Shown in pieces: positions 1 to 42,839 of a stretch of DNA of 42,839 nt. The notes beneath the pieces are model-generated. The model ran no database searches. It was not told the origin of the DNA and worked only from the letters and a program-made list of their open reading frames with translations. Origin of the DNA: Candidatus Desulfobulbus rimicarensis (lineage in GTDB: Bacteria > Desulfobacterota > Desulfobulbia > Desulfobulbales > Desulfobulbaceae); NCBI GenBank assembly GCA_008633435.1, contig RKSL01000048.1:12574-55412 (forward strand), written 5' to 3'. A program made the translations under genes and the position numbers. The number at the start of each line of letters is the position of its first letter. Position 1 is the first letter of the stretch.

Positions 1-43
1 CCATGTTGGGTTTCCCGGTGACGAGAACGGAAAAGACGATCTC

Positions 44-2386
44 TTACTCAACAAGAAATGGTTGCAGGGCATCACTTGCCAGACTGAAGGCCTGTTGCAC
101 GGCAGCGGTCATTGCCGGCAGTTCGGCAGTCTGTCCGGATCGACCCATAATCTCCATCTTCTCACAGAGTCGTGACAGCTCCAGGGCACCAACACTGGCA
201 CTGCTTGATTTGAGCGAATGGGCAAGTTTCCAGAGTCGTTCAAAATCCTTTGCTGCGCTTGCCTCAGACATTTCCCGGACAACCAGGGGTGAATGTTCCA
301 GAAAAATTGCAACCAGTTTTCTGATGATATCAGGTTCTCCAGCCTGCTGGATAGAACGATAACTGTCAAGTACAGTACTATCTAAAATGACTGCATCCCG
401 CATATCTTCCGCAGGTCTTGCAGGATGCTGCTTTGTCAACTCTACTCTATCGCTCTCCAACCAGGTTTGCAGCACTGTATACAGCTGTTGCTCTGTAAAG
501 GGTTTGGTTAAATGATCATCCATACCCACAGCCAGACAATGCTGTCGATCCCCCTTCATGGCATGCGCAGTCAGGGCAAGGATGGGCGTTCGGGGAACCC
601 CTGATTTTTCCTCTAATGCCCTGATCGTTCGGGTGGCCTCGTAGCCGTCCATTATCGGCATCTGGCAATCCATAAAAATAAGATCATAGAGATTCTTTTC
701 ATAGGCTGCAACGGCATCCTGCCCATTATCCACCATGTCAACCTTGAGTCCACTCTGCTCGAGCATTCCACGGGCCACAATCTGGTTAGTTACATTATCT
801 TCTGCAACCAGAACAGTTGCCGAAAACTGCCCAACCTCTGTTTGAGCAGAACGATCCCTGGTAAAAGAGACTGCCTGCTCAGCATTCCCTTTGGGGAAAA
901 AGGCCGTAAACCAAAAAACAGCCCCCTCATTTTCCTGGCTCTCCACGGCTATTTCCCCCCCCATCAGCTCGACCAGATGATGACAGATGGCAAGCCCCAG
1001 CCCGGTACCACCAAATTTACGGGTGGTTGAGCTGTCAGCCTGGGAAAAAGCAGAAAAAATCACCTGTTGTTTTTCCGGTGAAATGCCAATTCCTGAATCA
1101 CTGACCTCAAAACGCAGCATGCCGCGCTTTTCATCTCGACTTTCACCGGGAAAAACACTCAACGAGACATCACCGTCCTGGGTGAATTTCAAGGCATTGC
1201 CCAGCAGATTCATTAAAATCTGGCGCAATCTGCCCGGATCACCAATGACATAAGCAGGTATTGTAGCCTGCACAAAACAGGACAAACGGACATTATGCTC
1301 AGAGGCTCGATTGGCAAAAAGGGCAATGGTTTCTTCTATAAGCTCCCGAAGATTAAAATGTGCCGTTTCCAGTTCAAGTTTTCCAGCCTCGATCTTGGAG
1401 AAATCAAGAATATCATTAATAAGCGTGAGCAATGATTCTCCGGAACGATAAATGGTTCGGGCAAAATCACGTTGCTTTTCATCAAGAGGCGTTTTGAGCA
1501 GCAAGGTGGCAATACCCAGTACACCATTCATTGGTGTGCGTATCTCGTGGCTCATCTGTGCCAGAAATCTGGACTTGGCCTTGTTGGCGTTCTCAGCTTC
1601 TCTTTTTGCCTCCACCAGCTGCTCATCCCGCCGCTCAAGATTATCAAGCATAGAATTTATGCCCTTGACCAACACGCCGATTTCATCGCGCGATGTCTCT
1701 TGAGCTCTGATAGAATAGTTATCTTCCTGGCAAATACTCTCCATGGTGGCAGCCAGAGCAAGAACAGGATTGGAAATGGATTTATTGATGATATGGGAAA
1801 GATAGAGAGCCAGCAGCAACGTCGCGGCCAGAATACCCCCCAGCACAAAAAGCAAACGTAAAATTATGGCCTGAAATGCCCGGGTATCTGACTGCAGCAA
1901 CAATGTACCAAGAACAGCATCAGCTGTGCCGATGGGCACTGTAATGTCAATAGTTTCTTTCTCTACATGGTAACTCGCCTGCCCCAGCAGTAGGTGCTGA
2001 TTGGCAATTTCCTGAGACACTGCTTCAGCCTCAGCAGCTGGAATAGCAGCTGACCTGTAACGTGCAAACGGTTTGTTGTCTTTTGTAAAAACAATGGCCT
2101 GCATAATATGCGGTCTGGCACTTAAAGAGGCAAGAAGTTCTGTTGCCGTTTCCGGATCAATGAACTCAAGCGACGCCTGCAGGTTAATGCTCATTACCCG
2201 TGCCAGTCCGGAAAGATCTTGATGCACAGCCTGGCGAACTGAAACCATTTCTGACACGATAAAAAACCCGGAGACCACCAGGGAAACCAGAAGACAACTG
2301 GCAACTATGATTATCGTCAATTTTTTATGTATGGATAGATGACGAAATGATGTCACTGCCAGAGCCCCCGAAACATAATTTCTCAC
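44..2386 (-). CDS. Hybrid sensor histidine kinase (CHASE-type sensor, HAMP, HisKA, HATPase, receiver, Hpt)
   Basis: A 780-residue inner-membrane hybrid kinase carrying a complete phosphorelay in one chain. A hydrophobic segment at about residues 22-46 and a second at 173-197 bracket a periplasmic sensor of about 125 residues that resembles CHASE8. A HAMP-like linker follows, then HisKA with H280 ([10 protein letters not shown]) and an ATPase domain with G boxes at about 430-465 (DSGIGI, GGTGLGL). The receiver is at about 524-640 with phosphoacceptor D573 and K628, and the C-terminal Hpt domain has H723 ([12 protein letters not shown]). The start is GTG; its GTGA overlap with the YfiR-like gene implies translational coupling. 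The operon suggests that a periplasmic YfiR-like protein or the TonB receptor ligand supplies the signal (inference). The output partner is unknown, because no DNA-binding regulator is adjacent. Confidence 0.93.
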
Positions 2387-2934
2387 TGAATTTTCTTTGC
2401 GACTTTAAGCAGCTTTGAACTGATCTCAAGCCCTGCATTATCGCAATTTGTTTTGCTGATATCAAAGCGAATCTTTGCACCTTTCCTGACAAAAGCAATC
2501 ATCCCCCCTTTGTCAAGAAACCCTGGAGTGTCCCCAACGACGAGCATTGCCTGGTCGGCAATGTGCTCCATGATCAGTGCCATCTGCGTGGTCATCGTTG
2601 GAGAAACAAACAGAATGTGACCCGCACCGATGTTCTTCACAGTATCACTCCGCCTGATTTCAACCCTCCTGTTGTTTATCGTCTCTGAGCGGGCAAGAGT
2701 GTCAATAAGCGAGCCAAAAGGGTCTCGCCCTGCTATCCAGATAATAACGGGTGCATCCGGATTTAAAAAAACATCTGGTGGCCATTTGACGTATGAAATG
2801 AATTTGATCAAAAAAGCAGCCTGAATTTCCAAAGCCCTTGCCGACTGCATCTCTGCGCGAACGGAAAAAGTTCCGCTGCACAGAAAAATGGCCAGCCAAA
2901 GCAGAACCACCTTATAAAATCGACAATCTTTCAC
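2383..2934 (-). CDS. YfiR-like periplasmic protein (DUF4154 family)
   Basis: A 183-residue exported protein. An N-terminal signal peptide (about residues 8-27, ending near VRA) precedes a domain with the family hallmarks: an early [14 protein letters not shown] segment, a central [10 protein letters not shown] strand, and late LVVGDTPGF and GGMIAFV segments. YfiR-like proteins act in the periplasm as repressors or sensors for membrane signalling enzymes; in Pseudomonas YfiR inhibits the diguanylate cyclase YfiN. Here the downstream partner is a hybrid kinase rather than a cyclase, so this protein may gate the kinase sensor domain (inference). The start is GTG with AGGA about 7 nt upstream. 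It lies 9 nt after the TonB receptor stop and overlaps the kinase by 4 nt. Confidence 0.85.
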
Positions 2935-2943
2935 GCAATCGTC

Positions 2944-4968
2944 CTAAAAACTCATGGTGAGCTTTGTATAGAACACCCGGGGAATTGCACTGGCCATAAC
3001 ATCGTCCAAAGTATTTGTGAACTCTTGATGGCCGTCATCAAAGACATTTTTCACCCCTGCAGCAAAGCTCAGCATATCATCAGGGTGCCAGATAACACCA
3101 AGATCCAGACTGGTATGACTTGAAATACCCAACCCGTCAAGAGAGCCGGCATAATATAAAGAGGTATTCAACTCTACGTCATGAGGAAGATCCATATAGG
3201 AGACGAGAGAAACCAGATGACGTGCATTCTGATCCTCTCCAAACCCTTGACGCCCCACAAGAACTTTGCCGGGGGAGCTGGATACCTGACGCAACCATGA
3301 ATATCCACCAGTGAGCCGCCACCACGAAGCCAGGCTCCAGTTGCAACTCAGCTCAGCGCCATATATTTCCTGTTCACCTGCATTTGCGACCAGAATAGGC
3401 ACGACCAGAAGAGCACCTTCGCTGGTAAATTGAGGGTATGGTCTGCCATTGAAGAGTGCGGAAATAAGATGTGTATATTTGTTATAGTAAAGACTGATAT
3501 CCAAAAAAGAATCTTCAGACAACCTCCCTCTATAACCGGCCTCATAAGAGGTGATTTTTTCAGCCCGTAAATCCGGGTTTCCACTAAAATGAATAAAGGG
3601 TTTCAGTCCATTTACAGGTGGTCTCATCAAACCACCACGGATCTCTGCATCCAGTTCCAGCCGGGATGGAGTGCGCACCGAACGGGAAACTGCTGCCCAG
3701 AGATTATGATCGGTATTTATCCTCCACAGACCCCGTACACTTGGTTGCCACTCAAATTCAGTTGTCTCATTATATTCCAGTTTACTGCCCAGAGTGATCT
3801 CTCCCCTGCCTCCTGCAAAGCTGTACTTGCCTTGCACAAATGCAGCAACCAGATCATCCTCTCTGCTCATTGGATGCATGGCATAAGAAAAAAAACCGGG
3901 AATTGTCTCTTTGGTCTCTGCCTGACTTTTTGTGTAGCGATAACTCAACCCATACAAAATTTCCAGAGTATCTGAAAAAGGCAGTTGATGCTGAAAATCC
4001 AGATCAAAGGTATCCAGAGTTTCATCAATATAGAATTCATTACGCTCAATACGATCATAATACGCCTGAAGCGTTACCTCGGATCGATTTGCCAGAAGTG
4101 TGTTCCAGCGCGCTAACACATTACCGCCACTCACTGGGGCATCAACAGAGGTAAACACAAGCTCTGAGGCAGTGGGCTTTTCATATCTGACCGCTTCTCC
4201 TGACTTACCACCATAGATATCCCCCTGCAGGGTGAGTTTCTCAGTGGCTGAAGCCCGCATATCCATCCGAACCCCAACCCTTGCCTGATGCCATTCGTCA
4301 TGACCTTCGCCCCCGGCAACATTATCAAAGTTCGCCCTGTCAAAAAACTTGCCATAGACCCGCCAGGAAGTCTTGTCGTTGAGCCATCCTCCATACCGCG
4401 CTGCAACTTCACCATCAGGACCGGTTTGGCCCCGCAAGCTCAGCAATGTTCCCTGAGTATCAGCACTGTCTTTTGTGAGAATATTAATAATGCCGTTAAC
4501 GGCATTGGCTCCCCATAATGTGCCGCCAGGCCCCCGTATAACTTCAATCCGGTCTATATCTTCAATCAGCAGATCCTGCACATCCCAGAACACCCCGGAA
4601 AACAGGGTGGAATAGACAGTGCGTCCATCAATCATCACCAGCATTTTATTGGAAAAGCGGGAAGAAAAACCCCGGGCACTGATCGCCCATTTATTGGCAT
4701 CTATCTGATACACATGCATCCCCGGAACCAGGCGCAATGCCTCTGGCAATGTCCGCACGCCATTTCTGCGGAGATCTTCTCCGGTGATTATCGATATTGC
4801 CGCTGGCGTGTCAGCAACCTTTCCCGGCATTTTAGTAACAGACACAACATCCAGATCCAGCAACTCGTCCAGCGACAACACGCTTAAATCATTGCATTGC
4901 CCCAGAGATGCATACATAAGGCAGAGGCAAACAGGGAACACTCGCCTCCAACTAGATTTTCGTATCAT
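2944..4968 (-). CDS. TonB-dependent outer-membrane receptor
   Basis: A TonB-dependent receptor of about 674 residues. After a signal peptide (about 25 residues) come an N-terminal LSLDELLDLDVVSVTKMP stretch typical of TonB-receptor/YfiR operons and a plug domain with VADTPAAISIITGEDLRR, RLVPGMHV, MLVMIDGRTVY and IEVIRGPGGTLWGANAVNGIINI. The rest is a long beta-barrel ending in aromatic FYTKLTMSF, as expected for an outer-membrane C-terminus. I place the start at the ATG beginning MIRKSSWRR, which gives a normal signal peptide; an in-frame ATG at 5010 would add 14 residues behind GGGGATA. The ligand cannot be read from sequence. The downstream YfiR-like protein and kinase suggest substrate sensing coupled to uptake. 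Confidence 0.9.
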   Translation of the reverse strand: MIRKSSWRRVFPVCLCLMYASLGQCNDLSVLSLDELLDLDVVSVTKMPGKVADTPAAISIITGEDLRRNGVRTLPEALRLVPGMHVYQIDANKWAISARGFSSRFSNKMLVMIDGRTVYSTLFSGVFWDVQDLLIEDIDRIEVIRGPGGTLWGANAVNGIINILTKDSADTQGTLLSLRGQTGPDGEVAARYGGWLNDKTSWRVYGKFFDRANFDNVAGGEGHDEWHQARVGVRMDMRASATEKLTLQGDIYGGKSGEAVRYEKPTASELVFTSVDAPVSGGNVLARWNTLLANRSEVTLQAYYDRIERNEFYIDETLDTFDLDFQHQLPFSDTLEILYGLSYRYTKSQAETKETIPGFFSYAMHPMSREDDLVAAFVQGKYSFAGGRGEITLGSKLEYNETTEFEWQPSVRGLWRINTDHNLWAAVSRSVRTPSRLELDAEIRGGLMRPPVNGLKPFIHFSGNPDLRAEKITSYEAGYRGRLSEDSFLDISLYYNKYTHLISALFNGRPYPQFTSEGALLVVPILVANAGEQEIYGAELSCNWSLASWWRLTGGYSWLRQVSSSPGKVLVGRQGFGEDQNARHLVSLVSYMDLPHDVELNTSLYYAGSLDGLGISSHTSLDLGVIWHPDDMLSFAAGVKNVFDDGHQEFTNTLDDVMASAIPRVFYTKLTMSF

Positions 4969-5073
4969 TGTACTTGTCCATCGTCTATTATTTAACCGCC
5001 CCAGAGACATTATCCCCGGGGTGGCAGCTTTTGTATCATTGCATGGTCAAAGAGTATCATATCCGCCGGAAAA

Positions 5074-5107
5074 TGATGAACTCTTTTTTTTGATGAACTC
5101 TTTTTTT
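5074..5107. repeat. Tandem 17-bp duplication
   Basis: Two adjacent copies of TGATGAACTCTTTTTTT (5074-5090 and 5091-5107) lie in the 5' region of the TonB receptor operon, between it and the divergent amidohydrolase gene. It looks like a recent slippage or duplication product. No protein-coding role is seen. Confidence 0.9.
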
Positions 5108-5294
5108 TAAAAAACATGACCTGGATAATACGAAAACAACCTATTATCGAGAACAAAAGATGTAAGACCAGTACTATAACTGAAGAGCGCATTATACAAA
5201 AGCCAACCGGGCATAGTGTAAAATTATGGTAAAGGATCCTGCAACAAAGGGCATCATCCCAAAACATAAATCACTTTTTTAAGTAAAGACCCCC

Positions 5295-6092
5295 ATGACA
5301 AAAACAAAAATTCTTGATTTTCATACCCATGCTTTTCCGGATAAAGTTGCTGCCCGGGCCATCCCGGCACTTGAAAATGCCGGGGACATCCAGGCTTGTA
5401 CCGATGGAACCTGCACAGGGCTGCTGCATTCAATGGATCAAGCTGGAATCGCGAAGAGTGTGATCTGCTCCATTGCCACCAGGGTTGAACAGTTTCAGCC
5501 AATTCTTGAATGGTCGCAACACATTCAAAACACCAGGCTGATCCCCTTTCCTTCGGTTCACCCCGACGATCCGGATCACATGCAACATATCCGGGAAATA
5601 CACAAACAGGGATTCAAGGGAATCAAGCTGCATCCCTATTACCAGGATTTTTTCCTTGCTGAAGAGAAGATGACCAGTATCTATGCAACAGCTCTGGAAT
5701 GTGAGCTGCTTCTGGTTGTTCACACGGGGTTTGACATTGCTTTCCCCCGTATCCGGCGAGCAGACCCGGTACAGGTGGACAAGGTATTACAACAATTTCC
5801 TGAACTGCGTCTGATTACAACGCATCTTGGGGGGTGGGATGACTGGCAGGAAGTAGAAAGGGTGTTGATTGGGCGTCCGATTTATCTTGAGATATCTTTT
5901 GCCCTCGAATATCTCAAGCCACAACAGGCTTGGAGGCTCTTGACAAGCCATCCGGAAGAATATCTTCTGTTCGGGACAGATTGCCCGTGGGCTGATCAAA
6001 GTCGCAGTCTCAAGCAACTCAGGGAACTTGAACTTAGCGAGACATTATTCAAGAAAATCCTCTGGGAAAATGGCACTGCCCTGCTAGAATGA
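5295..6092 (+). CDS. Amidohydrolase-superfamily TIM-barrel metal hydrolase (COG2159-like)
   Basis: A 265-residue cytoplasmic protein with the metal-site order of COG2159 amidohydrolases: DFHTH at residues 8-12 on strand 1, KLHP after mid-chain, HTG, THLGG, and GTDCPW near the C-terminus carrying the catalytic Asp. Relatives include 2-amino-3-carboxymuconate semialdehyde decarboxylase and TatD-like hydrolases. The substrate is not predictable here. The length is normal for the compact members. It is divergent from the TonB operon and convergent with the response regulator. No strong Shine-Dalgarno precedes the ATG. Confidence 0.85.
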   Translation: MTKTKILDFHTHAFPDKVAARAIPALENAGDIQACTDGTCTGLLHSMDQAGIAKSVICSIATRVEQFQPILEWSQHIQNTRLIPFPSVHPDDPDHMQHIREIHKQGFKGIKLHPYYQDFFLAEEKMTSIYATALECELLLVVHTGFDIAFPRIRRADPVQVDKVLQQFPELRLITTHLGGWDDWQEVERVLIGRPIYLEISFALEYLKPQQAWRLLTSHPEEYLLFGTDCPWADQSRSLKQLRELELSETLFKKILWENGTALLE

Positions 6093-6127
6093 CAATGCCA
6101 GATACATGATCGACAAAATGTCCGATA

Positions 6128-6502
6128 TTACTCCGCCCCGAGGAGCTGGTGTACCCTGGAGAGCAGGGTCTCAAGAGTAAAGGGCTTTTCCAACGTGGCA
6201 ATTTCATCACCCAGGTATCCTGCCATGGTCAGATAGCGCTCCGCCTTAATTGCCCCGCCACCGGAAATGGCCAGAATTTTCAGGTCAGGGTAATCACGGA
6301 CAAGCTCCATGATGAGCTTAAGGCCGTCTTTAACAGGCATAATCATGTCAGTGATAACAATATCATAGGCTTTTTTACTTACCATCTCAAGGCCTTGCAC
6401 ACCATTTTCTGCCGTATCGACCTCAAAGCCTTCATGCTCAAGCATCTGGGTGAGCAGAGAGCAAATCTGTTGTTCATCGTCGACGACCAATATTCGTTTC
6501 AC
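6128..6502 (-). CDS. Single-domain response regulator (CheY-like)
   Basis: A 124-residue stand-alone receiver domain. The acidic pair D8-D9, phosphoacceptor D52 (ITDMIMP), the Ser/Thr switch position S80 and K106 followed by P107 are all present. There is no output domain, so it must act by protein contact or phosphotransfer. The C-terminal 10 residues after the receiver fold give no extra domain. The hybrid kinase at 44-2386 ends in an Hpt domain and could feed a free receiver such as this one, but nothing in the sequence proves pairing. It is transcribed alone, converging on the amidohydrolase gene. Confidence 0.92.
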   Translation of the reverse strand: MKRILVVDDEQQICSLLTQMLEHEGFEVDTAENGVQGLEMVSKKAYDIVITDMIMPVKDGLKLIMELVRDYPDLKILAISGGGAIKAERYLTMAGYLGDEIATLEKPFTLETLLSRVHQLLGAE

Positions 6503-6596
6503 TAAAAACGTACTCCTGTTAGATGAAATATTACCAAATATATATAATATTTAACAACACCGGAGAAGACGAAGCAACTTTTTTTTCAGAAACTTT

Positions 6597-7541
6597 TCAT
6601 TTTTCCCTACGACAAAGCCGGCCAAAACCACCGGGAATAGTCCCGGAAGACCAATAGGCCCGGCCGTGTTTAAAATCAACAAACCATTGACCACCAGGGC
6701 GACGGGTGGCATCAACAATTATAAAAGGCTGATCTGACGAAAACGCAGGATGGACATGCTGATCTTTGCCATTACACTCCTGCTCCATGAGCGACAAGGC
6801 CTCAGCCAGTGTCGGCATCCGCCAGTCAGAGTATCCGGCAAAGCCTTCCTGATTGAGTCTGGTAATGGCCTTGCGCATCATCCTGGTACTCATAATATCC
6901 AGACCACCGCGCTGCCACATGAGCCCGGTTACCTTGTCGGTGACAGTCTGACCGTCACCGTTATCCACCAGATAATTGATAAAACTGCCATTAGGATTAC
7001 GTTCATGATCAGTAAAGTTATACGCTTTTATTATGCCCACAACATCTTCTTCAACCACTTCAACAGGAGAATCTGGTAACTCAACACATTGTAAATCGGC
7101 AGGCAAGGGCTCTTCGGCTGCTGGCAGGCCGGTTGTACCGAGTATATCACCCGAATCTTCTTCCTTAAGCGGGATAACTTTGGAATCATCATCGGTTTCG
7201 ACAACATTTTCCTTCAGCCATTGTTTCAGATCTTCGTCTATGGCATGGGTGCGCTCAAACAGGGCGACCTTTCCCTGATTGTCCACACACCGTTGTACCA
7301 TGTCCTGGGGAGCAAGAATCTCGGCAACCACACGGGCATGTTTAATACCCCGTTCCATAAGACAGAGCTTGGGAGTCTCAACCCAGGCATCGATGAAAAA
7401 ATAATAGATACGTTCTTTTTTACTGCGTACCCGTTCTTTCCCGCCCCAGCTTTCAAAGGTGCCAAAAGTATATTCCGGGGTCATTTCCCAATCTACAGTG
7501 GTCGGGTTTCCGGCAAGATCAAGCTTATCAAACAGTCCCAT
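6597..7541 (-). CDS. DUF1566 (Lcl C-terminal-like) protein with uncharacterised N-terminal domain
   Basis: About 314 residues with no signal peptide or membrane segment. I start at the ATG of MGLFDKLDL because GGAGGAG sits 2-3 nt upstream; the longer frame upstream lacks a site. The C-terminal third is a DUF1566 domain: VTDKVTGLMWQRGG, a helix with ITRLNQEGFAGYSDWRMPTLAEALSLME, then PFIIVDATRRPGGQWFVDFKHGRAYW and GGFGRLCR. The N-terminal 115 residues (EYTFGTFESWGGKERVRSK, MERGIKHARVVAEILAPQD) form a separate conserved-looking segment, joined by an acidic linker. DUF1566 domains are often on surface or repeat proteins, so an apparently cytosolic version is unusual. Function unknown. Confidence 0.82.
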   Translation of the reverse strand: MGLFDKLDLAGNPTTVDWEMTPEYTFGTFESWGGKERVRSKKERIYYFFIDAWVETPKLCLMERGIKHARVVAEILAPQDMVQRCVDNQGKVALFERTHAIDEDLKQWLKENVVETDDDSKVIPLKEEDSGDILGTTGLPAAEEPLPADLQCVELPDSPVEVVEEDVVGIIKAYNFTDHERNPNGSFINYLVDNGDGQTVTDKVTGLMWQRGGLDIMSTRMMRKAITRLNQEGFAGYSDWRMPTLAEALSLMEQECNGKDQHVHPAFSSDQPFIIVDATRRPGGQWFVDFKHGRAYWSSGTIPGGFGRLCRREK

Positions 7542-7646
7542 AACTCCTCCAATATCTTGTAAACAATTGTCAAACCAGACAATATAGGCTACAATTGCTA
7601 TCAATGTTCATTGTCACTATATAGTAATAACCATTCCCAAGTCAAG

Positions 7647-9749
7647 ATGAAACTTTCCCTCAGAGATACCACAGGGTGCCCGACGCCGTTGGGCGTGACC
7701 AGCATAGGTTCATGGATAAACTTTGCCCTTTTTTCCAGGAATGCAGACACAGTTACCCTGGTGATCGAGAGTGACACAGCGCAGCACACCACAGAAACAG
7801 CAGAATTTTTACTCGATCCAAGATCCAACAAAACCGGAGATATCTGGCATATTCAACTCAGCGGACTCCCCCCACTGATACGTTATGGCTACCGACTGTC
7901 CGGCCCCTGGGAACCGACAACATCTGGTCACGGCTTTGATGACAGCCGCATCCTGATCGATCCCTATGCCAGAGAACTCAGTGCGCCAGACTGGGGCGAC
8001 GACCGCAGTTGCCTGGGCATAAAATGCTGCAGCTTGATACCTGAGACCTCCTATGACTGGGGGGGAGACCGCCCCCTGAAGACGACATTACAGGACAGTA
8101 TCATCTATGAGCTGCATGTCAGGGGATTTACCCGCCATCCTTCATCGCAATCCTCTTGTCCAGGAACCTTCAAAGGCATAATAGAAAGAATACCGTACCT
8201 GCAGGAACTGGGCATAACCGCAGTGGAACTGATGCCGGTAACGGAATTTGACGAAAACGATGCCCATTTTCACAATCCGGACACCGGGAAAAAACTCAAA
8301 AATTACTGGGGATACAATCCCCTCTCCTTTTTTGCACCAAAAACGTCCTACGCCCACAACCGGGCCCATCCCCTCGATGAATTCCGCGATATGGTGAAAA
8401 TGCTGCACCGGGCCGGTATCGAGGTGATTCTTGACTGTGTATACAATCATACCGCTGAAGGGGGCTGGGACGGGCCGACCACATCTTTTCGGGGTATTGA
8501 TAACACGATTTATTACCTGCTCGATCCCTGGATCCGGGAATACCTCAATTTTTCAGGATGTGGCAACACCTGCAACTGCAATCATCCCATTGTCCGCAGC
8601 CTGATTATGGATGCCCTGCGCTGGTGGGTGGCTGAAATGCATGTTGACGGTTTCCGCTTTGATCTGGCCTCTATCCTGGGCCGGGATCAGCAGGGACGGG
8701 TTTTGAGCAACCCGCCCATGGTGGAAATCATTGCCGAAGACCCACTGCTGGCCGACACCAAGATCATTGCCGAAGCCTGGGATGCAGCAGGATTGTATCA
8801 GGTGGGGAGCTTCTCGCCCCACCCGCGCTGGGCAGAATGGAATGGACGATTCCGCGACGATGTGCGATCCTTCATGGCAGGAAAGCCAGGAATGGTTCCA
8901 GCTCTTGCCACCCGGATTTCAGGCAGCTCCGACCTGTACCAGCATAACGGCAAAAGACCGTATAACTCCATCAACTTTATCACGAGCCATGACGGCTTTA
9001 CCCTGGCAGACCTGGTCAGTTATAATAACAAACATAACCTGACTAACGGAGAAAACAATCGGGATGGAGACAACACCAACCTGAGCTGGAATACCGGTGA
9101 GGAAGGAGAGACCAGAGACCCGGATATTCTCCGGATGCGGAGCCGAAGAATCCGCACCATGGCAGTTATTCTCTTTCTTTCCCAAGGCGTTCCCATGTTT
9201 GTCGCCGGAGATGAATTCAGACGCAGCCAGCAGGGAAATAATAATGCCTGGTGCCAGGATAATCCAACCAGCTGGCTCGACTGGAATCTGGCAGCAGAAA
9301 ACCGGGGGCAACTCCGCTTTTTTAAAAAACTTATCCAACTTCGGCGTCAACACACCCTGTTTCGCAGAACAGATTTTTTTACCGGGGACAACAGCCAGAT
9401 TATCTGGCAGGGACTCAAGCCGGGCAGTCAGGACTGGTCGTTTAAGTCCCACGTCCTGGCCTTTACCCTGCTCAGCCATCAGCCAGAAAAGCACAACAAA
9501 ACCACAGGAACCGCTTTTTTTATTATGTTCAACGGCCACCGCCAGCAGACAGCCCGCTTTACCCTGCCAGCCCCACCCTTTTCCGGGCAAACGCTGGTCT
9601 GGAAAAAAATTATTGATACCAGCTGCACTCCGCCTCAGGATTTTGTTTCCGCAGATCAGGCACAACCTTTTAACGGTGACGACACTATGGACATTGCGCC
9701 CATGGCCTGCGCTGTTCTGCAGGCACACCCGCAAGGAGATAACCAATGA
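7647..9749 (+). CDS. glgX: Glycogen debranching enzyme (GlgX/TreX-type isoamylase, GH13)
   Basis: A 700-residue cytoplasmic enzyme that hydrolyses alpha-1,6 branches of glycogen. An N-terminal CBM48-like domain (about residues 8-110) precedes the GH13 barrel. The four conserved regions are visible: VILDCVYNHT (region I), DGFRFDLAS with the nucleophile Asp, IIAEAWD with the acid Glu, and FITSHDG with the third catalytic Asp. YELHVRGFT is typical of the isoamylase/GlgX group. I prefer the ATG at 7647; an in-frame TTG at 7611 would add 12 unremarkable residues. Neither has a clear Shine-Dalgarno. It overlaps the following hydrolase by ATGA. No other glycogen genes are nearby. Confidence 0.94.
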   Translation: MKLSLRDTTGCPTPLGVTSIGSWINFALFSRNADTVTLVIESDTAQHTTETAEFLLDPRSNKTGDIWHIQLSGLPPLIRYGYRLSGPWEPTTSGHGFDDSRILIDPYARELSAPDWGDDRSCLGIKCCSLIPETSYDWGGDRPLKTTLQDSIIYELHVRGFTRHPSSQSSCPGTFKGIIERIPYLQELGITAVELMPVTEFDENDAHFHNPDTGKKLKNYWGYNPLSFFAPKTSYAHNRAHPLDEFRDMVKMLHRAGIEVILDCVYNHTAEGGWDGPTTSFRGIDNTIYYLLDPWIREYLNFSGCGNTCNCNHPIVRSLIMDALRWWVAEMHVDGFRFDLASILGRDQQGRVLSNPPMVEIIAEDPLLADTKIIAEAWDAAGLYQVGSFSPHPRWAEWNGRFRDDVRSFMAGKPGMVPALATRISGSSDLYQHNGKRPYNSINFITSHDGFTLADLVSYNNKHNLTNGENNRDGDNTNLSWNTGEEGETRDPDILRMRSRRIRTMAVILFLSQGVPMFVAGDEFRRSQQGNNNAWCQDNPTSWLDWNLAAENRGQLRFFKKLIQLRRQHTLFRRTDFFTGDNSQIIWQGLKPGSQDWSFKSHVLAFTLLSHQPEKHNKTTGTAFFIMFNGHRQQTARFTLPAPPFSGQTLVWKKIIDTSCTPPQDFVSADQAQPFNGDDTMDIAPMACAVLQAHPQGDNQ

Positions 9750-10276
9750 GCTCCATCCCCTCACTGCTCATGCTCGGCGATTCCCTGGTCGAATGGGGCG
9801 ACTGGCCTGAACTGCTCCCAGGGCTTGAAGTCATTAACCGGGGCATTGCCGGAGAACATGTGGAAGAGCTTGCAGTGAGGATTGGGGAAGAACTCGCACG
9901 CAATTCCATCCCTGATTACATCCTGATTATGGCAGGCACCAACAACCTGCTCATGGGTAATGTTTTTTTCCCGGCAATTTTGCGAAGCATGCTGCCAAGG
10001 ATTGCAACACTCTGTCCAAAGGCAACCATCACTGTCAACGCCATCATGCCCATGACTCTTCCAGGTCTTGAAACACAAGTAACCAGGACAAACATAGAAC
10101 TTGAAACGGTTGCCCTCAAGAGCGGCTGCAGATTTCTGGACATGACCATCCCCTTCCAGGAACACTGCCTGCCCATTACCCGTCCCTGTTTTATGACTGA
10201 CGGGGTTCATCTGTCAACACTGGGCTATCAAGTCTGGGCCAGAGAAATACAAAACCATTTCAGCGGGCTTTGTTGA
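9746..10276 (+). CDS. SGNH/GDSL-family hydrolase
   Basis: A 176-residue hydrolase with all four SGNH blocks: block I LLMLGDSLVEWG (S13), block II NRGIAG, block III GTNN (N66) and block V DGVHLS (D152, H155). These enzymes cleave ester or thioester bonds, and some deacylate carbohydrates. No signal peptide is seen, so it is cytoplasmic. The start is set by the ATGA overlap with glgX and an AAGGAG 7 nt upstream, so the two are translationally coupled. A role in trimming acylated sugar or glycogen metabolites would fit the context but is inference. Confidence 0.9.
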   Translation: MSSIPSLLMLGDSLVEWGDWPELLPGLEVINRGIAGEHVEELAVRIGEELARNSIPDYILIMAGTNNLLMGNVFFPAILRSMLPRIATLCPKATITVNAIMPMTLPGLETQVTRTNIELETVALKSGCRFLDMTIPFQEHCLPITRPCFMTDGVHLSTLGYQVWAREIQNHFSGLC

Positions 10277-10303
10277 CAGAAAAAAGAACAGTTCCTATAG
10301 TTA

Positions 10304-10430
10304 GTGCCTGTTCAAAAACGAGCAATTTCGTTCAAAATCATGTAAGCGCAGGTATATAAGTGACAGTCCGAGCATTATTTTCTAAGCGTGACGCTGAGAT
10401 CGGGCAAAAAAACCATTTTGGGACAGGCAC
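10304..10430. mobile_element. MITE-like palindromic repeat element (candidate)
   Basis: A 127-bp non-coding block begins GTGCCTGTTC and ends in the near inverted copy GGACAGGCAC, so its termini match as GTGCCTGT inverted repeats with a few mismatches further in (AAAA versus CAAAA). An internal AGCGT-G-ACGCT palindrome is present at about 10385. It separates the SGNH hydrolase from the NrfJ-like gene. No transposase and no obvious target duplication is seen. A dispersed non-autonomous element or REP-like repeat is the best reading. Confidence 0.5.
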
Positions 10431-10541
10431 GTGGTCTACAACATGGTAATCATCGTGCTTCGCAAGACACAGTGCATGTATCCCGCAGGCAACGGTTCCA
10501 CAACGCAACAGAATACAACACATCATGACAAGGAGAAAACC

Positions 10542-11375
10542 ATGAAATATCGAATCTATCTTCCAGCTCTGCTGGCTGCTGGCCTGCTTTTTTCCGGATC
10601 GGTTCTGGCCGGAGAGATCAAACCTGCTCCAGCAGCCGAGAATGGCAGCACTTTTAACGGGAAACCCATCAAGGGAAAAATTCTGGAGACCATGGACGCC
10701 GCAGGCTACACCTATCTCCAGCTTGACAGTCCGGACGGTAAAATATGGGTGGCCATCCCCCAGACAGTAGTGGAAAAAGGCCAGGAAGTAACAGCTGCTC
10801 CGGGAATGGTCATGACGAATTTCCCATCGAAAACACTTAACAAAACCTTTGATAGTATAGTGTTTTCATCAGGGCTTGCGGGCAATACCCAGCCCACTCA
10901 TTCTGTAACAAAGAGCAGCACGGCAAAAGATAACAGTTTTAAAGCTGCTCTACAGGCTGAAACCGGTACCGCCAACCCCCACGGAGCAATGGCCGGTGCG
11001 ACTATGGCGCAAAAATCGGGAGGTTCCAGCACAGCTATTGTGCCGGCCGCAGAGGTCAAAGTAGACAAGGCCAGCGGTAAAAACAGCCAGACTGTTGCAG
11101 ACTGTTTTGCAAAGGCAGCAAAACTCGACAATACGAGTGTTCAGGTGCGCGGCAAAGTCATGAAAGTATCAACAATGATCATGGGCAAAAACTGGGTTCA
11201 TCTCCAGGATGGTACGGGTAACCCCATGAAAAACACCCATGATCTGGTCGTCACCACCATGGCCACCCCGGCCAAAGATACAGTTGTCACCATGGAGGGA
11301 ACCCTACATGCAGATAAAGATTTTGGTGCCGGCTATCGTTACGATGTGATCATCGAGGACGCTGTTATCAAATAA
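10542..11375 (+). CDS. Exported two-domain protein: NrfJ-like domain plus OB-fold-like domain
   Basis: A 277-residue periplasmic protein. The start is the ATG of MKYRIYLPA behind AAGGAG; it opens with a signal peptide (LLAAGLLFSGSVLAGE). Domain 1 (about residues 40-100) reads GKILETMDAAGYTYLQLDSPDGKIWVAIPQ then GMVMTNFPSKTLNKTFDSIVF, which matches small NrfJ-type periplasmic proteins found next to nitrite reductase genes. After a Ser/Ala-rich linker, domain 2 (about 185-277) has VRGKVMKVSTMIMGKNWVHLQDGTG and GTLHADKDFGAGYRYDVIIEDA, an OB-fold-like pattern seen in paralogous exported proteins. The fold repeats the same 'modification of a bound ligand' layout twice. Its function is unknown; redox or metal-related context is only inferred. 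Confidence 0.75.
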   Translation: MKYRIYLPALLAAGLLFSGSVLAGEIKPAPAAENGSTFNGKPIKGKILETMDAAGYTYLQLDSPDGKIWVAIPQTVVEKGQEVTAAPGMVMTNFPSKTLNKTFDSIVFSSGLAGNTQPTHSVTKSSTAKDNSFKAALQAETGTANPHGAMAGATMAQKSGGSSTAIVPAAEVKVDKASGKNSQTVADCFAKAAKLDNTSVQVRGKVMKVSTMIMGKNWVHLQDGTGNPMKNTHDLVVTTMATPAKDTVVTMEGTLHADKDFGAGYRYDVIIEDAVIK

Positions 11376-11956
11376 TGGACTTGAATAAAAAAATTACCCC
11401 GGAACTGCTCGGCTTTGATTTTGACGGCGTCATAGCTGATACCGCAGAAAGCTTTATTCGCCTGGCCTGTGAAGAGCACGGCCATTGCGGTATCAGCAGG
11501 GAAGACATCACCAACTTCGATGTCGAGCAATGCCTTGACATGCCCAAAGAAACGGCGCATGCAATCTTTACCAGCGTACAGCTTGACTCCATAGGCGCAG
11601 GCCTGAAACCCATGCCCGGAGCAGTAGAGGTACTGGGAGATATTACAGAAAAAACTGTGGTTACAGTCATTACTGCCCGCACCCATGCCGCCCCTGTTCA
11701 CGACTGGCTTGCCCATATTTTTCCACCAACAACATTGCCGAGAATACGGGTTATTGCCATGGGTGCCCATGATGAAAAAGGTCACCATATCAAAAAACAG
11801 CAACTCCAGTATTTTATCGACGACAGGGCAGAAACCTGCGTGTGTCTCAGTCAGTCGGGCATTAACCCCATCGTCTTTTCCCAGCCCTGGAATGAAAACC
11901 GCCACCAGCTTCCCATGGTTCATTCCTGGGAAGATATCCGTTCGTTATGCCTCTAA
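11375..11956 (+). CDS. HAD-superfamily phosphatase (5' nucleotidase-like)
   Basis: A 193-residue cytoplasmic HAD hydrolase. Motif I is GFDFDGVIAD with nucleophile D15 and D17. A small helical cap follows (DITNFDVEQCLDMP). Motif II is VITARTH, and the late motif is YFIDDRAETC. The layout resembles 5'(3')-deoxyribonucleotidase or YqfW-like nucleotidases rather than large-cap phosphatases. It starts on TAATG, sharing one base with the stop of the NrfJ-like gene, so it is translationally coupled. The substrate is not determined. Confidence 0.82.
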   Translation: MDLNKKITPELLGFDFDGVIADTAESFIRLACEEHGHCGISREDITNFDVEQCLDMPKETAHAIFTSVQLDSIGAGLKPMPGAVEVLGDITEKTVVTVITARTHAAPVHDWLAHIFPPTTLPRIRVIAMGAHDEKGHHIKKQQLQYFIDDRAETCVCLSQSGINPIVFSQPWNENRHQLPMVHSWEDIRSLCL

Positions 11957-12025
11957 ACCCTGCACGGGCTGCTTCATGGCTCGTCTCCCGCCAGGAAAAC
12001 CAGAGCTTTGACCACAGAGATTGTT

Positions 12026-12448
12026 ATGCAATGTCCCAACTGTTCAGCCCCGATACCTGTCTATAAAAACCCCACCCCCACCGTGGATATTATTATTGAA
12101 CTTGACCGCGCGATAGTGCTCATCAAGCGAAAAAATCCGCCCCATGGCTGGGCCTTACCCGGTGGGTTTGTGGACTATGGAGAGAGCTATGAACAGGCTG
12201 CTCTGCGTGAGGCTTTCGAAGAAACCGGACTTGACATTACAATCGTCAGGCAGTTTCATACCTATTCAGATCCAGCCCGTGACCCGCGCCAGCATACAGC
12301 CTCGACGGTCTTCATAGCCAATGCTACCGGCAATCCACAGGGTGGAGATGACGCCCTGCAGGCCAAATACTTTACCCGGGATGCTCTTCCGAAACTGGTC
12401 TTTGATCACCAGCAGATAGTTGATGATTTTTTTAACAGGAAATATTGA
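12026..12448 (+). CDS. NUDIX hydrolase
   Basis: About 140 residues with a perfect NUDIX box, [11 protein letters not shown]... then REAFEETGL (G-x5-E-x7-REUxEExGU). The N-terminus [24 protein letters not shown] carries a single CPNC pair and the PTVD strand common to a bacterial ADP-ribose/nucleoside-diphosphate pyrophosphatase-like subgroup. I choose the ATG at 12026. A TTG at 12008 would add 6 residues and has no better ribosome site. It follows the HAD gene by about 70 nt on the same strand, so co-transcription is likely. The second half ([25 protein letters not shown]) is typical of the family C-terminus. Confidence 0.88.
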
Positions 12449-12647
12449 GCATAATCTGACCTGGATCCCCACCAGTTAACAGGAAAGTACCAGCCATCTC
12501 CTGTCCCCACAAAACAGGCAACACTGTTGCTGGTCAGAAATTATCGTTATCAGAGAGAAAGAAATCTACCGCATCATTGCTGACCCGACCCGAAACAGTA
12601 TTGGCGCGCCCCTTCAACCAGCCTCTTTTTTGATGACCTGGAAGCCA

Positions 12648-12809
12648 TCAGAACACAGACTTAAGCGCCACATATACACCAAGCCCCACACCTATGGAGC
12701 TGTACATAAGCAGTCAGGGAATGCAGTCGCTGCCATAGCGTTTTAAAATAACCGCAAAAGCGGTGATTCCACATCCAATGGCAATGCCGATAAAGAGCAA
12801 TTCTTTCAT
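12648..12809 (-). CDS. Candidate small membrane selenoprotein with in-frame UGA (CxxU motif)
   Basis: A 53-codon frame with TGA at codon 32 (12714-12716). It starts at ATG 12809 behind GGGAG (8-nt spacing), 27 nt after the typA stop. Residues 4-22 form a hydrophobic segment (LLFIGIAIGCGITAFAV...), then KRYGSDCIP, the UGA, and a second hydrophobic segment LLMYSSIGVGLGVYVALK ending SVF before a TGA stop. Reading UGA as selenocysteine makes a C-x-x-U redox-type motif at the membrane edge. UGA is followed by C, a weak stop context. A SECIS-like hairpin follows (separate entry). Coding character continues past the UGA: the frame stays open and hydrophobic. Alternatives are a 31-residue peptide, or a gene broken by a Cys-to-stop change. 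I do not recognise the family. Confidence 0.62.
12673..12708 (-). promoter_or_regulatory. Putative bacterial SECIS element
   Basis: Read on the minus strand, AGCUCCAU (12701-12694) pairs with GUGGGGCU (12689-12682). This gives 8 bp, two of them G-U, closing an AGGU tetraloop (12693-12690). Below it, UAUGUAC (12708-12702) continues pairing with the 3' flank, with two single bulges (U12681 and G12679). The loop begins 21 nt after the UGA. E. coli fdhF has its AGGU-containing loop about 18 nt after the UGA, so spacing and loop both fit what SelB recognises. The structure lies inside the coding frame, as bacterial SECIS elements do. Confidence 0.6.
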
Positions 12810-12836
12810 AACGAACACTCCCTGTAGTTTTCTGAA

Positions 12837-14639
12837 TCAGGCGCGTATTCTGGCGTCTTTACGCTTACGTAGCCTGATTATTTTAGGGGTTATTTCAACC
12901 AGTTCATCGTCTTCAATATAGGAAATACAATCTTCCAGGCTCATCTCAAGAGGGGGCGTTAAAATTACCGCTTCATCAGAGCCTGAGGCTCGCATATTGG
13001 TCAGTTTCTTCCCCTTGGCTGGATTCACCACCAGATCGGCCGGTCGACAATTCTCGCCAATAATCTGTCCCTTGTAGACATCCTCACCCGGCCCGATAAA
13101 CAAAGTGCCGCGATCCTGGAGGTTAAAAAGCGCATAGGCAACACTTGTGCAGTTTTCCTTGACAATCATTGCCCCGTTCTGACGCCCAGGCAACTCGCCT
13201 GCATGGGGCCCCCATTCAGCAAAGACATAGTTCATCACCCCCATACCACGCGTGTCTGTCATAAACTCGGAACGATACCCGAGCAGACCCCGGGTGGGCA
13301 CCTTGAACACCATGCGTGACATCTCGTTGGTCACCTGCATGTCCATGAGCACGCCTTTGAGCTTACCCAGCTTTTCAATAACCACCCCCTGGTATTGCTC
13401 ATCAACGTCAATGGTCAATTCCTCATAAGGCTCCACAGTTTTACCATTTTCCTCGCGCATGATAACGTGGGGACGGGTCACCTGAAATTCATATCCCTCC
13501 CGGCGCATCTTTTCAATCAGGATGGAAAGATGGAGTTCTCCGCGCCCGGAAACCTGAAATCCGACGGCATCGGTAAGAGCCTCCACCCGCAGTGCGACAT
13601 CTGCAAGAGTTTCCCGGCTGAGTCGTTCCTCAAGATGGCGAGAAGTTACAAATTTACCGTCAAGTCCGGCAAAGGGAGAGTCGTTGGGGATGAAATGCAT
13701 GGAAATTGTCGGCGGATCAATTTCAATCAAAGGAAGCGGCATGGGGTTGACCGGATCGGTAAAGGTCACGCCCACAGTGACATCTTCCATACCTGCAACG
13801 GCGATAATATCGCCCACCGAGGCCGAATCAACCGGCACCTGCTGATCGCCGTCAAAACCAAAAATTTTATTCACCCTGACTGGTTTTATAGAACCGTCAC
13901 GACGGGCTACAACCACATTTTCATTCAACCGAAGCGTACCGTTGACAACCCGGCCAATGCCAAGTCTACCCAGGTAGGGTGAATAATCAATGGTGTTAAT
14001 CTGCAATTGCAGCGGTGCTTCCGGGTCTCCGGAAGGTGGGGGCACATGGTTGACAATCATTTCGGAAATAAGCTCCATGCCTTGACCAGGCACCCGCTCG
14101 TCATCCGGGTCGATAACCATATACCCTTGCTTTGCAGAGCCATAAATTACTGGAAAGTCGAGGGTTTCATCCGGAGCCTCAAGACGACCGAGCAGATCAA
14201 ACACCTCGTCAACCACCCATTCACACCGGGCAGCTTCCTTGTCTATTTTATTAATAACCACCAGAATCGGCAGGTTGGCTGCAAGCGCTTTTTTGACCAC
14301 AAAAAAGGTCTGCGGCATCGGCCCTTCCTGGGCATCAACCAGTAAAACAGCACCATCGGCCATGCGTAGAACACGCTCAACCTGGCCACCAAAATCGGCA
14401 TGCCCAGGGGTGTCGATGATGTTTATTTTACAATCTTTATATTGATATGAGCCGTTTTTTGAGGCAATGGTGATACCCCGTTCACGCTCCAGATCCATGG
14501 AATCCATAAGCCGTTCAGCCACTTGCTGGTTTTCACGGAACATACCGCTCTGGTGAAACAGCTGATCCACCAATGTGGTTTTGCCGTGATCAACATGGGC
14601 AATGATTGCCACGTTTCTAATCTTGTTTCGATCCATCAT
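12837..14639 (-). CDS. typA: Ribosome-associated GTPase TypA/BipA
   Basis: A 600-residue translational GTPase. G1 is AHVDHGKTTLVD, the switch I region contains ERGITIASKN, G3 is DTPGHADFGG and G4 is NKIDK. They are followed by domain 2, the EF-G-like domains III and V, and the TypA-specific C-terminal domain (PAKGKKLTNMRASGSDEAVILTPP). BipA assists 50S assembly and growth under stress or low temperature. The start is the first of two adjacent ATGs with GGAG 2 nt upstream. The length is typical. It is the probable promoter-proximal gene for the small UGA-containing frame downstream. Confidence 0.97.
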   Translation of the reverse strand: MMDRNKIRNVAIIAHVDHGKTTLVDQLFHQSGMFRENQQVAERLMDSMDLERERGITIASKNGSYQYKDCKINIIDTPGHADFGGQVERVLRMADGAVLLVDAQEGPMPQTFFVVKKALAANLPILVVINKIDKEAARCEWVVDEVFDLLGRLEAPDETLDFPVIYGSAKQGYMVIDPDDERVPGQGMELISEMIVNHVPPPSGDPEAPLQLQINTIDYSPYLGRLGIGRVVNGTLRLNENVVVARRDGSIKPVRVNKIFGFDGDQQVPVDSASVGDIIAVAGMEDVTVGVTFTDPVNPMPLPLIEIDPPTISMHFIPNDSPFAGLDGKFVTSRHLEERLSRETLADVALRVEALTDAVGFQVSGRGELHLSILIEKMRREGYEFQVTRPHVIMREENGKTVEPYEELTIDVDEQYQGVVIEKLGKLKGVLMDMQVTNEMSRMVFKVPTRGLLGYRSEFMTDTRGMGVMNYVFAEWGPHAGELPGRQNGAMIVKENCTSVAYALFNLQDRGTLFIGPGEDVYKGQIIGENCRPADLVVNPAKGKKLTNMRASGSDEAVILTPPLEMSLEDCISYIEDDELVEITPKIIRLRKRKDARIRA

Positions 14640-14936
14640 AACTCCAAAAAAAAGAAAAAGTGCATCAGCGCACCTTTAATAGTTTACCAAAAAAACGCAG
14701 ACTGTACAGCAGGAAGAACAAAAAGACAAGGAGATTGCGATACCCCCGCATGGCTGAACCAAATTGGCCGATTCCAACCATCAATGACCACTGGCACAGC
14801 GCATTGCCACCACAGTACTGCGAAATAACACTCCGTCAAGGGCTCCTTCAATACCACCCACATCACGGCATCTCTACACTATTTAGCCGTAACAGTTCAC
14901 CGCTATAGATAACCGCCTTGAATTGCTGCTGAACTT
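14640..14936. other. Intergenic region typA / yaaA
   Basis: 297 bases without a credible gene. It must hold the typA promoter on the minus strand; none is unambiguous. It contains GGCTGAACCAAATTGGCC at 14752-14769, which recurs with one mismatch at 41946 (see the repeat entry). Confidence 0.6.
14752..14769. repeat. Short dispersed repeat, copy 1 (possible IS-end relic)
   Basis: GGCTGAACCAAATTGGCC, matching 17 of 18 bases with 41946-41963 in another gene-free region. The form resembles the subterminal repeats of IS21-type elements, so it may be a decayed IS end. No transposase is near either copy. Confidence 0.4.
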
Positions 14937-15719
14937 TTACATTGAGCCGGGAACGCTGGTAAAGACCCATTCTCCGCTGGTGGATAATTCTTTGGCGTAG
15001 CGGTATCCATCTACAGAAAACCCTTTGAGGTCATCGGGATTAGTGATCTTTTCAGTGATCATAAAATTCACCATGGCTCCCCGGGCACGCTTGGCATACA
15101 TGGCAATGGTTTTCAGCTTGCCCTCTTTGTACTGTTTAAACGACAGAGTAAGCAGCGGGATCTGCAAGGATTTTTTATGAATCCCCTTGAAATACTCAGC
15201 AGAGGCCATATTCACCAGCACCGGATAGGGGTCGTTGTCCAAAGCGGTGTTAATATACGCCGTGACCAGCTCTCTCCAAAACTGATACAGGTTTTCTGTT
15301 TTCCCCTTGTCCACAACCAGTTTTGTTGCCATTTCCAGCCGGTAGGGCTGGATCAGATCAAGGGGACGAATAACACCATACAGCCCCGAAAGGATGGCAA
15401 GATGATGCTGGGCATGATCAAGCTGCTGTTGGCTGTATTCCTTTAGACAGAGGGGGCGAAACTGGTAGCCCTGAAACATGAACAATGCCTGGCGGCTGTT
15501 TTCCGGAGTATGGGGCAGGCTGAACTCCTGAAAACGCTGATATGTACTTTGTCCCAGCTTCGGACTCATTTTCATCAGCGTGCACAACTCTTCCTCAGAC
15601 ATTTTTTTAAGCTGCCGCACCAGTTGCCCGGCCTGTTCTGTAAAAAAAGGAACACTATATGAGCCGTTTACGACCATATCCATGGTCTGGGTTTTAGAAG
15701 GTGAGATAACACAAAGCAT
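14937..15719 (-). CDS. yaaA: Peroxide-stress protein YaaA (DUF328)
   Basis: A 260-residue cytoplasmic protein with the YaaA signatures: N-terminal LCVISPSKTQ, central LFMFQGYQFRPLCLKEYSQQQLDHAQHHLAILSGLYGVIRPLDLIQPYRLEM, and late VNMASAEYFK and KRARGAMVNFMI. In E. coli YaaA binds DNA and limits free iron during peroxide stress. The length matches the family. It sits 53 nt downstream of hrpB on the same strand and ends about 300 nt before typA. Confidence 0.95.
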   Translation of the reverse strand: MLCVISPSKTQTMDMVVNGSYSVPFFTEQAGQLVRQLKKMSEEELCTLMKMSPKLGQSTYQRFQEFSLPHTPENSRQALFMFQGYQFRPLCLKEYSQQQLDHAQHHLAILSGLYGVIRPLDLIQPYRLEMATKLVVDKGKTENLYQFWRELVTAYINTALDNDPYPVLVNMASAEYFKGIHKKSLQIPLLTLSFKQYKEGKLKTIAMYAKRARGAMVNFMITEKITNPDDLKGFSVDGYRYAKELSTSGEWVFTSVPGSM

Positions 15720-15772
15720 AAGAGATCATCCAGGAACGAGGTCTATTTATCGCAGGGTTTCTCCCTGCTCCA

Positions 15773-18295
15773 TTATTTCTTTCTTTTTCGCGACTTTACC
15801 CTTGCCGTGGCCTCTGCCTGCCACGGTTTTTCCGGCCAGTGATGTTTAGGATAGCGGCCTTTGAGTTCTTTGCGCACCTCAAAATAACTTGAATCCCAGA
15901 AAGCACGCAGATCCTGGGTGATCTGCACCGGTCGGCGTGCCGGAGAGAGCAGGTGGAGTACAACCTTGATTTTGCCCCGGCAGACGGTAGGGGTCTCGGC
16001 AAGCCCGAACATCTCCTGCAAACGTACCGCCAGTATTGGCGGCTGTTCAGGATGATATTCCAGGCGGATTCGCGATCCACTTGGCACCAGTAACTGTTGA
16101 GGGGCATCACGTTCCAGCTGCTGCTGCAGGGAATAATCCAGCCGGGACAGCAGCATCTTTTCCACAGATAACCCAGCACATCCTTTAAGGGTTGAGCACG
16201 ACCCCAGAAAAGGCTCCAGCCACTCCTCCATGGTCTCCAGCAGTGCAGAGTCAGAGAAATCCGGCCACTGTTCCTGCGACTGCCACTGACGCAGACAACA
16301 GAGCCTGATCTGGAGCTGACGTGCGCCCCGTGTCCAGGCAAGCGTGTCCAGACCAAGCTCCCTGATGCCGGCCAGCAACGCCTGGTGTACGGCCTGTATA
16401 TCCGGCCTTGCAATCCTTTTTTCCGAAATAATGAGTTTACCCAGATACACACATCGCCTGGAGACGACCTGTTTGGCCAGACTTTGCCAGAAAATCTCGT
16501 CACTGGTTTGTAATTCGTCCTGAAAAAGGGCAATAAGCTCGTCCTCCTCAATGGCTGCAGCCAGAAAAATCCGGCCATCCCGGCGTTGTCCATTTTGCGC
16601 GGCAATGACCAGCCAGCGTGAAGCAGCCAGGGGATCATGGGGGAATAACGCCCCACCGGTTCCGGTTTTGAGCAGATAGCTGTGTCCCTGTTTCCTGCGC
16701 CGGGCAACACGGTCCGGGTAGGCAAGAGCAAGAATTCCTCCTGTGGATAAGTCTTCGGCTGTTTGCTGTTTTCTGCCTCGCAACAGACTTCGTAACTGGC
16801 GACTGACCCGCTCAATGGCTGCACAGACTGCGGGTTTGCCACCCATGGCTTCTACTGCCCGCTTTCCTTGATTCCGATAACGTCGTAAACAGTAAAGCCG
16901 TTGATCAATATCAGCGCTCTCGTCTCCTGGAAGCGGATCCCGTTCTGACAACAGCGCAGCCAGATCCACAGCTGTCTGTTGATTTACAAGTCCTGCCCGT
17001 AACACCATGGTCGCAAGGCGGGGATGCAGCGGTAATCCCGCAATCTTACGCCCCAGTTGGGTAATTGTGCCATGTATATCAAGTGCACCAAGCTCTCGGA
17101 GTAGTTCTTTCCCCTGTTGCACAGCCTGTGGAGGCGGTATATCTAACCAGCTGAGTTCGGCCGGATCATGCACCCCCCAGTTTGCCAGCTCAAGAACAAG
17201 CGCGCTGAGATCAGCCTGGAGGATTTCTGGTTTGTCATAGGGTTGGAGACCTGCCTCAACCCCTTTATGCCAAAGTCGGTAACAGCTTCCCGGAGCAATT
17301 CTTCCGGCACGACCGGCACGTTGCTCTGCCGAAGCCTTGGAAATACGCACGGTATCAAGGCCGGTAAGACCAGTGGAGGCGTGATAACGGGGTACCCGTT
17401 TCCAGCCCGAATCAACCACCACGGTAATGCCTTCAAGGGTTACACTGGTTTCAGCAATGGTGGTGGCAAGAATTATCCGTTGCCGGTTGTCTTCATCCGG
17501 ATCAATGGCTTTCTGCTGGGCTGCGGGGTTCATGCCGCCATGCAGCGGACGGACAACACAATTCCCCAAAGAACCAAGCTGACGCTGCACCCGGGAAATC
17601 TCGCCGATACCAGGCAAAAAGACAAGAATATCCCCCTGCTCATGCTCCAGTATCTGACGGATGGCCTGGGTGACCGCCCGGGAAAGCAGGTGGGGAACCG
17701 GGGAATCCAAACGTGAATCAGGCGGCAGGTGACAAAGAGTTACCGGATGCATACGCCCTTCTCCTCTAATCACCGGAGCATGACCAAGCAGCCTGCTCAC
17801 CGGCTTGGCAGCCATGGTGGCCGACATCACCAGCAGACGAAGATCTTCACGTAAGGCAGCCTGTACCTCAAGGCTTAGACTGAGAGCCAGATCAACATCC
17901 AGGCTGCGTTCATGAAATTCATCAAAAATTATCAAACCAACATCAGTCAGCTCAGGATCCTGCTGCAGGCGCCGGGTGAGCAGTCCTTCGGTGATAACCT
18001 CAATTCGGGTCTCTGCTGAAATTTTTTGCTCAAAACGGATCCGATACCCAACAGTTTGGCCAGGCTGCTCACCGCATAATCCTGCCATGTATCCAGCTGC
18101 CAGTCGGGCGGCAATTCGTCGTGGCTCAAGCATGACTATTTTTTTGCCGTCAAGCCAGGGGGCATTGAGAAGGGCAAGAGGAACGCGGGTCGTCTTGCCC
18201 GATCCAGGTGGAGCCACCAGTACAGCAGCGTTACCAGATGACAACGCCCTGGTAAGCTCCGCCAACGTGGACTCAATGGGCAGAGGGGCAATCAT
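15773..18295 (-). CDS. hrpB: ATP-dependent helicase HrpB (DEAH-box)
   Basis: An 840-residue SF2 DEAH-type helicase. Walker A is APPGSGKTTRVP, motif II is DEFHERSLD, motif III SATM, and motif VI QRAGRAGR. The HA2 winged-helix region (LDIPPPQAVQQGKELLRELGALD) and the HrpB-specific C-terminal domain ending in HLLSPARRPVQITQDLRAFWDSSYFEVRKELKGRYPKHHWPE are intact. The last segment is characteristic of HrpB. Its RNA substrate is not established. The start at 18295 opens MIAPLPIESTL, the normal family N-terminus. It is divergent from the PilZ gene. Confidence 0.96.
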   Translation of the reverse strand: MIAPLPIESTLAELTRALSSGNAAVLVAPPGSGKTTRVPLALLNAPWLDGKKIVMLEPRRIAARLAAGYMAGLCGEQPGQTVGYRIRFEQKISAETRIEVITEGLLTRRLQQDPELTDVGLIIFDEFHERSLDVDLALSLSLEVQAALREDLRLLVMSATMAAKPVSRLLGHAPVIRGEGRMHPVTLCHLPPDSRLDSPVPHLLSRAVTQAIRQILEHEQGDILVFLPGIGEISRVQRQLGSLGNCVVRPLHGGMNPAAQQKAIDPDEDNRQRIILATTIAETSVTLEGITVVVDSGWKRVPRYHASTGLTGLDTVRISKASAEQRAGRAGRIAPGSCYRLWHKGVEAGLQPYDKPEILQADLSALVLELANWGVHDPAELSWLDIPPPQAVQQGKELLRELGALDIHGTITQLGRKIAGLPLHPRLATMVLRAGLVNQQTAVDLAALLSERDPLPGDESADIDQRLYCLRRYRNQGKRAVEAMGGKPAVCAAIERVSRQLRSLLRGRKQQTAEDLSTGGILALAYPDRVARRRKQGHSYLLKTGTGGALFPHDPLAASRWLVIAAQNGQRRDGRIFLAAAIEEDELIALFQDELQTSDEIFWQSLAKQVVSRRCVYLGKLIISEKRIARPDIQAVHQALLAGIRELGLDTLAWTRGARQLQIRLCCLRQWQSQEQWPDFSDSALLETMEEWLEPFLGSCSTLKGCAGLSVEKMLLSRLDYSLQQQLERDAPQQLLVPSGSRIRLEYHPEQPPILAVRLQEMFGLAETPTVCRGKIKVVLHLLSPARRPVQITQDLRAFWDSSYFEVRKELKGRYPKHHWPEKPWQAEATARVKSRKRKK

Positions 18296-18381
18296 GGAGA
18301 AGGAGATGACGACAATATTGAGAATCTATGTTATAAAAGAATTTCATTTTTCAAATGATAAAATCATACTCCTTAAGAGCC

Positions 18382-18816
18382 ATGGCCAGAACAAAAACAT
18401 TTCAAGTTATCAACAACAGATTTCTCCTGCGTTGCGATGCATGCGGTTCAAAACGGCGATTATTTGTAGCGCCGCATCTGAAACAAAAAAACATCCGCTG
18501 TCCCAAGTGTGGAGAAATAAACAAATGTGCTTTTAACCGACGTATCACCCCTCGCACACTCCAGACTGGAAAAGCAGTATTAACAACCCGTTCCGGCAAA
18601 GAGATCGATGTTCACCTCACCGATGTTTCATCAAAAGGTTTTGGCATTGAGCTATCTTTCAGAGACTTACACGCACGGGTTATCAAAGAAGGGGATCAGG
18701 TGCAACTTGTCTGCAACTGGAACCCTGCTCTTACCAGGGGCAGCCAGTTTATTGTCCAAAACATCAGGGAACAGCGGGTGGGCATCAAAAGAATCATTCC
18801 AGGCGAGATGCTTTAG
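18382..18816 (+). CDS. PilZ-domain protein with N-terminal zinc ribbon
   Basis: About 144 residues. The N-terminus MARTKTFQVINNRFLLRCDACGSKRRL... holds a CxxC, followed 20 residues later by CPKCG, a four-Cys zinc ribbon. RRITPRTLQTGKAVLTTRSGKEIDVHLTDVSSKGFGIEL then matches the PilZ core (R-x-x-x-R-like and D/N-x-S-x-x-G), which in many proteins binds cyclic di-GMP. I start at the ATG of MARTKTF, preceded closely by AAGAG; an upstream ATG at 18355 would add 9 residues. The pairing of a zinc ribbon with PilZ suggests a regulatory protein. It converges on the XPB-like helicase gene. Confidence 0.75.
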   Translation: MARTKTFQVINNRFLLRCDACGSKRRLFVAPHLKQKNIRCPKCGEINKCAFNRRITPRTLQTGKAVLTTRSGKEIDVHLTDVSSKGFGIELSFRDLHARVIKEGDQVQLVCNWNPALTRGSQFIVQNIREQRVGIKRIIPGEML

Positions 18817-18841
18817 GGAGCCTTTAGATACACCTGAAAGA

Positions 18842-20233
18842 TTACTCTCCCCAGCGGGCAAACATTGCTGTGCGGGCGGATGCAGAGCGGCGTAAGACCG
18901 GAATTTTCACGTCAACATAATCAATAACCAGGGCCTTCTTATCTTTTTGAGGACGCATAACCCGACCCACCACCTGCATAAGTCGTCCTTCAAATTTAAT
19001 GGGCGTTGCCAGCACCAGGGTCGATAGCCCTGGGCAGTCAAACCCTTCACCGATGAGCTGGAGGGTGGAAAGCAGCACCCCGACTTTCCCCTGCTGCACC
19101 TGCTCTACAACCTCTCTGCGCTGCTCCGGAGGCGTACGGCCAGTGAGTACCCGGGTGTCTATGCCTGCATATTCAAGTTTATGAGAAAGCACTTCACAAT
19201 GAGCCACCCGGTCTGACACCACAAGCACTGTCCCCCCATGGCCTTTATTGATCATTGCTGCAATTTCATCGGCAATCTGCGCATTTCGCTCCTCATCGGC
19301 TGCAAGCGCCTTAATTAATTTTGCGTATTCTCCCCGATACCCATAGGAAAAAGAGGTTTCGCGCTGAATAAAATCAGGCCTGACCACTGCACCAGTCTCG
19401 GTAAGTTCCTGTGGATTAACCTCATGAACCCGATCCCCCATGTAGGTATAAATCAACCGGGTCATGCCGTCTTCCCGACGAAAAGCCGTGGCTGAAAGCC
19501 CGAGCATATAAAAGGCATCAAAGCCGGACACCACATCTGTAAACAGGCTGGCCGGAACCCGGTGGCATTCGTCTACGATTATCTGACCAAAAAATGGGGA
19601 CAACTCTGCCAGACGTTTGCGCGCAGTGTTGACAATGGCCACAGTGACCGGCTTAATCACAAATCGGCCACCTCCGGCCTGCCCGGCCTCAATGCCTAAA
19701 AAGGTGCTGATCCTCTCCATCCACTGGAGCAGGAGCTCACGGGAATGAACAATGATTATCGTTGGTTGGCTGCGCTGGGCAATGATGTTCAAGGCCATTA
19801 CAGTTTTTCCAGATCCGGTACCTGCCTCCAGGACGCCGAATGAGCTTTTGACAACATCAGCAACTGCACGCTGTTGATAGGGGCGGAGTTCTCCGGAAAA
19901 AATAAAATCCTCTTCCGGCAACCTTCTGCGCCGGTCAACAATCTCGGGGTCAACACCCAGCTGCTGCCTGCAGAGTTGCACAAACCGGTTACCGTAGCCA
20001 CGGGGAAAAATAAATGTCCCGCCTTTTTCCCGAAAAAAATAGAGCTTGGGTTTGAGCTGTTTACCAATCCAGCGGGCATACCTTTTGGCATCCATATATT
20101 TAGGATTATTAATGGTCAGCCTGCTACGCAGAGCTGCCCGCAACCCTTGGGGAGCGTTTCGTAAAAAACACTCAGAGCTCACCTCAAGTACAGGGGGAGC
20201 AAGCTTGCCGGGATGTGGATTTTCTGCTACCAT
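18842..20233 (-). CDS. SF2 DEAD/DEAH-box helicase, XPB/Rad25-like
   Basis: 463 residues. An N-terminal region of about 105 residues (with LRPYQQRAVADVV as the Q-motif-like entry) leads to Walker A EAGTGSGKTVM, motif Ia IIVHSRELLLQW, DECHRVP, LGLSATAFRREDG, and in the second RecA domain STLQLIGEGFDCPGLSTLVLATP and QVVGRVMRPQ. The two-domain arrangement with a short N-terminal module resembles bacterial XPB-like DNA helicases. DNA repair is the usual guess but is not shown. It is divergent from the YdjM-like gene with 55 nt between the starts. Confidence 0.85.
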   Translation of the reverse strand: MVAENPHPGKLAPPVLEVSSECFLRNAPQGLRAALRSRLTINNPKYMDAKRYARWIGKQLKPKLYFFREKGGTFIFPRGYGNRFVQLCRQQLGVDPEIVDRRRRLPEEDFIFSGELRPYQQRAVADVVKSSFGVLEAGTGSGKTVMALNIIAQRSQPTIIIVHSRELLLQWMERISTFLGIEAGQAGGGRFVIKPVTVAIVNTARKRLAELSPFFGQIIVDECHRVPASLFTDVVSGFDAFYMLGLSATAFRREDGMTRLIYTYMGDRVHEVNPQELTETGAVVRPDFIQRETSFSYGYRGEYAKLIKALAADEERNAQIADEIAAMINKGHGGTVLVVSDRVAHCEVLSHKLEYAGIDTRVLTGRTPPEQRREVVEQVQQGKVGVLLSTLQLIGEGFDCPGLSTLVLATPIKFEGRLMQVVGRVMRPQKDKKALVIDYVDVKIPVLRRSASARTAMFARWGE

Positions 20234-20288
20234 TTGTCCATACTCAGTTCATGCACATTTCATCCATTGTCAACATTACCTGGAGCTC

Positions 20289-21197
20289 ATGCCAAACACC
20301 CTTGCCCATTACGGCATCCAGTCCCTTGTCAGCAAAACAATATTCCGAGCTGCTGATATTAAATGGATCGGTCTTGGCTGCCTTATACCTGATCTGCCCT
20401 GGATCACCCAGCGGATTATGCTCAAGCTCAATGTTGTTGACCCAGTCAACCTGCGCCTTTATGTACTAATCCAAGCCAGTCTGTTCATGTGTCTCGTGTT
20501 AAGCGCTGCTATCAGCTTGCAGATCAGGCAGAGTAAAAAAATATTTCTGCTGCTGGCCACGAACTGTCTACTGCACCTGCTCCTCGATACCACCCAGATA
20601 AAATGGGCCAACGGTGTTCATCTGCTGGCACCCTTTTCGTGGCAGCTGAGTACGGCGGGTTTCTACTGGCCAGAAGAGTTCCCAACTCTGCTGCTCGTTG
20701 CAGCAGGACTCCTGCTTTTTCCCTATTTTGCCTGGCAAGACAGAAAAAAAACCGTTGTTGTGGTCTTGCAGAAAAAACAGCTGGGCGCAGGGGCAATACT
20801 GTTGCTAATCTATCTGTTCCTGCCCTGTCTGTTGCTCAACCAGCCTTTGCAGGCCAACAACCATTTTACGGCCGCCCTGAAGGCAGAAAACAGAACCGGG
20901 CTTTATCTTGAAATTGATCGCAAGCCCTATCTGGCAGAGCAAAAAACCATTGCCACCATTTCAGGTGAATGGCTGAATACACGGGGTCAACATCTTCCTG
21001 AAAAAAACTGTACCCTGTCCATTCAGGGCACGTTCATTAATCACGATACCATACTCATTTCAAAATACCATGTCCACAGCAAGCTCCGTGATTTTTCCTC
21101 CATTGCCGGGATCATTATGCTGCTTATCAGCTGGCTGGTTGCACTCCTTGACAAACGTATTACAATGGTCAAAAATGATTGCGTCCCCTTAGTATAA
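20289..21197 (+). CDS. YdjM-like inner-membrane putative metal-dependent hydrolase
   Basis: 302 residues with several hydrophobic segments. The N-terminus MPNTLAHYGIQSLVSKTIF... with IPDLPWITQRI and later HLLLDTTQIKWANGVHLLAPFSW gives the His/Asp pattern of the YdjM/DUF457-type membrane hydrolases. Transmembrane segments lie at about 53-74, 80-98, 139-157, 174-195 and 275-292. The ATG at 20289 is chosen because it starts the conserved domain and has GGAG just upstream; longer frames run into the divergent helicase gene. The region between about 195 and 275 looks extracytoplasmic and beta-rich. The enzyme activity is unproven. Confidence 0.7.
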   Translation: MPNTLAHYGIQSLVSKTIFRAADIKWIGLGCLIPDLPWITQRIMLKLNVVDPVNLRLYVLIQASLFMCLVLSAAISLQIRQSKKIFLLLATNCLLHLLLDTTQIKWANGVHLLAPFSWQLSTAGFYWPEEFPTLLLVAAGLLLFPYFAWQDRKKTVVVVLQKKQLGAGAILLLIYLFLPCLLLNQPLQANNHFTAALKAENRTGLYLEIDRKPYLAEQKTIATISGEWLNTRGQHLPEKNCTLSIQGTFINHDTILISKYHVHSKLRDFSSIAGIIMLLISWLVALLDKRITMVKNDCVPLV

Positions 21198-21223
21198 AAT
21201 TCAATACTCCATCACATTATACC

Positions 21224-21859
21224 ATGGTTCTTCTGCCAATGCGCCTTTTTCGATTCTCTCTACTGCTCTTTACCCTGACGGTAATGCAGATATTTGCCGT
21301 CCCTTCCCTGCAGGCCAAATCTCCACCGCCGGTAACTATCACCCTGCCCGCGTCCGCTCTTTACCAGACCATCCAGAGCGTTCTCCCCCTGCCCATTGAG
21401 CAAAACAGCAGGCAGTTCCAGGGGACAATAACCCTGGACTCCATCAGCCAACTGGCAATACGTGATGGTGTTGTTTCTCTGCAGGGCATTGTTTCAGGCA
21501 GGAATATGCGGGTCACCACAAATATTGGAGGGCAGGATATTCAACTTAAACTGGGTAAACTGATCCTCCCCGTGACCTGTGACGTTCTGCTGCGTTATGA
21601 CAGGAGCACAAAGACACTCTTTCTCACCCCGAAATTTCAGAACCCGACCCATGGCCACAGCAACTCGGCAAAGACATTGCTGCCGCTGCTTAATGGCCTT
21701 GGCAATAAAGAGTATCCTGTGAAGCTCAGTAACATTTCCCCATTCCAGACCCGAATCGGTAACCAGAACATTGCTGTCCAGATGAAAGCTGTCGATGTAC
21801 GGGCGAAAAAGGACGAACTTATCCTTAAATTACGGCCGATTGTCGGTAAAAGAAAATAG
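21224..21859 (+). CDS. Exported protein of unknown function
   Basis: About 211 residues. A signal peptide (FRFSLLLFTLTVMQIFAVPSLQA) is followed by a beta-rich domain: VTITLPASALYQTIQSVLPLPI, a GTITLDSISQLAIRDGVVSLQGIVSGRNMRV block and VQMKAVDVRAKKDELILKLRPIVGKRK. The pattern of alternating hydrophobic strands suggests a lipid-binding or LEA-like periplasmic domain, but I do not recognise a family. The ATG at 21224 or the one 15 nt later could be used. It follows the YdjM-like gene by 26 nt. Confidence 0.65.
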   Translation: MVLLPMRLFRFSLLLFTLTVMQIFAVPSLQAKSPPPVTITLPASALYQTIQSVLPLPIEQNSRQFQGTITLDSISQLAIRDGVVSLQGIVSGRNMRVTTNIGGQDIQLKLGKLILPVTCDVLLRYDRSTKTLFLTPKFQNPTHGHSNSAKTLLPLLNGLGNKEYPVKLSNISPFQTRIGNQNIAVQMKAVDVRAKKDELILKLRPIVGKRK

Positions 21860-21885
21860 AAAATAGAAAATAAATAATAGAAAAT
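21851..21885. repeat. Short tandem AGAAAAT repeat
   Basis: Three perfect tandem copies of AGAAAAT (21851-21871) and a fourth at 21879-21885 lie over and after the stop codon of the exported protein gene. A simple slippage-prone repeat outside coding function. Confidence 0.85.
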
Positions 21886-21942
21886 ACGCTGAATTCTGCT
21901 TTCCCTTGTTCATGTATCCATTGACCTGCCAAGGAGTATGAT

Positions 21943-22284
21943 ATGTCTGAAAATTGTCTGTTCTGTAAAATCTGCCAAGGTGAAATTCCTGCCGATACTC
22001 TCTATGAAGATGACGAAATCCTGGCTTTCAGGGACATTGCCCCCCAGGCACCGGTTCATTTTCTGGTGATTCCTAAAAAACATATTCAAGGCCCTGCAGC
22101 CATCGGTACTGAGGACGAACAGCTCATAGGCAAAATGATGCGCGTGGGGACTGACGTTGCCAAAAAAGAAGGCATTGAGCAGTTTCGCGTTGTCTTCAAT
22201 AATGGAGAACAGGCTGGCCAGACAGTTTTTCACATCCATATGCATATTCTTGGCGGCAGAAGCCTGAACTGGCCTCCTGGTTGA
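21943..22284 (+). CDS. HIT family protein (HINT-like nucleotide hydrolase)
   Basis: 113 residues with a full histidine triad near the C-terminus, VFHIHMHILGG, and the N-terminal CLFCKICQGEIPADTLYEDDEILAFRDIAPQAPVHFLVIPKKHI characteristic of HINT/PKCI proteins. These hydrolyse purine nucleoside phosphoramidates and similar adducts. The early CxxC pair is common in HINT zinc-binding members. AAGGAG lies 8 nt before the ATG. It ends a plus-strand run that starts at 20289. Confidence 0.96.
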   Translation: MSENCLFCKICQGEIPADTLYEDDEILAFRDIAPQAPVHFLVIPKKHIQGPAAIGTEDEQLIGKMMRVGTDVAKKEGIEQFRVVFNNGEQAGQTVFHIHMHILGGRSLNWPPG

Positions 22285-22590
22285 TGCTGTACCCCACTGT
22301 GCTATCTGTATAATTTACAATGCAGCAATGGCTGACATCCCTGTGATGCTTGACAATGGTGCTTTTCTCAAAGACGAGCACACAACCACTGCGAAAATCA
22401 ACATGTTGATAATGAGTGACGTTTATCCATGTATCATGTTAATATTACTACATATATCAAGTTAACCACCTCCACTGACACTCGTTTATTGTGGGTATAA
22501 TTGGTTCAACACTGCCAAATCCGATGCAGTTCTCAGCAATGTATTGTATAGGGTTATTTCTGTTTAATTTTTTCTTTGAGGAGATCCCCA
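22285..22590. other. Intergenic region before the IscU-like/GGGtGRT pair
   Basis: 306 bases without a credible gene. A TATAAT at 22496-22501 is preceded by CTGACA at 22475-22480 (15-nt spacer), a weak sigma70-type promoter candidate for the downstream pair. The leader is AT-rich from about 22420. Confidence 0.45.
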
Positions 22591-23283
22591 ATGAATTATT
22601 CTTCTGAAGTCGAGGAAATGTACTGCATTGCCAAAGGCTGTGATCACGGCCCTGCACCCATTCCCCAGGAAGGGCAATGGAACCAGGTTCGGCAGGTGAC
22701 AGACATCAACGGCCTGACCCATGGTGTAGGATGGTGCGCACCCCAGCAAGGGGCCTGCAAACTGACCTTAAATATAAAAGATGGCATTATTGAAGAGGCA
22801 TTAATTGAAACTGTTGGCTGCACAGGCATGACCCATTCGGCAGCCATGGCCTCGGAGATTCTTCCCGGAAAAACCATTATGGAGGCCTTGAACACGGATC
22901 TTGTCTGTGATGCCATCAACGTGGCCATGAGGGAGCTATTTCTCCAGATCAGTTACGGCCGCAGCCAGTCGGCTTTTTCCGAAGGCGGCCTGCTCATTGG
23001 CGCAGGCCTTGAAGATCTTGGCAAAGGACTGCGTTCAGTGACCGGCACCATGTACGGTACCAAGCTGAAAGGCCCGAGATACCTTGAAATGGCCGAAGGA
23101 TATGTTCTGGAAGTCGGCCTGAACAGTGATGATGAGATCATCGGCTATAAATTTGTCAGCATGGGCAAGATGATGGATGCCATTAAAAAAGGTATTGATG
23201 CAGATACTGCCCTGAAAGAGGCGACCGGCACCTATGGCCAGTTTGCAGATGCGGTTAAAATCATTGATCCCCGGCAGGAGTAA
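22591..23283 (+). CDS. IscU/NifU-N-like iron-sulfur scaffold homologue
   Basis: 230 residues. The fold-defining blocks are GWCAPQQGACKLTLNIKDGIIEEALIETVGCTGMTHSAAMASEIL (C49, C56, C77) and LVCDAINVAMREL (C106), equivalent in order to the Cys ligands of IscU-type scaffolds. Residues from about 130 form a C-terminal extension not found in IscU. The start is the ATG at 22591 with GAGGAG 6 nt upstream. It is followed after 5 nt by the GGGtGRT gene, a pairing known in anaerobes. A scaffold for an iron-sulfur or related centre is likely, but no client is known. Confidence 0.82.
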   Translation: MNYSSEVEEMYCIAKGCDHGPAPIPQEGQWNQVRQVTDINGLTHGVGWCAPQQGACKLTLNIKDGIIEEALIETVGCTGMTHSAAMASEILPGKTIMEALNTDLVCDAINVAMRELFLQISYGRSQSAFSEGGLLIGAGLEDLGKGLRSVTGTMYGTKLKGPRYLEMAEGYVLEVGLNSDDEIIGYKFVSMGKMMDAIKKGIDADTALKEATGTYGQFADAVKIIDPRQE

Positions 23284-23288
23284 CGACC

Positions 23289-24287
23289 ATGGCATTATTT
23301 GAAGGATATGAACGACGCATTGACAAGGTCAACAAGGTTCTGAGCGAAAACGGGATCAACGACCTCGATGAAGCACGACAAATATGCACTGATGCAGATG
23401 TAGACGTCTATACAATCGTTAAAGATGTCCAGCCTATCTGTTTTGAAAATGCATGTTGGGCATACATCTGCGGGGCAGCCATTGCCCTGAAAAGAGGACA
23501 GACCAAAGCTGCAGACATTGCCTCTACCTTAGGGGTCGGCTTACAGTCTTTCTGCATACCAGGATCGGTTGCCGAAGATAGAAAGGTCGGAATTGGTCAT
23601 GGCAACCTTGCCGCCATGCTGCTTTCTGAAGAGACCCACTGCTTTGCTTTTTTAGCAGGGCATGAATCTTTTGCAGCTGCTGAAGGTGCCATAGGTATTG
23701 CCAATTCAGCCAACCGGGTTCGCACGGAGCCACTGCGGGTCATTTTGAACGGACTGGGTAAGGATGCTGCCTATATTATTTCCCGAATTAATGGTTTTAC
23801 CTATGTCAGGACACAGTTTAATTATCTTGACGGAACGCTGAATGTTGTTGAAGAAAAGCCATTCTCCACCGGAGAACGGGTTAAAGTGCGCTGTTTTGGC
23901 GCAGACGATGTCCGCGAAGGCGTGGCCATTAACCATCTTGAAGGAGTTGATGTCTCGATTACCGGAAACTCCACCAACCCTACCCGGTTTCAGCATCCAG
24001 TGGCAGGTACCTATAAAAAAGAGTGTAACGAACAGGGGAAAAAATATTTCTCTGTTGCGTCCGGCGGCGGCACAGGACGTACCCTGCACCCCGACAACAT
24101 GGGTGCAGGCCCAGCCTCCTACGGTATGACCGACACCATGGGGCGGATGCATTGTGATGCCCAGTTTGCCGGTTCTTCTTCGGTTCCGGCCCATGTGGAA
24201 ATGATGGGCTTTATCGGCATGGGGAACAACCCCATGGTTGGTGCTTCTGTTGCGGTAGCAGTTGCGCTGCAACAGGCAGCAGCCTAA
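23289..24287 (+). CDS. GGGtGRT family protein
   Basis: 332 residues. The name motif is literally present as SGGGTGRTLHPDNMGAGPASYG, followed by MGRMHCDAQFAGSSSVPAHVEMMGFIGMGNNPMVGASVAVAVAL. Upstream are EEARQIC-like and ICGAAIALKRGQTKAADIASTLGVGLQSFCIPGSVAEDRKVGIGHGNLAAMLL blocks rich in Gly. This is the PF14057-type family, found next to IscU-like proteins in anaerobic bacteria, function unknown. It starts 5 nt after the scaffold gene stop, so they form one operon, and it converges on ispA with a 4-nt overlap. The partner pair should be considered together. Confidence 0.85.
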   Translation: MALFEGYERRIDKVNKVLSENGINDLDEARQICTDADVDVYTIVKDVQPICFENACWAYICGAAIALKRGQTKAADIASTLGVGLQSFCIPGSVAEDRKVGIGHGNLAAMLLSEETHCFAFLAGHESFAAAEGAIGIANSANRVRTEPLRVILNGLGKDAAYIISRINGFTYVRTQFNYLDGTLNVVEEKPFSTGERVKVRCFGADDVREGVAINHLEGVDVSITGNSTNPTRFQHPVAGTYKKECNEQGKKYFSVASGGGTGRTLHPDNMGAGPASYGMTDTMGRMHCDAQFAGSSSVPAHVEMMGFIGMGNNPMVGASVAVAVALQQAAA

Positions 24288-25183
24288 CAGGTTCTGCTGT
24301 AAATATACTGAGCAAGCGCCCGTAACGGTTCAGCCCTGTCATCAAATGATGCCAGGGCTGAACAGGCTTTATCAACGGCTTCCTGAGCAAGCGTTCTGGT
24401 TTTTTCAATCCCGAAAAACGCCGGGTACGTTGCTTTGCCATGTTCAGCATCACTGCCTGCAGTTTTTCCCAACTGTTCAGTGGAAGCGGTGACATCAAGA
24501 AGATCATCAACAATCTGAAAGGCCAGTCCCACAGCAGTGCCATACGCTGTCAGCGCCTCTAATTGTCTGCTGTCAGCACCTGCCCCCATCCCGCCCATGA
24601 CCACAGCTGCGGTGATGAGCGCTCCGGTCTTGGCCCGGTGGATTGCTTGTAATCGCTCAAAAGCAACGTCCTTATCCTCACTGTCAATATCAAGAAACTG
24701 ACCGCCAACCATCCCCAGGGAACCTGCTGCTCCGGCCAGACAGGCAACAAGCCTTAGCCTGGTTGCACCATCCGGCCCGGGAAGTCCAGTGTTGCTCAAC
24801 AGCTCAAAGCCATAGGTCAACAAACCATCTCCGGCAAGAATTGCCTCTGCCTCGCCAAAGCGTTTATGACAGGTGGGCTGCCCACGACGCAGATCATCAT
24901 CATCCATTGCCGGTAAATCATCATGGATGAGTGAATAGGTATGAATACACTCAAGGGCGCAGGCAGCTGGCATTAATACGGTATCAATCTCCGGATCATC
25001 ACTGACGCACCCAGCAGCTGCCAGACATAAAATTGGCCTTACCCTTTTGCCACCGACAAAAAGGCTGTAACGCATCGCCTGTACATGGACAGAAAAATCA
25101 CCTGTTGCGGGCAGCATGTATTGCTTCAATCCCCGCTCTACAACCTGCCGTCGATCCGCAAGATATTCTTGTATATCAACCAT
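24284..25183 (-). CDS. ispA: Polyprenyl synthetase (farnesyl/geranyl diphosphate synthase)
   Basis: A 299-residue short-chain prenyltransferase building farnesyl diphosphate from IPP and DMAPP. The first Asp-rich motif is DDLPAMDDDDLRRG, and the second is DDLLDVTASTEQLGKTAGSD. GGKRVRPILCLAA binds substrate, and EAILAGDGLL and GQFLDI are conserved. The extra residues in the first motif (DDxxxxD) mark the bacterial FPP group. No dxs or xseB gene adjoins it here, although these are its usual neighbours. Its 3' end overlaps the GGGtGRT gene. Confidence 0.95.
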   Translation of the reverse strand: MVDIQEYLADRRQVVERGLKQYMLPATGDFSVHVQAMRYSLFVGGKRVRPILCLAAAGCVSDDPEIDTVLMPAACALECIHTYSLIHDDLPAMDDDDLRRGQPTCHKRFGEAEAILAGDGLLTYGFELLSNTGLPGPDGATRLRLVACLAGAAGSLGMVGGQFLDIDSEDKDVAFERLQAIHRAKTGALITAAVVMGGMGAGADSRQLEALTAYGTAVGLAFQIVDDLLDVTASTEQLGKTAGSDAEHGKATYPAFFGIEKTRTLAQEAVDKACSALASFDDRAEPLRALAQYIYSRTC

Positions 25184-25683
25184 AGAATCTCATCCCCTGG
25201 GTGTGTGAACCATCTCTGCGATGATTCTATCAGCTATTCTCGTTGGATCAACATTAAAAAGAGTATTTTCACTATTGATCCGGAGCTGGACATCTTCACA
25301 ACCATCAAGATACAGATAATTTATCTGATAATAGAGTCACCTGTGAGTTTGCCACGTCGCAGTGACCGACTTTCATAGTTTTTTGTGTTTGAGTGGCTGG
25401 CGATTATGGTCACCGGTTACGATCAAGCCATGCTGGCGTATCCGAAATGCTGCCGTCACTGCCCCAAAAACCTTACATAACGACACGCACAGCACTGGCT
25501 CTATCCTGTTGTTCTTACTGGCATGACGACCCGACATCGGGTTCCATCCTGCCCCATTTTACCCCATGTCGTCTTCTATTCCTCTCTATTCTGCCCTACT
25601 GTTACAGGCAAGCAAGGGGGAGCATTGTTGCTCACCTGCAAAGAGAACAAAAAAATCAGCACTCAAATTAATGGAGGAAAACC
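25184..25683. other. Gene-free region with a broken-looking frame
   Basis: 500 bases without a recognisable complete gene. On the minus strand a 48-codon open frame without a usual start (25190-25336) ends just before ispA with NVDPTRIADRIIAEMVHTPRG. It reads like a protein C-terminus but is preceded by an in-frame stop. No family is assigned. It could be a decayed gene. The plus-strand promoter for the small exported protein at 25684 should lie near the right end. Confidence 0.4.
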
Positions 25684-25890
25684 ATGAAGACACCACTTAC
25701 TCTTTTGCTGTCCATCACGTTGTTCACTCTCTCAGCTGGATCGGTTCTGGCTGCCACAGCAAAATGTAGCGTTACCGAGATTAAAGACAATATTGTCACC
25801 CTGGACTGCGGCAAAACTGCAGACAAAATCAAGGTCGATGATCAGGTGAAGGTCAAGACAGCAAAGAAAAAAGCCATTGAAGGCTGTTAA
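25684..25890 (+). CDS. Small exported Cys-containing protein
   Basis: 68 residues. A signal peptide (about residues 1-23, LLLSITLFTLSAGSVLA) is followed by about 45 mature residues: KCSVTEIKDNIVTLDCGKTADKIKVDDQVKVKTAKKKAIEGC with three Cys and a terminal Gly-Cys. The start has GGAGG 8 nt upstream. It resembles small exported proteins of sulfate and metal reducers, possibly ExtJ-like, but I cannot confirm that. It stands alone, about 170 nt before the next gene. Confidence 0.7.
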   Translation: MKTPLTLLLSITLFTLSAGSVLAATAKCSVTEIKDNIVTLDCGKTADKIKVDDQVKVKTAKKKAIEGC

Positions 25891-26058
25891 CCCTAAAAAG
25901 TTTGGTACTCGAATATGAACCGGTCGGTACCCACATTGTCATAAAACCGTGCAATGAGTCCGCAGCAACTGGAAACGCAGTGCTTTTGGGCTTAACAGCG
26001 GGTCGATTTTATACTATACAAGGGAACATCTGGCCGGTTTTTCCCAAGGGAGGTCAAA

Positions 26059-26883
26059 ATGAAAACGTTGAAATCAGCACTTCTTTCCATACTTACGCTC
26101 GTACTCCTCACAGCACTGCCAGTACAGGCACAACACCCAGACCCAGACGATATCTCGGTTGAAGTTGTCGCTGATCAACGGGGGGTTCTCCGCGAATACC
26201 CCACCAAGAGAAACGGCAAATGGCAACGCGCCTATATTGAAGCAAAAAAGAACGAACGATACCGTATACGAGTACGCAATAACAGTGATCGACGCATAGG
26301 CATTGTTATTGCCGTTGATGGCCGTAACATCATATCCGGCAAACGCTCCGAGCAGCGACATAATGAGGCCATGTATGTCTTAAACCCCTGGCAGACCACT
26401 GAATATTCCGGATGGCGCACCAGCAGAAACCAGGAAAACAGATTCTACTTCACCAATGTCAATGATTCCTACGCTGATGCATGGGGAGACCGCAGTGCCA
26501 TGGGAGTTATTGCAGTAGTCGCCTTTCCTGAAAAATGGCGGGAACCACGACCCCGATTTAATCAATCCATGAGCAAATCAGGGCGGATGGGTTCCATGAG
26601 CCAAAAACGTGACAATGCGCCCGGTACTGGTTTTGGTGAAGGCAACTGGTCTCCCTCACATGAAGTAAAATTTATGGCAAAGCACCGCCCTTTTATGAAA
26701 AAATTCATGAAATATGAATGGCATAAGACCTTATGTCGACGGGGAATTATCGAATGTTGGCAGGAACGCCCCCGCCACCATCGCCAAAACCGTTTCTGGC
26801 CGGAGCATCGAGATGATGAGCGAGAATTTGCGCCATTCCCGCCACCATTCCACAAGCTACTACGCCAATTCATGCCTTGGTAG
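26059..26883 (+). CDS. Exported protein of a conserved uncharacterised family
   Basis: 274 residues with a signal peptide (ILTLVLLTALPVQA). The core (about residues 30-160) reads VEVVADQRGVLREYP, RAYIEAKKNERYRIRVRNNSDRRIGIVIAVDGRNIISGKRS, MYVLNPWQTTEYSGWRTSRNQENRFYFTNVNDSYADAWGDRSAMGVIAVVAF. This is a recurrent periplasmic/secreted family with no known function. The C-terminal part contains GTGFGEG and KYEWHKTLCRRGIIEC, then an Arg/His/Pro-rich tail. GGGAGG precedes the ATG. It is plus-strand and precedes the convergent ligase gene. Confidence 0.75.
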   Translation: MKTLKSALLSILTLVLLTALPVQAQHPDPDDISVEVVADQRGVLREYPTKRNGKWQRAYIEAKKNERYRIRVRNNSDRRIGIVIAVDGRNIISGKRSEQRHNEAMYVLNPWQTTEYSGWRTSRNQENRFYFTNVNDSYADAWGDRSAMGVIAVVAFPEKWREPRPRFNQSMSKSGRMGSMSQKRDNAPGTGFGEGNWSPSHEVKFMAKHRPFMKKFMKYEWHKTLCRRGIIECWQERPRHHRQNRFWPEHRDDEREFAPFPPPFHKLLRQFMPW

Positions 26884-26962
26884 ACGCTGTCCGACAACAG
26901 ATTTCAACGATTACCCTTCCTTCCTGCTCCCAGCCCGCATACCGGGAGCAGGAAAACCTGCT

Positions 26963-27865
26963 TCACCATCCCGCATCATCCCTGACGCGAAGAAATGAGG
27001 GGAACCGGGGAATCCCCGAAGGATACCAACCATAATGGGTAAATGTGATTACAGTGCCAATCGGCACCGGATTTTCCCGTTCATCATCTGTCAGCCCTGC
27101 GCCAATCCTGAAATGTATCCCACCGTTTTTACGTAAAGATACCTCGAGCGAACCAAGCCTTCCGGCGTTTCGCCCTTTTCCCTGATGGTAGCCGATGACA
27201 ACGGCTTCTGCGTCATGGCGGCTCTTTACCTTGAGGATTTCGCTGCTGCGGCCACTGCGATAGAATGCACCGGGTTTTCTGATGATCAGTCCCTCGCCGC
27301 CTGCCCTTTCAATTCTCTGTAATTCCTGCTCCAGTTGTGTATTGTCCTTCAAGGGGATTTGAGAAATGACAAAGGCGTACCTGGTGGGATGGTCAGTAAA
27401 CCAATCTGTTGCCAGCCTCAGTCGGTGGCTGAAACCGCCTGAAACCTCTGGCACATCAAAGACAGCAAACTGTAATTGCTGCCAGCCTGCCGGTTGATCC
27501 TGGTGTTTAATAATGGATACGGTTTGAGCAAAAGTTCCCCGCCCGCCCCAGAGTTCTCCTTCAAGGGCAAAAGGGGGGAAATGACGAATAAAAAATGGCG
27601 GTACCTGCAAAACACGACCGCTTCGTGTTAAAAGTTGTGATCCTGTCCAATAGCCGCGAACACCATCAAGCTTTTCACTCATCAACCAGCCACAAACGTC
27701 TTGTTCACCAGTATATCCCCGGGCAAGCATCAGCTCACGACCATGGAGCGGCTGAAGAGCAGCCAGCAACAAAGCAATCGTGTAAACGACTGTTTTACAA
27801 CGACAAAAGGCGTTTCTGCAAACGTGCAGAAACGCCTTTATGTCCAAAACCTCAGCAGTAAACAT
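26963..27865 (-). CDS. ATP-dependent DNA ligase, Lig E-like, with signal peptide
   Basis: About 300 residues. The nucleotidyltransferase motifs are visible: motif I SEKLDGVRGYW with catalytic K65, EGELW (motif III), EGLIIRKP (IV) and EILKVKSRHDAEAVVIGY (V), with the OB domain behind. Before motif I lies KTVVYTIALLLAALQPLHG, a signal peptide, as expected of the periplasmic Lig E group thought to help repair incoming DNA. The start is uncertain: ATG at 27865 lacks a clean Shine-Dalgarno, and TTG/CTG codons lie further in. The 5' end overlaps the pnp terminator (see terminator). Confidence 0.85.
   Translation of the reverse strand: MFTAEVLDIKAFLHVCRNAFCRCKTVVYTIALLLAALQPLHGRELMLARGYTGEQDVCGWLMSEKLDGVRGYWTGSQLLTRSGRVLQVPPFFIRHFPPFALEGELWGGRGTFAQTVSIIKHQDQPAGWQQLQFAVFDVPEVSGGFSHRLRLATDWFTDHPTRYAFVISQIPLKDNTQLEQELQRIERAGGEGLIIRKPGAFYRSGRSSEILKVKSRHDAEAVVIGYHQGKGRNAGRLGSLEVSLRKNGGIHFRIGAGLTDDERENPVPIGTVITFTHYGWYPSGIPRFPSFLRVRDDAGW
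27806..27839 (-). terminator. Rho-independent terminator of pnp
   Basis: A perfect 15-bp stem (AAAGGCGTTTCTGCA pairing with TGCAGAAACGCCTTT) around a 4-nt loop, on the minus strand, 62 nt after the pnp stop, followed by a short T run (TTTTGTCG). It falls inside the 5' part of the ligase reading frame, codons about 10-20. Confidence 0.8.
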
Positions 27866-27901
27866 CCCCGTACGGACGCTACTTACCTTGAGTATACATC
27901 T

Positions 27902-29989
27902 CTACTCTTCGCCTTCTTCCAACGCCGCCTTGCGGCTCAAACGAATTCGACCACGATTGTCAACTTCAATAACCTTAACCTTGACATTATCGCCTTCTTT
28001 CAAGATATCTGTCACCTTATTGACCCGCCGGTTGGCAAGTTCAGAGATATGCACCATACCATCAGTTCCCGGAAGGATCTGCACAAAAGCGCCAAAGTCT
28101 TTGATAGTGCGTACCAGCCCATTATAGATTTTGCCTACCTCGGGCATGGCGGTAATTTCTTCTATCCGGGCCAGAAGACCGGCAGCAGATTCATTATCCT
28201 TGGAAAAGATCTTCACAGTGCCGTCATCTTCAACGTCAATCTTGGAATCAAACTCTGCAGTCATCTCACGAATTATTTTACCGCCGGGGCCAATGATATC
28301 ACGAATCTTATCGGGATGAATTTTAATGGTTACATACTTGGGCGCATGCTCAGAAACATCATCACGTGCTGTGACCAAAGCCTCTTCCATTTTGCCAAGA
28401 ATATGCAATCTGCCATCTTTGGCCTGGGCAAGTGCTGTGCCCATGACGTCCCTGTCAACACCATCAATTTTGATATCCATCTGCAGGGCAGAAATACCTT
28501 TGCTGGTGCCGACAACTTTAAAATCCATGTCCCCCAGATGATCTTCATCACCAAGAATATCGGTGAGCACAACAACCTTATCGCCTTCCTTAATCAACCC
28601 CATGGCAACACCGGAAACAGGTGCCTTTATGGGCACCCCCGCATCCATGAGAGCCAGACTCGTCCCACAGACAGTGGCCATGGAAGAGGAGCCGTTCGAT
28701 TCCAGCACCTCAGAAACCACGCGTAAGGTATAGGGAAAATCCTCTGCAGACGGCAACACAGCCTCAAGACCACGACGGGCAAGTGTACCGTGCCCGATAT
28801 CACGACGGCTGGGGCCGCGCATAAAACGAACTTCACCAACACAAAAGGGTGGGAAATTATAATGAAGCATGAAACGACGATACACATCACCACTCAAGCC
28901 TTCAAGATGTTGTTCATCACGCTCTGAACCTAAGGTGCCAATGACCATCGCCTGGGTTTCACCCCGGGTAAACAGTGCAGAACCATGGGCTCTTGGCAAC
29001 ACGCCGACTTCACAGGAAATGGGTCGAACCTGATCAAAACTCCGACCATCAAGGCGCTTACCTTCATTGACAATACGGCCGCGCATTACTGCTTTTTTAT
29101 AGGCTGAGAGCAGGTCAAAAACCTCTGCATCGCTCTCATAATCATCTTCGTCAAGTTCTGCAATTACCTCTTCTTTGAGCAGGTCGTACCGATCTCCACG
29201 CTCAATTTTATCAGCCGTGTTGGCAACTTCGTCCATGCCGGCTGCTGCAAGCTTTTCAATTTTGGCCTTTAAATCCTCATTAATTTCAGGGGCTACAACT
29301 TCACGCTTGGGCTTGCCGATCTCTTCGCGTAAGCTGTTTTGCATGGCAATCAATGGCTGGATGCCTTCATGGCCAAAAAAGATTGCCTCAAGCACTTCCT
29401 CTTCACTCAGCTCTCCGGTACGCCCTTCCACCATAACAACAGCCGAATCCGTCCCGGCCACAACGAGGTTCATGGCAGATTTCTCGAGCTGGCTGTGGGT
29501 TGGGTTGAGCACATACTCGCCATCAATATAGGCAACACGGGCAGCAGCTATGGGGCCGTTCCAGGGAATATCTGAAATAGCAAGTGCTGTCGAGGCTCCA
29601 TTCATCGCCAGAATATCAGGATCAATTTCCTGGTCTGCAGAAAAAACAGTAATAATTACCTGGGTTTCAGACATGTATCCTTTGGGAAACAAAGGCCGCA
29701 AAGGCCTGTCGATCAACCTGCAGGTAAGCACCTCTTTTTCAGAGGGGCGGCCAATTTCACGACGAAAATAGCTCCCCGGAATACGCCCTGCAGCGTACAT
29801 TTTTTCCTGATATTCTATGGTCAGGGGTAAAAACCCCATATTTTTCGATTTTTTCTCTGCCACAGCTGTAACAAGTACCATGGTGTCTCCACAGGAAACC
29901 ACCACAGACCCGCTGGTCTGTTTTGCCAGTTTGCCGGTTTCAAAGGTCATGGTCTGACCGCCGATCTCAGCTTCTATCTTTGTATACAT
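27902..29989 (-). CDS. pnp: Polyribonucleotide nucleotidyltransferase (PNPase)
   Basis: A 695-residue exoribonuclease with two RNase PH cores, each with the family conserved strings (RRDIGHGTLARRGLEAVLP in the second core), a KH domain (IKIHPDKIRDIIGPGGKIIREM) and an S1 domain (VGKIYNGLVRTIKDFGAFVQILPGTDGMVHISELAN). It degrades RNA 3'-5' and is a degradosome partner in many bacteria. The ATG has AAAGGAG 6 nt upstream. It follows rpsO by about 270 nt, a classical arrangement; the leader holds hairpins that could be processed. Confidence 0.98.
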   Translation of the reverse strand: MYTKIEAEIGGQTMTFETGKLAKQTSGSVVVSCGDTMVLVTAVAEKKSKNMGFLPLTIEYQEKMYAAGRIPGSYFRREIGRPSEKEVLTCRLIDRPLRPLFPKGYMSETQVIITVFSADQEIDPDILAMNGASTALAISDIPWNGPIAAARVAYIDGEYVLNPTHSQLEKSAMNLVVAGTDSAVVMVEGRTGELSEEEVLEAIFFGHEGIQPLIAMQNSLREEIGKPKREVVAPEINEDLKAKIEKLAAAGMDEVANTADKIERGDRYDLLKEEVIAELDEDDYESDAEVFDLLSAYKKAVMRGRIVNEGKRLDGRSFDQVRPISCEVGVLPRAHGSALFTRGETQAMVIGTLGSERDEQHLEGLSGDVYRRFMLHYNFPPFCVGEVRFMRGPSRRDIGHGTLARRGLEAVLPSAEDFPYTLRVVSEVLESNGSSSMATVCGTSLALMDAGVPIKAPVSGVAMGLIKEGDKVVVLTDILGDEDHLGDMDFKVVGTSKGISALQMDIKIDGVDRDVMGTALAQAKDGRLHILGKMEEALVTARDDVSEHAPKYVTIKIHPDKIRDIIGPGGKIIREMTAEFDSKIDVEDDGTVKIFSKDNESAAGLLARIEEITAMPEVGKIYNGLVRTIKDFGAFVQILPGTDGMVHISELANRRVNKVTDILKEGDNVKVKVIEVDNRGRIRLSRKAALEEGEE

Positions 29990-30262
29990 GCAAACTCCTT
30001 TGCGTTCAGTTGCTCCACTTTTTAAAGAGCATCATTTCGTATCACCCTGCCAATCAGGGCTTTTTCTGTTATGTCCTTTCCGCCTTGCTGACCTTCAACT
30101 AAACGCCGCCTAAATATACACCAGCTGCCCGGATGGATTATTCTGTAATCCCTTTGGGCACAGTCATCTGCGCAAAACCAGACTTTGTGTTTCGAACCTT
30201 GTCGAAAAGTACAATCCGGCAACCTGCGCCTTGCAGATTGCCGGGAAAACAGTCAATTCCGG
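29990..30262 (-). promoter_or_regulatory. rpsO-pnp intergenic leader with hairpins
   Basis: 273 bases on the minus strand between rpsO and pnp. Near the rpsO end, CCGGCAA-T-CTGC (30244-30233) pairs with GCAG-G-TTGCCGG (30227-30216), a candidate rpsO terminator followed by ATTGTACTTTT. Nearer pnp, GCCCTG-ATTGG-CAGGGT forms a second hairpin, then a GCTC/GAGC stem. In E. coli this region is cleaved by RNase III to autoregulate pnp; the equivalent here is inference. Confidence 0.45.
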
Positions 30263-30532
30263 TTACTTCCGTAAACCAAGTTCCTGGATAAGAGACCGAT
30301 ACCTGTTGATATCTTTATTTTGCAGATATTTCAACAGACTCCGCCGTTGGCCAACCAGTTTCAACAGGCCACGCCGGGAATGGTGATCCTTGGAATGGTC
30401 TTTGAAATGATCCGTCAGATAGCTGATTCGATTAGAGAGCAGAGCTATCTGTACCTCTGGTGAACCGGTATCGCCTTCATGGGTTGCAAATTTTGCAATG
30501 ATCTCTTTCTTTCCTTCTGTAGTTTGTGCCAT
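30263..30532 (-). CDS. rpsO: 30S ribosomal protein S15
   Basis: 89 residues, the full normal length: [89 protein letters not shown]. It binds 16S rRNA early in 30S assembly. GGAGG lies 6 nt before the ATG. It is preceded by a 250-nt leader and followed by the pnp intergenic region. Confidence 0.98.
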
Positions 30533-30786
30533 TACGCACCTCCAAATATTGTGGTCCTTCTGCTACCGGTAAAGCCTTTGAGCCCTCAGCCTCGCCGGAG
30601 TCTGGATACAAGTTATTCCATGTTCCGCACCAGAGGGATGATCCGGGGAACAACTATAACAGCAGCCTGCCACCTTAAAAGGACAGGCTCCTGCTAATTT
30701 CAATAGACATAATAAAGGGTGCCTTGAAAAATTAGAATTTTTCAAGGTGACCTAAAGTTGTCAGACAGCAAGCTGACTCGATCACG
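30533..30786 (-). promoter_or_regulatory. Structured leader of rpsO
   Basis: 254 bases between truB and rpsO. On the minus strand CCTTGAAAAAT (30747-30737) pairs with ATTTTTCAAGG (30732-30722), 11 bp with a 4-nt loop; it could terminate truB. Further on AGCCTG...CAGGCT flanks a second hairpin near 30662-30692. S15 autoregulatory leaders are known in several phyla; whether this one binds S15 is untested. Confidence 0.4.
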
Positions 30787-31542
30787 CTAACACTTCTCAA
30801 GCACCTGCTCAACCGGAATCATCCCGGAAAGAAGGGTTTGCAACGGGTCATTGTCACCAAACAGCAGCTCACCATCAATCGCTTCATCCACTGTAAAACA
30901 GCCACTTCTGGTCCGACGTAAGCCGACCAGATGAGCACCGCAGCCAAAGCGTTTGCCAATATCTGCTGCCAGCACACGGATATAGGTTCCCCGGCTGCAA
31001 CAGATGCTCAGGCTGAGTTGTCCATGTTTGGCATCAAAACCATCAACCCGAAGGCTGTAAATTTCAATGGGTTTTGCTTCCTTGGTAATCACAATCCCCT
31101 TACGGGCATAATGATACAAGGGTTTACCCTTATATTTGGCCGCTGAGTATGCGGGTGGAGCCTGCATCTGCGCACCTACAAATTCAGAGGTAACAGCTGC
31201 AATTTCTTCTGCCCGCAATGCCGGCACCGGATGTTCTGCTATGATCTCACCCTCGGGATCAAGAGTTGTGGTCTCAACCCCAAGCTGTAAAACGGCCTGA
31301 TAGGTCTTTTTCCCGGTCATCAGCTGGTCAATGTGCCGGGTCGCAGGCCGTCCAGCACAGACAACAAGCACCCCGGTGGCAAAAGGATCGAGCGTACCGG
31401 CATGGCCGACTTTTTTAATCCCCAGCAGCCAGCGGATTTTTTTAACAACAGCAAATGAACTTAAACCAACCGGCTTATCAACAATAAATACTCCAGCGGC
31501 AAGTTCCTGCCCATCAATTACGACCGGTGTTCTTTTGGCCAT
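30787..31542 (-). CDS. truB: tRNA pseudouridine(55) synthase
   Basis: 251 residues making pseudouridine 55 in the T loop of tRNAs. The catalytic Asp is D52 in GHAGTLDPFATGVLV. Other conserved blocks are GVFIVDKPVGLSSF, QAPPAYSAAKYKGKPLYHYARKG and SCCSRGTYIRVLAADIGKRFGCGAHLVGLRRTRSG. The length is short but normal for the core enzyme. It lies 3 nt downstream of nrnA in the infB operon order. Confidence 0.97.
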   Translation of the reverse strand: MAKRTPVVIDGQELAAGVFIVDKPVGLSSFAVVKKIRWLLGIKKVGHAGTLDPFATGVLVVCAGRPATRHIDQLMTGKKTYQAVLQLGVETTTLDPEGEIIAEHPVPALRAEEIAAVTSEFVGAQMQAPPAYSAAKYKGKPLYHYARKGIVITKEAKPIEIYSLRVDGFDAKHGQLSLSICCSRGTYIRVLAADIGKRFGCGAHLVGLRRTRSGCFTVDEAIDGELLFGDNDPLQTLLSGMIPVEQVLEKC

Positions 31543-31545
31543 CAG

Positions 31546-32535
31546 TTACGCAGCAAGCTCTTTTTCGAGCAAAGGGATAAACTTATCAAGCACTTGAGCC
31601 ATGGGCAAACCAGTGATCCTGCACCCTGCCGCGTTGTGGTGGCCACCACCGCCAAACTTTGCCGCAATCCTGGCCACATCACAATCCCCTTTTGCCCGCA
31701 AACTGACAGAGATTTTTGGCCCCTCGCTGTCGGTCTCCTTTAAAAAAAGCGCGACCTTCACCGTTTTCACCGACCGGGGCAGATTAATCAATCCCTCGCA
31801 GTCTTCAAGAGTTGTTCCGGTGGAGTGCAGCATCTGCTGGGAAACCTGAATCACACCAACCCGGCCATTGCAATACGATTGTAACGTCGCAAGTACTTCA
31901 CGAGTCAACTCCAGGCGAGGAAAACTTGAACTGTCATGTAAGCCTTGAGAGATAACTGCTGGCTGAACTCCACACTCAACAAGTGCAGCGGCAACCAAAA
32001 AAGTATGGCTCGTTGTCGAATCATACTGAAATGAGCCGGTATCTGTTATTATTGCGGTGTACAGACATTCTGCAGCCTGGCTGGATATTTCAGCATCAAG
32101 GGCGACCGCCAGATCATACACCATTTCACCTGTTGATGAGCGATGGGGTTCAATCCAGTCAATATCGCCAAAACCATTATTGCCCGTATGATGATCTATA
32201 ACCAGCAGCGGAACAATATTTTTCAATGCAGGCCCACTCTTACCCAGGCGCGAAAAATCTCCACAGTCAAGGGCAAGACAGAGAATATCATTGCCACATT
32301 GCTCAGCAAATTCGAGCACCCCATCGAGATCTGTTGTCACCAAATCCCTGTGTGGAAGAAAATCATACAGCTCAGGTGCAGGCTCTTCGAGATAGCGCAC
32401 CACCTGTTTGCCCATCCCCTCTAATACTGCTGCAAGCCCCAGTAATGAACCCAACGCATCTCCGTCAGGGCGTATATGAGTGGCCAGGACAATATGTTGC
32501 TTTGCGATGATGGCTTGCCGGATCTGCTCAATCAA
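31546..32535 (-). CDS. nrnA: DHH-family phosphoesterase (NrnA: oligoribonuclease/pAp phosphatase)
   Basis: A 329-residue DHH/DHHA1 protein. The DHH motif region includes THIRPDGDALGSLLG and VIDHHTGNNGFGDIDWIEP, and the DHHA1 domain ends in AKFGGGGHHNAAGCRI, a nucleotide-binding signature. NrnA removes nanoRNAs and the 3'-phosphate of pAp. Position between rbfA and truB is the standard operon. It overlaps rbfA by 8 nt. Confidence 0.93.
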   Translation of the reverse strand: MIEQIRQAIIAKQHIVLATHIRPDGDALGSLLGLAAVLEGMGKQVVRYLEEPAPELYDFLPHRDLVTTDLDGVLEFAEQCGNDILCLALDCGDFSRLGKSGPALKNIVPLLVIDHHTGNNGFGDIDWIEPHRSSTGEMVYDLAVALDAEISSQAAECLYTAIITDTGSFQYDSTTSHTFLVAAALVECGVQPAVISQGLHDSSSFPRLELTREVLATLQSYCNGRVGVIQVSQQMLHSTGTTLEDCEGLINLPRSVKTVKVALFLKETDSEGPKISVSLRAKGDCDVARIAAKFGGGGHHNAAGCRITGLPMAQVLDKFIPLLEKELAA

Positions 32536-32929
32536 GGGAGTCGTCCACCTTTTTTTCCCGGTTTATTTCAGCAAAAATCATGTCCAGCTTCTCAATCTCT
32601 TCGTGCTGTTTGTCATAAAAAAAGACAAGATCAGGTGTGTAACGCAGGTTCATAGCCCGGGCAATACTTGATCGGAAAAAACCGCGTGCCCGCTCCATCC
32701 CCTTTAATGCACGGGAAGAACTCACCCCTTTGGGAACAATAAAATAGATTTTGGCCTGCTTTAAATCAGGAGACATCTGCACATTGGAGATGGTCACCTC
32801 GGCAAGACGTGAATCACGCACCTTCTGGAGCAGAAGCAACGATAATTCATGTTGGATCGCCTCGGCAACCCGATCAGGCCGATTACTCTTGGGACGCCCC
32901 AATCCAGGCAGGGTAAAATCAAAATCCAT
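32528..32929 (-). CDS. rbfA: Ribosome-binding factor A
   Basis: 133 residues that assist 16S rRNA 5' end maturation. RPDRVAEAIQHELSLLLLQKVRDSRLAEVTISNVQMSPDLKQAKIYFIV is the KH-like core, and VFFYDKQHEEIEKLDMIFAEI is the C-terminal helix. AGGGA lies 7 nt before the ATG. It overlaps the nrnA start and sits 11 nt after infB, so translation is coupled within the operon. Confidence 0.96.
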   Translation of the reverse strand: MDFDFTLPGLGRPKSNRPDRVAEAIQHELSLLLLQKVRDSRLAEVTISNVQMSPDLKQAKIYFIVPKGVSSSRALKGMERARGFFRSSIARAMNLRYTPDLVFFYDKQHEEIEKLDMIFAEINREKKVDDSLD

Positions 32930-32940
32930 GCGTTTTCCCT

Positions 32941-35694
32941 TTACAGCGTGGCTGCAACCTCATCCATGACATAAGCTTCCAGCGTATCACCAACTTTTAT
33001 ATCATTGAAGTTGGAAACGCCAATACCACACTCAAAACCGCTGGCCACCTCTTTGACATCATCTTTAAACCGTCTGAGTGATTCAATTTCGCCGGTATAA
33101 ATAACCACAGACTCCCGCAGAACGCGAACCTTGGCATTTCGTTCCATCTTGCCGTCAATAACAAAGCAACCGGCAATGGTGCCAATTTTGGGAACAGAAA
33201 AGGTATCGCGAACCTCGGCAGTGCCAATAACACGCTCTTCAAATTCAGGGTCCAGCATGCCGACCATGGCCTTTTCTATATCTTCCAGAGCATGGTATAT
33301 GACATCATACGAACGAATATCTACTGTTTCCTGCTCGGCAAGCCCTTTCACCTTAACCGAAGGCCGGACATTAAAACCAATGATGATAGCTTCTGATGCC
33401 GCAGCCAGATGCACATCATTTTCGGTAATGGCACCGGTTCCCTCGTGCAATACCCGAACCCGAATAACTTCGGTGGACAACTTTTCAGCGGCCTGACCAA
33501 AAGCCTGTAGAGTACCCTGCACATCTGCCCGCAGAATAACCCGTAACTCCTTGACCTCCTGCTCAGCCATCTTTTCAAAGAGGTTATCGAGCGACACCTT
33601 GGAAGCAGACGCCAGTTCAGACTCCCGAGCCTTAAGCTGGCGTGAGCCGGAAACAGATTTTGCCATTTTTTCATCTGTGACCACAACAAATTCATCACCC
33701 GCATGTGGTACGCCAGTCAGCCCCTGCACCTCAACGGGCATTGCCGGACCAGCCATATCAACCTGATGACCACGATCATCGGTTAACGATCGCACCTTGC
33801 CGCTGAACATACCAGCAACAAAATAATCACCTGTTTTCAGGGTTCCTTCCTGCACAAGCACAGTGGCCACAGGGCCACGTCCCTTATGGAGCTGGGCCTC
33901 GATTATTGTACCACGAGCCTTTCTGGCTGGATCGGCGGTCAGCTCAAGGATTTCAGTGAGAAGTTGGATATGCTCCAACAGTTCCTCGATACCAACTCCC
34001 CTCTTGGCCGAGGTTTCACAAAAAATAGTATCGCCACCCCATTCCTCGGGAATGAGCCCAAAATCACCAAGCTCTCGTTTAACCCGCTCAGGATCAGCAT
34101 TATCTTTGTCAATTTTGTTAACCGCAACAAGAATTGGCACATCTGCAGCCTGTGAATGGGCAATTGCCTCCCTGGTCTGATCCATAACTCCATCATCAGC
34201 AGCAACAACAAGCACAACAATATCTGTGACTTTGGCACCACGGGAACGCATCTCAGTAAAGGCGGCATGGCCCGGGGTATCGACAAAGGTTATATCACCG
34301 GAAGGCGCCTTGACATGATATGCACCAATATGCTGGGTAATGCCACCAGCCTCGCCCTCGGCAACATCAGTTTTCCGGATAGCATCCAGGATAGAGGTTT
34401 TGCCATGATCTACATGCCCCATCACAGTGACGACAGGAGAACGGGGCTGTTCTTCACCGCCCTGTTCCTCTTCCTGTAACGCGGCAATACCGAGTTCTTC
34501 GGTCATGCCCTGCTCGACCTCATAGCCAAAATCTGTTGCCACAAGGGTGGCCGTATCAAGATCAAGCGATTGATTCACCGTGGCCATAACACCAAGCCCC
34601 ATGAGTTTAGCTATAATTTCATTGGCCTTAATACCCATCCTTTTGGCAAGGTCACCAACACTGATTGTCTCGAAAACCTTGATCCTTCTCTTGATTGCCT
34701 TGCTCTCGGTAACCGGAGTAGGAGCACTCTTGGTCTTGCGCCGATTATCCTTTTTGCGGCGTCCTTTGCGGGGGCGCATAAACTCTACATCGCGACCTCC
34801 GCGAAAATCCATGCGCTGACGCCCTTTACGGGCAGCTTTACCCGGTTTTTTCTGCCTGGCCGCACCTTCATTATTATTACCAACCGCAACAATCCTTTTT
34901 CCTTTTTTCTTGCCCTTATTGCCAGCAGCGTTACGTCCGGCATCCACCGGAGCCTGAGGCCCCCCCGGTGTTCCTGCACGGGGTCGGGGGCGGGAAGGAC
35001 GAGATGGTCGCCTGGGACGCGATGAACGAGGCGCTTCCACCTGTATTTCCACCCGGCCAACAATTTTGGCAAGCCCTTTGGCTCGTTTGGGTTTTTCTAC
35101 AACGGGCTTAACCGTTTTATTCGCAATAGATTTTTCGGTAGGTACCGGCTCAGAAATTGCTTCCTCGCTCTTCTGAGCTTCCTTATTTTCCAGCGCAGGC
35201 TGCTCTACAGAATCTTCAGAGGTTTCCGCTGGCGCAGCCTCAACCTCAGCAGTCTCAGCAGTCTCCCTACCAGCTTCCGACGCTTGGTCAGGGGCCTGTG
35301 TGTCTTCACCGCTCTCAGGGGATACGGCCTCAACAGCTGCTTCAGCTTCCGACAGTGATTGCTCTTCTGCCGCTGCTTCGACAGCCTCAGCCTGTTCAGC
35401 TTCAGCTTCTTCGGCCAAACGGGCGATTTCTTCTTTCTGTGCTTTGGAACGCCGCCTGACCACTGTTGTTTTCTTACGGACAACCGTGGTCTTTTTCTTA
35501 ACACCTATCGGCTTTTCTGTAACATCGGCGGTTGCCTTGCCCAACACCTTGCGACGTATATCAGCTGCCATATCGTCATCTACCGTAGAGCTATGACTTT
35601 TTATAGGATAGCCCATGGTTATCAGCTGAGCTGCCAGCTCTTTGCTTTTGAGACCGGCTTCTTTTGCCAGTTCATAAATGCGGACCCTGCTCAT
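32941..35694 (-). CDS. infB: Translation initiation factor IF-2
   Basis: 917 residues. The N-terminal helix ([25 protein letters not shown]) is followed by a long Ala/Glu/Lys/Arg/Gly-rich, disordered spacer to about residue 330, a second IF2-N domain (about 340-395), then the G domain from about 420 ([30 protein letters not shown]), domain 2, the connecting helix and the C-terminal fMet-tRNA domain. The start ATG at 35694 has GGGAG 6 nt upstream; a TTG just before it extends the frame. The basic/acidic spacer is larger than in E. coli but usual in Desulfobacterota. Confidence 0.97.
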
Positions 35695-35722
35695 CAATTA
35701 CTCCCGTCCTCGTCGTTACTTA

Positions 35723-35944
35723 TCAAAGCTGAAGGCGAAAGGCTCGCCTCAACATTTTTGTATTCTTTATAAATCGATCACGGCAGGTGGGGTTATTACA
35801 ACAATATGCTCCACGTCCTGCCATATTTCTGAGGGTATCTTCCTGCACAATCCCATCTACGATAACAAATCGTCTGAGATCCTGCTGTGAAGCTTTCCGA
35901 CCACATCCTTTACAGATGCGTATGGGGACATGCCCCCTCGTCAT
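35723..35944 (-). CDS. ylxR: YlxR family RNA-binding protein (DUF448)
   Basis: 73 residues with the YlxR signature RICKGCGRKASQQDLRRFVI... and GRGAYCCNNPTCRDRFIKN... Four or five Cys could bind zinc. YlxR binds RNA or acts as a transcription/translation modulator; its precise role is unsettled. ATG shares one base with the nusA stop (TAATG), and infB starts 28 nt downstream. Confidence 0.9.
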   Translation of the reverse strand: MTRGHVPIRICKGCGRKASQQDLRRFVIVDGIVQEDTLRNMAGRGAYCCNNPTCRDRFIKNTKMLRRAFRLQL

Positions 35945-37395
35945 TACGAATTCCCTGCCCCATCATCAACAGGATCATCATCTTGTTCCGTAATGGCGTT
36001 TCCAGGCTGACCCTCTTCAGCAGACTCCTCTGCATTCCCAGCTGGCTCTTGATCATCAGCAGCTTCCTGCACAACAGCTGCTCCGTCCTCAACAGTTTCC
36101 GGCTCCGAGGATGATTCTTCCGGGGAGGAAAACAGTGCGTCTGCAGCGTCTTCCGGCGGCGGCACATCAGCGGCCTGTAATTTCATCTGGGCTGCAACAT
36201 CTTCGTCTACCCCGAGAACATCCATAATACGGCTCAGTTCTGCTTCTGCAAGCTTTACAGAAGAAAAAATACCTGCTCCCATCAATTTATCCGCAAGAGG
36301 CTCACCAATACCAGCAACGGCAAGCAAACTCTTGTAGCCGGGGTTTGAAAGATTTTCGTAACGCTGCTCACTCTTTACATCAATACGCCAACTCAGCAGT
36401 CGTGAAGCGAGTCGAACATTCTGCCCCTGCCGTCCAATGGCAAGAGACAACTGGTCGTCAGGAACCACCACCAGCAAAGAATGCTGATCTTCATCCACAA
36501 TAACCATAGTTACTTCAGCAGGCGCAAGGGCATTATACACATATTTTGCAGGATCAGGACTCCAGGGGACAATATCAATCCGTTCGCCCTGCAACTCCTG
36601 GACAACATTCTGCACCCTTGAGCCCTTCATACCCACACAGGCACCAACCGGATCAACATCAGACTCAATGGAGGAGACCGCAATTTTTGCCCGAAATCCC
36701 GGCTCACGGGCCGCACCCAATATCTTAACTACCCCTTCTGCAATTTCAGGGACTTCCATTTCAAAAAGTTGTACCAGAAACTCGTTACAGGTTCTACTTA
36801 AAATGAGTTGCGAGTCCCGGGCATCCTGCTTAACCTCAAGCAGATAGGCTCGAATACGATCACCCTGCTTAAATGATCGTTTGGGTATCTGGCCATCTCT
36901 TGGTAAGATTGCATCGGTACGACCAAGATTAATAACCATATTGCCGCGTTCAAAACGCTGAACAATACCGTTCACCACTGCCCCCTGCCGATCACGGTAC
37001 ATCTCGTACACGACTTCACGCTCTGCATCACGCATGCGATGAATAATGACCTGTTTGGCAGACTGGGCAGCAATACGACCAAGGTCGGCAATATTATCCA
37101 TTTTTTCACCCAGGTCATCCTCCAGTTCTACATCAGGGTCTAGAAGCCTGGCCTCCTCAATGGAGATCTCTTCATCTTCGTCCCAGACTTCTTCAACAAC
37201 GGTTCGATACTGGAACACCTCAATCTCGCCAAGCTCCTCATTAAACTGCACTTCTATATCACGTCGTCCGCCGTATTTTTTTCTGACCGCCGAACGCACA
37301 GCTTCCTCAATGGCATCTACCAGCAGAGTGCGATCTATCCCTTTATCTCGACAAATCTGATCGAGTATCCTTTTTAAATTTTCTCCACCTGCCAT
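35944..37395 (-). CDS. nusA: Transcription termination/antitermination factor NusA
   Basis: 483 residues. The N-terminal RNA-polymerase-binding domain (ILDQICRDKGIDRTLLVDAIEEAVRSAVRKKYG) is followed by S1 (GIVQRFERGNMVINLGRTDAILPRDGQIPKRSFKQGDRIRAYL), KH1-KH2 (GACVGMKGSRVQNVVQELQGERIDIVPWSPDP; LLVVVPDDQLSLAIGRQGQNVRLASRLLSW) and an HhH-like unit (LLAVAGIGEPLADKLMGAGI). The tail from about 410 is acidic, replacing AR repeats. Start: the ATG of MAGGENLKRIL, with GAAGGA 3-4 nt upstream. Confidence 0.97.
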   Translation of the reverse strand: MAGGENLKRILDQICRDKGIDRTLLVDAIEEAVRSAVRKKYGGRRDIEVQFNEELGEIEVFQYRTVVEEVWDEDEEISIEEARLLDPDVELEDDLGEKMDNIADLGRIAAQSAKQVIIHRMRDAEREVVYEMYRDRQGAVVNGIVQRFERGNMVINLGRTDAILPRDGQIPKRSFKQGDRIRAYLLEVKQDARDSQLILSRTCNEFLVQLFEMEVPEIAEGVVKILGAAREPGFRAKIAVSSIESDVDPVGACVGMKGSRVQNVVQELQGERIDIVPWSPDPAKYVYNALAPAEVTMVIVDEDQHSLLVVVPDDQLSLAIGRQGQNVRLASRLLSWRIDVKSEQRYENLSNPGYKSLLAVAGIGEPLADKLMGAGIFSSVKLAEAELSRIMDVLGVDEDVAAQMKLQAADVPPPEDAADALFSSPEESSSEPETVEDGAAVVQEAADDQEPAGNAEESAEEGQPGNAITEQDDDPVDDGAGNS

Positions 37396-37456
37396 TATCC
37401 TTCTCCAGCTTTGACCGTTGCCGTCAACAAAAATCACGGCTCCTTGTTTCTGCGTT

Positions 37457-37912
37457 TTACAGGACCAGCCGTGCCCTTGCGATGGCCCCCAGCTCTATTT
37501 GCATCTGCTGGCCATCACACTCCAGCAGAAGTATATCGTCTTTAAGTTCTCCAAGCAGCCCTATAAAGACCCGCTGCCCTTCAATGGGTGTCCTCACTTT
37601 TATGCGCGCCTTGCGACCGGCAAAGCGGATAAAATCCTCTTTTCTTTTCAAAGGCCGTTCCACACCTGGGGAAGAAACCTCCAGAGTAAACGCATGTTCA
37701 ATAGTATCCTCAACCTCAAGATACGCACTCACCTGCCTGCTCAATGCTGCACAATCGTCTACAGTCACCCCGCCTTCACGATCAATGAAAAGACGAAGAA
37801 TCCAGCCCCCGCCCTCGCGCCTGAACTGAACCTCCACAAGCTCCAATCCCATATCGCGGGTAACGGGCAGGACAAAGCCTTCTATTTCTGTAATTATCCT
37901 GTCTTCACTCAC
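37457..37912 (-). CDS. rimP: Ribosome maturation factor RimP
   Basis: About 151 residues, first gene of the rimP-nusA-ylxR-infB cluster. DMGLELVEVQFRREGGGWILRLFIDREGGVTVDDCAALSRQVSAYLEVEDTIEHAFTLEVSSPGVERPLKRKEDFIRFAGRKARIKVR is the family core; the C-terminus is a small SH3-like domain. I prefer GTG at 37912 (VSEDRIITEIEGF) with AGGG 9 nt upstream, because the ATG at 37960 would add a basic stretch not seen in RimP. It lies 61 nt before nusA. Confidence 0.9.
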   Translation of the reverse strand: MSEDRIITEIEGFVLPVTRDMGLELVEVQFRREGGGWILRLFIDREGGVTVDDCAALSRQVSAYLEVEDTIEHAFTLEVSSPGVERPLKRKEDFIRFAGRKARIKVRTPIEGQRVFIGLLGELKDDILLLECDGQQMQIELGAIARARLVL

Positions 37913-37961
37913 AGATATACACCCTCTCTTCCCCCCAAAAAAACCCTGGGAAAAAGGCAAT

Positions 37962-37983
37962 AAAAAAAGCGGGCAAAGCCCAC
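37962..37983 (-). terminator. Terminator downstream of tRNA-Gly
   Basis: On the minus strand GTGGGC-TTT-GCCCGC forms a 6-bp hairpin followed directly by seven T (37968-37962). It lies 93 nt after the tRNA-Gly 3' end, so it ends the tRNA transcript, and it is just upstream of rimP. Confidence 0.75.
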
Positions 37984-38076
37984 TTTCGCGAACATCGGGA
38001 CAACAGCCGATGTATGGCTACAACTGATTTACCTCAATAAAAGCAGATAAACCACCCGAGTTAACTACAAGATCAG

Positions 38077-38152
38077 TGGAGCGGGCAACGGGGTTCGAAC
38101 CCGCGACCCCAAGCTTGGGAAGCTTGTGCTCTGCCAACTGAGCTACACCCGC
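38077..38152 (-). tRNA. tRNA-Gly (anticodon CCC)
   Basis: A 76-nt cloverleaf including encoded CCA. Acceptor GCGGGTG pairs with TGCCCGC plus discriminator T; the anticodon arm CAAGC-TTCCCAA-GCTTG reads CCC, and the T arm is GCGGGTTCGAACCCCGT. It lies between pyrF and rimP and reads GGG codons. Confidence 0.96.
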
Positions 38153-38345
38153 CCGTTAACCCAAAAACATAAAAATATATCCAATAACACATGTTTTGTC
38201 AAGCAACAAGAGAGAAAGAGCAGGGAGATAGAAAAGTCTCCACCCCAGGCAACGATTATGCCGCACGTTTCAGACAGCTTGTCAAAAAACGTTGGGAATG
38301 CAACACTCTCAGCATGGCACAACAGGCCGCTGTCACAACAGCGGG

Positions 38346-39056
38346 TTAGCTGTCAAGAGCTGAAGAAATTTCCTGCAATATCGAATCAACCATTGCCAAC
38401 GGATCGGCAGCGTCTCTTATGGGACGGCCAATAACAAGATAATCAGATCCATCCTTAATCGCCCCCATCGGGGTGGCAATCCGCTGCTGATCACGAGCAG
38501 AGCTTCCTGTCGGACGTATTCCCGGAGTGACCATATCAAAGCTGTCCCCATAAGCAGCACGCAACATGGCCGCCTCCCGGGCAGAACAGACAACCCCATG
38601 ACAACCAAGCGCAAGAACCCTGCCCGTCCGAAGCTTGACCAGATCATCCACACTGCCGGAAAAATTAAATTCCTGCAGTTCATCGGCCCCCATGCTGGTC
38701 AAAACGGTAATGGCCAGAATTTTCACATCTGCCTCTGCGGCAAGAGCGGCTTCCACCACCGGAGCATAGCCATGCACAGTGGCAAACATCACCCCTCTGT
38801 CGGCAAATTGCTCCACTGCCAGCCGGACAGTTTCAGGAATATCGTAGAGCTTAAGATCAAGCATCACCTTGTTCCCACGGGAGACAATATGGTCAATAAC
38901 CGGCCATCCACCAGCCAAAAACAACTGCAGACCAACCTTAAAAAAACGAATACTCCCGTCCAGCCGCTCAACCAGCTGCCGGGCAGATGCAGCATCAGGC
39001 ACATCAAGGGCAAATATTACACGTTCCTCTAAGGCAATATCTTTCATATCATCCAC
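38346..39056 (-). CDS. pyrF: Orotidine 5'-phosphate decarboxylase
   Basis: A 236-residue TIM-barrel enzyme, last step of UMP synthesis. The catalytic tetrad block is MLDLKLYDIPETV (D67, K69, D72), and the phosphate loop is VTPGIRPTGSSARDQQRIATP with R later in YLVIGRPIRDA. Start ATG at 39056; the ATG three codons in is equally possible. It starts 7 nt after the unknown gene at 39064-39396. A CCGCTGT-CACA-ACAGCGG hairpin lies at 38327-38344 right after the stop, without a T run. Confidence 0.96.
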   Translation of the reverse strand: MDDMKDIALEERVIFALDVPDAASARQLVERLDGSIRFFKVGLQLFLAGGWPVIDHIVSRGNKVMLDLKLYDIPETVRLAVEQFADRGVMFATVHGYAPVVEAALAAEADVKILAITVLTSMGADELQEFNFSGSVDDLVKLRTGRVLALGCHGVVCSAREAAMLRAAYGDSFDMVTPGIRPTGSSARDQQRIATPMGAIKDGSDYLVIGRPIRDAADPLAMVDSILQEISSALDS

Positions 39057-39063
39057 AACATGC

Positions 39064-39396
39064 TCACACGGAGATCAACTCTTCTTCGAGCATATTATCG
39101 ACAAAATCCATGACAAATCGACGCTGGGCAGGTGTGGCCCACGCGATGCACGAACAATGCATATTATGCGAGCTGCGGACTAAAAATTCAAACCGGATAG
39201 AGGTATCATCTAAAACCACAGAGAGATAAAATGGCCCGCAATCAGGATGCTCCTGCTGAGGGGCTGCCAAAAGGTCAGGCGGAACCTCAAGCCAGAAGAC
39301 CCCGCTGATAGGGCCAGGCTTTAAGGTGCGCTTGAGATAACTGTCCAGATTATCCCGCTCAAGAAAAGAAAGTTCGTCTATATAATATTGTCGCAT
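39064..39396 (-). CDS. Hypothetical protein
   Basis: 110 residues, no signal peptide or membrane segment. Conserved-looking segments are YYIDELSFLERDNLDSYLKRTLKPGPISGVFWLEVPPDLL and MHCSCIAWATPAQRRFVMDFVDNMLEEELI. The central PFYLSVVLDDTSIRFEFLVR is beta-rich. AAAGAG lies just before the ATG. It is 7 nt upstream of pyrF on the same strand, so probably co-transcribed. Function unknown; I recognise no family. Confidence 0.75.
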   Translation of the reverse strand: MRQYYIDELSFLERDNLDSYLKRTLKPGPISGVFWLEVPPDLLAAPQQEHPDCGPFYLSVVLDDTSIRFEFLVRSSHNMHCSCIAWATPAQRRFVMDFVDNMLEEELISV

Positions 39397-39534
39397 AACT
39401 CTTTATATTTCCTATTGTATGAAAAAATACGATCACCTGACACTGGCAACAAAGAGAGTCAGACCTTTGCTGTTCATTAGCAGAAATCAACAACAGATAC
39501 AACTCCATTTTAGCTGCTGCGGCAAAGACCGAGG

Positions 39535-40632
39535 CTACAAATCAAGCCCTGTGGTATCTTTGTTGAGCACATCACAGCCATGTTCACCCACAACCACCAT
39601 ATTTTCCAAACGGATACCACCCCACTCCGGTAAATAAATTCCCGGCTCAACAGTAACCACCATTCCGGCACGTAATTTTTTCCTGCTCTTTGGCCCAAGA
39701 CTCGGATCTTCATGCACCACCAGTCCCACGCCATGCCCTAACCCATGACCAAAAAACCTGCCATAGCCAGCGTTATCAATAATTTTCCTGGCTACCCGGT
39801 CAACATCCCGACAGATAACTCCGGCACGAATGGCATCAATTGCTGCCAGCTGCGCCTTGCGAACCACCCGCAACCGTTCAAGAAAAGTCTTTCCCGGTTT
39901 TCCAGCTATAAAAGTGCGGGTCATGTCTGAACAGTACCCCTGCAACACAAGCCCCATATCCACTAACACAATATCACCACTTTGCAAAACTCTGTCTGTC
40001 GGTACAGCATGGGGTCTGGCAGAGTTGGTACCAAAGGCGACAATGGTCTCAAAACTGGGGCGCTCTGCCCCAAGCTCTTTCATGGTCAATTCAAGAGCAA
40101 GGGCAATTTCAATCTCTGACATGCCTGGTTCTATGGTCGAATACACCAGCTGAAAAACCCGCTCGTTAAGGGCAACAGACTTCGCAATCAAAGTGAGCTC
40201 ATCTGCACTCTTAACAACCCGCATCCGCTCAACAAATCCAGTAACCGGCACCAGCTCCAAGCCATTTTTATCGGCTGCTTCGGCAAATTTTTCAGCCACT
40301 GAATGCAAAAAATAATGACTTTCAAAGGCAATCCTTTTCAACCCCATCCCTTTTGCCAGTTTAATCACCAGCGACAACATTCCTTTGGGATATAGCTCAA
40401 CTTTAAATCCTGTCGTCTCCTCTTCTGCCTGAAGCATAAACCGGGAATCAGTGAGCAGATAGGGTGCCCCCTGGGCAGGAACAAACAACACACCAGCACT
40501 TTCCTGAATGCCGTGATCAGCGGCACTGTAACCGCTCAAATACCGCCTATTCCCCGGCTCAGTGATGATGATGGCATCAATTTTTCGACGACCAATGGCT
40601 GCCTGTAATTTTTGCAACGGCTTACTCTTCAT
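39535..40632 (-). CDS. pepQ: Xaa-Pro aminopeptidase / M24B peptidase
   Basis: A 365-residue M24 metallopeptidase cleaving X-Pro bonds. An N-terminal creatinase-like domain (to about 120) precedes the pita-bread fold with metal ligands in VLVDMGLVL, SDMTRTF, GHGLGHGVGLVVHE, VTVEPGIYLP and GIRLENMVVV. The family includes PepQ and PepP-like enzymes; the symbol is approximate. The start ATG has GGAGG about 15 nt upstream, a little far. It heads the minus-strand run toward pyrF. Confidence 0.9.
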   Translation of the reverse strand: MKSKPLQKLQAAIGRRKIDAIIITEPGNRRYLSGYSAADHGIQESAGVLFVPAQGAPYLLTDSRFMLQAEEETTGFKVELYPKGMLSLVIKLAKGMGLKRIAFESHYFLHSVAEKFAEAADKNGLELVPVTGFVERMRVVKSADELTLIAKSVALNERVFQLVYSTIEPGMSEIEIALALELTMKELGAERPSFETIVAFGTNSARPHAVPTDRVLQSGDIVLVDMGLVLQGYCSDMTRTFIAGKPGKTFLERLRVVRKAQLAAIDAIRAGVICRDVDRVARKIIDNAGYGRFFGHGLGHGVGLVVHEDPSLGPKSRKKLRAGMVVTVEPGIYLPEWGGIRLENMVVVGEHGCDVLNKDTTGLDL

Positions 40633-40806
40633 AACAATCTACACAATGGAGGTGAATAATTTCACAGTCTCTTTTCGCACAGACAAAACCATACAACAAA
40701 TTTACAAAAATGGCTCCTTCTGACATTGATCGACACAGGAGAAGACCTGAGAAAAAATACCTGACCACAGGCTTTGTAACTGCGCGCAGCTCCATTCTAG
40801 AAGCTC

Positions 40807-40858
40807 TAATTGGTTACAGGTGCGTTAGCTTCGAAGATGGCGTGCCTGCAACCAATTA
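40807..40858 (+). ncRNA. Candidate structured RNA hairpin (plus strand)
   Basis: A 52-nt near-perfect hairpin: TAATTGGTT then CAGG at the left pair with CCTG and AACCAATTA at the right, with one A/C mismatch between. Inner pairs continue to a CTTCGAAG tip. Four G-T pairs are wobble-compatible only as plus-strand RNA; on the minus strand they become A-C mismatches. A bidirectional terminator follows 37 nt later. This suggests a small plus-strand RNA, but no promoter is certain. Confidence 0.35.
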
Positions 40859-40895
40859 CGAGAAAAATGCGGCAAAGAAACCATCAATAAAAAAA

Positions 40896-40921
40896 GCCCA
40901 ACAAGCATTAACTTGTTGGGC
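40896..40921. terminator. Bidirectional Rho-independent terminator
   Basis: A 10-bp perfect stem (GCCCAACAAG with CTTGTTGGGC) and a CATTAA loop, with A7 on the left and T6 on the right. It terminates tRNA-Phe transcription on the minus strand and could also end a plus-strand transcript. Confidence 0.88.
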
Positions 40922-40935
40922 TTTTTTGTGAAACC

Positions 40936-41011
<76 letters not shown>

Positions 41012-41069
41012 ATCTTTGCTACAGGAAAAATGTATTTATCAGATTTATACGAGCCTTGTCAATACCTTT

Positions 41070-41786
41070 TTACTCTTCCTTACCAGAAATCAGATCGCCA
41101 AGATCAAAATCAAAGTCATCAAGTGCCGTTCCTGTTTTGACCGCAGGTTTTAATTTCACGCCGGTAACACTCCCGGCAGGAGCTGAAACCGACACGTCAA
41201 GATCCATATCATCCACTTGAAGATCGCCAAGCCCGGAACCTGCTCCAATGGCCGCAGTAGCAGCACTAGCCCCAGCCCCGACCGATTCAAGCGTCAACTC
41301 TGTCTCTTTAGCAACTACAGCAATTTCCTCTTCCGGTGGCGCGAGATCTGAGATATCCAACTCACTGAAATCTATCTGGGACTTTTCTTCGACCTCTGCT
41401 TCAACCTCATCTGCGCCCTCCATGACGATTTCCATGGGCTCATCATCGGTCAGTGGCAAATCAAAGTCTTGTTCTTTGTCAAGACCAGCCTTACCAGGCG
41501 CGTCGTCAAGGTCTTCTTCAAAATCAAATTGAATATCATCAGCCTCAAGCGAGTCATCCGCATCAAAAGCAACTTCCGTTTCAACGCTCTCTTCATCGGA
41601 AATTCCACCTGTCGAAACAGTAACATCTGGCTCTCGTGCAGAGACATCAAACTGCAGAAAACCGGGTGGTTCTGCAAACATGACAGTACCAGTCAGCTTG
41701 CTGGAAACAGCTGAAATATCCTTGTGACATTTGCCACATGTTTCCACATGATCAAAAGTAATGTAACCACACTTGGGACAACGCAT
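41070..41786 (-). CDS. Zinc-ribbon protein with long acidic tail
   Basis: 238 residues. The N-terminal ribbon is MRCPKCGYITFDHVETCGKCHKDI (C3, C6, C17, C20). The rest is low-complexity and strongly acidic (DFEEDLDD, LTDDEPMEIVMEGADEVEAEVEEK, LDDFDFDLGDLISGKEE), lacking a fold I recognise. The Cys4 head is like those of transcription-factor or chaperone-type ribbons found alone in Desulfobacterota. No function is assigned. It starts at 41786 and runs toward tRNA-Phe. Confidence 0.75.
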   Translation of the reverse strand: MRCPKCGYITFDHVETCGKCHKDISAVSSKLTGTVMFAEPPGFLQFDVSAREPDVTVSTGGISDEESVETEVAFDADDSLEADDIQFDFEEDLDDAPGKAGLDKEQDFDLPLTDDEPMEIVMEGADEVEAEVEEKSQIDFSELDISDLAPPEEEIAVVAKETELTLESVGAGASAATAAIGAGSGLGDLQVDDMDLDVSVSAPAGSVTGVKLKPAVKTGTALDDFDFDLGDLISGKEE

Positions 41787-41945
41787 AATTATTACCTGTA
41801 AAGTATAAATAATCTTTTACGCTTCTTTTTTACTACATTCTCATACTAGTATCTCACACAGACTGATAAAAAATCAAGCCGGAAATGATAATTTCCAACT
41901 TGCTGCTGCCAGACTGCACAAGATACATATTGTACCAACCTCCCC

Positions 41946-41963
41946 GGCTGAACCAAATTGACC
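41946..41963. repeat. Short dispersed repeat, copy 2
   Basis: GGCTGAACCAAATTGACC, one mismatch from 14752-14769. Flanks of the two copies do not match further. Confidence 0.4.
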
Positions 41964-42281
41964 ATCGCGACTCGGCACGTTGACCCCGCTTAGCAACGTG
42001 GATGGAAAAAGCAATTCAACGGATTTTCCCACTCCCTGTTACTGCCTTTTGCTCGTCGCTTTTCGAGCGGCTTCTCCACCAGATACCACAAAATCATTTC
42101 AGCCTATGGATTGAACCTCGGCATCAAACCCAATACTCCTGATTATCAACCACATAATGTTATGTTATAAAAAGTGTACCCATTAAGAGACAGTACCACA
42201 AAAATATATAGCCCTCACCGACGGTACCAAATAATCCTTGTACAACAACAAATATTGGCAAAACTTCAGCTAAGGATTACG

Positions 42282-42359
42282 TAATTTCCTGGAAAATTCT
42301 TCTCCCAGCCGCTCTTTTTTCCAGGAAATTATTTTAGAGAGTTTATTTTTCCGGAAAAA
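42282..42359. promoter_or_regulatory. Cluster of three TTTCC/GGAAA palindromes
   Basis: TAATTTCCTGGAAAA (42282-42296) and its exact inverse TTTTCCAGGAAATTA (42317-42331) form a 15-bp inverted repeat with a 20-nt loop, each arm itself containing TTTCC-N-GGAAA. A third palindrome TTTTTCCGGAAAAA lies at 42346-42359. They sit 107-184 nt before the ATG at 42466. They could be operator sites or an mRNA hairpin. Confidence 0.5.
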
Positions 42360-42465
42360 GCATTAGTGTTACAATGTAGTACACAACGAAATGAATTACT
42401 CCACTGCCGGTCATGCCTGCCAGCGCAGAACCGGTTCTTTGACATACTTGCCCGGAGGTTAGGAT

Positions 42466-42839
42466 ATGAAAAGAATGATGCTCTTTTTTTTCTTGGTAGT
42501 TTTCTTGACTTTCCCGATGGCAATCCCAACACAGGCTGGCAACGATGTTGCCAGCCAACAGAATCAGCATGACGTTGTACTTGTTATCATTAACTTTCTC
42601 CTAAATAACAGTTCCCTGCCTGGAACAGGTCATCCAGCCCCAGGTACTCCGGGACCAATCCCTCCCAGGACGGAACTCATCAGTATTGTTGACGGTATAG
42701 AAATTTCAGTTGCCGGCCCCAAAGGCCGTGAAATCCAGGTCAGGACAACCGCAGGAAAACTGTTGTTCAATCTGACCAAAATAAACAGTGCCGGCCTGGC
42801 TCTTGCTGCAAATGCCGCGCAATGGAGCTGCCTTCGCGA
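42466..42839 (+). CDS. Exported protein, 3' part cut by window edge
   Basis: The ATG has GGAGG 7 nt upstream and opens a signal peptide: MKRMMLFFFLVVFLTFPM..., cleaved near TQAG. At least 124 codons remain open to the edge. The mature part has a Gln/Asn stretch, LVIINFLLNNSSLPG, a Pro/Gly linker (PAPGTPGPIPP), then VDGIEISVAGPKGREIQVRTTAGKLLFNLTKI and an Ala-rich stretch. No family recognised. It is downstream of the palindrome cluster. The real length and C-terminal domains are unknown. Confidence 0.75.
   Translation, partial: MKRMMLFFFLVVFLTFPMAIPTQAGNDVASQQNQHDVVLVIINFLLNNSSLPGTGHPAPGTPGPIPPRTELISIVDGIEISVAGPKGREIQVRTTAGKLLFNLTKINSAGLALAANAAQWSCLR

Follow-up and report, generated by a model that had tools for sequence, protein, structure and literature searches.

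A probable 53-residue inner-membrane selenoprotein with a C-x-P-U motif encoded downstream of typA

The window, the whole 42,839-nucleotide stretch of DNA analysed here, carries on its minus strand a short gene that follows typA in the same direction, with 27 nt between the typA stop and the ATG of the small gene. Read from 12809 to 12648, the frame translates as MKELLFIGIAIGCGITAFAVILKRYGSDCIPULLMYSSIGVGLGVYVALKSVF and then reaches a stop. Codon 32 is an in-frame UGA with C as its next base, and the motif around it reads C-I-P-U. The initial annotation had described the 53-codon frame, its ribosome site, its distance from typA, the UGA, the motif and the following C, and each is present in the sequence. 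The small gene was left unannotated because of its internal UGA. The features of the locus, with the evidence for each, are as follows.

12837..14639, minus strand: typA, translational GTPase TypA/BipA, same-direction upstream neighbour (TIGR01394, 860.5 bits)
12818..12823, minus strand: ribosome-binding site AGGGAG, 8 nt 5' of the ATG (sequence reading)
12648..12809, minus strand: coding sequence of the probable small selenoprotein, 53 residues plus stop (TGA-containing homologues, pN/pS)
12735..12806, minus strand: predicted first transmembrane helix, residues 2-25 (AlphaFold2, mean pLDDT 70; mean hydropathy +2.5)
12654..12722, minus strand: predicted second transmembrane helix, residues 30-52 (AlphaFold2; Sec in the first turn; Tyr36, Gly40 and Gly42 conserved)
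12714..12716, minus strand: probable Sec UGA codon, residue 32, in the C-x-P-U motif (invariant TGA in 107/107 distinct extracted proteins)
12682..12701, minus strand: SECIS core, 8 bp stem (covariation, stability against synonymous-codon shuffles)
12690..12693, minus strand: apical loop AGGU (G within the first two loop positions; fit to the published bSECIS model)
about 12667..12711, minus strand: extended hairpin around the SECIS core (best rule-fitting fold, -16.7 kcal/mol)
12648..12650, minus strand: final stop TGA (sequence reading)

A protein search found homologues with a single in-frame TGA at the equivalent place in most of 96 related genomes. Profile searches detected the gene in 214 of the 258 genomes of the window's class, which we infer to be Desulfobulbia (212 in an earlier profile round), and in 137 of the 149 high-quality genomes of that class. 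Within the phylum a second order, probably Desulfovibrionales, gave a match in 57 of 247 genomes. In a phylum-wide sample of 395 genomes, matches outside the window's class came from one second-order genome only; the first search of this sample gave one further weak match, due to chance. Exactly one TGA is present in nearly all matches listed, which in the largest profile searches are the best ~150; one match has two, and a few short chance matches have none. Carriers include genomes assigned to Desulfolithobacter dissulfuricans GF1, two Desulfosediminicola species and Salidesulfovibrio onnuriiensis. The gene is present in three copies in genome G565 (contigs C1, C41 and C42), where each of the two copies examined lies no more than ~1 kb from a transposase-like ORF of ~730 residues; genomes G685 and G552 have three matches each.

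Selection on the frame was assessed in 227 gene pairs. The pN/pS ratio is 0.36 in the 25 codons 5' of the UGA and 0.31 in the 19 codons 3' of it, compared with 0.95 in the 20 codons beyond the final stop. Purifying selection persists after the UGA and is gone beyond the final stop; the frame therefore represents one protein ending at the second stop, in line with the earlier description of it as coding-like after the UGA. Two marks of a bacterial selenoprotein are found here, an in-frame UGA kept in homologues and coding conservation on either side of it. Across the 107 distinct extracted proteins Cys(-3), Sec(0), Tyr(+4) and Gly(+10) are invariant and Pro(-1) occurs in 100; the homologues do not end at codon 32, and they have no other residue there.

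These data bear on the simplest alternative, in which the UGA is an ordinary stop that releases a 31-residue peptide and the remainder is non-coding or an RNA element. UGA does terminate genes elsewhere in this genome, including typA itself, and the downstream RNA does contain a conserved hairpin. However, the pN/pS contrast across the second stop, the conservation of Tyr(+4), Gly(+8), Gly(+10) and a second hydrophobic helix past the UGA, and a codon 32 that is always TGA and never TAA or TAG among the extracted genes make this explanation highly improbable.

The hairpin lies in the coding region just after the UGA. Its AGGU loop starts at the 21st nt after the codon, giving a spacing of 20 nt. 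The bSECIS rule calls for a loop of 3-9 nt, a G in the first two loop positions, a spacing of 16-37 nt and an MFE of -7.5 or lower; with its AGGU loop, 20 nt spacing and -10.7 to -16.7 kcal/mol, the window gene passes this test as the initial annotation anticipated, though many codon shuffles pass too. The hairpin that had been placed at 12673-12708 is real, with the loop, position and rule fit proposed for it, but its boundaries give way to the extended fold at about 12667..12711; the whole 66-nt segment folds at -20.1 kcal/mol. Among family genes, 77/86 and 19/22 pass the rule, and 17 of the 86 fail a strict version of it. We rejected the rule as proof by itself, since it is too permissive: 56% of synonymous-codon shuffles satisfy it.

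Across 84 genes aligned without gaps, the core 8 bp stem is paired in 90.6% of cells, and pairing falls to 34-56% when the partner is slid by 1 to 3 columns. Changes on both sides of the stem occur in 63 cells, compared with 19.8 in shuffles, and the covariation score was reached by none of 500 shuffles (84 genes). For one stem pair, 40 genes have A-U and 28 have G-C; another appears as C-G, A-U, U-A or G-C. The hairpin region is also more stable than its synonymous-codon shuffles (mean z -1.84, and below the mean in 89% of 108 genes). Some members from the second order have a stem that is displaced by a single nt, with GGG as its loop. An Rfam search gave no match.

The stem leaves its mark on the protein. 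Codons Sec+7 and Sec+9 stand opposite each other in the SECIS stem, and these two positions show the strongest amino-acid coupling after Sec (z 16), in the combinations I/V, I/M, V/T and A/A. Of the 48 genes with isoleucine at +7, 36 use AUA, where local codon usage would predict 7.6; this AUA codon also supplies the A with which the AGGU loop begins. Compensatory changes in the SECIS are strong enough to couple the residues at +7 and +9 and to promote the use of AUA, a rare Ile codon. A TGA kept in hundreds of genomes, the pN/pS pattern and the covarying hairpin are together far beyond chance.

The source genome is equipped for Sec insertion. SelA (626 bits), SelB (377 bits), SelD (353 bits) and tRNA-Sec (73 bits) all score above their cut-offs, so that each of the four genes proposed for a search, selA, selB, selC and selD, was found. 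The SelD of this genome (G000:C206:10427-11365) is a selenoprotein too, with one in-frame TGA. Among the 258 genomes, 186 have both the small gene and tRNA-Sec, 26 the gene only, 26 the tRNA only and 20 neither (Fisher p 5e-6, uncorrected for relatedness). The 26 gene-bearing genomes without a tRNA-Sec hit come from a search with stricter filters; many of these genomes are incomplete and some are not. Five genomes of genus g10 (G013, G023, G031, G037 and G043) have neither the gene, nor tRNA-Sec, nor a SelB above the cut-off, and no Cys version replaces the missing gene in these five. Genus g10 belongs to the same taxonomic family as the source and seems to have lost the Sec trait, inside a class rich in selenoproteins.

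Near-cognate tRNA readthrough exists in bacteria, and the UGA could in principle be decoded as a normal amino acid such as Trp or Cys by suppression. Yet the genome holds the full set of Sec machinery genes, a covarying SECIS sits at the correct distance, TGG, TGC and TGT never take the place of TGA among the extracted genes, and the gene is missing from genus g10, which has apparently lost the Sec machinery. Decoding as anything other than Sec thus has very little probability. The initial annotation's reading of the frame as a selenoprotein is supported; what it had named as counting against that reading, namely absence of selB/selC, homologues that stop or carry a different residue at codon 32, or lack of conservation past the UGA, was not found.

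One expectation was not borne out. Homologues with Cys in place of Sec had been anticipated, and none was found in the genomes, the plasmid set or the pattern scan. No full-length Cys form occurs among the matches listed in the 258, 395 and 247 genomes, where the search profile scores Sec as Cys, so that Cys forms would score at least equally. A tblastn search of the plasmid set gave no match. An alignment-based scan of 84,980 species genomes back-translated Sec as Cys and was able to find Cys forms only; in the same number of genomes the pattern CxPCL[LM][MLI]Y[SG]S matched once, by chance. This lone match was rejected, as it runs antisense within a large Vibrio enzyme. The family appears to be Sec-only within the genomes, plasmids and pattern scan searched, and a divergent Cys homologue may exist elsewhere.

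Taken together, the small selenoprotein family consists of conserved two-helix membrane proteins with a C-x-P-U motif and occurs widely among sulfate-reducing bacteria. From its sequence, the window gene very probably encodes an inner-membrane selenoprotein of 53 residues, the founding member of this family, with Sec inserted by means of the SECIS. Translation would begin 27 nt past typA, the codon-32 UGA would be read as Sec through the SECIS 20 nt downstream and SelA/B/C/D, and the second stop would end the protein. This high confidence applies to identity and mode of Sec insertion and does not extend to a redox role.

The two hydrophobic segments noted earlier on either side of the motif correspond to the helices predicted by AlphaFold2 at residues 2-25 and 30-52, in a two-helix model of moderate confidence (pLDDT 70, pTM 0.37). 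Cys29-x-Pro-Sec32 lies at the start of helix 2 in this model, and Sec32, Tyr36 and Gly40, conserved in the alignment and spaced i, i+4, i+8, would share one face of the predicted helix. The inter-helix loop has a charge of +1.5, compared with -0.2 and +0.8 at the ends, and its basic residues weakly suggest that the motif faces the cytoplasm.

Genomic context varies between lineages. Of 61 loci, 38 (in two families of the class) have the gene directly after typA, and 17 (in other families of the class) have it directly upstream of mtnA, which encodes S-methyl-5-thioribose-1-phosphate isomerase. In one family of the second order the small gene comes after mtnA and der and before dnaX; der and dnaX were named by eye from sequence. 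The typA context that was first described thus holds for part of the family and is replaced elsewhere by mtnA or other genes. We considered typA as a family-wide functional partner and rejected it, because in other lineages the gene adjoins mtnA, der/dnaX or unrelated genes. With no constant partner, context does not reveal function.

Because of the Cys/Sec pair, a small membrane selenol/thiol redox relay is the leading idea and the most likely role, one to which we give roughly even credence. In this proposal a Cys-Sec bond in the predicted hairpin of two membrane helices would form and break at the membrane surface, and electrons would pass on to a membrane partner or oligomer.

Two other roles for the selenoprotein have to be weighed. 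The Cys/Sec pair might bind a metal or metalloid, in the manner of mercuric-transport or Sao-type proteins, without redox cycling. Soft metals could be bound by a CxPU motif where a membrane helix begins, and several membrane and transport selenoproteins have been proposed as metal ligands (PMC13188914). We regard this as possible but doubtful, as the protein matches neither MerT (PF02411) nor any transporter family, the two main neighbourhoods contain no adjoining metal-resistance genes, and the gene's almost universal occurrence across the class suggests a housekeeping role more than resistance. An accessory role in a larger membrane complex, as a subunit whose Sec tunes or protects that complex, would agree with the very small size of the protein and with its GxG and i, i+4, i+8 conserved face, both typical of helix packing; the family as a whole shows no linkage to any one large partner gene, however, and we consider this role unlikely.

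Returning to the redox relay, we tentatively propose that the family is obligately Sec-dependent, Cys being unable to replace Sec. It would be a core redox component of the membrane in Desulfobulbia, with members in Desulfovibrionales as well. Helix 2 might then answer to joint demands of protein and SECIS RNA, base-pairing dictating paired residue changes.

Published selenoprotein searches mostly demand a Cys homologue, and their authors describe Sec-only families as extremely rare or absent (PMC1914089, PMC12013277). A 2007 survey of stop codons describes families without a Cys homologue as scarce (PMC1914089), and deep-Sep may miss selenoproteins that lack Cys homologues, which all known ones seem to have (PMC12013277). 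Deep-Sep reports no new selenoprotein for Desulfolithobacter dissulfuricans GF1 or Salidesulfovibrio onnuriiensis (PMC12013277, Table 2), and its new families in two Desulfosediminicola species all have Cys homologues (PMC12013277). The present family occurs in the majority of genomes sampled from an entire class, yet is missing from the deep-Sep new families for these four genomes. This suggests a class of small, Sec-only selenoproteins filtered out by search design, and it offers a natural system for asking what Sec does that Cys cannot and how a coding-region SECIS shapes protein sequence.

The window protein has no match in profile searches of NCBIfam, Pfam and PDB, and family members give only scattered weak NCBIfam/Pfam matches. 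Within the open-access journal literature covered, the 2026 inventory of prokaryotic selenoproteins (119 families, Table 1; PMC13188914) contains nothing comparable. The new gene shares with those families an in-frame UGA, a downstream bSECIS, a CxxU redox-type motif and Sec machinery, but the 119 include no two-helix membrane protein of 53 residues with CxPU. Glycine reductase selenoprotein A (GrdA) has CxxU in common with it but is soluble and unrelated in sequence; GrdA was long believed to lack Cys homologues (PMC12013277, PMC1794560), which have meanwhile been found (PMC12013277). A thioredoxin-like selenoprotein was rejected, as a two-helix hairpin is predicted in place of a thioredoxin fold. 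The putative MerT-like mercuric transport selenoprotein also combines small size, a membrane location and a C/SxxU motif, but PF02411 gives no match here, and two helices are predicted instead of the three of MerT. DsbB/VKOR-type membrane thiol oxidases carry CxxC on a helix where it meets the membrane edge, the place at which this protein has CxxU, and a dithiol relay would be similar in the two; they show no sequence match to the new protein, which has half as many helices and a single Cys/Sec pair.
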